Positions 1 through 64,000 of a stretch of 64,000 nt of DNA are shown here, piece after piece. A program made the translations under genes and the position numbers. Under the pieces are notes generated by a model. The model worked only from the letters and a program-made list of their open reading frames with translations. It made no database searches and was not told the origin of the DNA. Origin of the DNA: Akkermansia biwaensis (GTDB taxonomy: Bacteria > Verrucomicrobiota > Verrucomicrobiia > Verrucomicrobiales > Akkermansiaceae); the NCBI RefSeq assembly GCF_026072915.1, contig NZ_AP025943.1, forward strand, positions 806,001-870,000, in the 5' to 3' direction. Numbering within the stretch: the stretch's first letter is position 1; each line of letters begins with the position of its first letter.

Positions 1-599
1 TGGAGAAACACACCATGATCATCTTCGCTTCCGACAACGGGCATGAAATCTACTACCGCACGGACAAGGGCCGAGGCCGCGGCCTCGACTACCACGGCGG
101 GGTAGTGGATAAAAACGGGGAACTGCTGGACATCTTCCGCGGCAACCGCGGGAAAGTGGGCCTGAAAAATGCCATGGTCAACTTGGCGGGACTCAAATGG
201 ACCAACCACGAAGGAGGCATCCGCGTTCCCATGATCGTTTCCTGGCCGGGAACCCTCCCGCACGGAAAAGTCTGCCACGGCCTGGTGGCCAATTACGACC
301 ACATGGCCACCTTTGCCGACCTGGCGGGAGTCCGCATGCCTGAGGGCAAGGACGCCGTCTCCTACAAAAACATGCTGCTGGGCAAACCGGGCAAATTGAG
401 GGACTACATCGTCATCGACCACACGATCATCACCGGAGACGGCTGGAAACTGACCATGAAAAACGGCCAGTGGCTCCTGTTCCAGATCAGCAGGGACCCG
501 GAAGAAAGGAACAATCTGGCGGAAAAACAGCCAAAACAACTGGAACGGCTCCAGGCCATTTACAAAAAGGAAGCGGGTAGTCCGCGGAAAGACAGGTAA
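1..599 (+). CDS. Sulfatase, C-terminal part (5' end outside window)
   Basis: This is the C-terminal ~199 residues of a sulfatase of the alkaline-phosphatase superfamily. The frame is open to the left edge, so the start and the catalytic Cys motif lie outside the window. Visible family features are the metal-binding FASDNGHE stretch, a region on presenting the substrate to 'the village' fold (EGGIRVPMIVSWPG), and the usual C-terminal segment in which the product is compared with the 'DPEERNNLAEKQP' pattern. Such enzymes hydrolyse sulfate esters of glycans, probably mucin or glycosaminoglycan in a gut Verrucomicrobiota. The likely location is periplasmic, but the signal peptide is not visible. 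A second sulfatase lies at 4964-6529. Family assignment is secure; the substrate is unknown. Confidence 0.9.
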   Translation, partial: EKHTMIIFASDNGHEIYYRTDKGRGRGLDYHGGVVDKNGELLDIFRGNRGKVGLKNAMVNLAGLKWTNHEGGIRVPMIVSWPGTLPHGKVCHGLVANYDHMATFADLAGVRMPEGKDAVSYKNMLLGKPGKLRDYIVIDHTIITGDGWKLTMKNGQWLLFQISRDPEERNNLAEKQPKQLERLQAIYKKEAGSPRKDR

Positions 600-682
600 T
601 AGGGAGAAATCTCCGCAGCTTTCCATTCCTTTCCGCTTTTTTGCTGGTTGAAACTTCCCCATTCCGCAGGTAGAGTGCCCCG

Positions 683-1921
683 GTGAACAGCAACCTATCC
701 AACTCGCGCCAGGCCGCCCTGGCCTGCCTGACGCGCTGGCATGAAGGCCGCGCCTTTGCGGAAACCCTGGTGGACCGGGAATGTTCGCGGCTCTCCCTGT
801 CCCCGGCGGACAGGCATCTGGTACAGGCCCTGGTCTTCGGCGTTCTGCGCAACCAGAGCTGGCTGGACCACGTGATCGGCACGTTGCGCCAGGGCAGGCT
901 GGACATGAACGTGCGGCTCATTCTCCAACTGGGACTGTGCCAGCTCTTTCTGCTGGGCATGGCGGACCATGCCGCCGTGTATGAAACCGTCAATCTGGCG
1001 CCGTCCCGCCTGCGGGGGCTGGTCAACGCCATCCTGCGTAATGCGCTGCGGAAGGAAAAAGCCATTCTGGCGGAACGGGAAAAACTCCCCCTTCACATCC
1101 TTTATTCCACCCCGCGATGGCTTGTGGAAAAATGGACGGCCCAGTTCGGTCCGGAAGCCGCCCGGAAGCTCCTTCAATGGAACAACACCACGCCGCGGCT
1201 CTACGTGCGCGCCAATTCCCTCATTCCCTTGAATGACCCCCCGGAGGGCCTCGTCCCGCTCGGCGGCGCTCCCGGCTGGTTCTCCGTGGAAGGCCTCCTG
1301 CCGCTGAAAGACGTCAACTCCGGTGCCCTGTACGTAGCGGACCCCTCCACCCGCTACGCCATCGACCTGCTGGCGCCGCAGCCGGATGAGGAAATCCTGG
1401 ACGCCTGCGCCGCCCCCGGAGGAAAATCCGCGGCCATCATCGCCGCCACCGGAGGAAAAGCGCGCCTCACCGCCACGGACCTTCACGAACATCGTCTGCC
1501 TGTCCTGCGGGAAAATCTGGCAAGGTACGGTTCCCCCTCCGTGGCCACGGCCCAGGCGGACTGGACCCAGCCCTGCCCTCCGCAATGGGAAAAGCGTTTT
1601 GACGCTGTACTGCTGGACGTTCCCTGCTCCAACACAGGCGTCATCCAGCGCCGCGTGGACGTACGCTGGCGCCTGAATCCGGAGGAAATCCGGCGGCTGG
1701 CCGCCCTCCAGCGGACCATTCTGGAAAACGCCTCCCGCGCCGTCAGACCGGGAGGAAGGCTTGTTTATTCCACCTGTTCCATTGACGCGGAGGAAGACGG
1801 ACTGCTGGTCCGGGAATTCCTGAAGGACCACCCGGAATGGACCCTGAAAGAAGAAAAACTCGTCCTTCCGCAGGAGGAAAAATCGGACGGAGCATATGCG
1901 GCCCTCTTGATCTGTGCTTGA
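683..1921 (+). CDS. rsmB: 16S rRNA (cytosine-C5) methyltransferase, RsmB/Sun family
   Basis: A 412-residue cytoplasmic enzyme that methylates a cytosine of 16S rRNA using S-adenosylmethionine. The first ~130 residues form a NusB-like RNA-binding domain, followed by a Rossmann methyltransferase. Visible motifs are the SAM loop DACAAPGGKSA near residue 240, the PC motif with Cys315 (DVPCSNTG) and the TCS motif with Cys365 (YSTCSIDAEE). These are the two cysteines of the RsmB/NOL1 mechanism. The length is close to E. coli RsmB (about 430). The start used is GTG at 683, which gives a complete NusB domain; no strong ribosome-binding site is visible. It lies upstream of tpiA on the same strand, but tpiA appears to have its own promoter. 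Confidence 0.93.
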   Translation: MNSNLSNSRQAALACLTRWHEGRAFAETLVDRECSRLSLSPADRHLVQALVFGVLRNQSWLDHVIGTLRQGRLDMNVRLILQLGLCQLFLLGMADHAAVYETVNLAPSRLRGLVNAILRNALRKEKAILAEREKLPLHILYSTPRWLVEKWTAQFGPEAARKLLQWNNTTPRLYVRANSLIPLNDPPEGLVPLGGAPGWFSVEGLLPLKDVNSGALYVADPSTRYAIDLLAPQPDEEILDACAAPGGKSAAIIAATGGKARLTATDLHEHRLPVLRENLARYGSPSVATAQADWTQPCPPQWEKRFDAVLLDVPCSNTGVIQRRVDVRWRLNPEEIRRLAALQRTILENASRAVRPGGRLVYSTCSIDAEEDGLLVREFLKDHPEWTLKEEKLVLPQEEKSDGAYAALLICA

Positions 1922-1934
1922 CCTCGGCCCCGAT

Positions 1935-1963
1935 TTGTCAACAATGCCTGCTCCTGATTAATT
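1935..1963 (+). promoter_or_regulatory. Putative sigma70-type promoter of tpiA
   Basis: TTGTCA (1935-1940) and TTAATT (1958-1963) are separated by 17 bp. The predicted transcription start would be only a few bases before the tpiA ATG at 1974, so the mRNA may have a very short leader. The call rests on hexamer match and spacing only. Confidence 0.45.
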
Positions 1964-1973
1964 CATTCCATTT

Positions 1974-2738
1974 ATGTCCCGCAAACCAATTATTGCCGCC
2001 AACTGGAAGATGAACATCGGCCCCGCTGAAGGCGCCCAATTCATCGAAAGCTTCAAAACCATCCTCAAGGGGAAGGACGTCGCCTGCGACACCGTGATCG
2101 TTCCCCCCTTCACCACCATCCCCTCCGTGCTGAACGCCCTGGGCGGCTGCGGATGCATCGCCATCGGCGCCCAGAACGTTTCCCAGTATGACAACGGAGC
2201 CTACACCGGTGAAATCTCCACCAGCATGCTCCAGGAGCTGGGCCTCAAGTACGTAGTGCTCGGCCACAGCGAACGCCGCCAGTACTTCGGTGAAACGGAC
2301 GCCATCATCAACGCCAAGATCAAGAAGGCCATCGCCGCCGGAATCACCCCGATCTTCTGCATCGGAGAAACCAAGGACGAACGCCTGGGAGGTATTCTGG
2401 AACCCGTGCTGGAAATCCAGCTCAAGGGCGGTCTCAAGGACCTGACGCCGGAAGAAGTCGCCAACCTGGTCATTGCGTATGAACCCGTCTGGGCCATCGG
2501 CACCGGTCTGACCGCCACTTCCAAGGAAGCCCAGGAAGCGCACGCCTTCATCCGCAAGGTCGTTGCGGACGTCTTCGGCGCAGATACCGCCGCCAAGGTA
2601 CGCATCCAGTACGGCGGTTCGGTGAAGCCGGAAAACGTGGAAGAACTCATGGCCCAGCCGGACATTGACGGCGCCCTGGTGGGCGGCGCTTCCCTGAAGC
2701 CGGAATCCTTCGCCGCGCTGGTCACAGCCGCTAAATAA
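1974..2738 (+). CDS. tpiA: Triosephosphate isomerase
   Basis: A 254-residue cytosolic glycolytic enzyme interconverting dihydroxyacetone phosphate and glyceraldehyde 3-phosphate. It is a full-length TIM barrel with Lys12 in NWKMN, His98 in LGHSERR, catalytic Glu170 in AYEPVWAIGTG, and the phosphate loop YGGSVKPEN. The length matches bacterial TpiA (250-255). It has a probable promoter just upstream and a strong terminator 30 bp downstream, so it looks monocistronic. Confidence 0.98.
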   Translation: MSRKPIIAANWKMNIGPAEGAQFIESFKTILKGKDVACDTVIVPPFTTIPSVLNALGGCGCIAIGAQNVSQYDNGAYTGEISTSMLQELGLKYVVLGHSERRQYFGETDAIINAKIKKAIAAGITPIFCIGETKDERLGGILEPVLEIQLKGGLKDLTPEEVANLVIAYEPVWAIGTGLTATSKEAQEAHAFIRKVVADVFGADTAAKVRIQYGGSVKPENVEELMAQPDIDGALVGGASLKPESFAALVTAAK

Positions 2739-2767
2739 GCGGCCTCGCACCATTCCTTTTTACCACC

Positions 2768-2797
2768 AGGCCGGTCCCTTCGGGGACCGGCCTTTTT
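2768..2797 (+). terminator. Rho-independent terminator of tpiA
   Basis: A perfect 11-bp stem (2768-2778 with 2783-2793) closed by a TTCG tetraloop, followed by a T run. It lies 29 bp after the tpiA stop codon. Confidence 0.93.
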
Positions 2798-3245
2798 CGT
2801 TTCCGGGGCACATGCCCCCGCCATCTCCGTCCCGGATGCACGGTTTGGCAAAAGGTCCCTGAGCGGCGCGGCGCCCATGCCTTACACGGGCAGAATGCAC
2901 CGGCCTCCCTTCGGACAGGCACGTTCCTGGAGAGGGACGGAAACCCCGTCTTTCCGGAAAAAAGGCGTTCCCCATCGTCATCGCAGCCCATAAAAAGGCG
3001 GAATCACGGCGGCGGCGCTGGCGGGGACCTGGGGCATCCGCTCCGTGAAGCCGGCCTCCCGCCTTTCCCTGTGTCATATCCGGGGACGGTTTCCCGGTAA
3101 TATCCGTCGGAATATTTCATAAAGCACTCACATACCATCAGGACAGCCGCCCATGCAGCTGATTGGAAACAGGCGCGGCTTTTCACCGGCGGAAACAGTT
3201 TCTGGCTTTTCAAGCGGCGACAATCATGTACAATGGCAGGAAATC
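2798..3245. other. Intergenic region without recognisable genes
   Basis: About 450 bp between the tpiA terminator and the pseudopilin gene. Open frames here are short, unlike any family I recognise, and lack coding signatures. The last ~20 bases contain an AGGA sequence just before the pseudopilin start. I see no RNA gene or clear promoter. Confidence 0.5.
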
Positions 3246-3929
3246 ATGAAAGCCCGCTCATTTACCTCACGCAGCAAAGGTTTCACGCTCATTGAAGTTC
3301 TCGTGGTCATCGCCATTCTCGCCCTGTTGGCGGGCATTTCCTACACGGTATATTCCCACGCCACGGAAACGGCGGCACGGACGCGCTGTACGGACAATCT
3401 TCACCGGTTGAGCGACTGGGGCAAGGAATTCGCGGCCCAGAACGGGGGCAAGCTTCCCTCCAGCGGCATGAAGGACAGCCTCCTGAGCGCCAAGGCCTGC
3501 CGCAACTGGTGGGACGCCCTGGCCCCCATCGTCAACGCCGGCCAGCCGGACCTGATCCCCCTCACGGACAAGGACCCCCACATGCTCCCGGACACCTTCC
3601 GCTGCAAGAATGACAAGCACCTTGCCTACTTTAACTCCAACGACTCCAACCAGCCCGCCGGGCCGGACACCGTCTCCTACACCAGTTGGCTGGACAACCG
3701 GAAGGGCCGCCCCATGAACGTGGCCCGCGGGCAGGCCCTGAGGAACAAGCCGTGGCTCAGCGACGGCAACCCCATTGACGGCCGCAGCGTCATCACCTCG
3801 CAGGACTTTGATGAAATCGTGGTTCCCGCTCTGGAACGCCACCAAGGAGCTATCATGGTACTTTACGCAGACGGAAAAATAGCGCCCGTTGAGGACCCCA
3901 CGTTTGAAAAAGTCACCAAGGACTCGTAA
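3246..3929 (+). CDS. Type II secretion/type IV pilin-like protein with H-X9-DG C-terminus
   Basis: A 227-residue pseudopilin. The N-terminus has the prepilin peptidase and methylation site KGFTLIEVLVVIAILALLAG: short basic leader, G/F cleavage site, Glu at +5, and a hydrophobic helix. The C-terminus carries HQGAIMVLYADG, which fits the H-X9-DG motif typical of prepilin-like proteins abundant in Verrucomicrobiota and Planctomycetota. The start at 3246 is preferred over the upstream 3153 because AGGA lies 6-9 bp before it and it gives a short type III leader. It is probably anchored in the inner membrane with a periplasmic C-terminal domain. No other secretion or pilus genes are adjacent, so its partner machine is unknown. 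Confidence 0.88.
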   Translation: MKARSFTSRSKGFTLIEVLVVIAILALLAGISYTVYSHATETAARTRCTDNLHRLSDWGKEFAAQNGGKLPSSGMKDSLLSAKACRNWWDALAPIVNAGQPDLIPLTDKDPHMLPDTFRCKNDKHLAYFNSNDSNQPAGPDTVSYTSWLDNRKGRPMNVARGQALRNKPWLSDGNPIDGRSVITSQDFDEIVVPALERHQGAIMVLYADGKIAPVEDPTFEKVTKDS

Positions 3930-4055
3930 GAAACTCTTCTCCCCTGCCGGAAGGCCCGTTCTACAGTCCGGAAGCCGGAAAGTGATGGCATTTTCTTCCT
4001 TCTCCCGCTGATTCGCCTTTACGAATACGGGATAATCATTAAGGTTAGCGTTCAG

Positions 4056-4664
4056 ATGAACCCGTATACCTCCTTTGAGCATCCGTATGAAATGATACCG
4101 TTGCATGTGGCGGGGTACATCCTGGGTTCCGTCCTGCTGCTCGGCCATCTGTTCGCCTTGGTGAAAAGACAGCAAACGCAGGCGTTCCTGCTGGCTTCTC
4201 CGCGCAACCATCTGCTCGCCCAGATTCTGCTGGCGGTGGGCCTGTTCTGGTTCTTCCTGCTGGTGGCTCCCCAGGGACTGGGAATCCTGAGTTCCCTCCG
4301 CGTGGATCTGGCGGAATTCGAGGGCATCCGGTGGCTGCTCCAGCTTGCCTGCCCCGTCTTTCTGGTCCTGATGATCACCCAGGTGAAAAACCTGCTCTTC
4401 CCGCGGGCTCTCGGCCTCTTCGGACTGATGGTGGCCTCCCCCCTCCTCTTTGCCGCCTATCTGAAAGATCCGGTCACGCGTCTGCTCATCCCCGTCTGGT
4501 GCTACATCGTTATCTTCCTCTCCCTCCTCTGGATAGGAAAACCCTATCTCTACCGGGACATGGTCAACAAAATCTGTTCCAAACCCTCCTGGTGGACTCC
4601 CCTTTGCCTGGGCGGCATGGCCTATGGAGCCGCCATCCTGCTCTGCGCCATTCTGTGGTGGTAG
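4056..4664 (+). CDS. Hypothetical multi-pass membrane protein
   Basis: A 202-residue protein with about six hydrophobic segments: roughly residues 15-37, 48-72, 90-110, 114-132, 138-160 and 180-202. It ends at the tip of the last helix with WW. Codon use is like the neighbours and no broken motif is seen. I do not recognise a family. It stands alone between the pseudopilin and a sulfatase, with gaps of 126 and about 300 bp. Confidence 0.7.
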   Translation: MNPYTSFEHPYEMIPLHVAGYILGSVLLLGHLFALVKRQQTQAFLLASPRNHLLAQILLAVGLFWFFLLVAPQGLGILSSLRVDLAEFEGIRWLLQLACPVFLVLMITQVKNLLFPRALGLFGLMVASPLLFAAYLKDPVTRLLIPVWCYIVIFLSLLWIGKPYLYRDMVNKICSKPSWWTPLCLGGMAYGAAILLCAILWW

Positions 4665-4963
4665 CACGGACTGAATCCTGACGCCGGATCCGGCACTCTT
4701 CACCGCCGGAATCCTCATGGCTCCCGCGGAAAACAAGATTCCGGGGAAACCGGGCTGATGACCGGGAACGGCGGCACCCCCTTCGGAAAAAAGGAATATC
4801 CGGCATACTCTCATACAGCCATGCCATGGACAGTAAAACGCCCTGCATGTTTTTCCCGTTCCGGCGCACCGCCGGCATGCTCCGTCTGTTCCTTCTTGAG
4901 CCGCTTAAAGAAGGCTGGCAGAAAATGCTTTTATTCTCTCACATGATTTCCTATACCTCCCTT

Positions 4964-6529
4964 ATGCGCTGTTCAATCCGGCTTATCTCCTACCTGGCAA
5001 TAGCCTTTGCTTCCCTGCAAGCCGGCCACGCCGGCCGGCCCAACATTGTCCTCATCCTGGCCGACGACATGGGCTGGTCCGATCTGGGCTGCTACGGTTC
5101 CGAAATACCCACCCCCAGCATCGACTCCCTCGCCAGGCAGGGCATGCAGGCCACGAGGTGCTACACGGCTTCCCGCTGCTCCCCCTCCCGCGCCTCCATC
5201 ATGACCGGGTGCGAGCCGCACAAGGTGGACGTGGGCCTGCTGGACGACGACAGCGGCCGCCCCGGCTACCGGGGACGCCTGAAGCCGGACATCCCCACCC
5301 TGCCGGAACTGCTGAAAAAAGCCGGCTACCGCACCTACCTGTCCGGAAAATGGCATCTGGGGAAAGTGCGGGGGACCTATCCCTGGGACCGCGGCTTCGA
5401 TCGCTACCGCGGTCTTCTGGGCGGAGCGGCGGACTATTACAAGCCCATGCCGGACCGTCCCTTCGGAGAAGACGGCAGACTGCTCAAGCCGGAAGACCTG
5501 CCCGATGACTTCTACATGACGGAGGACATCACCAAGACCGCCCTGGCATACATTGACGATGCCGCCAGAGCCAAGGCTCCTTTCTTCCTTTATGTGGCCT
5601 ACACGGCTCCGCATACACCCCTCCAGGCCCCCAGGGGGGAAATAGAAAAAATGCTGCCCCTGTACGAAGGCAAATCTCCCGGCTCCATTGCCGCCAAACG
5701 GCTGGAAAACCAGAAACGCCTGGGCATCGTCCCCCCTTCCGCCAAGCTGGGGATGCACAACAAATTCAATCCGGCCGGCTATGAAAAAACTTCTGCGGAA
5801 CGCAAGGAATACATAGCCGAATGCATGGCCACCTACGCCGCGCAAATCTCCATCATGGACCGGGGCATCGGGAAAATTCTGGAATCCCTGGACCGCCACC
5901 ATCTCAGCGGCAACACAATCGTCATGTTCCTGTCGGACAACGGAGCGACGGCGGAAATGCCGCAAAACAACAAAAACAAAAAAACCGCGCTGCCCATCGG
6001 CCTGCTGGGGGAAGTCGGCTGCCGGGACGGTTACGGCCCCATGTGGGCGGCCGTATCCAACACGCCCTACCGCCAGTACAAGATTGAAACCTTTGACGGC
6101 GGTCTCTCCGCCCCCTTCATCATCCGCTACCCCAAGGTCCTGCGCTCCGGAACACGCTATCACTCCCCGTTCCTGCTCCAGGACATCGCCCCCACCTGCC
6201 TCACCTGGGCCAAACTGCCCGTCCCCGGCCACATGGACGGCAAGCCGCTCAACTCCTATTGGTCCAAACCCGCTTCCATTCCGCCGGAAAAGGTATGGGA
6301 CAGTATTCCCAACACCTGCCCTCCCCGCACCATCTTCTGGGAGCACCAGAGAAACCGCGCTGCCCTGACGGACAAATTCAAGCTGGTGGCTCCCAACCGG
6401 GGTCCCTGGCAGGTTTACGACATCAGGGACAGGACGGAACAAAATAACCTGGCTCCCCAGCACAAGGCTCTGGTGGAACAACTCTCCGGGCAGTACAGGA
6501 AGTGGGCGCAGGAAACGCATGCCGAATAA
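4964..6529 (+). CDS. Sulfatase (formylglycine-dependent, CSPSR type)
   Basis: An exported sulfatase of 521 residues when started at 4964. A longer frame opens at 4826, but the ATG at 4964 gives a typical signal peptide (MRCSIRLISYLAIAFASLQAG) ending just before RPNIVLILADDMGW, the canonical metal-binding start of the mature enzyme. The active-site motif CSPSR has its Cys at residue 72; this is the residue oxidised to formylglycine in this family. Further motifs are the GKWHLG sequence, FLSDNGA and a C-terminal DRTEQNNLAP stretch. Likely substrate is a sulfated glycan such as mucin, inferred from organism type. Maturation needs a sulfatase-maturing enzyme, which is not in the window. No Shine-Dalgarno is evident at any candidate start. 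Confidence 0.92.
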   Translation: MRCSIRLISYLAIAFASLQAGHAGRPNIVLILADDMGWSDLGCYGSEIPTPSIDSLARQGMQATRCYTASRCSPSRASIMTGCEPHKVDVGLLDDDSGRPGYRGRLKPDIPTLPELLKKAGYRTYLSGKWHLGKVRGTYPWDRGFDRYRGLLGGAADYYKPMPDRPFGEDGRLLKPEDLPDDFYMTEDITKTALAYIDDAARAKAPFFLYVAYTAPHTPLQAPRGEIEKMLPLYEGKSPGSIAAKRLENQKRLGIVPPSAKLGMHNKFNPAGYEKTSAERKEYIAECMATYAAQISIMDRGIGKILESLDRHHLSGNTIVMFLSDNGATAEMPQNNKNKKTALPIGLLGEVGCRDGYGPMWAAVSNTPYRQYKIETFDGGLSAPFIIRYPKVLRSGTRYHSPFLLQDIAPTCLTWAKLPVPGHMDGKPLNSYWSKPASIPPEKVWDSIPNTCPPRTIFWEHQRNRAALTDKFKLVAPNRGPWQVYDIRDRTEQNNLAPQHKALVEQLSGQYRKWAQETHAE

Positions 6530-7643
6530 TCCCCCCACTCCCGCAAGTCAGGAAAAACCTGCCAGAACCGGAACACCTCCCTTCTCCGGCCTCCCCGGTT
6601 GAAACGCCTCTTGCGGAAAAATCGTGATTAATCCGGAGCCATTCCCCTTTCGAACGGCCCTTACTGGAAACTCTCCGGAAACTGTTTCTCCGGACACCCG
6701 GAATACATCCAGAGGAAGTTCCCGTTAAAGAAAACGGCATTATTAAACAAATCTCCGGGACTTCTGCCTTTCATCGGAAAACGCAGAGACGGGCTTTTCC
6801 AAAAGCGCGGTTCCTCCGGGAAAAACACCGCCCCCGTCTGAAGAACGTTCATGCAAGCGTTATCTTCCCCGGAACAACAGATGTACAGGACTCCAAGGAA
6901 GAAGAAACAGCGCAAAAAATACCTTTCTCGTTACTTTATCAAAATAAAAATTCACGAAATAGTGAATAATTTGCAGAAAACGAAATTTATTCGCAGTTCC
7001 ATGAAAAGCAGCCCATTCCTCCTTGCAAGGCGGTGTGCACCTCTGTCTTTATTCTCCCGACCTTTCGGGAGATACTGTCCACCTGACAAGATTTCCTCAC
7101 TGGCTGGAGACATGAAAAAAGAAAGGAAAAAAGCACATGCCGGATCAGTAATTCCTCCGTGATTTTATCATCCCTTATATTTTCATTCTCAATAATTCTC
7201 ACAAAAAGCCCCCTTGGACCGGAATTCATGAAAAAACTGCTGTTCCGTCAAGTGTGCATCGCGCAGTTTCCCTTGACAAACAGCCTGCCGATCTTCTTCC
7301 CTTCCCTTGCAAAAGTTGCAAGGATGAGACCTGTTTTTACCGCTGCGTTTCCAAAACCGACAATTCTTCCTTTTTTCTAACAATTATTGAAACTACAGAA
7401 GCATTCCGTTTCAAGATGATATAGTATTAGAATACTTCTAAATTAAGAAAAACTCATTGATTATAAATACAGTTTAATTAAACTTTCATGAGTCTTCTTT
7501 CAGATGAATACTCCATTCTTCATATTCAAATCTTAAATTATTTTTACAATATGGAATATTTTTGAGATATAAGCACCGAAGATTTTTTTAAATGTATTTT
7601 GCGCAGAATGCCCCCCTGAATTTCCTCTCTCCTGCATGTCGCC
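6530..7643. other. Long A+T-rich intergenic region
   Basis: About 1.1 kb with no convincing gene. From about 6,890 the base composition becomes clearly A+T-rich compared with flanking genes, and short frames here lack family features. Visible structures are a perfect 8-bp stem with a 4-base loop at 7053-7072, a perfect 8-bp stem with a 3-base loop at 7305-7323, and a small inverted repeat TTCAC-N6-GTGAA near 6952-6967. A possible promoter for the next gene is TTTACA (7543-7548) with GATATA (7566-7571), 17 bp apart. I cannot assign functions to the hairpins; neither is followed by a T run. Confidence 0.5.
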
Positions 7644-8546
7644 ATGTCTAAAGAAACCAATAACTCTTTCCTTAAAAAAGCGAACATATTCCAGCCCATT
7701 CTGGTGATCTTCATCTCCATCGTCGGCGGTACGCCGATAGAAAACGGTCATACCGGAAAAATCATTATTCTCATCATTCTGGGTCTTGCCTTCATCGTCT
7801 GGCATGTGGAATGCCAGCTCATGCTCAATAAAAAAGGGGATGAAGAAGAACAGTCCTGCATCCGCAAACGCCAGACTGCGGCCCTCTATGAAAAGGCATG
7901 TACCGCCCTCAGCAAAGAATATGAAAACTTTGCCAACAAATTGGACGGCTCACGGGAGATGCCCTGGGACTTCGGCCAGGGAAGCGGTTTCCTGTGCTCC
8001 ACGATTGCCGCCGCATTGGCGGAATATAAAAAATCCCTCATTTTCGAAGTGCTTTACATCAAGGCGGAAAAGACGGGAGATCAAACTCTGCTCAGCGTAG
8101 CTGGATACGCCCAGGGAGACCATAATGACGGTACTCCGTCCATTCTGGCACAACTGCCGCGGCCGGTCACCAATACCCCTTCCATGCTGGATGAACAGCT
8201 ATTCCTGGAGCACCGTCTCAATCCCCTGGTTCTCTCCACGCCCCGTCAGGTGGCGCGCTTTTTCTTCCGCAAGCGCAACCAGCCTCCGGAGAAAAAATAT
8301 CTGCAATACATTGCCGTTCCCGTGGTGTGCCACAGGAATGAAATCGTGGGCCTGATTGAAGTGGCCGTGAAGAAAACCCCGCTTCTGTCTCCGCCCGTGG
8401 TCTTGGAAGACCATGAACTGGCCGTTGTCAAATCATGGCTGTATCACCTGAAAAACCACTTTCTGCTGTTTCATAAAATAGAAAAAAGCCTGGCCGGAAA
8501 GGCAAGCCGCCCGGACTTTCCGGAAGACCGGGATTCCTGCGCCTGA
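7644..8546 (+). CDS. Membrane protein with GAF-like C-terminal domain
   Basis: A 300-residue protein with two N-terminal hydrophobic segments (about residues 14-30 and 39-60), a charged helical linker, and a soluble C-terminal part (about 110-280). The C-terminal part resembles a GAF domain: YLQYIAVPVVCHRNEIVGLIEVAV has the typical vPl...iiGvlev strand pattern. I infer a membrane-anchored sensor or binding module; no kinase, cyclase or other output domain is present. The long A+T-rich upstream region and isolated position suggest a late arrival or a gene with complex regulation, but its own codons are not extreme. The GAF assignment is by pattern only. Confidence 0.6.
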   Translation: MSKETNNSFLKKANIFQPILVIFISIVGGTPIENGHTGKIIILIILGLAFIVWHVECQLMLNKKGDEEEQSCIRKRQTAALYEKACTALSKEYENFANKLDGSREMPWDFGQGSGFLCSTIAAALAEYKKSLIFEVLYIKAEKTGDQTLLSVAGYAQGDHNDGTPSILAQLPRPVTNTPSMLDEQLFLEHRLNPLVLSTPRQVARFFFRKRNQPPEKKYLQYIAVPVVCHRNEIVGLIEVAVKKTPLLSPPVVLEDHELAVVKSWLYHLKNHFLLFHKIEKSLAGKASRPDFPEDRDSCA

Positions 8547-8623
8547 TGTCCGGTTCCGCTGGTTCATTCAGAAAACAGGGCCTTGAGGAACATTTTCATA
8601 AGCCTTCCGGCCCGTATAACCGA

Positions 8624-8661
8624 TAAAAAAACTCCGCGGGGAATGATTCCCCGCGGAGTTT
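8624..8661 (-). terminator. Terminator of tRNA-Lys
   Basis: A perfect inverted repeat, 8629-8644 against 8646-8661, forms a very stable hairpin. Read on the minus strand it is followed by seven T residues (8624-8630 as A on plus). It begins 17 bp past the tRNA 3' end. Confidence 0.92.
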
Positions 8662-8677
8662 CAATTTGGAAAAGAGA

Positions 8678-8753
8678 TGGTACTTGGACCGGGACTCGAA
8701 CCCGGGACCAATAGATTAAAAGTCTACTGCTCTACCAACTGAGCTACCCAAGC
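8678..8753 (-). tRNA. tRNA-Lys (anticodon TTT), CCA encoded
   Basis: A complete 76-nt cloverleaf on the minus strand. The acceptor stem GCTTGGG pairs with TCCAAGT (with G-U pairs at the ends), followed by discriminator A and an encoded CCA. T8-A9 precede the D stem GCTC/GAGC. The anticodon stem TAGA/TCTA holds loop CTTTTAA with anticodon TTT, and the T arm is CCGGG-TTCGAGT-CCCGG. It reads lysine codons AAA and AAG. Promoter and terminator are both visible nearby. Confidence 0.97.
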
Positions 8754-8781
8754 ACTTTACCCTTGCTGGAAGGGCGGGAGC

Positions 8782-8810
8782 AGTAAACACCACCTTTCTG
8801 CACATGGCAA
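8782..8810 (-). promoter_or_regulatory. Putative promoter of tRNA-Lys
   Basis: On the minus strand, TTGCCA (8805-8810) and TTTACT (8782-8787) are 17 bp apart, about 29 bp upstream of the tRNA 5' end. The match is moderate. Confidence 0.4.
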
Positions 8811-8840
8811 GAGCAAAATGGGGCACGGAATGAAAAAAAA

Positions 8841-9263
8841 TCAGGACTCCATGCAGGCCTGCCACCGGGTGCGCCATTCCGCCGGAATGCGTACGGGACG
8901 GCCCTGGGGCATTTGCACGAAGGCGAGCTTCTGATGCGCTCTCACCAGCAAATCGTCGTTGGAAGCGCGGCGCATCTCGAAATCACACCAGAAACTGGTC
9001 CTTTCCACGGACTCAAGCCACCCCGTCGTCACAATCGTATCCCCCAGCACGGCAGGCCGAACATAGTCGATTTCATGACGCACCACCACGGTGAACTGCT
9101 GGAGGTCGCCCATGATTTTATAGTCCATGCCCAGCTTTACCCCCAACTTGGTACGGCAGGCTTCAATCATGCGCAGATAGGCCAGATTGTGGACCACGCC
9201 TCCGCAATCCGTATCATAAAACATGACCTCGTCTTTCGTTTGAAACGCCAGCTCCGGATTCAT
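8841..9263 (-). CDS. Acyl-CoA thioesterase, YbgC/4-hydroxybenzoyl-CoA thioesterase-like hotdog protein
   Basis: A 140-residue single hotdog-fold protein. The stretch FYDTDCGGVVHNLAYLRMIE matches the YbgC pattern in which the Asp acts in thioester hydrolysis and the following GGVV...Y helix lines the pocket. It probably hydrolyses acyl-CoA or acyl-ACP thioesters in the cytoplasm. The frame opens at 9395, but the ATG at 9263 (MNPELAFQTKDEV) gives a standard-length family member and avoids overlap with the upstream comF-like gene. The stop of that gene is 47 bp upstream, so the two may be cotranscribed. The physiological substrate is not deducible. Confidence 0.85.
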   Translation of the reverse strand: MNPELAFQTKDEVMFYDTDCGGVVHNLAYLRMIEACRTKLGVKLGMDYKIMGDLQQFTVVVRHEIDYVRPAVLGDTIVTTGWLESVERTSFWCDFEMRRASNDDLLVRAHQKLAFVQMPQGRPVRIPAEWRTRWQACMES

Positions 9264-9310
9264 GGTCTCATTGTAGGAAGGATGAAGAGGCCTTGAAAGA
9301 AAATTCCGGT

Positions 9311-10102
9311 TCAGCCATGCCATGCGTGATGCGTGCGCGCCAGGGTCAGTACGCAGACGGAAGAGGCTCCGGCGCGGAGCAGCAGGCGGGAGCACGCGTC
9401 CGCCGTGGCCCCGGTGGTGAACACATCGTCCACCAGAAGAATGTCCCGGCCCCTGACGGGACGGCGTTTCAACCTGCTTTCATGCACGGCGTATATTTTC
9501 CGGGCGTGCCTGAGGCGCTGCTCCCGTGCCAGGCTTGCCTGGGGCATCCGGTCCGGCAGGCGTTTCAACACACGGCTGACGGCCCAGCCAAGCTCCTTCC
9601 CCAGCAGCACGGCCAGTTCCTCCGCCTGGTTGTATCCCCTCCGGACAAGTTTGAGCCGGTGCATGGGGACCGGGACCAGCAGGCACTCCCTCCCTCCGAA
9701 CCAGTGGCGGTTTTCGCGCACGGCTTCCGCCATCATCCCGGCAAAAGTCCCGGCCAGATGCAGGGCTCCGGCATATTTGAAGGAAAGGAGCAGTTCCCTC
9801 AGTTCTCCGTCATTGACGTACACGGCGCGCGCCTCCTCAAAGGAGGGGGCGTCCACGGCACAGCGGGCACACATCCCGCCGGGAATGAAGGAACCCTCCG
9901 CCGGCTCCCCGCAAACGGCGCAGAAGGGCGGCTCTATCGGAATAAAACGCTTCCGGCATGCCGGGCAGACGTATCTTCCGTCCGGGCAGCGGCAACCGCA
10001 TAGCTCACAGACAAAAGGATATACCCAGGAAGTCCATTCCCTGAATATTCCCGCCAGCATTCCCCCACGTATCAAAAGCTCCCGGGAAAACCCGCTATTC
10101 AT
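9311..10102 (-). CDS. ComF family phosphoribosyltransferase-like protein
   Basis: A 263-residue protein of the ComF/GntX family. The N-terminal third contains paired zinc-binding cysteines (CELCGC, CPAC, CAVCG, CARC). The C-terminal part is a type I phosphoribosyltransferase domain with the PRPP loop DILLVDDVFTTGAT. In naturally competent bacteria, ComF homologues act in DNA uptake; elsewhere the role is unclear. The ATG at 10102 is chosen because it overlaps the stop of the preceding 99-residue gene by 8 bp, which suggests translational coupling. A longer frame opens at 10171. No other competence genes are adjacent. Confidence 0.86.
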   Translation of the reverse strand: MNSGFSRELLIRGGMLAGIFREWTSWVYPFVCELCGCRCPDGRYVCPACRKRFIPIEPPFCAVCGEPAEGSFIPGGMCARCAVDAPSFEEARAVYVNDGELRELLLSFKYAGALHLAGTFAGMMAEAVRENRHWFGGRECLLVPVPMHRLKLVRRGYNQAEELAVLLGKELGWAVSRVLKRLPDRMPQASLAREQRLRHARKIYAVHESRLKRRPVRGRDILLVDDVFTTGATADACSRLLLRAGASSVCVLTLARTHHAWHG

Positions 10103-10394
10103 TCTCCTCATCCGGAGAGACGGCGGATTCTTCCTCCGGCATGTCTTCCAGAAGCTTGTCAATGGCCTCAATCAGACGCCACGGGCAGCGCTTGCGCTGG
10201 TATTTGCGCCACAGCAGGTCGCGCAGGGTAATCCAGAGGTCACGCGTAAATTCCACCTGTTCCCATTCCACATCGTCGCGTTCCGCACGGCCCACCTTGG
10301 GGGCGCATTCCAGCTTCCACTTGTTGGCGTGGTGGCATGCCCTGTACACCAGGGTTCCTTCATCCGTGCGTTCTTTCCACGTGTGAACTTCCAT
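10095..10394 (-). CDS. Conserved-looking hypothetical protein
   Basis: A 99-residue soluble protein, rich in Trp, Arg and Glu, with an acidic C-terminal tail (EESAVSPDEENE). It contains the segment RDLWITLRDLLWRKYQRKR, which looks like an amphipathic basic helix. I do not recognise the family. Its stop codon overlaps the start of the ComF-like gene, so they are probably one transcript. It is divergent from mazG with a 75-bp gap that must hold both promoters. Confidence 0.7.
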   Translation of the reverse strand: MEVHTWKERTDEGTLVYRACHHANKWKLECAPKVGRAERDDVEWEQVEFTRDLWITLRDLLWRKYQRKRCPWRLIEAIDKLLEDMPEEESAVSPDEENE

Positions 10395-10469
10395 GCGGGC
10401 GAGTGTGCAGGGAGATTCCTTCCGGGTAAAGCGGAATTTTTGCTAGTCATCCGCCCCCGCGGGATTAGT

Positions 10470-11291
10470 ATGGCCCCTGTCATGAACGACACTGAAATGA
10501 TTGAATGCCACGAGCCTGCCCTCCAGATGCAGCGCCTCATCTCCATCATGAAGCGCCTACGCGCGCCGCAAGGCTGCCCCTGGGACGCCGAACAGACACA
10601 CAAATCGCTGATCACCAACATGATTGAGGAAGCGTACGAGGCTGTGGACACAATCCAAAGGGACGACTGGCAACAAATGCGGGAGGAACTGGGCGACGTG
10701 CTGCTTCAGGTCGTTTTTCACGCGGAAATCGCCCAGGAAAACGGACGGTTCGATTTCAATGACGTGGCCGCCGAAGTCAGTGAAAAGCTCATCCGCCGCC
10801 ACCCCCACGTATTCGCCAGCTCCCGGGCGGATACGACGGACGCCGTCCTGACCCAGTGGGACAAAATCAAAAGACAGGAAAAAGGGGCGGAAGCCACCCC
10901 CTACCTGCACGGCACGGGCAAGGGGCTGCCCGCCCTTCTCCGGGCCTGGAAACTTCAGAAAAAAGCCGCGAAAGCCGGGTTTGACTGGCCGGACGCCCAG
11001 GGAGCCCTGGACAAGGTGAAGGAAGAAACGGCTGAATGCGAGGAGATACTGCCCCTGCCGGAAGAAGACCCGCGCCTCACGGAAGAACTGGGGGACCTGC
11101 TGTTTTCCGTGGTGAACCTGTGCCGCAAAAAGGGAATAGACCCGGAAGTGGCCATGGCGGGCGCCAACAAAAAGTTCGAACGGCGTTTCAATGAAATGGA
11201 ACGCCTGCTGGCCAGGGACGGCCTCACACTGGACCAGGCGGACCTGGACGCCATGGAAGCCCGCTGGCAGCAGGCGAAATCCGCCGAATAA
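10470..11291 (+). CDS. mazG: Nucleoside triphosphate pyrophosphohydrolase
   Basis: A 273-residue MazG with tandem MazG domains, close to E. coli MazG (263). The N-terminal domain has CPWDAEQTHKSL, EEAYEAVDTI and EELGDVLLQVVFHAEIA. The C-terminal domain has KVKEETAECEE and EELGDLLFSVVNLCRK, with the EEXX...EXXD metal-binding pattern. It hydrolyses non-canonical or excess NTPs to NMP and pyrophosphate in the cytoplasm. The ATG at 10470 is preferred, with a weak GGGA upstream; the ATG at 10482 is possible. The upstream frame to 9333 is antisense to the ComF-like gene and is not real. Confidence 0.95.
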   Translation: MAPVMNDTEMIECHEPALQMQRLISIMKRLRAPQGCPWDAEQTHKSLITNMIEEAYEAVDTIQRDDWQQMREELGDVLLQVVFHAEIAQENGRFDFNDVAAEVSEKLIRRHPHVFASSRADTTDAVLTQWDKIKRQEKGAEATPYLHGTGKGLPALLRAWKLQKKAAKAGFDWPDAQGALDKVKEETAECEEILPLPEEDPRLTEELGDLLFSVVNLCRKKGIDPEVAMAGANKKFERRFNEMERLLARDGLTLDQADLDAMEARWQQAKSAE

Positions 11292-11416
11292 CGGAGTTCC
11301 CAGCTATTTCTCTTCCGGGAATCGCGTTTCTCTCCGCGGTTCCCGGATTTTTTATGCGCCGCTCTCCCGGCCCTGAATCCGAAGGGAAACAGGGAGAACA
11401 GGAGCCCGGCGGCCGC

Positions 11417-14400
11417 TCAATGCCTGCGGCGGCGCAGCAAAAGCACCCCCAGCCCCAGAAGGCCCAGTGCGGCGGAGGCGGGTTCGGGAACCGGACGCAC
11501 CAGCGTAACCACACCGTCATTCATCCAGGTGCCTTCATTGTCCAGCACGAAACCGGCATTTTTCAGAGCGGTATCGTACAGCACACAGACCGTGGAGAAA
11601 TCGGCGTTGGAAGCGCTGCCCAAAAGGTCCCTGTCACACAGGACAAAGTTGATGGTGCTCACCCGGGAGGCCGTCAACTGGTCAATCAAGTTGCCGCTGC
11701 ATTCCGTAAGCAGCAGATTCACCCCTCCGGAAAAGTCCAGGGATGCCTGTCCCGTTCCGGTGATCAGCGCATTGGTCGTCCAGGTGGAGGCATTTGTCAT
11801 GGAGAAATTGCCGTCTGCATAGCTGATGTTCAGGCCGGCAACGGAAGAGGCCGCGGAAGAAACGGTGAGGGAGGAAAATTCCCCCATCCTGATGCCGGAG
11901 TCCACAGCATGAATCAGCATGTCGGTGATGACGGCCTGCTGCCCCGCGGCGACATCCAGCAGAGACCCGGAAAACTCCGTATGGGAGAGGGTGGCTCCGG
12001 TCCTGACATCCACATTCACGCCATGGAACAGGGCGCGGTCCGCGGAACTTCCGCCCCGGACAATGCCGTACCCGCCGGAGGACCCGAACGAAGCCCCGGC
12101 CACGGAGGAGGAACCCGCCCCGGTCCGCGCCGTCACCGTCACGGAGGCATCCGCCGGGGAAGAAGAGTTCAGCGTATTGACAGAGGCCCCGATCCCTTTC
12201 AGCTCCACGGAACTGACGTAGGAAACAACCCCGGCCTTGACGTCCAGCCGGGAGTCCGCCCCTTGCAGAACAACTCCGGCCTTCGTGTTGAGGGCTTCCG
12301 CATGGGCCAGTTCCAGGGCGGCATGGTCCGTCACGCGGAAAGTGCCGTCCCAGGTATTGGCGCCTCCCAGCACCACGCGGCCATTCCGTTCGGCGTTGTC
12401 GTTCCTGATGCTGATGGTCCCGGAGGTTTTGCCGGGCTTGATTTCCCCGTTGAAGGTCATCACATGACTGTCCCCGGACGCGGTCATGGTGTCCGGATCA
12501 TATCCGGTCGTGTCCAGTACGAAGTCCGCGCTCCCGGCGTCCACCACCATTTCATAAGTGGTGCTCCAGTCGGCATCCAGCATGCCCAACGTGCCCCCGC
12601 CATTCAGAAGAATCATGTTGCCGACCCTGGCAACGCCGTTTTCCGTATAAGCCGTTCCGGACAGGGAGCCGAACCCGCTGCCCAGCCGCAGCACGCCTCC
12701 GTCATTCACCTGCAAGTCATAATCATACACGTTTTTGGAACTTCCGCCCCCTACGACCAGATTGCCGTTTTCAGAAACATTCAATTCCCCCGTCAGGAAA
12801 AGCGTCTTCGCCACCCTGATGATCCCCTCCTGAATGTCCAGGCCTGCCAGGCGGGCGTTCCCGACAGTCTGGGAGAACGTTCCCGTCTTGATCAGGCTGA
12901 TATAGCCGGAATCGTTCATCAGGCCGTTGTCGTACATATCCACATACCGCCCGAATCCCATGTCGCCATTGTAAACGCGGTCCTGCCTCTGGGTGGACAA
13001 ATGCAGCGTGACGGAGGAATCCCTTCCGGCGCTTTTCTCCGCCGTAATGGCGGATTCCTCATCCATCCCCGCCACTCCGGCCAGGCTCCATTCATGGCCC
13101 TCATCCATGGGATAGAGGTGAAGCACCGTCGTTTTCGCTCCGTTCAAGCTCAGGTCAAAGGAGGCATGGTTCCACTTGTTCTGCGCCAGGGAGGCCTGCA
13201 CCACCCCGCTGGCCCCGGCAGCCGCTCCCATGCTGACGGTTCCGGAAAAGCCGGAGCCGTCGTCCAGCCGGAAAACGCTATTGGCATGATCGGTGGAATC
13301 CTGCAAAAACAGGTTGGCGGCAGCACCGCCCTGAACCCGGGAAATCACGGCGCCGACCACCCTGTCCGTATGAGTCACCGTTACGCGGGAATCCTCAGCA
13401 ACCGTCAACAGGTTGTTCAGGGACGCCACCTGCTGGACAAATCCGGAACTGGCATAATCCAGAGCCAGGGAAGTTCCGTCAAACATCCGTATTTCCCCCG
13501 TTCCCAGCGCGGAGGAGTCACGCATGACGATCCTGCCGCCATTGACTTCCGTTCCTCCGGAATAGGTGTTCGCCGTCTCTATCAGGAGCGTTCCCTTTCC
13601 ATCCTTGGTCAGAATGGTTTTCCAGTCACTGCTTCCGTAATCGTCCGGCAGCGGGCCGTCGGCAATCATGCCTCCTCCGGCATGGGCCCGGAAAATGTAA
13701 TTGACGTCGTCCTTGACCCGGATGGATGCGGGCCGCACCGTTCCCCTGATCTGCACGACGTTATATTCCTCTCCTCCGTCCATTTCCACAGCCCCCGTCT
13801 TTCCATCTCCCTCCCCGCCGAAGGCGACGTGATAAGAATCCCTGTAAAAACCGTTCACTCCCAGGTTCTTGTCCAGCCCCTCCAGCCAGTGGTCCCGGTC
13901 CGTTCCCTGGCCCTCCGCCTCCGTATTGGCAAACCAGACATTGTCCGTAGCTGCCACGGCCTCGTCATTTTCCCCGCTTTCCCCATTGTACCAGGTGCGG
14001 GTGGGGGTATTGGTGACGGTCATCACCAGATTCATGGAATCCTCCGTAATCTTGATGATGCCGAAATAGCCGCCGCCCACGGAAATCGTACGCGTCTGGA
14101 ATCCTCCCAGGCTGCCGTTGACAAAAATGCCGTTTTCCGTGGTTACCAGGTAGTATTCCTTGTCAATCGTGCTCGTGCCGCTGAAGTTATATCCGGAAAA
14201 GCGCACCAGCACATCTCCGTCCAGATTCAGGCGGCCGGAATCCGCTATCCCCTCCACGCCCGTGATGGACAGCAGCGGATATTCCGCCTGTTCCACCGGA
14301 AGAATGTCACAGTCAAAATACAGGTAGGCCGAGTCGGAAATTGAAACGGAACCGTTCACCACGGCGGTTTCCGGCACTTGAATCACGCCGTCCCCGGCGG

Positions 14401-17400
14401 CCACTTCCCTGGAAGCGGAAGTGACGATGTGAAGAGCGTACCCGGAATTGATCGTCATGTTCCCCATCCCTTCGCCCCAGTCCTGCACAACGCCTCCGGA
14501 AGCCACGCCTTCCGTCACGCCCAGTTTCAGCGTAGTTCCTCCATGCAGGACGGCACTCGTATTTACCTTGAGATTGTTGAATCCGAGCGTTCCCTCCTGG
14601 AGGGTCAGATGGCGGACGGTGGCCGTGTGGATATATTGCGACCCTTTCCCCGCCTTGACCAGAGACAGCGTCTCCTTGCCGGCCGCAGTGACCTTCCCTG
14701 AAGAAGTGGAACCGTATGCGGAAGCCGTTCCGAAAACGCCGGCAAAATACAGTTCATCCGCCTCCCCCACATCAAGCGTCAGCGTACTGGTGGAATTGGT
14801 CAGAACGCGCAGGGTGTCCACTTCTCCGGCGATGGAATAGGCGCCGCCGTAGTATTCCGTGTCCTGCGTCTTGCCGATCAGGTCTCCCTGCAATCCCGCC
14901 AGAACGGAATCCGACCGGACCAGGAGAATGTGGTACAGGTCCATGCGCTCCTTGCCTTCAAAGGTGGTTCCGTTGTCGGAGGCATTCACCACATGCCCGC
15001 GCGTCAGGTTCACCCTGGCGTTCCTCAGAGCGTCGTCTTCTATGGAAAGCTGAACCGCTCCCGGCTTGCGGACGTCAAGGCGGTCGTTGTTGGCATTGGC
15101 ATTGGCAGAGAATTTGGCCGTGGAATACAGGATGTAGTTGTCCAGCTTCACTGTGCCGCTGAAATCGGATTTTTCCCCTTCCGGCAGGTTTTCATCGCTT
15201 ATGTGGAACATGCTCGCCCATTTGTCCGCCCCGTTGGACGTAGTGGAGGTATAGCCCATCAGCGTCAGCTCCCCATACCCGCTCAGCCTTCCTGTCAGAC
15301 TCAGGGTGCGCCAGTGGCGGGAAGTCAGGTAGTCCCACTGGTAGCCGGAGTTGTTTTCCGAGTTTTCATCCCGTTCCGCCAGGGACATCGGAGAATAGCC
15401 GATGATAATCCGGGCCGAGTCCTTGGAGGAGGCGCCTATCTGAATGTCATTGGAAATTGTCGGATTGCGGTAGGAGCTGTCCAGTTCGTTCGCGAACGGA
15501 TAATTGATGTAGAGCTGCGTCCCGTCCGCCATGCGGATGCTGCCGGAGCCAAGCGCTCCTTCACGCGCCGCAAGAATGCTGCCCTCCAGGATCTCCGTGC
15601 CTCCGGAAAACGTATTGCAGGTAGCCAGCGTCAGCATTCCCTGTCCCTCCTTGCGCAGACGGCCCGGAGTATCCGCCCCGGCATCCGCAATGCCGCCGCC
15701 TTCCGCCACCGCATGGAACCGGTAGCCCAGGCCGTCATTCGCCGCCTTGTCCACCGTTACCGTCATGCTGGAGATGCCCACCGTGCCGTCGATGTAAACG
15801 TCAAAGCTGTTGATGTCCTTTCCGGACAAGTCCTTCATGCCGAAGCAGACTTCCCGGTCTCCATTCCGAAACGTCAGGCCGCCCTCCCACGGGCTGCTGC
15901 CGGAAGAGCCGTCCGTCCATACATTGCCTTCCGTGGAGCCGGCGGCATTTCCCTGCCAGACGTAATAGGTGAATTTGTCCGTATCGAAAAAGGTTCCGGT
16001 CAGCGAGGAGGAATCCAGCCCGGTCAGCAGCATCTGCCACCTGTCGCTGCCCTGAACGTTCAGCGTAATGCCGCCGTACACGTCGATGTCCCGGTAAATC
16101 CGGTTGCCGTCCGCATCCTTCCCCTCGGCATACCGGATTATTTCCTTGTGCACTCCTTCGGAAAGGGACAGCGCATGCCCGTCAGTCACGGAAACCAGCT
16201 TCCGGGAGATTCCGGATTCCGCGTCCGGCCCGGGGGCATTCACCGTCAGCATGCTTCCATGGGAAAATTGGACGGAGGAATCCAGCTCCAGTGTTCCCTC
16301 CATGTCCATGACCAGCTCATGGCCGAACGTGATTGTTCCGGAGGATTGAATGGACATCAGGGCCAGTTCGGACGCACGGGCGCTTCCGTTCAGGGTCAGG
16401 GAAGCGCCGGAGGCGATGTCCAGCCGTGCGCCGGAAGACATGGAAAAACCGTCTTTCAGCGTGATGCCGCCGCCTTCCCCTATGCGGAGCGTTCCGTTCT
16501 GAATATCCAGGCTGCCCAGATGGGCCGCATAAAGAGTCTGGGTGCCGGTTCCCTTCTTGACCAGGTTGATGATTCCGGTTCCGTCCGCTTCAATAACCTT
16601 TCCGGTGGTGTAGCTGTCCCTGTCCGCAGTGCCCGCATGGTAGGCTCCGTCCGCCCCTGCTCCTCCGATGATTCCCTTGAATTCATGGTCTTCCGCATTA
16701 TCGACCGTCAGGGTAGCGGTCTTTCCGTTGCCGACCGTGACGCGGGAGGAGCCGCCTGCCGTGTCCCCTTCAAGTCCGGCGACGCTCAAATCCCCTTCCA
16801 GCTTCAGCACCACATAGGCGGGCGTGCCGACTCCGGACGTCAGCCAGTTGTCCAGGTCGCCCGGATTCGTTCCTCCCTGGCGGATCAGGGAGAGGTCCAC
16901 CACGGTGGAGTGCATGTCGCCCGCTGCCTGGACCTGGACGGGAGTGTTGTAATTGCCGTTGCCGTCCATTTTGGAACGGGGAGCCGCCGTTTCCAGCGTT
17001 CCGCTGAAACCGCTCATATCCGCCCCGGTCAGGTCAAAGATGGAAACGCGGGCGCGGCTGGTGTTTTCCAGCACCAGGGTTCCGGTTCCCGCAATCCTGC
17101 CCTGCAGGAAAGCCGTACGGGCCGTGGAATTGGAAAATCCCAGGTAAACCCTGGAATCCGCTCCACCTGCCAGATTGATGTCCATCCGGTAATATTTATC
17201 CTTGTTTCCGGCATCGCTCACGTTGGAACTTTCCAGGAAAATGTCTCCGGAACCCTCCATCGTTACGGCGCCGTCGTAACCCTCTTCCGGACGGGCCGCC
17301 CCACCTGCCGGCACAACGATGTCCGCCCCGGCGGCCAAAGATTCCGCGGCATTCCTCCAGGTTCCCGCCGCCGAACAGGCCGGGACCTCCTGCCGGAGGG

Positions 17401-18091
17401 GCTCCTGTTCCGGCCCGTCTGCGTCCCCCTGTTTCTCCTCATCCTGTTCCTCATCCTTCCCGGATGACGGCCTGGAACCATCCTTTCCCGCATCCGCATG
17501 ATAGGGAGGCGGAGAAGACGGGTGCAGATGGTTTCCAGTGGAAGGAACAGGCATCATCGGACGGCTGTTCCCTGAAACCAGAGCATTTGCCAGCACGCCG
17601 TGAACCAGTTTGACCGCGGCGTCATTGTCGTCCTGGAACGTATACTCCTGCCCAATATGGGAAACCGCCACTTTCCCGTTGAAAAGCTCATCGGAACGCA
17701 GTTCCCGTCTGAGATGCCATTCCTCTCCCGGTTTCAGCGGAAAAGAAGGGGAAATCCTCACCAGATGCACCGCTTCCCCGGTTCCAGAATGGCCGTCCGC
17801 AGATTCCAACACGGCGTCCACTTTTCTTCCCGTCCTGTTTTCAAAGTAAAAAGTAACGCCCTCCCATAATTTTTTCTGCCGGGCCGGGTATTGCACCAGC
17901 AGCCCTCCCTTTTCCTTCAATTCCTTGTAATCATTAACAGTCAACATATATTCACCATCCGACAGCACGGCTGCATCACGTTGACCTGCGGGAGTGTTTC
18001 CGGACAGAACCGGAGAACCTTCTGCAAAAGATTTATCAAGAAATATTGATAAAATTCCAGTGCAGCAGATAAGAAAAGCAATGTTTTTCAT
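11417..18091 (-). CDS. Giant PEP-CTERM surface protein with autotransporter-type beta-strand repeats
   Basis: A 2,224-residue exported protein. The signal peptide is MKNIAFLICCTGILSIFLDKSFA, which fixes the start at 18091 rather than the 18115 frame opening. Residues ~25-140 form a mixed domain, followed by a Pro/Asp/Glu/Gln-rich linker (~170-230). A very long Gly/Ser/Thr-rich region of predicted parallel beta-helix includes autotransporter-associated strand repeats such as NTFSGGTEILEG (near residue 830) and NTYSGGTEVNGG (near 1510). The C-terminus VPEPASAALGLLGLGVLLLRRRRH is a textbook PEP-CTERM signal: PEP motif, hydrophobic helix, Arg cluster. It is expected to be processed by an exosortase-type enzyme. 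No beta-barrel is present. An apparently invertible promoter lies 187 bp upstream and is OFF in this sequence. The ligand and role are unknown; adhesion is an inference. Confidence 0.9.
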   Translation of the reverse strand: MKNIAFLICCTGILSIFLDKSFAEGSPVLSGNTPAGQRDAAVLSDGEYMLTVNDYKELKEKGGLLVQYPARQKKLWEGVTFYFENRTGRKVDAVLESADGHSGTGEAVHLVRISPSFPLKPGEEWHLRRELRSDELFNGKVAVSHIGQEYTFQDDNDAAVKLVHGVLANALVSGNSRPMMPVPSTGNHLHPSSPPPYHADAGKDGSRPSSGKDEEQDEEKQGDADGPEQEPLRQEVPACSAAGTWRNAAESLAAGADIVVPAGGAARPEEGYDGAVTMEGSGDIFLESSNVSDAGNKDKYYRMDINLAGGADSRVYLGFSNSTARTAFLQGRIAGTGTLVLENTSRARVSIFDLTGADMSGFSGTLETAAPRSKMDGNGNYNTPVQVQAAGDMHSTVVDLSLIRQGGTNPGDLDNWLTSGVGTPAYVVLKLEGDLSVAGLEGDTAGGSSRVTVGNGKTATLTVDNAEDHEFKGIIGGAGADGAYHAGTADRDSYTTGKVIEADGTGIINLVKKGTGTQTLYAAHLGSLDIQNGTLRIGEGGGITLKDGFSMSSGARLDIASGASLTLNGSARASELALMSIQSSGTITFGHELVMDMEGTLELDSSVQFSHGSMLTVNAPGPDAESGISRKLVSVTDGHALSLSEGVHKEIIRYAEGKDADGNRIYRDIDVYGGITLNVQGSDRWQMLLTGLDSSSLTGTFFDTDKFTYYVWQGNAAGSTEGNVWTDGSSGSSPWEGGLTFRNGDREVCFGMKDLSGKDINSFDVYIDGTVGISSMTVTVDKAANDGLGYRFHAVAEGGGIADAGADTPGRLRKEGQGMLTLATCNTFSGGTEILEGSILAAREGALGSGSIRMADGTQLYINYPFANELDSSYRNPTISNDIQIGASSKDSARIIIGYSPMSLAERDENSENNSGYQWDYLTSRHWRTLSLTGRLSGYGELTLMGYTSTTSNGADKWASMFHISDENLPEGEKSDFSGTVKLDNYILYSTAKFSANANANNDRLDVRKPGAVQLSIEDDALRNARVNLTRGHVVNASDNGTTFEGKERMDLYHILLVRSDSVLAGLQGDLIGKTQDTEYYGGAYSIAGEVDTLRVLTNSTSTLTLDVGEADELYFAGVFGTASAYGSTSSGKVTAAGKETLSLVKAGKGSQYIHTATVRHLTLQEGTLGFNNLKVNTSAVLHGGTTLKLGVTEGVASGGVVQDWGEGMGNMTINSGYALHIVTSASREVAAGDGVIQVPETAVVNGSVSISDSAYLYFDCDILPVEQAEYPLLSITGVEGIADSGRLNLDGDVLVRFSGYNFSGTSTIDKEYYLVTTENGIFVNGSLGGFQTRTISVGGGYFGIIKITEDSMNLVMTVTNTPTRTWYNGESGENDEAVAATDNVWFANTEAEGQGTDRDHWLEGLDKNLGVNGFYRDSYHVAFGGEGDGKTGAVEMDGGEEYNVVQIRGTVRPASIRVKDDVNYIFRAHAGGGMIADGPLPDDYGSSDWKTILTKDGKGTLLIETANTYSGGTEVNGGRIVMRDSSALGTGEIRMFDGTSLALDYASSGFVQQVASLNNLLTVAEDSRVTVTHTDRVVGAVISRVQGGAAANLFLQDSTDHANSVFRLDDGSGFSGTVSMGAAAGASGVVQASLAQNKWNHASFDLSLNGAKTTVLHLYPMDEGHEWSLAGVAGMDEESAITAEKSAGRDSSVTLHLSTQRQDRVYNGDMGFGRYVDMYDNGLMNDSGYISLIKTGTFSQTVGNARLAGLDIQEGIIRVAKTLFLTGELNVSENGNLVVGGGSSKNVYDYDLQVNDGGVLRLGSGFGSLSGTAYTENGVARVGNMILLNGGGTLGMLDADWSTTYEMVVDAGSADFVLDTTGYDPDTMTASGDSHVMTFNGEIKPGKTSGTISIRNDNAERNGRVVLGGANTWDGTFRVTDHAALELAHAEALNTKAGVVLQGADSRLDVKAGVVSYVSSVELKGIGASVNTLNSSSPADASVTVTARTGAGSSSVAGASFGSSGGYGIVRGGSSADRALFHGVNVDVRTGATLSHTEFSGSLLDVAAGQQAVITDMLIHAVDSGIRMGEFSSLTVSSAASSVAGLNISYADGNFSMTNASTWTTNALITGTGQASLDFSGGVNLLLTECSGNLIDQLTASRVSTINFVLCDRDLLGSASNADFSTVCVLYDTALKNAGFVLDNEGTWMNDGVVTLVRPVPEPASAALGLLGLGVLLLRRRRH

Positions 18092-18277
18092 GGTTATTAG
18101 TTTATCCTTATGCAAGGCTCAGGCAAAAGTGCGCGCCATATACACCCGGCTTTCACAGCTGTCAATAAGAACGGCGATGCTCCGCCCATGCAGGAAACGA
18201 CATGCCCCGGAACCCGGGCGCATCACGGAAGCTTTTTCATTTTTCAATGAAGTCGTCATCGGCGGGGCAATGAATAC

Positions 18278-18292
18278 CGGATTTGCAATCCG
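18278..18292 (+). repeat. Switch A, proximal inverted-repeat site
   Basis: Palindrome CGGATT-TGC-AATCCG with an asymmetric 3-base centre. It is flanked by C and G, so the palindrome extends to 17 bp. It is the exact reverse complement of the site at 18592-18606. Confidence 0.85.
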
Positions 18293-18591
18293 GAAAGTCC
18301 TGGCGGCAGAAACAATCCGGCTTTCCTCCGGCTTGATTCAGTACCCATAATCCGGAAAACCAGCCCATCCGCTTCCATTCTCCGCCCGGCTCAACCCGCT
18401 ATCTCTAAACGTCTCCCGCTCCTAATAAAACTCCGAACGGCGGAAAAGAAAGGAGAATTCCTCTCCGGGCTGCTGCGGGCGTCATTGATCCGGGAAAACC
18501 GGGAAACTGCTGTTCCCGGTAGAGAGAACATCTGGATAAACGGGTGTAAATTTGACCCAAACGCTTTTTCCTCAAAATTACAGGTTGACCC

Positions 18592-18606
18592 CGGATTGCA
18601 AATCCG
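18592..18606 (+). repeat. Switch A, distal inverted-repeat site
   Basis: Palindrome CGGATT-GCA-AATCCG. TTGACC ends two bases before it, so the site occupies the would-be promoter spacer. Confidence 0.85.
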
Positions 18607-18864
18607 CGGTAGAAGCCAAAGCCTTCATTATTATTTATCGACCGTTCCCATTGGCAGTAAAAACTCCGCGTGAAGATGGAGGCTGGTGAAAAAAGGCTCT
18701 TCCGCAAACCTTTTTCCCAAAAAATCATATCAAGAAATAGGGAATCCCTCTCTCCACTTCCCTGGAACCAAATGAAAAAACAACAGTCGGGAAAAACCGC
18801 CGGACAGAAGGCATGAACGTGCAAAAAGCGGAGATTCCCGGACTTGTGCAGCGGAAAAGGAACC

Positions 18865-19194
18865 TCAGGCCATCATGTTCAGGTTCGGGTCCTTCCAGAG
18901 GGGATCATACCCCTTGGCGTAATTGAACACGTGCTTGTGCATGTACTCGAAGTATTGCTCCTTCTGTACCGGAGTAAGCTTTTCCCAGATGGCCACGTTC
19001 AGGGCGCGGCACACCTTCTGCATCATTTTCAGCGTCAGCTGCCGCCCCTGGCGGGCCTTCTGGACCTGCTTGTGGGTGAGCTGCTCCGTAGAAATGGCGA
19101 CCAGATCATGGTTGGTCAGATTCCAGCGTTTCATCAGTTCTTCCAGGGGCTGTTCCCCGTGGTTGCGTTCGGCGCCTGGTGCTTCCTCTTCCAT
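18865..19194 (-). CDS. Small protein with a putative helix-turn-helix
   Basis: A 109-residue protein. Residues ~20-65 (MKRWNLTNHDLVAIST followed by QLTHKQVQKARQGRQLT and MMQKVCRALN) resemble an XRE-like helix-turn-helix in which a residue set is read as 'tool, turn, recognition helix, stabilising helix'. The C-terminal part (VAIWEKLTPVQKEQYFEYMHKHVFNYAKGYDPLW) is aromatic-rich and could be a dimerisation or ligand part. It probably binds DNA in the cytoplasm, but this is inference. It lies on the same strand upstream of switch A and the giant PEP-CTERM gene and divergent from rnd. Involvement in switching is not shown by the sequence. Confidence 0.65.
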   Translation of the reverse strand: MEEEAPGAERNHGEQPLEELMKRWNLTNHDLVAISTEQLTHKQVQKARQGRQLTLKMMQKVCRALNVAIWEKLTPVQKEQYFEYMHKHVFNYAKGYDPLWKDPNLNMMA

Positions 19195-19319
19195 ACGCCT
19201 TTCTTCGTGCCTTATTTTCGGGAAATAGGCAACACATCATTGTCCCATCGTCACTTTTTTTGCATTTCCAGTTGCCCCCAGTCCGGATACATGGTTCAAT
19301 TCCGCCCGGTTACAACAAA

Positions 19320-20378
19320 ATGATCAGCGAGAAAGAGGAACTACTGGAATGGCGCAAACGCGCTGCCGCACAGCCAAAAGGGCGGGTTGTCCTGGATCTG
19401 GAAGCCGACAGCCTGCACCGCTATCAGGAAAAAATCTGCCTGATCCAGTATGCCGATGAAACGGGCTCCTGCCTGATCGACCCCCTCGCTATCGAAGACA
19501 TGAGCCCGTTTTACAACTGGTTGCGGGATACGGAAGTATGGATGCACGGCGCCGATTATGACATGTGCCTGTTCCAGCGCGCCTGGGAAACGCTGCCCGC
19601 CATGATCTGGGACACCCAGACGGCGGCGCGCCTGCTGGGATTCCGCCAGTTCGGGTTGGCCGCCCTGGTGGAACATTTCCACGGCGTCACGCTGAGCAAG
19701 TCCTCCCAGAAGGCGGATTGGGCCCGGCGCCCCCTTTCCCCCACGATGGTTACCTACGCCCTGAATGACGTCAATTACATGCTGGACATGGCGGACAAGC
19801 TGATGACCGCCCTCCGGGAAAAAGGCCGCGTGGGCTGGTTTGAGGAGATTTGCCGCCATTCCATGGAACGCGCGCGGGAACGCTACCTGACCGGTCATCC
19901 GGACCCCTGGCGCATCCAGGGCAGCGGCAAGCTGAACAGGAAAGGGCTGGCCGCCCTCCGGGAATTGTGGGCCTGGCGGGATTCCGAAGCCAAAAGCTGG
20001 GACAGGCCCTCCTTCATGGTCTGTTCCAATGCGGACCTGATCCAGTGGAGCGTGGCCCTTCAGGAACAAAGGCCCGTTTCCCCCTCCCCCCGCTTCCACG
20101 CCCACAGGCGCAACCGGTTCACGGACGCCGTGCAGAAATTCTACCTGCTGGATGAAGACGATTATCCGTGCCGTCCCCACATCCAGCGCCGCCAGCATTC
20201 CGAGCAGTTTGAAGCCAACCTGGCCCGCCTCTGCAAGATAAGGGATGAAAAGGCGGAAGAACTGGACATTGAAGGCTCCTTCCTGATTACCCGCGCCTCC
20301 CTGGAAGCCATCGCCGAAGACAAGGAAAAAGGCATGGCCACGCTGCTGAACTGGCAGAAGGAAGCCCTCGGCCTCTGA
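19320..20378 (+). CDS. rnd: Ribonuclease D
   Basis: A 352-residue 3'-5' exoribonuclease of the DEDDy family, acting on tRNA and other small RNA 3' ends. Metal-binding and catalytic residues are visible: Asp26 and Glu28 (VVLDLEAD), Asp81 (MHGADYDM), and Tyr146/Asp150 (TYALNDVNYM). Spacing matches E. coli RNase D. An HRDC domain follows at about 210-290 (LNRKGLAALRELWAWRD). The ATG at 19320 gives the standard N-terminus; the frame to 19179 overlaps the divergent HTH gene. The following porin-like gene is 203 bp away. Confidence 0.93.
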   Translation: MISEKEELLEWRKRAAAQPKGRVVLDLEADSLHRYQEKICLIQYADETGSCLIDPLAIEDMSPFYNWLRDTEVWMHGADYDMCLFQRAWETLPAMIWDTQTAARLLGFRQFGLAALVEHFHGVTLSKSSQKADWARRPLSPTMVTYALNDVNYMLDMADKLMTALREKGRVGWFEEICRHSMERARERYLTGHPDPWRIQGSGKLNRKGLAALRELWAWRDSEAKSWDRPSFMVCSNADLIQWSVALQEQRPVSPSPRFHAHRRNRFTDAVQKFYLLDEDDYPCRPHIQRRQHSEQFEANLARLCKIRDEKAEELDIEGSFLITRASLEAIAEDKEKGMATLLNWQKEALGL

Positions 20379-20581
20379 CGGAGCATCCGCGCGCGTTTCG
20401 CCGTGTTTTTTTCTTCCGCGCCCGGAGCTGGAACACCTTGTTTACGGAAGAAATCTCTCCCTGTGTCATGACTCAAACGGCGGGATTTGTTTCTTTTCCG
20501 CCGGAGGGGATTTCCCGTAGGATGTGCAGGCTCCGTTCACACCGCCGCTCTCTTTCCTCACAGGAAACTCTATCAACAGCC

Positions 20582-21888
20582 ATGCACCGAACACTCATCA
20601 TTCTCAGCCTTTCGGGCGCTCTTGCCGCCCAGGGGAGACAGGCCGGCACGGACATGCTCCAATCTTCCGGACCGGAACCCCAGGGGCAGCTTCTGGCGGA
20701 CATCAACCTGCTGGGCGCGGATTACGGGGACGAAACCGCTCCCATCCCCAACGACGCCCTCACGCGCACCCTGGGCGGCCTGCACACCCGCGCCTACAAG
20801 GCGGGGCTGGAATTCCTGGTGGAAAACGCCTTTTCCTACAATTCCATCCACAACCCGGCGCCCGGCAAGCCCGGCACCCAGCTCTGGTACCTGCTGCACG
20901 CCCATGCCAACTACCGCCTCATCAAGTCCCCGCGGCAGGAGGATACCTGGCTGAAACTGGAGCTTTCAGGCTCCGCCGCCCTGAACGGCCGCACCTGGAG
21001 GGGCGGCAACATGAACGACGCCATCGGCCTGACGGGAGACACCCATACGGATATTTTCGGGGAAAGAATCTTTTTCTGCCGGAAATAGCGTTGCTCCAAT
21101 CTTTCAACCGGGGAAAAAGCGTCCTGGTGGCCGGAGTGGTGAACCAGACGAATTATTTCGATACCAACAGCTACGCCAATTCCTCATTCGGGCAGTTCTG
21201 CGCGTCGCCCTTCGTCAACAACCAGACTATCCCGATGGCGGACTCCAACCTGGGGCTGGTCCTCCAGCACCAGTTCCACGACCAGTGGTACGCCATGCTG
21301 GGTGGCAGCTTCACCAGCTGCCCCCAAAACGCGTCTCCCTTGAAACGAACGGACGGCAAGAATTTCAACCTGCTGGCGGAACTCGGATGGGTGCATGATT
21401 CCGGAGCCGTCAAGCTGACCCCCTTTGTCGCTCGGATCAATGAATTGCCGGAAGATGAGGAACAGAAGAACCTGCATACCGTGGCCGGAATAGCTATCAA
21501 CGCGGAACAACAACTGGGTTCCAGCCCCTGGAAAGTTTTCTGCCGCGCGGGCTGGAGCGACTCCACGCGGGACAACGCCTGCGGCGCGGCCGTCCAGTGG
21601 TCCGGCGGCTTCGTATGCAGCCAGCCCCTCCAGCATCTGGGAATTTGTCCGGAAGGGGAAGCCAACCAGTTCGGCATGGCGCTGGCGGTCACCCGCCCGG
21701 ACGACGGGAGCATGGCGGAAGGCCGGCCCAGGAATAAAAAGGAAGTGGTGATGGAGTGCCATTACAACATTTCCGTCACTCCCTGGTTCCTGATCCAGCC
21801 CTCCTTGCTGTGGATTTCCAACCCGGCTGGCAGGAACGACACCGGCAATGCCAGCGTCTTCCGCGTGCAGACCATCCTGACGTTCTAA
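20582..21888 (+). pseudogene. OprB-like carbohydrate-selective porin, broken by a frameshift
   Basis: An outer-membrane porin gene split by one frameshift. The first frame starts at 20582 with a signal-like MHRTLIILSLSGALAAQGRQA and runs in frame to a TAG at 21086-21088. From about 21063 the homologous reading continues in the -1 frame to 21888 (FNRGKSVLVAGVVNQTNYFD, then strands to the terminal VQTILTF). Joined, the product is about 435 residues with a C-terminal Phe, as expected for a barrel. A one-base deletion in or near GGGG (about 21059-21062) or TTTTT (about 21071-21075) would explain it. Family hints are the DQTNYFDTN-like motif and aromatic strand pattern of OprB/carbohydrate porins. 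It could be a real mutation, slippage-based variation or a sequencing error. Confidence 0.8.
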
Positions 21889-21930
21889 GATTTTTTCACT
21901 TTTTCCGTTGAGCGGAAGCCGCTCCTCCCT

Positions 21931-22314
21931 ATGCTGGAGAGCAGCCTCCTCTTTTTCATGCCTCCCCGCAGCCATTCCTTCATTCTCTTTCTGGCGGTTG
22001 TCCTGCTGATACCCGCCTTCTGTCTTCTTACCTCATGGCAGCGCCGCCAGAAGGAGGATAAAATCGCCGGGCAGTTCGCGGAACTGGCCGCTTCCCGTCC
22101 CCGGCGGGGCAGCACGCCGGAGCAGCAGAGGGCTCTTCTGGAAGCACTCGGCCGCCTGCATCCGGGCACGGCTTCCCTTCGCAGCGCTCCGTGCATCAGT
22201 ATTCCTCTCTGTTCTCCGGAAAACGGTCCCTGCCGCCCTCTTCCGGAGGTCTTCCGCCTTTTTCCGGACGGCCGCTTTCTGATTGTTCCGCAGGAACCGG
22301 GCGAAAGTCCGTGA
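21931..22314 (+). CDS. Small hypothetical protein with one N-terminal membrane segment
   Basis: A 127-residue protein with one hydrophobic segment (FILFLAVVLLIPAFCLLT, about residues 17-34), then a basic and Gln/Glu-rich stretch and a Pro/Cys-containing tail. It may be membrane-anchored or secreted. The start may instead be the ATG at 21958. No family is recognised. It lies 42 bp after the porin frame and about 136 bp before the zinc-ribbon gene. It could be a chance frame, although the transmembrane segment and frame length speak for a gene. Confidence 0.5.
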   Translation: MLESSLLFFMPPRSHSFILFLAVVLLIPAFCLLTSWQRRQKEDKIAGQFAELAASRPRRGSTPEQQRALLEALGRLHPGTASLRSAPCISIPLCSPENGPCRPLPEVFRLFPDGRFLIVPQEPGESP

Positions 22315-22450
22315 TTTCCATGGGAACGGCGGCCATCCGCGCCTTTCCGGACGGCGCGAACGTTCAAATCCGGAGGCATGTATGCCCGGCCTCCCGGCAT
22401 CCGTGAAAAAATCTTTTCCGCTCCCGCCACGCATGGTAGGCTGGCAGGCG

Positions 22451-23152
22451 ATGAATCATGCCGACTTAGACCAGCTGCTGATCCTGCAGGAAAAGGATGC
22501 GCGCATTGCCAGGCTCCGCAAGGAACTGGCCGCCCTGCCGGAACAAAGAACGCGCCTTCTCCGGCAAATGGAGGCCATCAAGCAGAAGGCCCTGGACGCC
22601 AAGAAGGAGGTTGCCGGCCTTGAAAAGGATATACGGGACGTGGAGGGAACGATTGAAAACAAGCGTTCCTACATCGGCAAGATGAAGACCCTCCAGTCCA
22701 ATACCCGCAAGAATGAGGAATACCAGAAGTGCATTCAGGAGGTGGAAAAGACGGAAGCGGCCATTGACGAACTGGAAAACGCGGAACTGGAACTGATGGA
22801 GCGCCTGGAAACGGCCAAAGAGAGCCTGGCGCAAAAAATCCTCAAGGTGCAGGATTCCCAGAAGGAAATGGAAGAGATTCTGGCGCGCTTCGACCGGACC
22901 GCGGAAACGGACAAGCAGCTTCTGGACAATCTGACCGCCGAACGCGCGGACCTGGCCGCCGCCATTCCCGAAGATTCCCTGGGAGAATATGAGCGGATGA
23001 CCAAAAGCAAGGGCGTCCCGGTCATCGTCCCCATGGATGAAAAAGGCCACTGCGGCGGATGCCACATGGTCGTTACGGACAACGCCCGCATGAAAGTGCT
23101 CGGCGGCCATGAAACCGTTTACTGCGACAACTGCCACCGCATCCTTCACTGA
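22451..23152 (+). CDS. Coiled-coil protein with C-terminal C4 zinc ribbon
   Basis: A 233-residue protein. Residues ~5-175 are a long antiparallel coiled coil rich in Glu, Lys, Ala and Leu. The C-terminus is a zinc ribbon, CGGCHMVV followed by CDNCHRIL. This arrangement matches the zf-RING_7/DUF164 family, also called CT398-like in Chlamydia. Members are thought to act in nucleic-acid or RNA polymerase-related contexts; the exact role is unsettled. The ATG at 22451 begins the coiled coil cleanly ([16 protein letters not shown]); an ATG at 22433 adds six residues. lpxK starts 30 bp downstream and is probably cotranscribed. Confidence 0.88.
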
Positions 23153-23182
23153 CGGACTCCGCGCACACGCCGCCGGCATATC

Positions 23183-24388
23183 ATGAAATCCAGATCGGAA
23201 GAGTTTGAAGAGTGGGGGACGGAAGTTATTTTCGGCCGCGCCAGGGGATTCCGCGCCACGATGATGCGCCTGGTGCTGAGAGGCGCCTCCTGGCTGTTCA
23301 AGCTGGTGGTGCTGATGCGCCTGTACCTGTTCCATTCCAGCATTGCCAGGCAGGCCAGGCTGGGAACGCTCGTCGTCAGCGTAGGCAACATTACCGTGGG
23401 CGGCACGGGAAAAACGCCCGTGGTGGAACTGTTGGCGCGCACGCTCACGGAACGCGGCCGCAAGGTGGCCATTCTTACCCGCGGCTACAAGAGCGCGGAA
23501 CTGGACGAAGCCCAGGAATGGAAGGACAAGGACGGAAGGCAGGTGGAAAACCTGCCTAAAATCGCCAGCGACGGCCGCACCCGCTTTCTCAGCCCCCTGT
23601 ATTCTGGGGACGAACCGTTCATGCTGGCCAAGAATCTGGACGGCGTAGCGGTGCTGGTAGACAAGAACCGCATCAAGTCCGGCATTTTCGCCATCGAACA
23701 TCTGGGTTGCGACACCCTCCTGCTGGACGACGGGATGCAGTACCTGAAACTGGCCCACGAACTGGACATCGTGCTGGTGGACTGCGGCGCCCCCTTCGGC
23801 ACCGGGGCCATGCTGCCGCGCGGCACCATGCGGGAGCCCAAAAGCAGCCTGGCGCGCGCCAGCTACATCGTGCTGACCAAATGCGGCGGCAAGCCGCAGG
23901 ACGAGCTGATTGCCAAAATCCGGCGCTATAACCCCGTGGCGGAAATCATCGTCAGCGACCACGGCCCCAAGTACCTGGAAAACGTCTTCACCGGGGAACG
24001 CCTGCCGCTGGAAGTGCTCAAGGGGAAATGGGTGGCCTGCCTCAGCGGCATCGCCCGGCCGGAAAGCTTTGAGGATTCCCTGCGCTCCCTGGGCGCCAAT
24101 GTGGAAATCTGCCGCAGATTTCCGGACCACCACTGGTTTGAACAGTCGGAACTGGAAGAATTCTACGACCGGTGCGCGGACCGCGCCATGGATATGATCG
24201 TGACCACGGAAAAAGATGCCGTGCGGCTGGAAAAGCCGGAGGAAGACCCGGAAGTCCCCATCTACTTCCTCCGCATCGAAGTAGAGATCTATCAGGGACA
24301 GGAAGCCTGGAACCGCTGCGTGGACCGCATCTGCGGCATTTCCGAACCCCGGCCGCGGGACGAATGGACTCCCTCTTCTTCCTTTTGA
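23183..24388 (+). CDS. lpxK: Tetraacyldisaccharide 4'-kinase
   Basis: A 401-residue inner-membrane-associated kinase of the Raetz pathway. It phosphorylates the 4' position of the tetraacylated disaccharide to make lipid IVA. The N-terminal hydrophobic helix ([15 protein letters not shown]) and the P-loop region [16 protein letters not shown] (around residues 66-80) are diagnostic, followed by ILTRGYKS and the LLLDDGMQY motif. The length is longer than E. coli LpxK (328), with extra sequence in the C-terminal half. It shows that the organism makes lipid A and an LPS-bearing outer membrane. Confidence 0.94.
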
Positions 24389-24495
24389 AAAGACTTTCGT
24401 TTTCCCGGCAGACCGGAAATTTCACCTCCTTCATGCAGGAAAGCCCGCTTGACTTGCCCGGAAAACCATGTGAAACATGACAACAACATTCTCCC

Positions 24496-27400
24496 ATGAA
24501 GGCATTCACCATTACTTCCATTCTGGCCGCGGCATGCGTCCTAGCGGCGGCTTCCCCGGCCGCAGAATCCCAGGCACTGGCCAAGGCTCCAGCCCAGGCG
24601 GCAGCCGGCATTCCTAAGCAGGACCCGCAATTGATCAAGGGGCAGCTCCCCAACGGGCTCACCTATTTCATCCGCCCGAATGCGGAACCCAAGGGGCGTT
24701 TCAGCATACGCCTGCGCGTCAATACCGGCTCCTTGAATGAAACGGATGATATCCAGGGCATTTCCCACTTCCTGGAACACATGGTGTTCAACGGCAGCAA
24801 GCACTTCAAGCGCGGAGAAATGATCCCCGCCATGCAGAAGGAAGGCCTGGGGCTGGGCGGTGACGCCAACGCCTACACCTCGTTTGACGAAACCGTGTAC
24901 ACGATGGACGTTCCCAGCATGAAGGAATCCACCGTGAACCTGGCCTTCACCATCATGCGCGACTTTGCGGACGGCGCCCTGCTGGAGGAAAGCGCCGTCA
25001 ATGCGGAACGCGGCATCATCACCAGCGAATACAAGGCGCGCGACTCCGCCAGCTACCGGGTCATGAAGGAGGTATTCTCCATCATGCTGGACGGCACGAA
25101 GATTCCCCACCGCTACCCCATCGGCACGCTGGAAGTGATTCAGAACGCCCCGCGGGAAAAGTTCGTGAACTATTATCAGACCCATTACGTTCCCAGCCAG
25201 ATGCAGCTTGTCATCGCCGGGGACATCACCCCGGAACAGGGAAAGGAATGGGTGGAAAAATACTTCGGCTCCATGAAGAAGGACGATTATTCCTTCAAGG
25301 CCGACCGGGGAACCCTCAAGACGGCAGCGGAGGCCACCAGCCACTGGATCACCAACAAGGAGGCCACCGCCACGGAAATCAGCATCAACCTCGTGCGGCC
25401 CTATGAAAAGAAGCCGGATACCATCGCCAACCGCACCAGGGACATTCCGCTGAACATGGCTTACGCCATGCTGAACCGCCGCCTGGAAAAGATGGCGAAA
25501 AACACGGACTGCCCCTTCATTTCCGCGGAGGCTGGCCGCATGGAACTGCTGGAAACAGCGGAGGTGGACGCCATCCAGGCCCGGGCGGACTACAAGAACT
25601 GGAAGACGGCCCTGACCACCATGGAGCAGGAACTGCGCCGCGCCGTGGAATTCGGCTTCAACAAGGAGGAGCTGGCGGAAGCCCGCAGCAACAGCATTTC
25701 CGCCGCGGAAAACGCCATCAAATCCTGGCCTACGGCCAAGTCCGAGGACCTGGCTTCCGCCATCGCTCAGAGCGCGGCGCAAGACATGGTCTTCACGACG
25801 CCTGAGGAAGACTGGTCCATCTCCAGGGAAGTCATTGAAAACCTGACTCCGGAACAATGCCAAGCCGCCCTGGAAAAAGCCTGGAGCAACGCCCATCCCC
25901 GCGTAATCGTCACGTCGAACAAGGAAAACGCCCAGGGCTCCGCCGAGGCCATGAAGACCTACCGGGAAGCCCAGGCCGCCAAGGTGGAACCCTACAGGGT
26001 GGACGAGCAGAAGGCATTCTCCTACAAGTTCGGAGAACCCGGCAAGGTAACGGCCAGAAAAGAAGCCGCGGACCTGGGAGTCACGCAGCTTACCCTTTCC
26101 AACGGCGTGCGCGTCAACCTGAAGCCTACGGAATTCGACAAGGATTCCATCAACATCACCTTTGCCGTGGACGGCGGTGAGTTGAGCAGGCCGGAGAAAG
26201 CCGCCGGGCTGGAAATCTTTACGGGCGCCGTGATGAACGGCGGCGGCCTGACCAACCACTCCAATGACGACCTGGCCGCCGTCATGGCAGGCAAAAAAGT
26301 CGGCGTGGGCTTTTCCATGACGGACCGCTCCTTCGTGCTGACGGGCAACACCAACCGGAAAGACCTGGAAACCCAGCTCCAGCTTCAGACGGCCTACCTG
26401 ATGTACCCCGGCTACCGCGAGGACGGCGTCGTCCAGCTCCGCCGCGCCATCCCCATGCTTTACAACAAGCTGGCTCACGAAGCGCAGGGAGCCATGAAGA
26501 CGCAGGTCCCGGCCATCCTGTACAAGAACAATCCCCGCTTCACCTTCCCCGCGCAGAAACAGCTGGAATCCTACCAGATCAAGGAAGTACGGGACTGGGT
26601 GGACGCCCCCCTGAAGAACAACTACATGGAAGTGACCGTCACCGGTGATTTCAAGCCGGAGGACATCATCCCCATGCTGGAACGTACGGTAGGCGCCCTC
26701 CCCAAGCGAGCGGACGCTCCGGCGGCGCTGGACGAAAAACTGCGCCATCCGGCCATGGCGGACTTCAACTTCTCCAGGGATCTGGAGTACGACTCCTCCA
26801 TTGACAAGACGCTGGTTTGCCTCTTCTGGAAAACGCCCGGCGGGGAAGACAAAAAGCTGGCCCGCAGGCTGAACATGCTCAAGGCCGTCTTTTACGACCG
26901 CGTCTTCAAGGGCATCCGTGAAGACATGGGAGAAACCTATTCCCCCTTCACCGGCATCAACATCAGCGAAACCTACCCGGACGACGGCTACATCTTCACC
27001 ATCAGCTCCGGCGTCATGCGCAACAAGGACGCCGTCCGCAACGCCATTGCCAAAATCGCGACCGAACTCGGCAAGGGGAACATAACGCAGGAGGAACTGG
27101 ACCGGGCGCGCAACCCCATCCTCAATTCCATGGAGCGCGCCCAGCGCGACAACGGCTACTGGACGGGCCTGCTGAAGGATTCCCAGGCCAAACCGGACCG
27201 CCTCGCCCAGCAGAGGGAAAGCATTCCGGACGTCAAGGCCATCACGGTGGATGAAGTGAACAAGCTTGCCAGGGACATCTTCGGCAAGGGGGACCACCTC
27301 AACCTGAACATTCTGCCGGATCATCCGGCTACGGAAGCTCCGCCTGCCGAAAAGCAGGCGGACAAATCCGAAAAAGCCCCGGCCGCCGTCTCCACGGCGG

Positions 27401-28923
27401 CTTTTTGCATTCACGCCACTGCCGCAAACGTCGCTAAAAAGGAGGCAAACGCCAGGAATGACTACGCCATCATTATCTCGGAGGAAACCGCGGCCATGCC
27501 GGAATGGAAAGACGTGGCGGACAAGCTGGCGGAAAGGCACGGCGGCGCCATCGTCACCGTGAAGGACTCCATGTTCGCCAAACTGGACACCCTCAAGAAA
27601 ATGGCTCCCCGCTTTCTGGCCGTCGTCGCGCGCCCGGAGGAGATAGACAGAACCGTGGTCAATGACCTGCACCGCCTCACGCGCCGCCTGGACGACGACC
27701 CCTACGGGGACTGCATCTGGGGCATCGTCACGGGGTACGCGCCGGAAGACGCCATGCGCATAGCCTCCGCGGAATCCCCCCTTGTCATGACCCGCGCCAT
27801 GGGCACTACCAACATCGACTCCGGACGGTTTAGCGAAAGCATGTGCATTCTGGACTGGCAGCCTTTCCAGTATGCGGAACAGCGCGGATACAAGGAAAAA
27901 GTGACGCCGTCCTTTTACACGCGCGGCCTGCGCGAACAGGAAAAGGGAGACCAGGATTCCCTGGGCGTGACGCCCAAGCTCACGCAATACTGGGAGAAAA
28001 ACGCCCCCCAGTTCTTCGCCACCGCGTCCCATGCCACCCAGTTCAATCTGGAAATGCCCTTCGGCAAGGGAATCATCGTATCCGGGAACAACCAGTTTCA
28101 TGTGCTGAACAAAAAGCAGTTCCAGGAATTCACCACCTTCCTACGCGGCGTGCTGTTCAACGGAAAGGAAGACGATCTGATGGCCTTTATTGAACGGAGC
28201 AAGGCTCCCGTGATCAAGCCCGGCCCGGGCCCCGCCGTCTGGCTGGCCGCGGGCAACTGCCTGGTGGGAGACGTGATGAAAACGAAAAACTCCATGGCCG
28301 TCACCGCCCTGAGCCGCTACGGCTTCAACCAGCTTGTGGGCTACACCGTTCCTTCCTGGTACGGCAAGGGCGGCTGGGGAACCCTGGGCATGCTTTTCAG
28401 CAACCATGACAATTCCAGCCTGGCGGAGGCCTGGTACCTGAACAACCAGTTCATTCTGGACGAAACCATGACCCGCTTTCCCAAGCTCATGGACGTGCAC
28501 TTCAATTCTCCGGACATCAGCGGCATCAAGGACGACCCTGAATTTTCCAAGGGCATGGCCGCAGCCGGCTACGGCATGGGCAAGGACCAGATGGGGCTGA
28601 TTCATGACCGGGATACGGTAGCCTTTTACGGAGACCCCGCCTGGGTCGCCCGCCTGGACGAATCCCACGCCAAGTCCCCCTGGCACATCAGCTGGAACGA
28701 TCCGGAGGACGCCGCCAAGGGATTCACCGTCACGGCCAACAAGGACGCCAAGGGAAGGCTGGGTGTCTGGTTCCCCAACAGAATCAGCACCAAAACGGCC
28801 ACCGTCACGGTGGGAGACGCCGCCACCCCCGTGGACAAGATGGGGCTGCTGACCAACGATTTTCTTCTGCTCCGGGAACTGGAACTCAAAAAAGGGGAAA
28901 AAGCCGTCGTGGAAATGAAATGA
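24496..28923 (+). CDS. Exported M16 zinc peptidase with cysteine-protease-like C-terminal extension
   Basis: A 1,475-residue protein with a signal peptide (residues ~1-27, ending AAESQA). Residues ~45-950 are a full two-half M16 (PqqL/insulinase-type) peptidase. The zinc site is H91-F-L-E94-H95 with the third ligand Glu171 in NAERGIITSEYK, spaced as in pitrilysin. The second, non-catalytic half follows from about 540. After an Ala/Pro/Lys linker (~950-975), a further ~500 residues are not part of M16. They resemble gingipain/clan CD cysteine peptidases: an initial YAIIISEE strand, His1179 in TASHATQF, and Cys1255 in AAGNCLVGD. Catalysis by this part is an inference. Likely periplasmic or outer-membrane-associated protein or peptide degradation. 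It stands alone after lpxK. Confidence 0.88.
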   Translation: MKAFTITSILAAACVLAAASPAAESQALAKAPAQAAAGIPKQDPQLIKGQLPNGLTYFIRPNAEPKGRFSIRLRVNTGSLNETDDIQGISHFLEHMVFNGSKHFKRGEMIPAMQKEGLGLGGDANAYTSFDETVYTMDVPSMKESTVNLAFTIMRDFADGALLEESAVNAERGIITSEYKARDSASYRVMKEVFSIMLDGTKIPHRYPIGTLEVIQNAPREKFVNYYQTHYVPSQMQLVIAGDITPEQGKEWVEKYFGSMKKDDYSFKADRGTLKTAAEATSHWITNKEATATEISINLVRPYEKKPDTIANRTRDIPLNMAYAMLNRRLEKMAKNTDCPFISAEAGRMELLETAEVDAIQARADYKNWKTALTTMEQELRRAVEFGFNKEELAEARSNSISAAENAIKSWPTAKSEDLASAIAQSAAQDMVFTTPEEDWSISREVIENLTPEQCQAALEKAWSNAHPRVIVTSNKENAQGSAEAMKTYREAQAAKVEPYRVDEQKAFSYKFGEPGKVTARKEAADLGVTQLTLSNGVRVNLKPTEFDKDSINITFAVDGGELSRPEKAAGLEIFTGAVMNGGGLTNHSNDDLAAVMAGKKVGVGFSMTDRSFVLTGNTNRKDLETQLQLQTAYLMYPGYREDGVVQLRRAIPMLYNKLAHEAQGAMKTQVPAILYKNNPRFTFPAQKQLESYQIKEVRDWVDAPLKNNYMEVTVTGDFKPEDIIPMLERTVGALPKRADAPAALDEKLRHPAMADFNFSRDLEYDSSIDKTLVCLFWKTPGGEDKKLARRLNMLKAVFYDRVFKGIREDMGETYSPFTGINISETYPDDGYIFTISSGVMRNKDAVRNAIAKIATELGKGNITQEELDRARNPILNSMERAQRDNGYWTGLLKDSQAKPDRLAQQRESIPDVKAITVDEVNKLARDIFGKGDHLNLNILPDHPATEAPPAEKQADKSEKAPAAVSTAAFCIHATAANVAKKEANARNDYAIIISEETAAMPEWKDVADKLAERHGGAIVTVKDSMFAKLDTLKKMAPRFLAVVARPEEIDRTVVNDLHRLTRRLDDDPYGDCIWGIVTGYAPEDAMRIASAESPLVMTRAMGTTNIDSGRFSESMCILDWQPFQYAEQRGYKEKVTPSFYTRGLREQEKGDQDSLGVTPKLTQYWEKNAPQFFATASHATQFNLEMPFGKGIIVSGNNQFHVLNKKQFQEFTTFLRGVLFNGKEDDLMAFIERSKAPVIKPGPGPAVWLAAGNCLVGDVMKTKNSMAVTALSRYGFNQLVGYTVPSWYGKGGWGTLGMLFSNHDNSSLAEAWYLNNQFILDETMTRFPKLMDVHFNSPDISGIKDDPEFSKGMAAAGYGMGKDQMGLIHDRDTVAFYGDPAWVARLDESHAKSPWHISWNDPEDAAKGFTVTANKDAKGRLGVWFPNRISTKTATVTVGDAATPVDKMGLLTNDFLLLRELELKKGEKAVVEMK

Positions 28924-29003
28924 CGGAATTTCCGGACATGCCGAAGCCCGGCGGAAAGAGCGCTTCCCTCCCGGCGGGAATCCCGCATGCCCGTCTTTTT
29001 CCA

Positions 29004-29032
29004 TAGACAAGCGGGCCGCAAATATGGATACT
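29004..29032 (+). promoter_or_regulatory. Putative promoter of the NfeD-flotillin operon
   Basis: TAGACA (29004-29009) and GATACT (29027-29032) are 17 bp apart, 21 bp before the first ATG at 29053. Confidence 0.5.
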
Positions 29033-29052
29033 CCCCTTAATCAATCCACCCT

Positions 29053-29586
29053 ATGACTGATTACTCCATCTTTTTCATCATCGCCATTGCCGCGACAGGC
29101 ATAGGCGCGCTGTTGTTTCTTTTGTCCCTCTTCGGTCTTGGAGAACATGACCTGGACTTTGACGCGGACTCCGGAGGCGCCGACGTAGGGCTGCTCTCCG
29201 TCAAATCCGGCATAGGCTTCTTCCTGGGCTTCGGCTGGGGCGGCGTGCTGGCCCAGGGTCTGGGCTGGGGCATGGCCGCCTCCATAGCCGCCGCCGCTTT
29301 CACGGGCATCCTGATGTTCCTGATCATCGGCCTGTCCATGCGTTTCATCATGAGCCTCAAGTCCGACGGAACCCTGAACTATGAAACGCTCAAGGGCATG
29401 ACCGGCTCCGTGTACATCAGCATTCCCGGCGGCCGCCAGCGCGGCGGCCAGGTGACAATCGCCCACCCCAGCCAGCTTCTGTACCTCCCGGCTATTCAGG
29501 AGGGGGAGGAAACGCTTCCGGCCGGAACGCCGGTGGAGGTGGTTTCCGTCGCCGCCGGCGTAGTCACTGTAAAACCTCTTCATTAA
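29053..29586 (+). CDS. NfeD-like membrane protein
   Basis: A 177-residue inner-membrane protein. It has an N-terminal helix (residues 5-28), an acidic Asp-rich loop (EHDLDFDADSGG), two or three further helices (~52-100), and a C-terminal OB-fold-like domain (~110-177; GMTGSVYISIPGG). This is the layout of short NfeD/YuaF proteins, which pair with flotillins. The flotillin gene follows 33 bp downstream, strongly supporting the call. The expected role is organising membrane microdomains. Confidence 0.82.
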   Translation: MTDYSIFFIIAIAATGIGALLFLLSLFGLGEHDLDFDADSGGADVGLLSVKSGIGFFLGFGWGGVLAQGLGWGMAASIAAAAFTGILMFLIIGLSMRFIMSLKSDGTLNYETLKGMTGSVYISIPGGRQRGGQVTIAHPSQLLYLPAIQEGEETLPAGTPVEVVSVAAGVVTVKPLH

Positions 29587-29619
29587 CAACCCCAAACATA
29601 CCACCCATATTACAATACC

Positions 29620-31119
29620 ATGGATAAGATAATCCCCATTGCCATTCTGGTTCTCTTCATCATCCTGACGGCCTCCTGGCTGTTCAGCCGCTACCGCATG
29701 TGTCCGCCGGACAAAATCCTCATCGTCTTCGGCAAGGTGGGCACGGGGCAGCCCGCCAAATGCTACCACGGCGGCTCCACCTTCGTGCTGCCGGTGCTCC
29801 AGTCGTACAGCTACCTGGACCTGAACCCGATCAACATTGACGTGCCCTTGCAGGGCGCCCTGTCCTCCCAGAACATCCGCGTGGACGTTCCCTCCTCCTT
29901 CATCGTGGGCATCTCCACCCTGCCGGAAATCATGCAGAATGCCGCCGCCCGCCTGCTGGGCCGCACCCGGGAGGAAATCCGCAACCTGGCCGCGGAAATC
30001 ATCATGGGCCAGATGCGTGTGGTGATTGCCTCCATGACCATTGAGGAAATCAACTCCGACCGCGAAAAACTTATCAAGGGCATTACGGAAGGCGTGGACG
30101 TGGAACTGCACAAGGTGGGCCTCCACCTCATCAACGCCAACATCACGGATATTCAGGACGCCTCCGGCTACATCAACGCCCTGGGCAAGGAAGCCGCCGC
30201 ACGCGCCATCAATGACGCCACCATCAAGGTGGCGGAAGAAACCCGCCGCGGTGAAATCGGCAAGGCGGAAGCGGAAAAGGACCAGACCGTCCAGGTGGCG
30301 AACGCCCGCGCCGTCGCCATCGAAGGGCAGAACGAGGCCCAGATCAAGATTGCGGAATCCGCCGCCAAGCTGCAAGTGAAGCAGGCGGAAGCCAAAAAAC
30401 TGGCGGAAGTGGCCCAGAAGGTGCAGGAAGCCAAGACCCTGGAAGAAGCCTACCAGGCTGAAAAGGAAGCGGAATTGAAGCGTGCCGAACGTGAGCGCGC
30501 CACCCAGGAAGCCAACATCCTAGTATCCGCCCAAATCGAAAAGAGCCAGAGGGAAGTACAGGCCCAGGCCACTGCGGAAGTGCTCAAACTGGAACAGGAA
30601 GGCAAGGCCCAGGCCCTGCTCATCCAGCGCAAGGCGGAGGCGGAAGCCATCCGCCAGCTTGCAGAGGGCGAGGCCCAGGCCACCCTGCTCAAGAAAAAGG
30701 CGGAAGGGGAAGGCATGGAAATGGTGGGCCGCGGTGAAGCCGCCGCCATTGAAGCCGTGCTGGCCGGGAAGGCCAGCGGTTTCCGGCAGATTGTACAGGC
30801 AGCCGGTTCTTCCGACGCCGCCTCCAACCTCCTGGTGACGGAACAGCTCACCAGAATCGTGGAACTCCAGTCCGGAGCCGTCAAGGGCCTGAAATTCGAC
30901 AAGGTCATCGTGATGGGCAACGGCGGAGACTCCTCCGTAGGCGGATTCGTCCAGAATCTGGTGAAAGACACGCTGCCCCTGCATGAACTGGGCAAAAGCG
31001 TAGGACTGGAACTGCCCTCCTTCCTGGGCAAATCCACGGACGGGAAAAAGGCTCCCGCCCCAGCCCCTGCCGCTACGGTTCAGGCCGGGGCCACGGAAAC
31101 CACCGTCAAACTAAGCTGA
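29620..31119 (+). CDS. floT: Flotillin-like SPFH-domain protein
   Basis: A 499-residue protein with one N-terminal membrane helix (IIPIAILVLFIILTASWLFS), an SPFH/Band 7 domain (~30-210), and a long Ala/Glu-rich coiled coil (~205-390) with repeated EAE and EAQ patterns. The C-terminal part ends in a Pro/Ala-rich tail. It is close in size to B. subtilis FloT (509). It belongs to the scaffold proteins of bacterial lipid-raft-like domains. It sits between an NfeD-like gene and a DUF4126 gene 7 bp downstream, so the three are very likely one operon. Confidence 0.92.
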   Translation: MDKIIPIAILVLFIILTASWLFSRYRMCPPDKILIVFGKVGTGQPAKCYHGGSTFVLPVLQSYSYLDLNPINIDVPLQGALSSQNIRVDVPSSFIVGISTLPEIMQNAAARLLGRTREEIRNLAAEIIMGQMRVVIASMTIEEINSDREKLIKGITEGVDVELHKVGLHLINANITDIQDASGYINALGKEAAARAINDATIKVAEETRRGEIGKAEAEKDQTVQVANARAVAIEGQNEAQIKIAESAAKLQVKQAEAKKLAEVAQKVQEAKTLEEAYQAEKEAELKRAERERATQEANILVSAQIEKSQREVQAQATAEVLKLEQEGKAQALLIQRKAEAEAIRQLAEGEAQATLLKKKAEGEGMEMVGRGEAAAIEAVLAGKASGFRQIVQAAGSSDAASNLLVTEQLTRIVELQSGAVKGLKFDKVIVMGNGGDSSVGGFVQNLVKDTLPLHELGKSVGLELPSFLGKSTDGKKAPAPAPAATVQAGATETTVKLS

Positions 31120-31126
31120 TTTTCAG

Positions 31127-31729
31127 ATGAATATGGAAGCCGTCATGGGCGTTTTGCTCGGCATCGGGCTGGGAGCGGCCTGCGGCTTCCGTATCTTCGT
31201 GCCCCTGCTGGTGGCCTCCATCGCCATCCACGGGGGCTTTCTGACCGTTACTCCGGAATTCGCGTGGCTGGGCGGCACCCCCGCCCTCATCACGCTTTCC
31301 ATAGCTACCCTGCTGGAAATAGCAGGATACTACCTTCCTGTCATTGACAATACGCTGGACGTGCTGGGAGCGCCCGCGGCCGTCATCGCGGGCACCATCC
31401 TGGCCGCCGGATTCATCGGTCACATGGACCCCATGCTCCAGTGGGGACTGGCCGCCATTGCGGGCGGAGGAGCGGCGGGCGTCATTCATGGCGGCATGGC
31501 GGCCATTCGTGCGGCGGCCTCCGCCACTACGGGAGGACTGGGAAATTCCGCGGTCTCCACGGCGGAAACGGTATCCGCCTCCCTTGTCTCCATCCTGGCC
31601 TGCGTGCTGCCCGTTCTAGCCGTCCTCCTGCTGGGAGCGGCCATTTACCTGCTGGTCAGGTTCGCCATCTCCCTGAAAAGGAAACTGGCACAGGCCGGCA
31701 CTCCGGACAAAGTGGAAGTTCAGGACTGA
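31127..31729 (+). CDS. DUF4126-like membrane protein
   Basis: A 200-residue, very hydrophobic, Gly/Ala-rich protein with four to five membrane segments. The pattern GIGLGAACGFRIFVPLL and HMDPMLQWGLAAIAGGGAAG matches DUF4126-type proteins, whose function is not known. It starts 7 bp after the flotillin stop, so it is cotranscribed. It could be a partner or client of the microdomain pair, but that is inference. Confidence 0.78.
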   Translation: MNMEAVMGVLLGIGLGAACGFRIFVPLLVASIAIHGGFLTVTPEFAWLGGTPALITLSIATLLEIAGYYLPVIDNTLDVLGAPAAVIAGTILAAGFIGHMDPMLQWGLAAIAGGGAAGVIHGGMAAIRAAASATTGGLGNSAVSTAETVSASLVSILACVLPVLAVLLLGAAIYLLVRFAISLKRKLAQAGTPDKVEVQD

Positions 31730-31874
31730 AGCGAAGTGCCATGTTTCCCCCGGGAGGAGGGAAAAACCCTCTCAAACCATGAATGCCGTATCCCCGGAAA
31801 ACCGGCATTCCGCCCGGCTTCAATACCGGGAGGGTGTTCCGGTTCCCTTCTGCCCCTTCCAACCATTCGACCCA

Positions 31875-31903
31875 TTGACAAGGAAACGGAAGCGGGATAA
31901 CAT
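31875..31903 (+). promoter_or_regulatory. Strong sigma70-type promoter of the first entericidin-like gene
   Basis: Perfect -35 TTGACA (31875-31880), a 17-bp spacer and -10 TAACAT (31898-31903). The predicted start is about 27 bp before the ATG at 31937. It is the best promoter match in the window and supports a 17-bp spacer preference. Confidence 0.75.
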
Positions 31904-31936
31904 GCGGCCTTCAACATTTCATTCCATTCTACCGCC

Positions 31937-32086
31937 ATGAACATCAAACTCATTCTTCTGACCGCCGCAACGGCTCTCGGCCTTGCCTCCTGCAACACCA
32001 TCAGCGGCATCGGAAAGGACGTGGAATCCATGGGCAGCAAAATAGACAGCGCTTCCCAGGCCACAAGCCGCTCCATGCAGCAATAA
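31937..32086 (+). CDS. Entericidin-like small lipoprotein
   Basis: A 49-residue lipoprotein. The signal MNIKLILLTAATALGLASC ends in a lipobox with Cys19. The mature peptide NTISGIGKDVESMGSKIDSA matches the EcnA/EcnB pattern (T-x-x-G-x-G-x-D-x-x-x-x-G). In E. coli these are stress-related antidote/toxin lipoproteins; the role here is unproven. A strong promoter lies upstream. A paralogue faces it convergently at 32246-32392. Confidence 0.86.
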   Translation: MNIKLILLTAATALGLASCNTISGIGKDVESMGSKIDSASQATSRSMQQ

Positions 32087-32184
32087 AAAGCCGCCCGGCT
32101 TTCGGAACTCCACTCCGGAACACTTCCCGTTCCAGCGCACAACCCCTGGAATGCGATCCAGGCGGAAAGGCCCATCTTTTCCGC

Positions 32185-32220
32185 AAAAAGAGCCGCTTCT
32201 CCCTTTCCGGAGAAGCGGCT
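32185..32220 (-). terminator. Terminator between convergent entericidin-like genes
   Basis: A perfect 12-bp stem (32191-32202 with 32209-32220) around a 6-base loop. On the minus strand it is followed by CTTTTT, so it mainly terminates the minus-strand gene. It may also stop plus-strand transcripts. Confidence 0.85.
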
Positions 32221-32245
32221 TCTGAATATTCAGCGGTTGGCCGTC

Positions 32246-32392
32246 CTACATGGCACGGCTTGTAGCCCGGGCGGCGGAATTGATATCGTTGCCGACGGAT
32301 TCCACATCCCTGCCCACACCGCCGATCGTATGGCAGGAAACGCACCCAAGAAGGGTGGCGACGCCTAAAATAATTAATTTGGTTTTCATCAT
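32246..32392 (-). CDS. Second entericidin-like small lipoprotein
   Basis: A 48-residue lipoprotein, starting MMKTKLIILGVATLLGCVSC, with a lipobox ending at Cys20 and mature part HTIGGVGRDVESVGNDINSA. It is clearly paralogous to the product of 31937-32086 (same TI-GIG/GVG-x-DVES-x-G core and the same ATSR-M end). The start could be either of two adjacent ATG codons. It converges on its paralogue, with a shared hairpin between them. Confidence 0.86.
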   Translation of the reverse strand: MMKTKLIILGVATLLGCVSCHTIGGVGRDVESVGNDINSAARATSRAM

Positions 32393-32595
32393 TTCATTGG
32401 AAGAGTTTCCGAGGATTCAGACTGCCTCCAGAGCTTTCCCGTTCAAATAACACACAATGATGCCGCACAGCTCCCCCTGTCATTCTCCGCTCTTGCCATA
32501 CCCCGGAGACAAAGCTTAAATGACAGCCGTCACGGGAGGGAAACACTCCGGCAGATACCCTGCCCCCGGCTCCCTGAACCATACCATTTACCAAG

Positions 32596-33477
32596 ATGAT
32601 CAAAGTAGCCATCGTAGGATACGGCAACATCGGGAAGTACTCCGTGGACGCCTTGCGCGCCGCTCCCGATATGGAACTGGTCGGCATTGTGCGCCGCCCC
32701 GGCAGCGAACCCGTTCACGGCATCAGGACCGTGGCGGACATTGAGGAGCTGGGGCACGTGGAAGTCGCCCTGCTGTGCACCCCCACCCGCAGCGTGGAAG
32801 AAACGGCCCTGCCCCTGCTCGCCCGCGGCATCAACACGGTGGACAGCTTCGACATTCACGACAAGATCGTGGACCTGCGCCGCTCCCTAGGCGCCCAGGC
32901 CATCAAGCACAACTCCGTCGCGGTCATTTCCGCCGGATGGGATCCGGGCACCGATTCCGTGATGCGTTCCATGATGCTGGCCATGGCGCCCAAGGGCATC
33001 ACGTACACCAACTTCGGCCCCGGCATGAGCATGGGCCACAGCGTGGTGGCGCGATCCAAGGAAGGCGTGGAAGACGCCCTTTCCCTCACCATCCCCACCG
33101 GCTCCGGCATCCACCGCCGCATGGTGTACGTAGTGCTGAAAGAGGGCGCGAAGTTTTCCGACGTCGAACTTGCCATCAAGTCCGATTCCTACTTCAGCCA
33201 TGACGACACCCGCGTGCAGCAGGTGCCGGACATCGACGCGCTGAAGGACATGGGCCACGGCGTACTGATGGAGCGCAAGGGCGTTTCCGGAACCACGCAG
33301 AACCAGATGTTCAAATTTGAAATGCGCATCAACAATCCGGCCCTGACCGCCCAGGTCATGGTGGCCTCCGCACGCGCCAGCATGAAGCTGGGCGCCGGGT
33401 GCTACACATTGCCGGAAATCGCCCCCATGGATTTCCTGCCGGGCGACCGCGAAGAACTGATCGCGCAACTGGTTTAA
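32596..33477 (+). CDS. ddh: meso-Diaminopimelate dehydrogenase
   Basis: A 293-residue NADPH-dependent enzyme that aminates tetrahydrodipicolinate to meso-diaminopimelate in one step, for lysine and peptidoglycan synthesis. The Rossmann motif VGYGNIGKYS is at the N-terminus. SAGWDPG, GPGMSMGHS and KSDSYFSHD are hallmark substrate-site motifs of the family, and the length fits the ~300-residue family. It has its own terminator downstream and no cotranscribed partners. Confidence 0.93.
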   Translation: MIKVAIVGYGNIGKYSVDALRAAPDMELVGIVRRPGSEPVHGIRTVADIEELGHVEVALLCTPTRSVEETALPLLARGINTVDSFDIHDKIVDLRRSLGAQAIKHNSVAVISAGWDPGTDSVMRSMMLAMAPKGITYTNFGPGMSMGHSVVARSKEGVEDALSLTIPTGSGIHRRMVYVVLKEGAKFSDVELAIKSDSYFSHDDTRVQQVPDIDALKDMGHGVLMERKGVSGTTQNQMFKFEMRINNPALTAQVMVASARASMKLGAGCYTLPEIAPMDFLPGDREELIAQLV

Positions 33478-33532
33478 CGGATGGCGCGCCCTGCACGGAG
33501 AAGATTTCTCCGCGTGGACGGTCTTTCCATAT

Positions 33533-33569
33533 GCCCCGGAATGGATTCCTGCCGTTCCGGGGCTTTTTT
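33533..33569 (+). terminator. Rho-independent terminator of ddh
   Basis: A 9-bp perfect stem (33533-33541 with 33555-33563) followed by six T residues, 55 bp after the ddh stop. Confidence 0.88.
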
Positions 33570-33743
33570 CCGCCCTTGTTCCTTCAAATGGCAACCCGGC
33601 AGAGCCATTCCGCCGTTATTCGCCATTCCATGCAGGAAGCGCCCGGGCAATGCTTGGCATGCACACCCTTAAAACAGCTTGTCCGCACCCGTCCGAAGAA
33701 TCGCCTCATCCGCAATTCATGAATTCCCTGGCCCCTCATCAGG

Positions 33744-34496
33744 TCATGACCCGGAACACGGGACGTCACTGTCCAAAACCAGGCTGCCGTCCCGGAACAC
33801 CACCGGAGCCGGGGCGTGGCGGGTTTCCGTCCACTTCCACGCGCGGGCCAGCAGGGACCAGAATGCCGCATGGGGAGAATCCTTCTCCTGTATCAGCCGC
33901 GCCGGAGTCGGCACAAAGGGGTATATCTGCACGGGCACGCTCTTCTGACCGGCCGCCATGGCTTGTTCCACCATCGTATAAAGTTCTTCAATGCCCGGAT
34001 CCGTCATCGCCAGGCAGCCGATGGAAACGTCCCTGCCGTGCACCATGATCAGACTTCCCGTCCTGTTCAGGAAACGGTCGTAGGAATTGGGATAACCGAT
34101 GTTGAAGGACAGATGGTAATTGCTGCGCGGATTCAATCCGGAGGGAACCACCTCATAAAATCCCTCCGGCGTCTGTCTGTCCCCTTCCTTCTGCTTGGGG
34201 CCGAGCCCTCCGGACCATGCGGCAATGGGGTAGCGTTTGACGAGTACGTAGCGCTCCCCTTTGTCCGGTTTTACCCAGAGTTCCAGCAGGGAATCCTCCT
34301 TCACGGCACGCAGAAACACGGGAGACCCCACCCTGGCTCCACAGGGACCCAGAAAGGAATTCAGGACGGGCGTTACCCGTTCGCGGGCGGCGGAAGCCCG
34401 GCTGTCTGTATCATTGGCACACGCCATCCTGGAAACCATAACCACACAAACTGCCAGAACCAGCCCCAGCCCGGTCAGCAGCACGTTTTTCTTCAT
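33744..34496 (-). CDS. L,D-transpeptidase (YkuD family) protein
   Basis: A 250-residue exported protein. The start at 34496 gives the signal MKKNVLLTGLGLVLAVCVVMVSR. The YkuD domain is seen at ~75-200: a basic RYPIAAWSGGLGPKQKEGDRQTPEG-type strand-loop region, and the catalytic motif MVHGRDVSIGCLAM with His, Ser and Cys in the expected HG-x(4)-S-x-GC order. It resembles YafK/ErfK-type enzymes. Its likely site is the periplasm, with a role in peptidoglycan cross-linking, lipoprotein attachment or cross-link removal. The exact reaction cannot be told from sequence. Confidence 0.87.
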   Translation of the reverse strand: MKKNVLLTGLGLVLAVCVVMVSRMACANDTDSRASAARERVTPVLNSFLGPCGARVGSPVFLRAVKEDSLLELWVKPDKGERYVLVKRYPIAAWSGGLGPKQKEGDRQTPEGFYEVVPSGLNPRSNYHLSFNIGYPNSYDRFLNRTGSLIMVHGRDVSIGCLAMTDPGIEELYTMVEQAMAAGQKSVPVQIYPFVPTPARLIQEKDSPHAAFWSLLARAWKWTETRHAPAPVVFRDGSLVLDSDVPCSGS

Positions 34497-34605
34497 GAAA
34501 CACGTATAGCTTTCCCCTCTGTTTTTACAAGGAGAAAACAACTGATTCTTTTAATGTTGTAAAGACCATTCCAAAAAAAAGGCGCTCCCTTCCCCCCGAT
34601 TGGCA

Positions 34606-34634
34606 TTGACTTGTTCCATAGCCGGGCTTACACA
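34606..34634 (+). promoter_or_regulatory. Putative promoter of the YdeI-like gene
   Basis: TTGACT (34606-34611) and TACACA (34629-34634), spacing 17 bp, about 90 bp before the ATG at 34726. Confidence 0.5.
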
Positions 34635-34725
34635 GCCGGAATAGCCGCAACGGCCCTTCCCCGAGAAAACACACCGGAAACGTGTACGGCCTCAGAATGA
34701 TTCTCCCCTCTTTACCTCATGCGAT

Positions 34726-35295
34726 ATGGACATTGACCAGTTGCTTCCCATCACTACGCGCGGAGAATTGAGAGCATGGCTGGAAAAATACCACCGCACC
34801 GCCTCATCCTGCTGGATTCCGATCACCCGCAAACCCTCTCCGCACGCCGTTCTTTACCTGGATGCCGTGGAGGAGGCCCTCTGCTTCGGCTGGATTGACA
34901 GCACGCGCAAAAAGACGCTGGATGGGCATTTGGCCCAGCGTCTTTCTCCGAGGGCCAAAGGAAGCAAGTGGTCGGAACTGAACAAGGAACGCGTCCGCCG
35001 CCTGCTCAGAATGGGATTGATGACGCCGCGGGGAATAGATTGTTTGCCGGACATGGACCCGGAAGCCTTCCAAATAGATTCCGAAATCCTGGACGCCCTG
35101 CTCCGGGAACCGGAAACATACGCCCACTTTCTGAACTTCCCGCGTCTGTACCGCCATGTGCGCATTGATACCATCCAGATCAAGAAAAACCAGCCGGACC
35201 TGTTTAAAAGCCGCCTGGAAAAGCTTCTGGAACATACCCGCGCCAACAGGATGTACGGGGAATGGCATGACGGAGGCAGACTGTTAGAAGAATAA
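34726..35295 (+). CDS. YdeI/OmpD-associated family protein
   Basis: A 189-residue cytoplasmic protein. The N-terminal half carries the YdeI core: RAWLEKYHRTASSCWIPITR, then EEALCFGWIDSTRKK, and RLSPRAKGSKWSELNKERV. The second half is helical and basic. Relatives are annotated as bacteriocin-protection or OmpD-associated proteins, without a known biochemical activity. It stands alone with a probable promoter upstream and a tandem-repeat tract and strong hairpin downstream. Confidence 0.82.
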   Translation: MDIDQLLPITTRGELRAWLEKYHRTASSCWIPITRKPSPHAVLYLDAVEEALCFGWIDSTRKKTLDGHLAQRLSPRAKGSKWSELNKERVRRLLRMGLMTPRGIDCLPDMDPEAFQIDSEILDALLREPETYAHFLNFPRLYRHVRIDTIQIKKNQPDLFKSRLEKLLEHTRANRMYGEWHDGGRLLEE

Positions 35296-35358
35296 AAAAC
35301 GGAATAGTTTTTTAAGCTGTTTTTTCTCTGCAGAGTTTGTTTCGTTCATTAGGGGCTG

Positions 35359-35439
35359 TTAGGGTCCATAGGGGTTATAGGGGTTATAGGGACCATTCCG
35401 TCTATTAAGTCCACTCTGTCCATTAAGTCCATTCCTTCC
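35359..35439. repeat. 9-bp-period tandem repeat tract
   Basis: Nine consecutive 9-mers can be laid out without gaps: TTAGGGTCC, ATAGGGGTT, ATAGGGGTT, ATAGGGACC, ATTCCGTCT, ATTAAGTCC, ACTCTGTCC, ATTAAGTCC, ATTCCTTCC. The consensus is roughly AT(A/T)NNGTCC. Adjacent units share more than distant ones. It lies between two 3' ends. Copy-number variation or an RNA role is possible but not shown. Confidence 0.75.
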
Positions 35440-35454
35440 CCCCTCTTTGCACAA

Positions 35455-35495
35455 CCAGGGCCGCTGCGGTTCATCCGCAGCGGCCCTGGCTTTTT
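35455..35495. terminator. Strong terminator between YdeI-like gene and autotransporter gene
   Basis: A perfect 15-bp G+C-rich stem (35455-35469 with 35475-35489) with loop TTCAT, followed on plus by CTTTTT. The T run favours plus-strand transcripts. Because the autotransporter gene ends at 35543 on minus, the stem may serve both strands. Confidence 0.85.
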
Positions 35496-35542
35496 CCAGC
35501 AGAGGCGGCGTTTCCGCCGCTCCCCCGGCGCCTTAACCTTTT

Positions 35543-38500
35543 TTAGAAGTCGTAGCGGTAGCCTATGCTTCCATTCAGTGAGCTGGCTCCGTCTCGGATG
35601 TCCGCGTTGCCGTCCACAAAGACCGTTCCCCGCGTCCCCACCGGCACGCTCAGGCCCGCTCCGATTTGCACGGCCGTGCGGCCGACTTTGGCTCCGCGCA
35701 CCCTCTGCAGCAAGCCCGGGTTGCCCAGGAGCCCCACGTTGGCTTCCCCGCGCCTGTCGCCCAGGTCCTGGGCCGCGTTGACACGCAGTTCCGCCAGCGC
35801 TTCCCTCCCGAAGAGGTTGCTGCCTACAAGACCCATCCAGCGGCCGCCAAGCGCCACCGTGCCCGTCGTCAGCTCCTGCTTGTCCACGTTGAGACCCATG
35901 CTGCCGGCTCCCGTTTCACGGTAGCCGTCCATCCGCGTGGTCACCACCGAGGCGTTGAACAGGGGCTGCAGGATGCTGCTCCTGTCTTCGTTGAGGTAGA
36001 TGTCGTAGGTGAGTTCATACATCGCTCCCATCCCCCAGCCGTTGGTGTTGCCTTCCGTTCTGTAGCTGCCCGCTCCGTAGTCCACCGTACGGTTGAGTTT
36101 GGCGTCGTTCCACCCGCCCGTCAGGATGAGCGTGTGGGCCCAGCGCTTACTTTGGTAGCGCCCGAAGAGGTTGGCGTAGTAGCTGTCCAGGTGGCCATCG
36201 GCCGTGTCCGCCGCGCTGGCCGTCAGGTCGCCGTAGTTGGCCGTGAAGGCCGCCCCCAGCGTGAAGGAGTCGCTGAGGTCCACGTCCACCCCGAAGGTGC
36301 CTCCCCAGGTGGTGAGCTTGTAGCCGCTTTCATCACCTTTAGTGTCCAGCTGGGCGTAGGAGCCCGTCCCCTGCATCCACATGTGGAAGTAGGGTAGGTC
36401 TTCGTTGATGTAGGCTGGGTTGACGCCCATTTGGTTGGTGCGGTTGCGCAGCCAGCTCATCTGGTCGCGCAGCGCGTCCCTCTGGGCCATGGAGAGGCTG
36501 GTGACCGTGGAGCCGGCCGCCGCGGCCATTTTGCGCGATACCGATCCGGGGTTATTGATCAAATCGTCGTTGATGGCCGAGAGGAAGCCGGTGAGGTATT
36601 GGTCCACCTGGCCGGAACGCGCCGCTCCCCACACCAGGTTGGCTCCGGCCAGCGAGTTGGCCGTGTCCGTCAGGACCGCGTAGGGGTTGTCGGTTTGTTC
36701 TTCGGCCTTGAGCAGGATTTTGTTGCCTTCATGCACCAGGTGCGCGTTTTTGTAGTAGGTGAGGAAGAGGCCCCCTACCGTGAGCGTGTTGTCCCCCAGC
36801 GTGATGTCTCCCGTTCCGGTGAGTTCCATCAGCGAGAGTTCCATCGGGTTGCCCGGGTTCCAGGTGATGTTGATTCCCGGCAGCGTGGTGACGTGGAAGG
36901 AGGCTCCATTTTCCACCACGATGCTGCCGGAGGATTGGATGAAGCTTTCCGTCAGGTTCCCGTCGGAGTTGAGCGTGAAGGTGGTGGTGGAGTTGCTGCC
37001 AAAGGTGGCCCCGTCCACCTTCAGGGTGGTGTTAAAGGCGCTAATGGCGTTGTCGCTGGCCTGGATGGTCAGATGGCCCCGGTTTTCCAGCGCGGCGTAG
37101 GTGAGGGCCGCCCCGTCGGTGTCCGCCTTGCCCTGCAGGACCAGGTTGCCTCCGTCGATGTTGAGGTCCGTGTCCACCCCGGAGGCGCGCAGCGTCTGGG
37201 AGCCGCCGCCGGTGACGGTCAGCGTTCCTTCTCCCAGCGAGCCTTCATAGACGTGGGCGGCTCCCTGGGCCGCGTTGACCGTGAAGTTGTGCCCGTTGAG
37301 CGTGAGGGCGCCCGCTCCCGTGAGGCCGCTGACGTTTCCGTCGCTGTTGGCGGTGAGCTGGCCGTCCAGCTCCAGCAGCACTCCGTCCATGGAGCTGCTG
37401 GCTGCCAGTTCCAGCGAGGAGCCCTGGGCCAGCTTCAGCGTGCCGCTGCCGGTGATGGCGGTGTTGCCCAGGGCTGCCGTGGCCCCCGTGAGGGTGAGCG
37501 TGCCGGAAGTGCCGATGTCCAGCGTGCCTCCGTAGGTGCCAGCTGCCAGCGTTTGGGCCGTGGTGTTTCCGCCAATGCCGATGGACGCCGGGGCTCCGGC
37601 ATCCGACGAGTCAAGCCGCAGGGTTTCCACATCGGCCGTGCCGTCGAGCTGGAGGACGCCCTGCTGGGCGATGATGTCCCCGGCCAGGCTGACCGTTCCC
37701 GTCAGCGTGAGCTTGTTGGCTCCCGTCTTGACCAGGTCCGTGTTGGCCGCCGCCCCGTTGAGGCCGGTGATGTCCCCCGCAAAGCCGGTGTCCACTCCCG
37801 TGGGTCCGTCGAAGAGGTTGTTTTGCAACTCGATGCTTCCCTTGTTGTCCGCCGTGTTGGTGACGATGAGGTTGCCCGTGCCCTGCTGCCCGGCTCCGCT
37901 TCCCGGGGCCGTGAGGTTTTTGATGACCATGGTGCCGTCGGATTCCACGTAGAGGTCTTCGTTGACGATGACCGCCTGGTAGAAGTTGAGCTCCTGGTTT
38001 TTGACGGGCGCATCCGCGCTGCCCGTGCCGTCCACGGAGGCTACGTAGATGAGGTCCGTGTCTCCGGAGATGACGATGTTGCCCCCGTCCGCGTCCACGA
38101 TGCCAAAGCCCAGCGCACTGAAGAGGGGATTGGAGGTAATGTGGGTTTTGAGGGCGGCCAGCTCCGCCGTGATGGTTCCGTTGGTCAGCAGGATTTCCAG
38201 CGTGCCCCCGGCCGTTTTCATGGCGTCGGCCACGGAGGTGAGGTCTAGCGTGAGCGTGGAGCCCTCCGCAAAGGCGATGGAGCCGGAGGCCCCGTCAAAC
38301 TGGATGAGGCTGCCCGTGCCCGTGAAGGGGGCGCCGGAGAGGTTGTCCGCACTCACCGCCAGCGTATTGCCGGCGCCGCTGACTGTCCACGTGCTGCCCG
38401 CCTTGAGTCCGGTGAGCTGGGTTCCCGCGGTGGTCGTGGCCACCGTGCCCAGTTGGGAGGCGTCCAGGCCGCCCAGGGCGATGTTGCCCGAGTTGGCCAC

Positions 38501-41500
38501 GGCTCCCACATGGACGCGGTTGGAGGCATTTCCCGCGTAGGCCCCTGCCTGGCTCAGCGCCCCGGATTGGATGAGGATGTTGGTGGTGGCCGCGGCATTG
38601 TCCAGGTCCAGCGTTCCCCTGGCCAGCGTGAGCGTGCCGGTCAGGTTGTTGGCCCTGTCGCCCACCAGGAAGGTACCCGTGGTGTTGACCACCAGGCTGC
38701 CCGCTCCGCTGATGGTTCCGGCCCAGGCGGCGTTGGCCCCGCTGCCGTCTCCCAGCTGGACGGTCGAGTTCTGGGCGATGCTTATGCCGCCCGTGCTGGT
38801 GTTGGCTCCCGTCAGCACCAGCTTGTCGCTGCCCTGGACGTCGAGTTTGGCCGTGTCGATGATGTCGCCCGCATAGAGCAGGTCCTTGCCCGTACCGCTG
38901 TAGTTGACCCGGAAGGTGCCCGCCCCGCCCAGCGAGGCGGCCTGGATGAATTCCCCGCTTGCCAGCGTGGTGGCCGCCGTCCCCGCGCCAAAGGCCAGGA
39001 CGCCGGCTCCCTGGCCGGAGTGCAGCGTGCCTTCATAGCCGGTCAGATCACCCGTGAAGACCACAGTGAGTGTAGGATTGGCTCCGGCGGGCAGGCCCAG
39101 GTTGGCTCCCGCTTCACCCGTCAGGGCTCCGGAGAGAGTGAGGGTCTGGTTGGAGTTGCCGTTGATCCAGCCTCCGGCCGCGGTGACGTGGATGTCGGCC
39201 CCTACCGGGTCGCCGCCGCCCACAAAGAAGCCCCGCCCGTCAAGTTCCAGGCTGGCCCCTCCCACGGCTTGGGCGTTGGAGAAGCCCACTTCGTTCCAGT
39301 CAGCGTTGGTGCCGTTGCCCACCAGCTTGAAGGTGCCCGTGAAGCCGGTGTTGCTGCCGCTGACCTGGTAGCGCCCCCCGCCGGGGTTGGTGGGGGCTTC
39401 CTTGTCTCCCAGGATGAGGTCCCCGGCTCCGCTGATGGCTCCCGAGAGGGTGAGCACCGTGGTCCTGTTGACGGCGCGCGCTTCGTTGAATTGCAGGGCG
39501 GCCCCCTGCGCGATGGAGAGGGCCCCGCTCCACACCCGAGTGGCCTGGGAGCCCGCGGGCAGGGTGATGTTGTAGGTGAGCTGGCCTTCCGTGACGCTGA
39601 TGGCTCCCGTGTAGGTGGTGGTGTCCTGCGCTGCCGCGGTGACGGAGATGTCCAGGCTGCCGCCGCCCAGCTTGACGAGGGCCGCGTTGCCCAGTTCCTG
39701 GCTGTAGGAGGCCCAGGAGATGTCGTTGCCGTTGGTGTCGATGCGCACTTCCGTGCTGTTGGCCGCGTCAATGAGGCCGGAGATGTCCTGGGAGGCTCCC
39801 GTGCCGTACACGAAGGCGCCCCCGCCAAAGACCAGCGCGTTGGTGGCAACCAGGCCCGGAGTGTTGGCATCGGTGACGTTGAGCACCAGCCGGCCTCCGT
39901 TGAGGGTGACCGTACCGGTACCCAGCCCCTGGGCGGTGTTGAGGTTGAGGGCCCCATCGATGATGGTGGTGCCTCCGGAGAAGGTGTTGGCGCCGGTGTT
40001 TTCAATGGTCAGCTCGCCCGTGCCGCGCTTGACCAGTTCCGTGGCTCCCGTGCCGTCCACAATGGCTCCGTCCCCCGAGAAGAGGTAGGCGGTTCCTTGC
40101 GCCCCTTGCGTGTTGTTGACCGTGATGCGCGGCGAGCTGACATCCCCGCTGATGGTGACCGTGGAGGCGGTGACGCCGGTCAGGTTTTCAAAGCTGGCCG
40201 CCTTCGTGCCGTCGTAGACCACCGCCATGCTGTCCTTGTCCAGCCAGATGTCCCCGCCTCCCGCGGCCATCCAGGTGCCCGATGCTCCGCCGTTCCAGTT
40301 GAGGGCTTCTCCCAGCGCCTTGACGCGCAGGTAGAGCGTGTTGCCCGTGAGTTCCAGCGCGTAGGTGTAGTCGCCCGAGAGGCCCGAAGGGTCGAAGTGG
40401 AAGCTGTTGGCCGTCAGCGTGCCGAAGTTGTCCGCGGTGATGAGCTTGTAGTCGTTTTCCATCGTCTGGTCCACGCCGCTGATGGTCAGCGTGAGCGTGC
40501 CGCCCGCATTGAAGGAGAGCGTGCCGCCCGACTGGATGAGCGCAGCGCTTGAGGAGCCCATGCCCGTGAGGTCCAGCGTCAGGCCCGAGGCCGCAGAGAG
40601 GGTCATGCCGCCGGCCGAAGTGAGGCGCGCCCCGGCGCCCAGGGTGATGGAGTTGCCAAAGGCAACGCCATCGGCCAGACCGAAGTGGAGCTCCCCGGCG
40701 GAGACCGTCAGTGCGTTGGTGTAGCCCGTGGCCGTGGAGAGCGTGAGCTTGCCCGTGCCGCTTTTGGTGAAGGCGCCGCGTCCGTCCAGCACCGTCGCGT
40801 TGGCAATCACCGCGTCCGTCCCGTCCCCCGCGGAGATTTCGTCAAAACCCGTAATGGCCGCCGCAGCAAACATGTCAGCTCTGGTCACCCCGTTGAGGTT
40901 CAATACGCTCCTGGTCACCACGTCCCCCTGGCCCTGCCCGGAAATAAACGTCGTACCGCTAAATACGGCTTCATTCCCCTCAATCGTCACATTGGCCTGG
41001 GCCGTGGTCAGGGAAGTGCCGTTGACCTTTCGACCGCCCGCATAAATGGAGGCATTATTGAACGTTCCACCGCTGATGGAAAGGTTGGCTTCCCCTATCG
41101 TCAATGCGGAACTGGTGTTGTTGCGTTCCACATAAGTACCCAGGGATATTTGCGCTCCATCGAATGTACCGCCTGTAATCGTAATATTGGTGGAACCAAT
41201 ATTTCCGGTGAGGGCAGCGGTAGCGGCTCCATTAATGTAGGAGCCGCCCCAGATCTGGCCTGTGTACGTGCCGGATTTGAAAGTCAGGTTGGTTGAACCG
41301 GTAATATTGAGTGTGGACGCTCCCGTCTCCACCCAGGTACCCCCGGCAATCATGGCCGCTACGGAGCCATTGCCCATATCCAGCGTCATGTTGGTAGAAG
41401 TCAAATTATAGGTGGACGAGTTGACCATGGCACCTGCAAACAGCTTCTTCCCTTCCGCAAACGTGCCACCTGAAATAGTAGTGGTAGCCCCCTGCGCAAA

Positions 41501-42457
41501 TACGTTTTCATTAAAGATGCCTCCGCTGATATCCAGGAAAACCGAAGCATTCTGCTTGACGGAAATTTCATTGCCTTTTCCCAACCCCAATACATTGGCA
41601 TTAAACGTGCCTCCACTGATGCTCAGTCTTCCTACATAATTTTTCCCTTCTTCCGTATTGCCGTAATTTACCTTTCCCATGCCCAGCAGGGAAACATTGC
41701 TGCCGAACGTTCCCCCTGTAACGGTCAGGTTGATGTCGCCCAGAATGGTAGAGGCATCCACATAGCCGCGAGCGGACCCGGCTGAAACAGTCCCGGTAAA
41801 GGCCCCTCCATTAATGGTGAAATTGACGTCTCCAGTATGCTGGAAACCTTCCAAGCCTAAAGCGAAAGAGATAATTTCAGAAGGAGCGCCAGTTGTCCAG
41901 CCCGTCCACTCTCCCCCATTGATGGTAGCGGTGAGAGTACCTGTTGTAGCAAACCTGACTCCGGCACCTCCTGCATTTCCATCCCCAAGCAAAGTCATTC
42001 CCGTCAGAGAACCTGCGTTTTCATCTACATTCAGGGTAACATCGGCCGTTACCGTACGCAGAGAGTTGGCCCAAAACATGAAATGAAATCCTGAAGTCAG
42101 GGAAGTATCCGCACCTATATTGATGGTGAATTTGTTGTCTCCATTGAGCGTAGTTTCTGCAGCATCCCCCACAATGTTCCACAACTGGACGCTGGCATAT
42201 GTTCCTCCCTCCAGAGTCAGCGTGCGATCATATCCCCCTTCATAAGTACCGGCTGCCGTGATGTCCGTCATATAAATGGTACCCGGAGAATCAGTCTGCT
42301 CCGAAGAAGAACCGCCTGGATTAGTGATCGTATATTGTTCATTACCAAATGTTATCGTCGTTTCTCCGTTATCATCCAGGGTATAGGCAGACCATGCAGG
42401 AGAAATGAAGCAGGCAAGGAGAGCGGATAAAAGAGACAGGGGCAGATGTGGTCGCAT
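35543..42457 (-). CDS. Giant type V autotransporter with beta-helix passenger
   Basis: A 2,304-residue autotransporter. The signal peptide MRPHLPLSLLSALLACFISP (cleavage near AWSA) leads the passenger. Residues ~170-560 hold many ISGGTF/ITGGTF-type repeats (SGGTFNANV, SGGIFNENV, SGGTFAEGK, TGGTFDGAQ, SGGTFNNAS), followed by Gly/Thr-rich beta-helix with a strand repeat such as NTFSGGTTIIDG near 820. The C-terminal ~280 residues (from about 2,010) form a beta-barrel translocator: alternating aromatic strands and a final GSIGYRYDF ending in Phe. It should be secreted through its own barrel and displayed on the surface. Ligand unknown. A candidate invertible promoter 57 bp upstream is OFF here, and the gene shares this switch design with the PEP-CTERM gene at 11417-18091. 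Confidence 0.93.
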   Translation of the reverse strand: MRPHLPLSLLSALLACFISPAWSAYTLDDNGETTITFGNEQYTITNPGGSSSEQTDSPGTIYMTDITAAGTYEGGYDRTLTLEGGTYASVQLWNIVGDAAETTLNGDNKFTINIGADTSLTSGFHFMFWANSLRTVTADVTLNVDENAGSLTGMTLLGDGNAGGAGVRFATTGTLTATINGGEWTGWTTGAPSEIISFALGLEGFQHTGDVNFTINGGAFTGTVSAGSARGYVDASTILGDINLTVTGGTFGSNVSLLGMGKVNYGNTEEGKNYVGRLSISGGTFNANVLGLGKGNEISVKQNASVFLDISGGIFNENVFAQGATTTISGGTFAEGKKLFAGAMVNSSTYNLTSTNMTLDMGNGSVAAMIAGGTWVETGASTLNITGSTNLTFKSGTYTGQIWGGSYINGAATAALTGNIGSTNITITGGTFDGAQISLGTYVERNNTSSALTIGEANLSISGGTFNNASIYAGGRKVNGTSLTTAQANVTIEGNEAVFSGTTFISGQGQGDVVTRSVLNLNGVTRADMFAAAAITGFDEISAGDGTDAVIANATVLDGRGAFTKSGTGKLTLSTATGYTNALTVSAGELHFGLADGVAFGNSITLGAGARLTSAGGMTLSAASGLTLDLTGMGSSSAALIQSGGTLSFNAGGTLTLTISGVDQTMENDYKLITADNFGTLTANSFHFDPSGLSGDYTYALELTGNTLYLRVKALGEALNWNGGASGTWMAAGGGDIWLDKDSMAVVYDGTKAASFENLTGVTASTVTISGDVSSPRITVNNTQGAQGTAYLFSGDGAIVDGTGATELVKRGTGELTIENTGANTFSGGTTIIDGALNLNTAQGLGTGTVTLNGGRLVLNVTDANTPGLVATNALVFGGGAFVYGTGASQDISGLIDAANSTEVRIDTNGNDISWASYSQELGNAALVKLGGGSLDISVTAAAQDTTTYTGAISVTEGQLTYNITLPAGSQATRVWSGALSIAQGAALQFNEARAVNRTTVLTLSGAISGAGDLILGDKEAPTNPGGGRYQVSGSNTGFTGTFKLVGNGTNADWNEVGFSNAQAVGGASLELDGRGFFVGGGDPVGADIHVTAAGGWINGNSNQTLTLSGALTGEAGANLGLPAGANPTLTVVFTGDLTGYEGTLHSGQGAGVLAFGAGTAATTLASGEFIQAASLGGAGTFRVNYSGTGKDLLYAGDIIDTAKLDVQGSDKLVLTGANTSTGGISIAQNSTVQLGDGSGANAAWAGTISGAGSLVVNTTGTFLVGDRANNLTGTLTLARGTLDLDNAAATTNILIQSGALSQAGAYAGNASNRVHVGAVANSGNIALGGLDASQLGTVATTTAGTQLTGLKAGSTWTVSGAGNTLAVSADNLSGAPFTGTGSLIQFDGASGSIAFAEGSTLTLDLTSVADAMKTAGGTLEILLTNGTITAELAALKTHITSNPLFSALGFGIVDADGGNIVISGDTDLIYVASVDGTGSADAPVKNQELNFYQAVIVNEDLYVESDGTMVIKNLTAPGSGAGQQGTGNLIVTNTADNKGSIELQNNLFDGPTGVDTGFAGDITGLNGAAANTDLVKTGANKLTLTGTVSLAGDIIAQQGVLQLDGTADVETLRLDSSDAGAPASIGIGGNTTAQTLAAGTYGGTLDIGTSGTLTLTGATAALGNTAITGSGTLKLAQGSSLELAASSSMDGVLLELDGQLTANSDGNVSGLTGAGALTLNGHNFTVNAAQGAAHVYEGSLGEGTLTVTGGGSQTLRASGVDTDLNIDGGNLVLQGKADTDGAALTYAALENRGHLTIQASDNAISAFNTTLKVDGATFGSNSTTTFTLNSDGNLTESFIQSSGSIVVENGASFHVTTLPGINITWNPGNPMELSLMELTGTGDITLGDNTLTVGGLFLTYYKNAHLVHEGNKILLKAEEQTDNPYAVLTDTANSLAGANLVWGAARSGQVDQYLTGFLSAINDDLINNPGSVSRKMAAAAGSTVTSLSMAQRDALRDQMSWLRNRTNQMGVNPAYINEDLPYFHMWMQGTGSYAQLDTKGDESGYKLTTWGGTFGVDVDLSDSFTLGAAFTANYGDLTASAADTADGHLDSYYANLFGRYQSKRWAHTLILTGGWNDAKLNRTVDYGAGSYRTEGNTNGWGMGAMYELTYDIYLNEDRSSILQPLFNASVVTTRMDGYRETGAGSMGLNVDKQELTTGTVALGGRWMGLVGSNLFGREALAELRVNAAQDLGDRRGEANVGLLGNPGLLQRVRGAKVGRTAVQIGAGLSVPVGTRGTVFVDGNADIRDGASSLNGSIGYRYDF

Positions 42458-42513
42458 AATACAGAACCTATTGATAATTAATAATTATAAAATATATTAC
42501 CTAATACTATTAC

Positions 42514-42528
42514 CGGATTAGAAATCCG
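42514..42528 (+). repeat. Switch B, proximal inverted-repeat site
   Basis: Palindrome CGGATT-AGA-AATCCG with an asymmetric centre; exact reverse complement of 42685-42699. The centre differs from that of switch A. Confidence 0.87.
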
Positions 42529-42684
42529 TGCAATAATTACGCAATAATGTTAGATAGAATATAAAATATTAAGAATGATATTGTTCAAAAATAATTATCT
42601 TATGACCTAATATGTTTTGCATTTTCTATATCCACCCTTTCTGATTTTGCTAAAAGCCTTGGCCTCAAAAATTGTCATTGACTC

Positions 42685-42699
42685 CGGATTTCTAATCCG
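42685..42699 (+). repeat. Switch B, distal inverted-repeat site
   Basis: Palindrome CGGATT-TCT-AATCCG. TTGACT ends two bases before it, so the site fills the promoter spacer as at switch A. Confidence 0.87.
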
Positions 42700-42761
42700 T
42701 AACTTTTTCCAGCTTTATCCTCATGATGACGTGCTGGTTTCTGAAAAAGAATTTTCTTTTC

Positions 42762-42790
42762 TTGCATCTCCGCGAGAGTATCTGTATAAG
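42762..42790 (+). promoter_or_regulatory. Promoter of tRNA-Asp
   Basis: TTGCAT (42762-42767) and TATAAG (42785-42790) with a 17-bp spacer, 41 bp before the tRNA 5' end. Confidence 0.65.
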
Positions 42791-42831
42791 CCTCCACGTC
42801 CCTGCCGCAAGGCGAGACAATCCAAGGTCAT

Positions 42832-42909
42832 GGAGCGGTAGCTCAGTTCGGTTAGAGCGCCAGCCTGTCACGCTGGAGGTCGCGGGTTCGAGCCCCGTCC
42901 GCTTCGCCA
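42832..42909 (+). tRNA. tRNA-Asp (anticodon GTC), CCA encoded
   Basis: A complete 78-nt cloverleaf. The acceptor stem GGAGCGG pairs with CCGCTTC, with discriminator G and encoded CCA. The D stem is GCTC/GAGC with an enlarged loop. The anticodon stem CCAGC/GCTGG carries loop CTGTCAC with anticodon GTC. The T arm is GCGGG-TTCGAGC-CCCGT (one G-U pair). Promoter and terminator flank it. Confidence 0.97.
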
Positions 42910-42927
42910 CCTTGCCTTGCAGAAACA

Positions 42928-42949
42928 ACCGCCTCCGGGCGGTTTTTTT
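42928..42949 (+). terminator. Terminator of tRNA-Asp
   Basis: Stem ACCGCC/GGCGGT (42928-42933 with 42938-42943) with loop TCCG, followed by six further T residues. It begins 19 bp after the tRNA. Confidence 0.92.
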
Positions 42950-43116
42950 GTGCCTTCTCCGGAGCTTTCCCAAAGTACCGCACCCCCGGACAAATGTTTC
43001 CGCTCCGGATTCAGGCATGCGGAAAGCCTCCTGCCAATCCGGCATATTTTACGGGAATCATGTTTTACTGGAAATGGCGCTTGGGCTTGCTAGAATGCCT
43101 CCCAGCAATACAAATC

Positions 43117-44697
43117 ATGAGCACACTTTCGGACCGCCTCTTTGAGGAAATCCTTCAAGCCCGCCAACGGGTTTATGCCGTAGGCGAACCTACTCCCCTC
43201 CAGAAATTGAATCTGCCGGCCATTCATGCCCCGGTATATGCCAAACGGGAGGACCTGGGGCCAATCCGCGCCTACAAATGGCGCGGAGCATACAATTGCA
43301 TGGCGGCCCTGAGCCAGGAAGCCAGGGACAAGGGAATCGTGGCGGCATCCGCGGGCAACCATGCACAGGGGGTAGCCCTGGCGGCAAGCGTGCTGAATTG
43401 CCGCGCCACCATTTTCATGCCGCGCTCCACCCCGGAAGTGAAGCAAACGGAAGTGCGCCGCCACGGCGGCAGCCATGTGGAAATCATCCTTCACGGCGAC
43501 TGCTATGACGAGACCGCGGACGCGGCCCACGAATACGCGGAAACGCACGGGAGCACCTTTGTCCACCCCTATGACGACCTGGTCACGATGGGCGGACAGG
43601 GAACGCTGGCGGATGAAGTAGTGATGAGCGGGGAAGGCCCCTTTGACCGCGCCTACGTGGCCATCGGCGGCGGCGGCCTGGCCGCATCCGTGGCCTGCTG
43701 GCTGAAGAAGTTCTGGCCGGATATCAAGGTGGTGGGCGTGGAGGGGGTGGACCAGGCTTCCATGAAGACTTCCATGGAACAGGGGCACCGCGTGAATCTG
43801 GATTACGTGGACGTGTTCTGCGACGGCACCGCCGTACATATTCCCGGGGAATATACCTATCCATTGTGCCGGGATTTGATCGACGAGTTCGTCACCGTTA
43901 CCAACAATGAAGTCTGCCAGGCCATCCGGGCCATGTGGGAATCTTCCCGCGTTGTTCCGGAACCGTCCGGAGCCATGAGCCTGGCAGGGTTCATGAAACA
44001 ATGGAACGAGGGACAGGTCAGGCCGGACGAAAAGAGCTTTGTCGTCATTTCCGGAGCCAACATGGATTTCACCCAGCTCACCCAGATCGCCCGCCAGGCG
44101 GGAATCGGCAACCATGAGACGCGCTACCTGCGCATCTCCATGGCCTCCAAACGCGGCCAGGTGCTCAAGTACCTGCGCCACATGCCCCCGGCCACCACGC
44201 TGGTGGACGTGCAGTACGGCAAGACGGAGGGAGACACGCAGTACCCCGTGTTCGGAATCGCCGCTTCCGACGAAGATCTGGACACCATCCGCACCACCCT
44301 GAAAAAGAAGGGCATCGAGTTCGAAGACATCAGCGAAGACGACGACGTGCGCTTCCGCATGATCCATTATCAGGCGGAGTTGTGCGAACACCCCCTGTTC
44401 GTCCATATCGAGTTTCCCGAACGCGCCGGAGCCTTCCTGGATTTCATGGAACGCATCGCTGATCTCGCATCCCTGTGCTACTTTAATTACACTTACACGG
44501 GGGAACGCGTAGGCCGCGCGCTGGTAGGCATGGAATTCGAATCCGCAGAAGACCGGGAAACCATCCGGAAGCGCATGGCCGGATTCACCCGGAACATCAT
44601 CCGCTCCATCCGGGAAATTTCTCCGGAAGCCTTCCACCGGATCATGGGAAAGGGGGCCCTGAGCATCGGCAGCCAAAAACGGGAAACCGGCGACTAG
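43117..44697 (+). CDS. ilvA: Threonine ammonia-lyase, biosynthetic
   Basis: A 526-residue PLP enzyme that deaminates threonine to 2-oxobutanoate, the first step of isoleucine synthesis. Lys54 in AYKWRGAYN binds PLP. ASAGNHAQG is the substrate and cofactor loop, and GGGGLAASV the phosphate-binding glycine loop. The C-terminal ~200 residues form two ACT-like regulatory domains (starting near ETRYLRISM), expected to give feedback control by isoleucine. The size matches E. coli IlvA (514). The ATG at 43117 is used; the longer frame to 42994 adds nothing family-like. maf follows 50 bp downstream. Confidence 0.94.
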   Translation: MSTLSDRLFEEILQARQRVYAVGEPTPLQKLNLPAIHAPVYAKREDLGPIRAYKWRGAYNCMAALSQEARDKGIVAASAGNHAQGVALAASVLNCRATIFMPRSTPEVKQTEVRRHGGSHVEIILHGDCYDETADAAHEYAETHGSTFVHPYDDLVTMGGQGTLADEVVMSGEGPFDRAYVAIGGGGLAASVACWLKKFWPDIKVVGVEGVDQASMKTSMEQGHRVNLDYVDVFCDGTAVHIPGEYTYPLCRDLIDEFVTVTNNEVCQAIRAMWESSRVVPEPSGAMSLAGFMKQWNEGQVRPDEKSFVVISGANMDFTQLTQIARQAGIGNHETRYLRISMASKRGQVLKYLRHMPPATTLVDVQYGKTEGDTQYPVFGIAASDEDLDTIRTTLKKKGIEFEDISEDDDVRFRMIHYQAELCEHPLFVHIEFPERAGAFLDFMERIADLASLCYFNYTYTGERVGRALVGMEFESAEDRETIRKRMAGFTRNIIRSIREISPEAFHRIMGKGALSIGSQKRETGD

Positions 44698-44747
44698 GAA
44701 CTGTTCATCCGGCCCGATTCCCTGCCACTTACTATTTATTCCCTTCC

Positions 44748-45311
44748 ATGCTTCCCCCCATCATTCTGGCTTCCCAGTCCCCGCGGCGGAAAGACCTGCT
44801 GACGGCGGCAGGGGTAGATTTTTCCACCGTCGTCCGGGACACGGACGAGTTGAAGGACGCCTCCATGCCGCCACAGGATTTGTGCCTGTATAATGCCCAA
44901 GCCAAAGCGTCGGCCGTATTCCGGGAATATCCCCAGGCTACCGTCATCGGCGCGGATACCCTCGTTTTTCTGGACGGCATTCCCCTGGGCAAGCCCCGCG
45001 ACGCGGAAGACGCCCGCGCCATGCTGCGGATGCTTTCCGGACGCACGCATCATGTGTGCACGGCAGTCTCCATCCAGTCTCCGCTGGGCAGGAAGGACAT
45101 CGCCGTCCTGACGGAAGTCACCTTCCGGGAATTGTCTGACGGAGACATCCGCCGCTACATGGAACTGGTTCATGTGATGGACAAGGCAGGAGCCTATGCC
45201 TTTCAGGAACATGGAGGCATGATCATCGCCTCCACGCGCGGAGATACGGACAACGTGATCGGCCTGCCGGTGGCGGACGTGATGCATTGCCTGCGTTCCT
45301 GGGGATATTGA
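44748..45311 (+). CDS. maf: Maf family nucleotide pyrophosphatase
   Basis: A 187-residue cytoplasmic protein. The N-terminal IILASQSPRRKDLL is the Maf signature, with the conserved SxSPRR nucleotide-binding residues. The core motif VIGADTLVFLDGIPLGKP and DKAGAYAFQEHGG complete the fold. Maf enzymes hydrolyse modified or canonical nucleoside triphosphates (dTTP/UTP type), and some affect septum formation. It follows ilvA on the same strand. Confidence 0.93.
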   Translation: MLPPIILASQSPRRKDLLTAAGVDFSTVVRDTDELKDASMPPQDLCLYNAQAKASAVFREYPQATVIGADTLVFLDGIPLGKPRDAEDARAMLRMLSGRTHHVCTAVSIQSPLGRKDIAVLTEVTFRELSDGDIRRYMELVHVMDKAGAYAFQEHGGMIIASTRGDTDNVIGLPVADVMHCLRSWGY

Positions 45312-45549
45312 CCGGAACGGATGCCCGGAAACATTCCATCGGAAGCACAACGGCCTCTCCCGTCCACTCGGAACGGAAATCACGCATCCAATTTTCCGTT
45401 CCGCGGGAAGATGGCTTTCATCCCGGAACCGGAAGATTACCGTCTTTCCCGATGAAACGGCCTTACGGAAACATAACGGAAGAATTCCGTACTTCCCGAC
45501 TTCCCTGCCTCTCCTGATCCCGTTCCCCGGCTTTCGCCTCTTTTCCCGC

Positions 45550-46875
45550 TCATTCTTCGCAGGAAGGTTCCGCCAGGAACTGGTTTACCTTGTTGTAAAA
45601 CGCCACGGGCAGAACAGCTTCCACCAGGGCTCCTTCCTCCACATATTCCGTGGAAATCACCATGCCCTCGCTGTGCATGGCTGCGGCCAGGTCACTCCTC
45701 GTGTAGGGAATCAGGAACCGGGCGCGCCGGACGCGGCTTTCCAGCATTTCCACGCAGGCGCGCAGCAGGTCTTCCGTCCCCTGCCCTTCCCGCACGGACA
45801 TGCACACCAGGCTTCCGTTGAAATGGGGAGCCAGGCGCTCCGTCAACGCGGCCCGCTCCTCCTCCGGCACCAGGTCCAGCTTGTTCAGAACCACGATCAT
45901 GGGCTTGTCCCCCGCGCCCAGTTCCCCGAGCACTTCCAGCGTGGTTTCATAATGGCGCACGGCTTCCGGGTCGGAGGCGTCCACCACCTGCACCAGAAAA
46001 TCCGCCAGAACGGCTTCTTCCAACGTTGACTTGAACGCCTCCACCAGCCGGTGGGGCAGGTTGCGGATGAAGCCGACCGTATCCGTCAGCAGCAAAGGCT
46101 GTCCATTGGGCAGTTCTATCTTCCTCGTCGTGGTATCCAGCGTGGCGAAGAGCATGTCCCTGGCCATGACTTCCGAGCCGGACACCAGGGAAAGCAGGGA
46201 CGACTTGCCCGCGTTGGTGTACCCCACGATCGCGGCCGTGGCCACGGCCTGCCGCTCGCGCTCCTTGCGCTGCGTGGCGCGCTGCCGGGTAACCATGACC
46301 AGTTCCTTCTGGATGGCTTCAATTCTGGCCCGGGCCAGGCGGCGGTCCACTTCAATCTGTTTCTCCCCCTCGCCCCTGGCGGCGCCTCCGCCGCCCTTCC
46401 CGCCTCCGGAACCGCCGCCCTGGCGGTCCAGGTGGCTCCACATGCGGGCCATGCGCGGCAGGGAGTACTGCATGCGGGCCAGTTCCACCTGGAGCGTAGC
46501 TTCACGCGTACGGGCGCGCTTGGCAAAAATGTCCAGAATGACTTCTTCGCGGTCGATCACACATTCGTCAATCAACCGTTCCCATTCCCTCTGCTGGGAC
46601 GGCGCCAGCATGTTGTCAAATACCACGCAGTCCGCCCCGCAATCCACGGCAAGCTGCTTCACCTCCTGGGCCTTCCCCGTGCCGCACAGGAATTTGGCGT
46701 GCATGTCCCGGGACTTGACAAGGTGCTTGCCCACTATGCCGATGCCAAGGTTGGAGACAAGGTCTTCCAGCTCGTCCAGCATGGCCTGCTTTTCCTCGGC
46801 CTCGGAAGGATCAAAATAGATGGAAACGAGCATGGCCCGTTCCACCATTTCCGGCTTTTCGCGGATTTCAAACAT
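45550..46875 (-). CDS. hflX: GTPase HflX
   Basis: A 441-residue ribosome-associated GTPase. The N-terminal HflX domain includes GKHLVKSRDMHAKFLCGTGK and FDNMLAPSQQREWE. A Gly-rich linker (QGGGSGGGKGGGGAA) and a coiled-coil arm follow. The G domain has VGYTNAGKSSLL (G1, about residues 213-224), DTVGF (G3) and NKLDL (G4). It splits stalled ribosomes under stress in other bacteria. A 43-residue lipoprotein gene ends 10 bp upstream on the same strand, so they may be cotranscribed. Confidence 0.95.
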   Translation of the reverse strand: MFEIREKPEMVERAMLVSIYFDPSEAEEKQAMLDELEDLVSNLGIGIVGKHLVKSRDMHAKFLCGTGKAQEVKQLAVDCGADCVVFDNMLAPSQQREWERLIDECVIDREEVILDIFAKRARTREATLQVELARMQYSLPRMARMWSHLDRQGGGSGGGKGGGGAARGEGEKQIEVDRRLARARIEAIQKELVMVTRQRATQRKERERQAVATAAIVGYTNAGKSSLLSLVSGSEVMARDMLFATLDTTTRKIELPNGQPLLLTDTVGFIRNLPHRLVEAFKSTLEEAVLADFLVQVVDASDPEAVRHYETTLEVLGELGAGDKPMIVVLNKLDLVPEEERAALTERLAPHFNGSLVCMSVREGQGTEDLLRACVEMLESRVRRARFLIPYTRSDLAAAMHSEGMVISTEYVEEGALVEAVLPVAFYNKVNQFLAEPSCEE

Positions 46876-46884
46876 AGGGGCCTG

Positions 46885-47016
46885 TTAACGGAATTGCTTG
46901 CTGGAAGTAGGCTTGTAATCCTTCAGCGCAGATTCCGGATACTGGTTGCAATTACAGCCGCAGGAAGAAAGGAAGCCGGCCACGCAGGCCAGCGTCAGAA
47001 AACCGATCAGTCTCAT
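46885..47016 (-). CDS. Small lipoprotein
   Basis: A 43-residue frame with a clear lipoprotein signal MRLIGFLTLACVAGFLSSC and lipobox Cys19. It is followed by a short Cys-rich and then polar tail (GCNCNQYPESALKDYKPTSS). The start at 47016 is the only ATG giving a signal. It lies directly upstream of hflX, with a 9-bp gap. No family is recognised. Confidence 0.7.
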   Translation of the reverse strand: MRLIGFLTLACVAGFLSSCGCNCNQYPESALKDYKPTSSKQFR

Positions 47017-47127
47017 GCAGCTATGAGAACCCGTACGGAGCTCCGGAATCAAGCAAATTCTACTGCATAAACGGCCTGATCAACGACGGATGCGATCACT
47101 TTTCCAGACGTTTTTCCCAAACCGGCT

Positions 47128-49713
47128 CTATCCCGCATCATTGTTTCCTTCGGGCTTTTCCTCCGCGTCCAGCGCGGCCATCCACAGATTCCATTGTTCG
47201 ATGAAGGCCCGGTCCATCTGGAGCAGGGCATTTTCCTGCTGGGTGAGGGAGATGGTCTGCGTGAGACTCCCGAAAATAAGAAGGGGCTTGGAGTATGTAT
47301 CCGCCACAGGAGTAAATTCCGCAGGCTTTTTCTGCCGGCATTCCCGTGCCAGCGCATGCAGCGAATTGAATGCCAGGTCATCCCAGCTGACTTTATAGGC
47401 ATCGCTGCCTTCCCTGCTTTCCAATGGTTCCACCGTGAGCAAATGCCCCTCCATGCCCGTCACGCGGACCTTGTCCCCGTTTTTCAGGACGAGCGGCTTC
47501 CACGGCTTCTTTTCCACCAGTTCGGGCAGAATCTTCTCTAGACGGGAGAACAGCGGCTTCATCCGGTCCGTCATTTCCCGCCGGGCGGCCAACTTGTTTT
47601 TCACGATGGGGGAAGAAACCACCGCCTCCGCATTGCGATAAGCAGTGGAAACCTGTTCATAATCCCCCGTTTTTTCCATGATGCCGGCCGCTTCACGGCA
47701 AATGTCGTCATAGCTGCGGGCCTGCGCGGCGCGCAGGGCTTCCTGCCGGGCGGCCTCTTCCTGCGCCTTTTTCCGCTCTTCCTTTTCCTTGAGTTCGGCC
47801 AGCCGGACGGCTTCCGCTGCCTCCCAGTCCCTGGCCTTCTGGTACTGCATCCGGAGATGGTCCAGAATTCCTTCCAGAGCGGCATAGGACGGAGGCAGGG
47901 AGGGAATCTCCCCCGTCATCATCTGTTCACGGAGAAAGTCTGCGGCGGACCGTTTGGCCTCCACTTCCGCAACCGATTTTTCCGGCATGTCCTTCACCTG
48001 TATCAGGCGTTCATACTGCACGGTATATTCCTTCAGGTTGCTGAGCCACGCGGAGGCCAGCTCCCGTACGCTCCGGTCCCTGTCGTCGGCGGTTTCTCCG
48101 GCAATAAGATCGCGGAACGCTCCGTATTCAGGCCACATTCCGCCGAGGTACCAGCATTTGAGCGCCATTCCCGCATAATAATGCACGGCCAGGTCGGAAT
48201 TGCTCCGCAGGCCGGGCATTCTGGAATTCCAGTCCTTGGCGCCCAGGTACATGACCAGGTTGCTGACGTCCCGGGAGCGTTCCAGCTCCACAGGGTCCTT
48301 GCAGTCCCGCACCTTTTTGCCCAGCTCTTCCAGCCGCACGACTCCTTCTGGAAACTGTCCCCGCGCCCACATGCACAAAACCTGGTTCACTCCCGCCCAG
48401 ACGGCGGTGGAAAGCGGGCAGTCCGGTTGGTCCGCCAGATCTCCGAACATGGCCGCCGCCTTCACCAGATCCCCACGGTTCACGGATTTCTGAGCCTCGT
48501 TGAACAAATTGCCGAAGCGGATGCTCCGCTCCAGCCTGGATTCCACGGCAGCGGCATCCTCCGCGGTCGTTCCCGTTCCCACGGTGGGGGGCTGGACCGG
48601 AGGAACAGCGGCGGAAGCGGCATTTGCGGCTTTGCGCCAGGAGATGACGCCCCACGTCCCCAGAGCCAGAACCGCCAAGGAAGCAAGGGACAGAATAAAC
48701 ACCAGACGGTGCTTCCTGCGCCGGGCGCGCCGGGCATCAGAGGCACGCCGTTCCGCCCAGGTCAGGCCGGTCTCCTGCATGCCCCGGGCATATTCCTCCT
48801 GGGCCTGTTCCACGGTAGCCATCAGCTCCGGATAGGATGAGAAGCGGTCCTCCTTGTTAAAGGCCATCAATTTGTCCACGATGAAACAGGTCAGCGGGGA
48901 AATGTCGTTCACCACCTGGTCCAGCGGGGGAAGGTTTTTCTTGCTTTCCAACAGGATGTCCGACGACTGGGAGGCATCCACCCGGGGCGGGGCGCCTACC
49001 AGCATATGGTACATGGTAGCCCCCAGAGCGTACATGTCCGTGCGGAAATCTTCCTCCCCGCGCAACAGGGTTTCCGGAGCAGCATAATAGGGAGTTACCC
49101 ATATTTCCCGTTCCATGTCGGACTCGCTGTGCAACAGGGACAGGCCGAAATCCACGATCTTGGCTTCTCCGTCCGGAGCCTGGAGAACATTGGCGGGCTT
49201 GATGTCCCGGTGCATGAGGCCCGCATTCCAGGCGGCGTCCAGGCCGCGCACGATGTCCAGGGCTATGGACAGCACCTTGTCTTCCGGCACGCGTTCCTCC
49301 GCCGTAATCAGGGAGTCCAGGCCATTGCCCTCCACCAATTCCATGGCAATGTAAAACAGTCCCTGGTCATGCCCCACGGCATAAATCTGCACCAGGTTTT
49401 CATGGGATACCCTGGCCATGATCTGGGCCTCCCTTTCAAATCGTTCGCTGCGGACGGCATCCCCCGCATACGTTTCATTCAATACCTTCAGGGCCACTTC
49501 ACGCCCCAGCACGGAATCTTCCGCACGGAAGACCACGCTCATGCCGCCCTTCCCCAGCTTCCCGGTGATCCGGTAAGGCCCCATGCGCGTCTTGACACGG
49601 GTCATGGCTCCGCAATTCGGACAAACGGCATTCGCGTAAGGAGGCAGCAGGGAAATGTCCATGGCCTGCCCGCACTCCGGACAATTGATGATGTTGTCTT
49701 GCTGGGAACTCAT
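47128..49713 (-). CDS. Ser/Thr protein kinase with N-terminal zinc ribbon
   Basis: An 861-residue membrane-anchored kinase. Residues 11-34 hold a zinc ribbon (CPEC ... CPNC). The kinase domain (~47-310) has the glycine loop GKLGKGGMSVVF, Lys76 (VALKVL), HRDIKPANVL with Asp170, and DFG with Asp188. A basic stretch (RRARRRKHR) precedes a single membrane helix (~337-357). The remainder (~360-861) is mostly helical, with Glu/Lys/Ala-rich coiled coil and a C-terminal small beta domain around WKPLVLKNGDKVRVTGMEG. The start at 49713 is chosen because it begins the zinc ribbon cleanly; upstream frame is antisense noise. Probable role: signal transduction across the inner membrane; substrate unknown. 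Confidence 0.9.
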   Translation of the reverse strand: MSSQQDNIINCPECGQAMDISLLPPYANAVCPNCGAMTRVKTRMGPYRITGKLGKGGMSVVFRAEDSVLGREVALKVLNETYAGDAVRSERFEREAQIMARVSHENLVQIYAVGHDQGLFYIAMELVEGNGLDSLITAEERVPEDKVLSIALDIVRGLDAAWNAGLMHRDIKPANVLQAPDGEAKIVDFGLSLLHSESDMEREIWVTPYYAAPETLLRGEEDFRTDMYALGATMYHMLVGAPPRVDASQSSDILLESKKNLPPLDQVVNDISPLTCFIVDKLMAFNKEDRFSSYPELMATVEQAQEEYARGMQETGLTWAERRASDARRARRRKHRLVFILSLASLAVLALGTWGVISWRKAANAASAAVPPVQPPTVGTGTTAEDAAAVESRLERSIRFGNLFNEAQKSVNRGDLVKAAAMFGDLADQPDCPLSTAVWAGVNQVLCMWARGQFPEGVVRLEELGKKVRDCKDPVELERSRDVSNLVMYLGAKDWNSRMPGLRSNSDLAVHYYAGMALKCWYLGGMWPEYGAFRDLIAGETADDRDRSVRELASAWLSNLKEYTVQYERLIQVKDMPEKSVAEVEAKRSAADFLREQMMTGEIPSLPPSYAALEGILDHLRMQYQKARDWEAAEAVRLAELKEKEERKKAQEEAARQEALRAAQARSYDDICREAAGIMEKTGDYEQVSTAYRNAEAVVSSPIVKNKLAARREMTDRMKPLFSRLEKILPELVEKKPWKPLVLKNGDKVRVTGMEGHLLTVEPLESREGSDAYKVSWDDLAFNSLHALARECRQKKPAEFTPVADTYSKPLLIFGSLTQTISLTQQENALLQMDRAFIEQWNLWMAALDAEEKPEGNNDAG

Positions 49714-49832
49714 GAATGCACAGCCGTCTGCGGAAGAAAGAATGGAAAAACGGAGGCGTCCTCTCCACGTTCTTTTTTGTTTTTTGGACAGCCGGAAAAA
49801 CCGGCCGGGGGACGCATGCTCCGTATATGGCA

Positions 49833-49859
49833 AGGAGGGACCCTGTCCGGGTCCCTCCT
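49833..49859 (-). terminator. Hairpin downstream of the ROK kinase gene
   Basis: A perfect 11-bp stem (49833-49843 with 49849-49859) around a 5-base loop, 18 bp past the ROK gene stop. On minus it is not followed by a clear T run, so it may terminate weakly or protect the 3' end. Confidence 0.5.
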
Positions 49860-49877
49860 ATAAATTCCATCCGTTTG

Positions 49878-51260
49878 TCAGGAAATAGCCGGCAGAGAGG
49901 CCGCCGCTACGGCCTGGCCGTGGCGCTTGGTCTTTTCATCCGGCACGCGCAGCTGGATCTTCAACTGCGGGAATTCGGTGCGCAGCACTTCTTCAGCTTT
50001 GTCAATGATGATCTGGCCGCCGTCCCCGGAAGCCACACGGCCCAGGAAGAGCAGGTTGCGGATATCGTAAAACCTGGCGTAGTGCGCGATGGCATAGCCG
50101 AAGTGCACGCCGATGGTTTCATAAATCTTGCGGGCGCGTTCGTCGCCTTCGGCCATGGCGGCCTGCACCTTCTTGAGCTGTTCCGGGAAGGGCATGCCTT
50201 CAAACTGGAACCCGGCGCGGGGGGCCAGACGAGCCACGGCCTGCTGGGAGAAGTAGAGGGCGCCCACGCCCATGTCCTTGGACCATTCGTCCACGCCGCC
50301 TTCCTCGGAATAATCCACGGGGGCGAAGGCGAGTTCGTTCAGCCAGGGCTTGATGTGGCCTTCCGGGTCCACGTAGCCGGCGGCCTCGGAAGTGCCCATG
50401 GCGACGCCGAGCACGGCGTTGTCGTTCATGCCCATGGCTCCGGCGAGGGCGGTCACTTCACCGTCGTTCACCACTTCAAAGGGGATGTTGTTCCATTTTT
50501 CCTTCTGCAGGGTGCGGAACACCTTGCCCAGAGTCTTTTCAATATCCTCCTGGCTCACGCCGCGGAAGAGGGAGGAGGTGCGCACCTCGCTGTTGATGAT
50601 GACGCCGGCGGAGGAGCCGCCGATGGCGTCCACGCGCGGAAGATGGGCGGCGGCGCGTTCCAGGGAGTCCTGGATGCCCTCAATGTGGTACTGCGGGTCC
50701 TTCTGGAAATACGGGTCCCACACGACTTCTTCGGAGAAAACCACTTCCCCGTTGACCACGGCGGCGCACTTGCGGTCGGAGCCGCCCAGGTCAAAGCCGA
50801 TGCGGTAGCCGTCCAGATTGCGGCCCAGCGTCATGGAGCCGGAATATTCCTCAGGCAGTTCCTCCACGGATACCTTCTTCACCTCAATCGGGGAGCCGTA
50901 AATCTTCTTGCCGATGAAGTCCCAGTCAAACTCACGGATGCCGCCCTTGCAGTAGCGGGAGGCCAGCATGTCCGCAATGGCGTCATCACCGGCAACAAGG
51001 ATGATGTTGCCGCCCTTCTGCCACAGCAGGAATTTCACGATGCGTTCCACATAGGTTTCATTCAGGGCAACGTTTTCTCCGGTATGGGGGAGAAGCTTGC
51101 CGGACCAGCGGAAGCAGGTCCCGTCATTGCGGGTCAGGGCGATATCCACTTGATGGGAGGCAGGATCGGCAGCAGCTTTGGCTTCAAATGCTTGATTCCA
51201 AAGAACGGCCGGCACAAAGCCGGGGTCCAGCACGGGCGTGATTTTGGGTTGAATATTCAT
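49878..51260 (-). CDS. ROK-like sugar kinase with N-terminal extension
   Basis: A 460-residue protein. From about residue 160 it has a ROK/hexokinase-type ATPase fold: IGFDLGGSDRKCAAVV (phosphate 1), SAGVIINSEVR, VNDGEVTALAGAMG (catalytic Asp in ND) and GVAMGTSEAAGY (phosphate 2). The first ~160 residues precede the usual ROK start and contain VDIALTRNDGTCFRW and NIILVAGDDAIADMLA, a separate domain I cannot name. ROK proteins phosphorylate glucose, N-acetylglucosamine, N-acetylmannosamine and related sugars, or act as regulators; no DNA-binding domain is evident here. The start at 51260 (MNIQPKITPV) is preferred over 51314. Substrate not deducible. Confidence 0.8.
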   Translation of the reverse strand: MNIQPKITPVLDPGFVPAVLWNQAFEAKAAADPASHQVDIALTRNDGTCFRWSGKLLPHTGENVALNETYVERIVKFLLWQKGGNIILVAGDDAIADMLASRYCKGGIREFDWDFIGKKIYGSPIEVKKVSVEELPEEYSGSMTLGRNLDGYRIGFDLGGSDRKCAAVVNGEVVFSEEVVWDPYFQKDPQYHIEGIQDSLERAAAHLPRVDAIGGSSAGVIINSEVRTSSLFRGVSQEDIEKTLGKVFRTLQKEKWNNIPFEVVNDGEVTALAGAMGMNDNAVLGVAMGTSEAAGYVDPEGHIKPWLNELAFAPVDYSEEGGVDEWSKDMGVGALYFSQQAVARLAPRAGFQFEGMPFPEQLKKVQAAMAEGDERARKIYETIGVHFGYAIAHYARFYDIRNLLFLGRVASGDGGQIIIDKAEEVLRTEFPQLKIQLRVPDEKTKRHGQAVAAASLPAIS

Positions 51261-51464
51261 GGCGATAATCCGTTGCGAACGTAGCATACCCGCTTTTCCT
51301 TGAAAAGTATTCATTCCCTTCCGAATGATTTTTTTTCAGGAACGCGGCGCGATAGCTCACTTTCTTCTGGCAAATCGCCATATTTCCACTAAAGAAGCAT
51401 GTACCTTTCCCCGGACAGCGCCGCGTTGCCGGGAACGGCGCGTCATTCCAAGCTCATCTGTCCC

Positions 51465-52328
51465 ATGAATGAATTAACGGACCAGCTCATCACCCTGTTT
51501 TCGGCCACCTTGATCGCCATCATGCTTATCGCCGTAGCAGCGGGCGTGTGCCGCCAGTCCCAGGCTCACGGCATAAAGCGTCCGCTGAAATGGAATATTC
51601 CCGTCGATCATCTGGACGGACTGGACATGGCAATGTGCGGCATCGTGGTCCTGTACTTCAGCATGGGCGCCCTGATGGCCGCGGCCACGCCTCCCGGCGC
51701 TTCCGCCCCGCCCACCACCACAAACATGGAGCTGGACAGCTACAAGGTATTCAACGGCACCTGCCTGAACCTCATTCTGGCCTTCGTCCTGCTGGTGCGC
51801 ATGTTCCACAGCGGCAGAATGGAGGCCCTGGGACTGAAGAAGCATTCCCTGAAAATCCTGCTTTACGCGCCCGTCTGCGGCTACCTGCTGGTTCTCGCGC
51901 TCCATTTCCTTCTGGCCCAGATGGGGCTGTTCGAATGGATTGAGCGGGTGACCCACGCCCCGGCGGAACAATCCATCGTCTCCGTGCTCCGGCATTCCGA
52001 CAACATCCCCCTCATTGCCGTCATCTGCTTCAGCGCCGCCATTGCCGCGCCCATCGTGGAGGAACTCATTTTCCGGGGCTACCTGTACCCCATCATGAAA
52101 AAATACACGGGAGCGTGGTTCGCCCTGATCAGCAGTTCCCTTCTCTTCGGCATCATCCACGTAAGCCTGGTTCCCCTGATTCCCCTGGCCTTGTTCGGGG
52201 CCATCCTGGTGCTGCTGTACGAATACACCGAATCCATCTGGACGCCCATCATCGCCCACTGCATTTTCAACACCGCCACCCTGGTCAACATCCTCTACCC
52301 CGGCCTGCTGCTGCCTTATGGCTCATGA
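51465..52328 (+). CDS. CPBP family intramembrane metalloprotease
   Basis: A 287-residue inner-membrane protein with about eight hydrophobic segments. The CPBP (CAAX protease/Abi) motifs are visible near the C-terminus: EELIFRGYLYP (motif 1, two Glu and Arg), FGIIHVS (motif 2 His) and HCIFNTATL (motif 3 His and Asn). These residues form the metal site of the family, which includes bacteriocin-immunity and membrane-protein proteases. The start at 51465 is chosen; frame opens at 51399. Its stop overlaps thiL by 11 bp, so the two are cotranscribed. Confidence 0.88.
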   Translation: MNELTDQLITLFSATLIAIMLIAVAAGVCRQSQAHGIKRPLKWNIPVDHLDGLDMAMCGIVVLYFSMGALMAAATPPGASAPPTTTNMELDSYKVFNGTCLNLILAFVLLVRMFHSGRMEALGLKKHSLKILLYAPVCGYLLVLALHFLLAQMGLFEWIERVTHAPAEQSIVSVLRHSDNIPLIAVICFSAAIAAPIVEELIFRGYLYPIMKKYTGAWFALISSSLLFGIIHVSLVPLIPLALFGAILVLLYEYTESIWTPIIAHCIFNTATLVNILYPGLLLPYGS

Positions 52329-53214
52329 TCCCGCCATCCGCCAGGTGGGGGAAGACGCGCTCATACGCCGCCTTCTTCCCCTGATGACCGTCAACGACGG
52401 GCTGATCACCGGACCCGGAGACGACTGCGCCGTAGCCAGAGGCGCCAGGGGAGCGGACCTGCTCCTGAAGACCGACTGCGTGGTGGAAGGCATGCACTTC
52501 CTCTCCGGCACGGAACCGGAACTGATCGGCAGGAAGGCTCTGGCGCGCGCCGTATCGGACATCGGAGCCATGGGGGGCGTGCCGCGCCATGCGCTGGTCA
52601 CCCTGCTGATTCACGCGGACCGCCCCGTCTCCCAGGTGGAAGGCATTTATACGGGCATGCGGCGCCTGGCGGAACAATTCGGCATCAGCCTGGCGGGAGG
52701 GGAAAGCTCCGGCCTGCCGTCCGACGGGCTGATCATCAGCGTGGCCCTGACCGGGGAAGTCCCGGAAGGGAAGGCCGTCCTGCGCAGCACCGCCCATGCG
52801 GGCGACCTGATTGCCGTCACGGGCGTGCTGGGCGGCAGCTTCCCCACGGCACACCACCTTACGTTCACGCCCAGAGTCAGGGAAGGCGGCATTCTGGCCG
52901 CCTCCGGACTGGTCACGGCCATGATGGACCTTTCCGACGGGCTCGGCGCCGACCTGCCGCGCCTGGCCGCCGCCTCCGGGCTGGGATTCCGAGTACAGGA
53001 AGAACTGCTGCCGGTCCGGCAGGGATTCACGGCTGCCCAGGCCGTTGCGGACGGAGAGGATTACGAACTGTTGATGACCTTCCCCCCCCGCCGCCGTGAA
53101 GAAATCCTGCGCCTGGCCTCCGAATGTTTCCCGGAAACGCCCCTCACCGTCATCGGTGAGATGACGCCGGAACCTTCCTCATCCCTTCCCGGAGGATACA
53201 GGCATTTCCAATAA
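52318..53214 (+). CDS. thiL: Thiamine-monophosphate kinase
   Basis: A 298-residue cytoplasmic kinase making thiamine pyrophosphate from thiamine phosphate and ATP. The N-terminal TGPGDDCAVARG and KTDCVVEGMHF match the ThiL metal/ATP site, with ALARAVSDIGAMGG and DGLGADLPRLA as further hallmarks. The size is as in E. coli ThiL (325), slightly short. It overlaps the CPBP protease gene by 11 bp, which suggests translational coupling. Confidence 0.94.
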   Translation: MAHDPAIRQVGEDALIRRLLPLMTVNDGLITGPGDDCAVARGARGADLLLKTDCVVEGMHFLSGTEPELIGRKALARAVSDIGAMGGVPRHALVTLLIHADRPVSQVEGIYTGMRRLAEQFGISLAGGESSGLPSDGLIISVALTGEVPEGKAVLRSTAHAGDLIAVTGVLGGSFPTAHHLTFTPRVREGGILAASGLVTAMMDLSDGLGADLPRLAAASGLGFRVQEELLPVRQGFTAAQAVADGEDYELLMTFPPRRREEILRLASECFPETPLTVIGEMTPEPSSSLPGGYRHFQ

Positions 53215-53270
53215 CCGGCGGCTCCGGAAAAAGGAGGCCGGAAAAAGCCGAAGAAAGGGCCTGAAAAGAG

Positions 53271-55112
53271 TTATTCCGCCGGCTGCCCGCTTTCCTGCTC
53301 CTGCTGGATGTAGGGCAGAAGCTGTTCATACGTGGCCTTGCCCAGGTAGCGCTTGATGGCACGTTCCGGAGTCTTGAAAATATCCACCAGAATGAGGCAG
53401 TCCAGCACATCGCCGAAGTTCTTGTCCACACCGAAGGAAAGTATCTTCCCGTTCAGTTTGAGATACTGGCGGAGCAGCACGGGAATTCCCTTGCCGTCTT
53501 CCTCCACGTCCGCCACCAGCTGGGACAATCCCTGCGCATCCGTCAGGCCGATGGGCAAAATGCAGGATTCCGACCTCTTCAGGTCCGCCTTGCGCGGCGG
53601 ATTGTAGGCCTTGACCTCCCGGCTCAGTTCCGGCTCCATTTCATGCGCTTTCAGGTAGGAAACGATCAGGGCGCGGGAAAGATTGGAATAGTCGCGGGAA
53701 ATGCTCACCGTCCCGAACAAATAGCGGTAATGGTGATTGCGGGCCATGAACTGGCCGATGCCCTCCCAGATGAAGCCGAGAGCCAGCGGCCTTTTCTGGT
53801 ATTCCGGCACAATAAAGGCGCGGCCCATCTCCAGGGAGCGGTCCAGGACTTTGAGAGCCGCCGGGGAGAATGAGAAATATTCTCCGTTGTACAGCCCCTT
53901 CACCCCGTAGCGGGCAATGATTTTATCCGTCTCTCCCATGCGGTAGGCGCCCGCAATCTTCTTCTGGACGCGGTCCCAGAGGAACAGGTGCTTGTAATGG
54001 TTATCGTACGTGTCCAGGTCGCACGCCTTGCCGGACCCTTCCCCCACCTGGCGGAACGTGTATTCCCTCAGGCGGCCTATTTCAATCAGGATTTTGGGAA
54101 TCTGGAGGGCATCCGCCACGTACACGTCCCAGTCCCCGTTCTCCTGCCGCGCGTGCAGGCACTCCGCAGGAAGGGCGTCGATTTCCGCCTGTATGTCGTT
54201 GGGGGGCACGGGAGGAATCAGGGAAGCCATCTTCGCCTTCTTGTCCTTCCTGTGCACATGGGGGCGGCGGCTCTTTTCATAACCCTTGCCCAGCAGATAG
54301 GTGCGCAGGCGCAAATGGGAAACCAGCGCCTCGTCGGAATCATACTGCCCCAGCTGGCTGAAGGAAATGGGCTTGCCCACCACGATGCGGTGCGTGCGGC
54401 GGCCGTCCCGGCCCACTTCACGCGGCAGGAACGCGACGCGCGCCTTGCGGTTGATCAGAGAAATCCCCTGGAAAAGCAGGCTGTTGCGCCCCGGGAAATA
54501 CACCGGAACCACAGTAGCCTTCGTCAGCCGGATAATGGCGGCAATATTGGAGTTCCACGGATCGTCCGTCACCCGCTTGTGGATCAGGGAAAAACTGGAA
54601 GCCGTTCCGGCGGGGAAAATGCCCAGCACGCCGCCCTTGCGCAGCCACGCAATCATCTTCCGCATTCCGGACAGGTTCTTGCGTTTGGCGTTCTCATCCT
54701 CGTACACGTCCACCTTGATCAGCCAGGGTTCCAGTTCCTGGCACAGGGAAAGCTGTTCATTGGCAAGAATGCGCACATCCTCCCGGACGCGGGTCAGCAA
54801 TTCCCCGAACATGATGCCGTCCGACAGGCCGTGGGGATGGTTGGCGACGACAACCACGGGCCCCTTTTTGGGAATGTTTTCCAGGTCGCCGGGCCTCAGC
54901 TGCAACTTGAGGTTCAAATGCCTGGCAGCCAGCTGGAAGAAGTTTTCCGGGGATCCGGACTCCTTGTCGCGGACGATCTTGTCGTACGCCCTGTTCAAAC
55001 GTTCCAGACCCAGCAACTTTTCAGCGGACGCCGCCACCAGGGAAGGGAGACGCGTATTTTCGTCCAAAATGTCTTTGATATCCACCATCTTCGGGTGCTT
55101 GAGCCGGCCCAT
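53271..55112 (-). CDS. Fused PlsC-type acyltransferase and OlsB-like N-acyltransferase
   Basis: A 613-residue two-domain enzyme. The N-terminal ~270 residues are a PlsC/OlsA-type O-acyltransferase with ANHPHGLSDG (the NHPxGxxDG acyl-acceptor motif) and GIFPAGTASSF. The C-terminal part (~300-540) is a hemolysin/OlsB-like GNAT N-acyltransferase: LREYTFRQVGEG, CDLDTYDNHYKHLFLWD and AGAYRMGETDKI. Together they could make an aminolipid such as an ornithine- or glycine-type lipid, by N-acylation followed by O-acylation. This is inferred from domain pairing. The start at 55112 has AGGG 6 bp upstream; 55088 is an alternative. It is divergent from cmk. Confidence 0.87.
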   Translation of the reverse strand: MGRLKHPKMVDIKDILDENTRLPSLVAASAEKLLGLERLNRAYDKIVRDKESGSPENFFQLAARHLNLKLQLRPGDLENIPKKGPVVVVANHPHGLSDGIMFGELLTRVREDVRILANEQLSLCQELEPWLIKVDVYEDENAKRKNLSGMRKMIAWLRKGGVLGIFPAGTASSFSLIHKRVTDDPWNSNIAAIIRLTKATVVPVYFPGRNSLLFQGISLINRKARVAFLPREVGRDGRRTHRIVVGKPISFSQLGQYDSDEALVSHLRLRTYLLGKGYEKSRRPHVHRKDKKAKMASLIPPVPPNDIQAEIDALPAECLHARQENGDWDVYVADALQIPKILIEIGRLREYTFRQVGEGSGKACDLDTYDNHYKHLFLWDRVQKKIAGAYRMGETDKIIARYGVKGLYNGEYFSFSPAALKVLDRSLEMGRAFIVPEYQKRPLALGFIWEGIGQFMARNHHYRYLFGTVSISRDYSNLSRALIVSYLKAHEMEPELSREVKAYNPPRKADLKRSESCILPIGLTDAQGLSQLVADVEEDGKGIPVLLRQYLKLNGKILSFGVDKNFGDVLDCLILVDIFKTPERAIKRYLGKATYEQLLPYIQQEQESGQPAE

Positions 55113-55250
55113 GCCCTGCTGTATAACGGATTTACGGGAAAAAGTGAAACTCTTTTTCCCATGCCGTCCGGAACGCAGTCTTGATTTCCGCGGGGGCGGC
55201 AGCTACAATCCGTACAGCTTCCGCCCCCATTTCCAACACAAAAAACACTC

Positions 55251-55892
55251 ATGCACCCAGCCATTGCCATTGACGGTCCCGCTGCTTCCGGTAAATCCAC
55301 CGTCGCCAAACTCATTGCGGACCGCCTCGGCTACACCTTCATCAACACGGGGGCCATGTACCGGGCCGTCACCTGGTACATGCTGGAACAGGGGATAGAC
55401 CCGGCGGACACGGACGCCGTGCTGGCCGCCCTGCCCTCCGTTCCCCTCTCCTTCGGCAAGGACGGAAGCCGCTCCATCGTCCTCTGCAACGGCTCCCCCC
55501 TGACAGAGGAACTCACCCGGCAGGAGGTCAACGACCACGTATCCACCATCGCCGCCATTCCGGAAGTCCGCTCCCTGCTGGTGAACCGCCAGAGGGATTA
55601 CAATCGCCAGGAGCCCGTGGTCATGGAAGGCCGGGACATAGGCACCGTGGTCTTCCCAGACACGCCGTTCAAGTACTTCGTCACCGCCTCGGAAGAAGTC
55701 CGCGCCGCGCGCCGCGCCGCGGAAGGGCTGACGGACTCCATCGCGGAACGGGACCGCAAGGACTCCTCCCGCGCCACCGCGCCGCTGGCGCAGGCGCAGG
55801 ACGCCCTGCTGGTGGACACGTCCGACATGAGCATTGACCAGGTCGTCAACTTCATTACAGACAACATCCAACAAAAACTCTCCGCCAGATGA
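55251..55892 (+). CDS. cmk: Cytidylate kinase
   Basis: A 213-residue enzyme phosphorylating CMP and dCMP. The P-loop GPAASGKSTVAK is at residues 7-18. FINTGAMYRAVTW and MEGRDIGTVVFP (CMP binding) are family hallmarks. It is slightly short relative to E. coli Cmk (227). Its stop overlaps the plsC start by 4 bp (ATGA), so the two genes are translationally coupled. Confidence 0.95.
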   Translation: MHPAIAIDGPAASGKSTVAKLIADRLGYTFINTGAMYRAVTWYMLEQGIDPADTDAVLAALPSVPLSFGKDGSRSIVLCNGSPLTEELTRQEVNDHVSTIAAIPEVRSLLVNRQRDYNRQEPVVMEGRDIGTVVFPDTPFKYFVTASEEVRAARRAAEGLTDSIAERDRKDSSRATAPLAQAQDALLVDTSDMSIDQVVNFITDNIQQKLSAR

Positions 55893-56500
55893 ACTCCTTC
55901 TACTGGGTTTTCTACACGCTGTTCAAAAGCATCTCCAAGGCCTTCTTCTCCTGGAAGGTCGTCAACAGGGAGAAGCTCATTGAGGACGGCCCCGTGCTGA
56001 TCGTCAGCAACCACCAGAGCTTTCTGGACCCGCCCATGCTGGGCATCTCCTATGAGGAAGGCATCTATTTCTTTGCCCGCAAAACCCTGTTCAAAGGCAT
56101 CTTCAAATGGGCGCTCCCCCTGTGCCAGGCCATTCCCATCGACCAGGAAAACCCGGACGCCGCCAGCCTCAAGCACGTCATCCGCCTGCTGAAATCCGGC
56201 AAGCGCGTCCTCGTGTTTCCGGAGGGCTCCCGGACGCCGGACGGGGAAATCCACGACGGCATGGGCGGCATCGGCCTCATCCTGAGCAAAACGAAAGTCC
56301 CCGTGCAGCCCCTGCGCATCAGCGGAGCCTTTGAGTCCTTCCCCATCGGCTCCTCATTCCCCAGAATCCACCCCGTCACCGTGACGGTGGGAGACCCCGT
56401 TCCCTTCACCCCGGCGGAACTCAATGCCAAGGGCAAGGCGGCATACCAGCATTTGACGGACAAAATGATGGATGCCATCCGGGCCCTTCCCACGGAATAA
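55889..56500 (+). CDS. plsC: 1-Acyl-sn-glycerol-3-phosphate acyltransferase
   Basis: A 203-residue membrane-associated enzyme that makes phosphatidic acid. It has the HX4D motif in SNHQSFLDPP and the glycerol-phosphate motif FPEGSRTPDG, in the usual order and spacing. Hydrophobic N-terminal residues suggest peripheral or single-helix attachment to the inner membrane. The cmk-plsC pairing is common in bacteria and supports the call. recF follows 25 bp downstream. Confidence 0.93.
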   Translation: MNSFYWVFYTLFKSISKAFFSWKVVNREKLIEDGPVLIVSNHQSFLDPPMLGISYEEGIYFFARKTLFKGIFKWALPLCQAIPIDQENPDAASLKHVIRLLKSGKRVLVFPEGSRTPDGEIHDGMGGIGLILSKTKVPVQPLRISGAFESFPIGSSFPRIHPVTVTVGDPVPFTPAELNAKGKAAYQHLTDKMMDAIRALPTE

Positions 56501-56525
56501 TCCCTTCCCCGGACTCCCGCCGGCC

Positions 56526-57587
56526 ATGCTCTCCAGGCTGAAACTGATAGACTTCCGCTGCTACGGCAGCTTTTCCTGGCAAATACCCCAGCAGGGAGCC
56601 GTTATTCTGGGAAACAATGCCCAGGGAAAAACCAGCCTGCTGGAGGCGGTCTGCTTCCTGTTGCGCCTGCAATCCCCGCGTACGGCGCGCCCCGGTCCCC
56701 TAGCGGCCCACGGCAGGCAGTCCTTCGGCATCCGGGGGGAACTGCCGGGACAAATCCGGCGCATCCTGTGGGCTCCGGATGCCCCGGACCTCCAGGTGAA
56801 CGGGGAACCGCGCAGGGACCAGCGCAGCTACCTGGCGGACAGCTATCCCGTCGTCTGGATGGGCAACGACGACCTCTCCCTGGTACGGGCCGGAGCCGAT
56901 GCGCGGCGGAAATACATGGACTTTCTGGGCACCCAGTGGCACCCCGGCTACCGGACGGCCCTGTTCAGCTACAGAAGGGCGCTGAAAACGCGCAACCATC
57001 TGCTCAAGCACAAAAGCCGGGACAGGCTCCAGATAGACGCCTATACGCGGCAGCTCGCCCTGTACGGCACGGAATTGAGAAGCCTGCGCGCCAGCCTTCT
57101 GGAACTTCTCCTGCCCCACATCATCATGGCGTACCGCCGCATCGGCGGCAGGGAGGAACAGGTAGGGGCGGCCTACCGGGCGGCGGAGGAAGGAGACCTG
57201 TACGAACGGATGTGCGCCGGGCTGGACCGGGACATCCGGTATGGCCAGACCCAGAACGGCCCGCACCGGGACGACCTGGAAATCACGCTCAACGGCAGAA
57301 GCGCCGCCCAATTCGCCTCGGAAGGGCAGCAGCGGACCATAGCCATTTCCCTGAAGCTGGCGCAGTCATCCCTGCTTACGGAAGAAACGGGACACACGCC
57401 CATCCACCTCATTGACGACGTCTTCGGAGAACTGGACCCTACGCGCCGGATTGCCTTCCTCCAGGCCCTGCCCGCAGACGCGCAGAGCCTCATCACCACC
57501 ACGCACCTGGACTGGCTGCACAACACGCCCTGCCCTCTTCCGGCCTTCCAGCTGGAAAACTCCACCCTCAGGCCCGTTCAGAGCTGA
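56526..57587 (+). CDS. recF: DNA replication and repair protein RecF
   Basis: A 353-residue SMC-like ATPase that loads RecA at gaps. The Walker A GNNAQGKTSLLEAV is at residues ~31-44; the signature motif FASEGQQRTIAISLKLA and Walker B HLIDDVFGELD follow near the C-terminus. The size fits RecF (357 in E. coli). The ATG at 56526 (MLSRLKLIDFRCYGSF) gives the canonical N-terminus. It is located with cmk and plsC rather than dnaA/dnaN. Confidence 0.93.
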   Translation: MLSRLKLIDFRCYGSFSWQIPQQGAVILGNNAQGKTSLLEAVCFLLRLQSPRTARPGPLAAHGRQSFGIRGELPGQIRRILWAPDAPDLQVNGEPRRDQRSYLADSYPVVWMGNDDLSLVRAGADARRKYMDFLGTQWHPGYRTALFSYRRALKTRNHLLKHKSRDRLQIDAYTRQLALYGTELRSLRASLLELLLPHIIMAYRRIGGREEQVGAAYRAAEEGDLYERMCAGLDRDIRYGQTQNGPHRDDLEITLNGRSAAQFASEGQQRTIAISLKLAQSSLLTEETGHTPIHLIDDVFGELDPTRRIAFLQALPADAQSLITTTHLDWLHNTPCPLPAFQLENSTLRPVQS

Positions 57588-57642
57588 ATTTCCCCGACGG
57601 TACCACACCCGAAATGGCAGGCGGAAAACCGCGCCAACGGCG

Positions 57643-58146
57643 CTATTCCTCTACCCAGGCATTCAGTATCTCCACAATGTACATCTTGTGGAAATCTCCC
57701 GCCGCATACCATTCCGAGGCAATGGCCTTGTCCAGAAAGCATTCCGGTTTCAGGGCCTCCGCATACAGCTTGCGGCATTCCAGCACCAGCCTGGCTTCCC
57801 CAAAGCTCACGTTGCCGTTCTCCGTAACATACGGCGTCAGGCCGGAAGCGGCTACCTTGTCCGTATCCCGGCCGCTCGTGGTTCCACAAACGCTCAGCGC
57901 CTTATGATATTCATGGCTGAAAAAGGACAGGGTGAACTCCTCCCCCTTCTCGATAAAACCGAACGTGTACCTCTGCGGGCGGATCACGACGAATGCTACG
58001 GGCCTCTTCCACATGAAACCCAGGCCGCCCCAGCTTGCCGTCATCATGTTGAAATGTTCCGGCGTCCCTGCGGTCACCAGCATCCAGTCGTGCCCGATCA
58101 ACTGCACGGCATTATCCCGAATTTCCTTTGGATCAATCTTTTTCAT
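57643..58146 (-). CDS. Flavin reductase-like (FMN-binding split barrel) protein
   Basis: A 167-residue soluble protein of the flavin-reductase/FMN-binding split-barrel family. The pattern HDWMLVTAGTPEHFNMMTASWGG-like strand, then RPQRYTFGFIEKGEEFTLSF, matches the flavin-binding region. It probably binds FMN and transfers electrons from NAD(P)H or acts on an unknown acceptor. The start at 58146 (MKKIDPKEIRDNA) is preferred; three in-frame ATGs lie just upstream. Its role is not deducible from context. Confidence 0.8.
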   Translation of the reverse strand: MKKIDPKEIRDNAVQLIGHDWMLVTAGTPEHFNMMTASWGGLGFMWKRPVAFVVIRPQRYTFGFIEKGEEFTLSFFSHEYHKALSVCGTTSGRDTDKVAASGLTPYVTENGNVSFGEARLVLECRKLYAEALKPECFLDKAIASEWYAAGDFHKMYIVEILNAWVEE

Positions 58147-58308
58147 GGTGTTCATCATTATCTGTGCCGCTTCCATCCTACACCCCGGCATTCATATGTC
58201 AAAGCCGCGCCGCGGCCTGAATGACGCGGAGCGCCCCCTCCCTCCAAATCCCGGAAATGAGCCTGTTTGGAATTGCTTTTCCCGTGGAGCGGCCCTAGCA
58301 TTTTCCCA

Positions 58309-59004
58309 ATGAATTACGCTGCGCTGGAAGACAAGCTGGGCTACCGCTTTAAAAATCCCGACCTGCTCAGGCAGGCACTGACCCACCCCAGCACGGACAG
58401 CAGGCCGGAAACGCGCCTCACGTACGAACGCCTGGAATTCCTGGGAGACGCCATTCTGCAACTGGCCGTCACGCAATATCTTTACCTTCACCTTCCCCAG
58501 GCTCCGGAGGGGGTGCTGACCCAGCTGCGGGCCCGCACCGTCAGCCGCGCCAATCTGGGCAAATACGGATTCATCCTGGAACTGGACAAATACATCACCC
58601 TGGGCAAGGGAGAGGAAAAAGCCGGCGGCAGAAACAAAAACTCCATCATCGCCAACACCTTTGAATCCGTCTTCGGCGCCATGTCCCTGGATTCCGATTA
58701 TGAAACGGCCAGGGCCATCGCTTTGCGCGTTCTGCACGACGCCCTGAACTCCGCCGCCAGCCATCCCAAGGAAATCAACCCGAAAGGGGAGCTCCAGGCC
58801 ATCCTTCAGGACATCCTGCCGGAAACACCCTCTTATGAAACGGAGGAAAAGGGAGCCAGGGACTCCGCGGACCGTTTTGAATCACGCGTATTCTGGCACG
58901 GCCATGCGGTCGGCGCCGGCCGTGGCTCCAGCAAAAGAAAGGCGGAAGTAGCGGCCGCAGCGGATGCCCTGACGCGCCGGGAATGGCTCCGCATCACCTT
59001 GTAA
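58309..59004 (+). CDS. rnc: Ribonuclease III
   Basis: A 231-residue double-strand-specific endoribonuclease. The signature ERLEFLGDAILQL carries the catalytic acidic residues, with the second pair in NTFESVFGAM. The C-terminal dsRBD (about 150-228) is complete, ending KRKAEVAAAADALTRREW. The length matches E. coli RNase III (226). It acts in rRNA and mRNA processing. The ATG at 58309 begins the usual N-terminus MNYAALEDKLGYRF. Confidence 0.95.
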   Translation: MNYAALEDKLGYRFKNPDLLRQALTHPSTDSRPETRLTYERLEFLGDAILQLAVTQYLYLHLPQAPEGVLTQLRARTVSRANLGKYGFILELDKYITLGKGEEKAGGRNKNSIIANTFESVFGAMSLDSDYETARAIALRVLHDALNSAASHPKEINPKGELQAILQDILPETPSYETEEKGARDSADRFESRVFWHGHAVGAGRGSSKRKAEVAAAADALTRREWLRITL

Positions 59005-59044
59005 ACGCCGGCGGAACAAGTGGCTATTTTGTCACTCTTAAGCC

Positions 59045-59073
59045 TTGGACAGCCCTATGGCTGGTTTGATAGA
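59045..59073 (+). promoter_or_regulatory. Putative promoter of the porin gene
   Basis: TTGGAC (59045-59050) and GATAGA (59068-59073) with a 17-bp spacer, about 70 bp before the ATG at 59144. The leader is A-rich just before the start. Confidence 0.4.
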
Positions 59074-59143
59074 CAGAAGCCGTCTCCGTGAGGAAGAACT
59101 CCCCGGAAGACCTTCTCACAGACACACCAACCATAGAACAAAA

Positions 59144-60484
59144 ATGAAAACCTATACCCTCCCCGTCATCGGCATCATGACCCTCGGAGCCGCCGCCTTT
59201 GCCAACACGACGCCGTCCAAGGCCTCCACCGGGGACGTCCTGCTGGCCCGCGACAGCTTCTCCACCTGCCAGTGGCTCGGCGACCGCTTCAAATGGTTCA
59301 ATGCCGAACGGGACCACAAGAATCCCTACATTCAGGAATTCAACGTCTCCCTGCGCATGCAGTACGGCATGGACTGGATCGACCCGAACGGCGAAGGCCG
59401 CGTGATGGGTGAAAAGGAAGGCAACGGACGCCGCTTCAACGATGAATGGCGCCGCTTCCGTGCCGGATTCAACATGAAGTTCCTGAAAAACTTCAAGTTC
59501 AACAACGTCTGGAACATCGGCGGCATGGACGGCCTCGAAAGCTATAATGCGTCTGAAAACCGCTGGGACACTTCCGACCTGACCTATTCCCTCTATGAAT
59601 TGAACCTGGAATACAAGGGCGGCCCCATCACCTACGCCATCGGCAAAATCAAGCCGCGCATCACCGGTGAATACCGCACCTCCTCCTCCGCCATCCTCAC
59701 CATCGAACGTTCCATGCTGGTCAACCAGCTCCGTTCGGAAACCAACTACGGTTTCCAGATGAATAATTCCGACAAGAACGACAAGATCGGCTGGGCGGCA
59801 GGCATCTGGTTGAACGGCAACGGCGGCACCGGGACGGGCAGCTTCAACAACCGCATTGAACCCGCCTTCAACTCCCAGGACAACTGCTTCGTTACCGGCA
59901 CCCTGAGCTACGACACTTCCAACGACGTGTTCCTCAAGAAAAGCCGCCTGTGGCTGGACTATGCCCACAACTTCACCAAATGGGGCGACGACGCCCAGAA
60001 CAAGGCATACGACACCCTGCACGACTACAGCTTCAAGACCAAGTACCAGGGCACGGGCGCCAAGGACGTGGTGGCCCTGACCTGGGAAGGCTCCCAGGGC
60101 AACTTCTCCCTGATGACGGAAGTCATGGCCGGGTTCAACGTCATCGGCATGAAAGCCGGCGCTGAAAACGTCTTCGGCGTGACCATCATGCCCTCCTACA
60201 AATTCACGCCGAACTGGGAAGGCGTGGTCCGCTACCAAATGGCGGCAGGCAGCAACGCCGTGAAGTGGGAAAAGCGCTACACGCAGAACTCCACCTATTC
60301 CGGCACTTCCGACTGCATGCAGGCCCTCTATCTGGGCGTCAACTACTACATCTTCGAATGCAATCCGAACATGGCCAAGATCATGGCGGGCATCGAATAC
60401 GCCCATTCCAACGGTACGGACGCCAGCAAGAAGAAGGGCTTCACCGGCTGGAGCTACAACATCGCGTTCCGCACCAACTTCTAA
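59144..60484 (+). CDS. Outer-membrane porin (phosphate-selective O/P-like)
   Basis: A 446-residue exported protein. The signal peptide MKTYTLPVIGIMTLGAAAFA ends before NTTPSK. The mature protein has many alternating aromatic/polar strands (SLRMQYGMDW, FRAGFNMKFLK, YALNLEYK-type strands) and ends in AFRTNF with a terminal Phe, as for barrel assembly by the BAM complex. The pattern resembles phosphate-selective porins O and P, but the solute is not certain. The start at 59144 is fixed by the signal peptide; upstream frame to 59045 is non-coding leader. It is the intact porin of the window, in contrast to the broken one at 20582-21888. Confidence 0.85.
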   Translation: MKTYTLPVIGIMTLGAAAFANTTPSKASTGDVLLARDSFSTCQWLGDRFKWFNAERDHKNPYIQEFNVSLRMQYGMDWIDPNGEGRVMGEKEGNGRRFNDEWRRFRAGFNMKFLKNFKFNNVWNIGGMDGLESYNASENRWDTSDLTYSLYELNLEYKGGPITYAIGKIKPRITGEYRTSSSAILTIERSMLVNQLRSETNYGFQMNNSDKNDKIGWAAGIWLNGNGGTGTGSFNNRIEPAFNSQDNCFVTGTLSYDTSNDVFLKKSRLWLDYAHNFTKWGDDAQNKAYDTLHDYSFKTKYQGTGAKDVVALTWEGSQGNFSLMTEVMAGFNVIGMKAGAENVFGVTIMPSYKFTPNWEGVVRYQMAAGSNAVKWEKRYTQNSTYSGTSDCMQALYLGVNYYIFECNPNMAKIMAGIEYAHSNGTDASKKKGFTGWSYNIAFRTNF

Positions 60485-60625
60485 ATGCCGGCAAATACAT
60501 TAAGGTCCATTCAGGGAAGCCGTTCCGCACCTTCATGCGGGGCGGCTTCCGTCTTGCCCGGAAAAACGGAACCTGTATTCTCCGGCATGAAAAACATGCT
60601 CCGGAACCACGCAGAAGGAGTGCGC

Positions 60626-60928
60626 CTACAAGCGGATATCCGGCAGAGGCTCCGATTTCAGGGCCATCAATTTGGGCTGCGCCGTGTATTCGCGGCCCTT
60701 CTTTACCAGGCCGCCGGAACTGACCAGGTTCTGGAGCTTTTCATAAATTCTCAGCCTCAGGATTTCCTCGCCGCCCAGGGACATGTGCTTCTCCTTCATC
60801 ACGACAACGGTACGCTGAAAGATTTCATTGAATTCCAGCATGCCGGCCTCATGAAGAATGACAATAAGCTCGTCAGTCACCAAATCGGGTGCTTTGCGCG
60901 AGGAACGTGATCTTCTATCCTCAAGCAT
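60626..60928 (-). CDS. Hypothetical protein with winged-helix-like pattern
   Basis: A 100-residue soluble protein. A basic N-terminus (EDRRSRSSRKA) is followed by helices and a segment EILRLRIYEKLQNLVSSGGLVKKGREYTA, which resembles the recognition helix and wing of a winged-helix DNA-binding domain. I do not recognise the family. It probably has its own promoter immediately upstream and stands alone between the porin (convergent) and rsmI. Confidence 0.65.
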   Translation of the reverse strand: MLEDRRSRSSRKAPDLVTDELIVILHEAGMLEFNEIFQRTVVVMKEKHMSLGGEEILRLRIYEKLQNLVSSGGLVKKGREYTAQPKLMALKSEPLPDIRL

Positions 60929-60937
60929 GATGTTAGA

Positions 60938-60966
60938 ACACTATCATGACACATTTCGAGGGTCAA
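60938..60966 (-). promoter_or_regulatory. Putative promoter of the winged-helix-like gene
   Basis: On minus, TTGACC (60961-60966) and TAGTGT (60938-60943) are 17 bp apart, 10 bp before the ATG at 60928. Confidence 0.5.
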
Positions 60967-61084
60967 GTCGATAAGTCCGGCGCGGTTTTCCGGCACCCGG
61001 TGCAAGAAAAGAGGGGGCCCGGCTGCCAAAACTCCACATGTCCCGGCCCATCCGCCACAGAACCGTTCCGGAGCCGGGGACGGC

Positions 61085-61783
61085 TCAGGGCAGGCGCGGC
61101 GCGTTCACTCCGCCCACCAGCAGAACGATTTCCCCCTTGGGCGGCCGTTCGGCAAATTCCGCCGCCAAACGGGAAGCGGAGCCGCGATGGTAGGTTTCAA
61201 AAGTCTTGGTCAGTTCCCTCGCCACGCAGACGGGCACGTCCGGATCAATTTCCGCCAGCGTCTGCACGGTCTTGACGATGCGGTGGGGGGATTCGTAGAA
61301 GATGCTCGTATGGCTTGCTTCAACAGCGCTTTGGAGCATGGCCCCCTTTCTCCCGGATTTGACGGGCAGAAAACCGCCAAAGAAGAAAGCGTCCGTAGGC
61401 AGTCCGGACCCCACCAGAGCCGTCACCACGGCGGAGGGCCCCGGCAGAACGGTGAAGCTCACTCCTTTTTCCTTGAGAGTCTGGATGAGGCGGTAGCCCG
61501 GATCGCTCACACCCGGCATGCCCGCGTCACTGATGACGGCAAAGCTCTCTCCGCCCGCGGCGCGGGAAGCGATTTCCGCGGCGCGCGGCTGCTCGTTGTG
61601 GTCGTGCATGCTCAGGAGCGGCTTCCGTATTTCGTAATGGCTCAGCAGAAGGCCGGAATGGCGCGTGTCCTCGCAGGCGATGACGTCCACCTTGCGCAGC
61701 ACGTCCAGGGCGCGCAGGGTGACATCGGCCCGGTTGCCGATGGGAACCGGAACAAAGTAAACGCTGTATTCTATTTCCGCCAT
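61085..61783 (-). CDS. rsmI: 16S rRNA (cytidine1402-2'-O)-methyltransferase
   Basis: A 232-residue methyltransferase of the tetrapyrrole-methylase-like fold acting on C1402 of 16S rRNA. VPVPIGNRADVTLRALDVL, CEDTRHSGLLL, MHDHNEQ and SDAGMPGVSDPG are the RsmI hallmarks, including the SAM-binding loop. It is shorter than E. coli RsmI (286), lacking the C-terminal extension, which is common. It ends a minus-strand series downstream of bamD and lptE (gap to lptE 31 bp). Confidence 0.94.
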   Translation of the reverse strand: MAEIEYSVYFVPVPIGNRADVTLRALDVLRKVDVIACEDTRHSGLLLSHYEIRKPLLSMHDHNEQPRAAEIASRAAGGESFAVISDAGMPGVSDPGYRLIQTLKEKGVSFTVLPGPSAVVTALVGSGLPTDAFFFGGFLPVKSGRKGAMLQSAVEASHTSIFYESPHRIVKTVQTLAEIDPDVPVCVARELTKTFETYHRGSASRLAAEFAERPPKGEIVLLVGGVNAPRLP

Positions 61784-61814
61784 GTGAAGGATGCTCCCGG
61801 AGTAATGCGGAACA

Positions 61815-62330
61815 TTAGCCGTTGGTCAGCATTTCCGCGATGGAAGTTGCCACCAGGCGCGCCGCGTAGGAAAGGGCATTGGTCCGCGCCGTCTGGATGT
61901 TGCCCACGTCAAAGAATTGGCTGACTTCCTCCGCCGATCCTTCGTACAGGACTTTCCCCGTCCTGCCGTCCAACACGCGGTATTTGACGGACAGGCGCAA
62001 GCCGAGTTCCGAGCTTTTATACGTGTCTTCCCGGGAGGAACGGAGCTGGTCGAAAGAGATGGAGTAAACCTCCCCCTGCACCCGGATGTCCGCATTTCCG
62101 CGGGAACTCAGCCGGTAGGTTCCGTCCCTCTGCAACTCATCCGCCAGCGCTCCGGTCACCAGCGTGGCGGCGCGGGGTTCCAGGGAGTTGTTGGCAAACA
62201 GGTCCACCTTGACGGTTTGCGCAAATTCCAGTTTGGGCGGCTTGGTGCCCCCCAGCTGGTAACCGCAGGACCCGGCCAGAAGGCAGAGAACGGGCAGCAG
62301 GAGTTTCAGGACGGTCCGGATACGGTTCAT
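61815..62330 (-). CDS. lptE: LPS-assembly lipoprotein LptE
   Basis: A 171-residue outer-membrane lipoprotein. The signal ends in the lipobox LAGSC (Cys22), followed by GYQLGG, the typical LptE start. The remainder has the family's alpha/beta layout (VKVDLFANNSLEPRAATLV, then GADIRVQGEV-type strand, and SAEEVSQFFDV). It should plug LptD and help insert LPS into the outer membrane. It is between bamD (19 bp upstream) and rsmI, so probably cotranscribed with bamD. Confidence 0.87.
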   Translation of the reverse strand: MNRIRTVLKLLLPVLCLLAGSCGYQLGGTKPPKLEFAQTVKVDLFANNSLEPRAATLVTGALADELQRDGTYRLSSRGNADIRVQGEVYSISFDQLRSSREDTYKSSELGLRLSVKYRVLDGRTGKVLYEGSAEEVSQFFDVGNIQTARTNALSYAARLVATSIAEMLTNG

Positions 62331-62349
62331 GATGGAGGGAGGGATTCTG

Positions 62350-63300
62350 TTACCTGACGGTCACACCCAGTTGCTTCAGGCGCGCCTTCGCCTTGGCGGC
62401 GGCGGCGGGATTGGCTCCCCCCTTGGAAGCTACTTCCTGGTAGCAGAAGATGGCCGCGTTCGTGTCTTTCATCTTGGTCAGGTAGTATTCCGCCACTTCC
62501 AGCTGCTGGGCTATCAGTTCCCTCTTCATGGCGGCCAGGTCCGCGCGGGCGGCTCCGGCCTTCGCGGTGTTCGGGTAGCGCTGCAGGTAGTCTTCATACG
62601 CTTCCTGCGCGCGGGCCACGTTGACGTGGTTGCGGTCGCCGTCGGCAGCCGCCTGGCGGTACAGGGTGGCAATCTGGAGCTGGGCCGTGGGGGCCAGCGG
62701 AGAATCCGGATGGTTGTCCACCAGATTCTGGTAGGCTTCAATGGCTTCCTTCATGCGGCCGCGCGTTGCCAGATAATTGCCCAGCACGTTCATGGCCTGC
62801 GGGGCGGAAGGCGCATACGGAGCGTTGTCCCGCACGTGGTTCAGCCATTCCGTCACGTTTCTGGGGTCCATCCGTACGTCGAACATCCACAGAACGCGGT
62901 TGGTCAGCGCGCCGCTGGCCGCGCCGAAGGCCATTTCCTTCTGCCGTTCCATGGCCTTGGCATACAGGGGGCTGTCCGGGTGGCGGTCTATCAGCTTCTG
63001 GTACTGGTCGAACGCTTCGGCAGGGTCCTTCCTGGCCTCGTACAGTTCCGCCATTCTGAATCTGGCCTGAGGGGCTTCCCGCGAAAGGGGATGCTTTTCC
63101 ACCACGCGCTTGTACTTCTTGATGGCTCCGGAAAGGTCGTTTTTCTCCTCCTTCCCCCTGGCTTCCTGCATCAGGGAGATGGCTTTCTGGTCCACCATGC
63201 GGACGGTTCCGGGGGGCGGGGGCGCTTCCGAAGAACACTGGCACAGCACGAAGGTTCCGGCCACGGCGGCCATGATGACAAGCGGCTTTTTCACATTCAT
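62350..63300 (-). CDS. bamD: Outer-membrane assembly lipoprotein BamD-like (TPR)
   Basis: A 316-residue protein with a signal MNVKKPLVIMAAVAGTFVLC followed by QCSSEAPPPPG; the lipid-modified Cys is probably Cys20 or Cys22, although the lipobox is not perfect. Five to six tetratricopeptide-like repeats follow (for example AIKKYKRVVEKHPLS, AFDQYQKLIDRHPDSPL, AIEAYQNLVDNHPDSPL and AYEDYLQRYPN). This matches BamD, a core part of the beta-barrel assembly machine, needed by the porins and autotransporter in this window. Neighbouring lptE supports an outer-membrane biogenesis role; other TPR lipoproteins such as CpoB-like are less likely. Confidence 0.8.
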   Translation of the reverse strand: MNVKKPLVIMAAVAGTFVLCQCSSEAPPPPGTVRMVDQKAISLMQEARGKEEKNDLSGAIKKYKRVVEKHPLSREAPQARFRMAELYEARKDPAEAFDQYQKLIDRHPDSPLYAKAMERQKEMAFGAASGALTNRVLWMFDVRMDPRNVTEWLNHVRDNAPYAPSAPQAMNVLGNYLATRGRMKEAIEAYQNLVDNHPDSPLAPTAQLQIATLYRQAAADGDRNHVNVARAQEAYEDYLQRYPNTAKAGAARADLAAMKRELIAQQLEVAEYYLTKMKDTNAAIFCYQEVASKGGANPAAAAKAKARLKQLGVTVR

Positions 63301-63365
63301 GACTTTACAGGAGGCAACGAGACCGCGTCAACCCGGTGAACGCAGATTGACGCGCAAAAGAAGAA

Positions 63366-63857
63366 TCAATGGCCCTTGCCGTACACGGCTTCGGCGTCAA
63401 AAACCACGCCGCCGTCCGCTTCCCGCAGGGTAACGGGCTGCCCCTGGGGCTGGGCTTTCAGTTCGTCGCCAAACGGGACGGAACGGTAAAAACAGGAGTG
63501 GTGCCCGGTATGGCAGGCTCCGGCGCCGCACTGGTCCACCAGCACGATCAGGGCGTCCTGGTCGCAGTCAATCAATATTTGCTTCACTTTCTGCACGTGC
63601 CCGCTGGTCGCCCCCTTGTGCCAGATTTCCTGGCGGCTGCGGGAATAATAAACGGCTTCCCCCAGTTCCATGGTCATGCGCAGGGATTCCGCATTCATGT
63701 AGGCCAGCATCAGGGGTTCATGGGTCACATGGTCCATGGCCAGGGCCGGAATCAGGCCATTCTGGTCAAATTTGGGGGCGAATTCCACGCCTTTTTCCAC
63801 ATTCACCTTGCCGCGGTCGGCAAAGACAATCCTGGATGCGATGTCATTTTGTTCCAT
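63366..63857 (-). CDS. hisI: Phosphoribosyl-AMP cyclohydrolase
   Basis: A 163-residue enzyme of histidine synthesis, hydrolysing phosphoribosyl-AMP. [43 protein letters not shown] and [15 protein letters not shown] are the HisI motifs; the Cys and Asp residues bind zinc and magnesium. It lacks a HisE domain. The start at 63857 gives the usual N-terminus; the longer frame to 63950 is rejected. The last gene of the minus group, 65 bp before the bamD start region. Confidence 0.93.
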
Positions 63858-63943
63858 AACCGGCCCCCTTAGTACATGAAATATTCGGCATATACCAATC
63901 TTTTCTGTTGCTCTGACGCAACGAAATGCTTTCATAGGGCGGT

Positions 63944-64000
63944 ATGGCATTCACGGCATCCCAAGCGTTCGACCTGCTCCGCACCGCCTTCTCCCGCAAC
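63944..64000 (+). CDS. Start of a DNA polymerase III delta'-like gene (3' end outside window)
   Basis: The frame starts ATG at 63944 and reads [19 protein letters not shown] before the window ends. The N-terminus resembles delta' (HolB/DnaX-like) clamp-loader subunits, which begin with a similar 'F..A...L..A...N..HAYL' region. Only 19 residues are visible, so the call is tentative. Confidence 0.4.

Follow-up and report, generated by a model that had tools for sequence, protein, structure and literature searches.

A probable phase-variation switch with an apparently split promoter in front of a giant autotransporter gene of Akkermansia biwaensis

The DNA analyzed here (the window) is a stretch of 64,000 nt from Akkermansia biwaensis (NZ_AP025943.1, positions 806,001-870,000), the genome of which is referred to below as G000. 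The window contains a gene on the minus strand (35543-42457) for a giant autotransporter of 2304 amino acids with a signal-peptide-like start, a PATR repeat, and a C-terminal beta-domain. The beta-domain (PF03797) was detected with an E value of 2.4e-42 in a scan of the C-terminal piece of the protein, and was not listed in the scan of the whole protein. In front of this gene, which is presumably the regulated one, are two perfect 15-bp inverted repeats (motif CGGATTNNNAATCCG). The proximal site is at 42514-42528 (CGGATTAGAAATCCG; CGGATT-AGA-AATCCG) and the distal site is at 42685-42699 (CGGATTTCTAATCCG; CGGATT-TCT-AATCCG), giving a site-to-site spacing of 171 bp. The 156-bp segment between them (42529-42684) is found in both orientations among orthologous loci. 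Beyond the distal site are tRNA-Asp(gtc) (42832-42909, plus strand), the anchor of the locus across species, and a gene at 43117-44697 that we take to be ilvA-like and that, together with the tRNA, keeps the locus recognizable from one species to another.

A preliminary description of this DNA had proposed that the two sites, with their mirrored centers (AGA and TCT), form a true inverted repeat, and we found that they are exact reverse complements, letter for letter. The hexamer TTGACT was located where that description had placed it, just inside the distal site and directed away from the autotransporter gene (42678-42683, plus strand, 1 bp from the site). On its 5' side, and also within the segment, is an A/T tract, AAAAATT (42667-42673, plus strand), that may function like an UP element. 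On the minus strand, a single G separates the proximal site from a downstream TAATAG (42507-42512), which lies outside the segment. The flipped form would read TTGACT-17-TAATAG toward the gene, with exactly the 17-bp spacing that had been predicted, and the proximal site would make up most of the promoter spacer. In the present orientation, the gene-facing -35 position reads TATTGC (42530-42535, minus strand), also as described. TAATAG matches TATAAT at three of six positions and is a weak prediction for the -10 of the autotransporter promoter. We infer that the present orientation is OFF. The exact motif occurred four times in the window. When up to two mismatches were allowed there were 12 matches, compared to 3.8 expected, and none of 100 shuffled sequences reached 12 (maximum of 11).

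It had also been predicted that homologous loci in other Akkermansia genomes would be found in both orientations, and this is what we observed. A DNA search of 76 genomes of the genus gave matches in 75, mostly at the tRNA alone. Both sites were present in 11 of 30 loci that were fetched, and the other 19 had no site. Both sites were present in four of 67 named loci and neither in the remaining 63; the four (L047-L050) duplicate contigs already among the 11 (G044, G010, G006, and G008) and were counted once. TTGACT was beside the gene in eight of the 11 genomes (G003, G004, G005, G006, G007, G008, G010, and G012) and at the distal end in three (the window genome, G009, and G044). G046 is a possible twelfth case, outside the 11-genome count, in which the places of the matches resemble those of the eight gene-side genomes.

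One close pair of genomes allowed the ends of the inversion to be placed. Between G009 and G008, the flanks (110-125 bp) were 94% (left) and 99% (right) identical, and the segment was 51% identical in direct alignment and 98% identical when flipped. We take this comparison of sequences to be decisive that the segment was flipped exactly between the two sites. The window's own segment has diverged: even when flipped, it was 56-63% identical to those of the eight genomes predicted to be ON, compared to 44-50% in direct alignment, and the flipped alignment was the better one in all eight. TTGACT was present in all 11 aligned orthologues, and no other part of the segment was as well conserved as the -35 block when the 11 were aligned. 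The center of the left site at this locus varies between species (AGA, TGA, or TAA), and the two sites are exact inverses of each other in all 11 genomes. All 11 genomes have a TA one base beyond the gene-side site, compared to none of 11 at the same offset on the tRNA side, where the window has a TA one base nearer than the tested offset. The MAFFT alignment of the flanks placed a 10-nt gap in the window sequence at the gene-side position, leaving TAATAG unpaired with the TAATTA of the other genomes.

There are about three dozen such switches in the window genome. The CGGATT motif occurred 56 times in G000; a reversed-pattern control had no match, and equal base frequencies would give 0.19. 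We read 54 of the 56 sites in their surrounding stretches and found 34 inverted pairs with spacings of 144-317 bp; three exact sites had no partner (two or fewer mismatches) within 400 bp. When partners were sought by their arms alone, with any center and up to two arm mismatches, there were 35 pairs, one site being doubled, and the centers were complementary in all 35. The 22 mismatches in the partner arms were all at arm positions 1-4, with none at the two innermost positions (TT/AA), a distribution that an even spread of mismatches would give with a probability of (4/6)^22, or ~1e-4. The complementary centers and the absence of mismatches at the innermost arm positions point to strand exchange over a 7-bp core, TTNNNAA, which would suit a tyrosine recombinase. 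The crossover region of tyrosine recombinases is 6-8 bp and is identical in both sites, and the G000 pairs fit this.

The spacing of the sites in the pairs of G000 and G009 peaked sharply at 164-172 bp, with few of the interiors being homologous, and a second class had spacings of ~240-344 bp. The peak suggests that the geometry of the recombination complex is constrained. Sites for IHF were considered as a general feature of the segments and rejected: they were found in five of 33 interiors in G000 (shuffles 0.95, maximum 3), but in only three of 41 in G009 (shuffles 1.0, maximum 5). Tandem doubled sites, which would permit two segment lengths, were found at L134 (G000 C1:1122604; 21 bp apart) and at L251 (G009 C1:1359257; 13 bp apart). 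At L134, the genes on either side of the element are divergent and have similar starts, and one of the two is FrhB-like.

Invertons of this kind have been described before in Akkermansia. The motif CGGATT..AATCCG is attributed to Jiang et al. 2019 in the available part of PMC13343947, and the repeat motif of inverton group 138, in the available part of PMC11892184, closely resembles the published Akkermansia motif. The same part of PMC11892184 reports 32 group 138 invertons in strain BAA-835, PEP-CTERM proteins near invertons of the group, and one group 138 inverton, near two autotransporter-domain genes, that changes orientation across mouse generations. For the cps1 capsule inverton of A. 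muciniphila, the available part of PMC13343947 reports both orientations in reads, in culture, in mice, and in human stool, and an orientation that tracks the ON/OFF state of the capsule. That part gives no promoter anatomy for the cps1 inverton, and the words recombinase, integrase, and Xer are absent from the main text.

The element in front of the autotransporter gene shares its inverted-repeat motif and genus with these invertons, which are found beside similar types of genes (autotransporters, PEP-CTERM proteins, and capsule genes), and differs in being in another Akkermansia genome; cps1 has the same motif and controls capsule genes, whereas the gene here is for an autotransporter. The element has CGGATT..AATCCG repeats, both orientations (between genomes), and a promoter-like TTGACT with an A/T tract beside a surface gene. 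Judging from these sequences, we regard the element at 42514-42699 as a genuine invertible switch that belongs to a class already known in Akkermansia. The copy of the window locus in G004 is at 691862-692033, and the published longitudinal inverton at 2092093 falls elsewhere; no exact site was found in G004 at 2091000-2093300. The published inverton thus failed to match the coordinates of G004, and the two coordinate frames probably differ. The class of inverton is already known, and the switch at this locus is, as far as we checked, new. Our additions are the split layout of the promoter and a candidate for the recombinase, of the tyrosine type.

The layout of the promoter elements at the window locus recurs at other pairs of sites. 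In G000, 33 of 34 pairs had a TTG that could start a -35 hexamer at a gap of 0-2 bp (mostly 1) from one inner edge, as did 41 of 43 pairs in G009; the two genomes share orthologous switches and are not independent. TTGA at a gap of 1 was present at 22 edges in G000 and 32 in G009, and at no more than three edges for each of the other gaps between 0 and 21. The consensus 5' of the site was T.AaaatTtt...TTGactc, showing an A/T tract together with the -35; the majority consensus of the tract was AaaatT in the 33 pairs of G000 and the 41 pairs of G009. The opposite inner edge was little conserved (≤0.34 bits per position).

The -10 side of the layout was assessed from the bases just outside the sites. 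Using a fixed signal-peptide rule to assign the gene side in G000, we found a TA one base beyond the outer edge of the site, where a -10 with a 17-bp spacer would start, in 15 of 27 pairs on the gene side and in five of 27 on the other (p = 0.01). In G009 the corresponding numbers were 17 and five of 30 (p = 0.0028). The rule left the gene side unassigned in seven of 34 pairs in G000 and 13 of 43 in G009, and some of the assigned sides are doubtful. When gene sides in G000 were called by eye, with 10 pairs left out, TA was present in 14 of 24 on the gene side and three of 24 on the other, and a -10 score separated the two sides (permutation p = 5e-5). Genome-wide, the enrichment was clear for TA alone; the last T of the -10 was not clearly enriched.

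From these comparisons, the promoter spacer and the crossover core appear to be one and the same, with inversion moving the -35 and the A/T tract onto a fixed -10. The preliminary description had placed the recombination site inside the promoter spacer at this one locus, with the -35 being swapped over the fixed -10. That layout recurs in pairs of both genomes, and the idea of the recombination site as promoter spacer is borne out as a general trend across the pairs. Applied to the genomes as assembled, the orientation rule gave 10 ON, 16 OFF, and one unclear in G000, and 10 ON, 18 OFF, and two unclear in G009.

In the invertible promoters of E. coli fimS and of Bacteroides capsule genes, the whole promoter is within the segment. 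As proposed for the Akkermansia element, a surface structure is switched in these systems when a segment between short inverted repeats is flipped, whereas in the Akkermansia element the promoter appears to be split by the recombination site. The split layout was not found in the available parts of PMC11892184 and PMC13343947, and a third paper, PMC8278651, mentions the subject in a reference only. A whole promoter embedded in the segment, with the -10 outside it being accidental, is the usual model for invertons, and inverton-embedded promoters are described in the available part of PMC11892184. The window segment has, in its present orientation, a gene-facing promoter-like match of 9/12 (42587-42558), and there were four promoter-like matches in the 521 bp scanned, compared to 1.5 ± 1.1 in shuffled sequences. 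Given this internal match, the present orientation might not be fully off. However, conservation within the segments is limited to the -35 edge, TTGA peaks exactly 1 bp from the site so that a spacer of normal length must cross the site, and the enrichment of TA is outside the site on the gene side. We consider it unlikely that the whole promoter is embedded in the segment, and favor a promoter divided between the segment and the fixed flank.

The complement of recombinases in G000 was examined for an enzyme that could act at these sites. Hin, Gin, and Mpi are serine-invertase systems, and there were no matches to the serine recombinase domain (PF00239) in G000. There were 10 PF00589 stretches in nine G000 proteins: two Xer-like proteins, a third and patchy Xer-like protein (L114), L116 and L117, and a family of four with 33-50% mutual identity that includes L120 (C1:110164-111252), an intact open frame. 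Orthologues of L120 were found in 12 of the 76 genomes (89-100% identity, E ≤4.7e-224), each of which has 36-84 sites. The best match in the other 64 genomes had an E value of 7e-99 or weaker, and the top identity among the remaining matches listed was 51%. PF00239 was absent from nine of the 12 genomes with L120, and was found once in G009, once in G044, and three times in G046. PF00589 was scanned in nine of the 12, and L120 (matched by place) was the sole non-Xer member shared by all nine. G009, with 74 sites, has just four PF00589 proteins: two Xer-like proteins, a 394-aa frame, and L120. Residues R206, K233, R296, H319, and Y329, presumably the catalytic set, are conserved in L120 and its paralogues, with D293 at the place of the first His. 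The sole solved relative found by sequence was XerD (1a0p, E = 0.0035, cut-off of 0.1). G001 (22 sites, 6% contamination) and G057 (11 sites) are without L120, and the 12 genomes with L120 may simply be one clade. We consider L120 a candidate for the recombinase of the CGGATT switches, with about an even chance of being the enzyme.

Other proteins were also considered. A XerD-like protein beside the inverton at 2811627 is still a rival to L120; its presence does not discriminate because Xer-like matches were found in all 76 genomes. L114 (319 aa) was rejected: close copies (87-100%) were found in only six of the 76 genomes, and were absent from the site-rich genomes G004, G005, G009, G010, G012, and G044. 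L119 adjoins an inverton but was rejected as a general invertase, with close copies (76-100%) in G000, G004, and G005 only. The inverton in question (L154, G000 C1:3005706-3006951) is directly upstream of the L119 gene, and this tyrosine recombinase gene may itself be phase-variable. The L118-L121 recombinase family has as many as 16 matches in genomes that are poor in sites (e.g., G013 and G029, with one CGGATT site), and these relatives may serve other inversion motifs. G045, which has 88 CGGATT sites and no L120, was rejected as a counter-example: the sites listed, a part of the 88, share one center, and most are paired at ~180 bp, flanking one dispersed repeat. This repeat is perhaps a mobile use of the CGGATT site.

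The element might have flipped during evolution and now be frozen in the window strain, through loss of the recombinase or drift of the sites. That strain is represented by one assembly, and the three exact sites in its genome without a recognizable partner within 400 bp would fit such decay. Against this, both sites of the window element are perfect, their centers match, and the open frame of L120, the candidate recombinase, is intact; we think it quite improbable that the element is frozen. The dyads might instead be binding sites for a dimeric regulator or terminator hairpins, with no inversion, each site being a 6-3-6 palindrome and the distal copy with its T-run being called terminator-like on the plus strand (one found; shuffles 0.4), but this is very hard to reconcile with the exact flip between G009 and G008, the complementary centers in 35 of 35 pairs, which a regulator would not need, and the flipping of the cps1 copy reported in the available part of PMC13343947.

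Our preferred interpretation, which we hold to be very probable, is that the element is a phase-variation switch in which inversion swaps the -35 half of a promoter over a fixed -10 to turn the autotransporter ON or OFF; transcription, the ON/OFF effect, and the recombinase are parts that we infer from sequence. The 156-bp segment would be inverted through strand exchange at the two 15-bp sites, probably within the 7-bp core TTNNNAA, by a site-specific recombinase that is most likely of the tyrosine type and encoded on the chromosome. The upstream half of the promoter (the A/T tract and TTGACT) would be carried at one end only of the segment, and the downstream half (the -10) would remain outside, beside the gene. 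In the ON state, TTGACT and the fixed -10 would be 17 bp apart, the spacer between them being the recombination site, and transcription of the autotransporter would follow. In the OFF state, as in the assembly, the -35 would face the tRNA-Asp side and the gene would be left without a -35.

A second inverton in the window (18278-18606; sites at 18278-18292 and 18592-18606) has the same layout with a spacing of 314 bp and TTGACC beside the right-hand (distal) site. It is upstream of a gene to its left for a PATR/PEP-CTERM protein of 2232 amino acids (11417-18115, minus strand), and by the same rule is predicted to be OFF. Ten secreted-protein genes beside switches were scanned, and nine encode a PEP-CTERM motif (four at or over the Pfam cut-off and five below it), one of the nine also having a sub-threshold Tox-HDC match. 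PEP-CTERM proteins under these switches agree with the report for group 138 in the available part of PMC11892184. Nine further switch genes include those for a PEP-CTERM protein, a sugar transferase, a family-2 glycosyltransferase, an FrhB-like protein, and an ankyrin-repeat protein; one is PrmA-like and may be the wrong neighbor, and one had no match.

These observations add the giant autotransporter to the surface features that would be switchable in Akkermansia. The promoter rule predicts the ON orientation of each switch from its sequence alone (34 and 43 pairs in two genomes). A broader and more tentative proposal, to which we give somewhat less than even credence, is that the CGGATT invertons of muciniphila-like Akkermansia are, with few or no exceptions, half-promoter swappers with the 17-bp spacer as crossover core, that the recombinase and RNA polymerase would compete for the same ~35 bp, that an L120 orthologue would serve all of them, and that the 3-bp center would limit which sites can be partners. 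If the L120 candidate is correct, one deletion would lock the whole set of switches, and the role of surface phase variation in the colonization of mucus would become testable.
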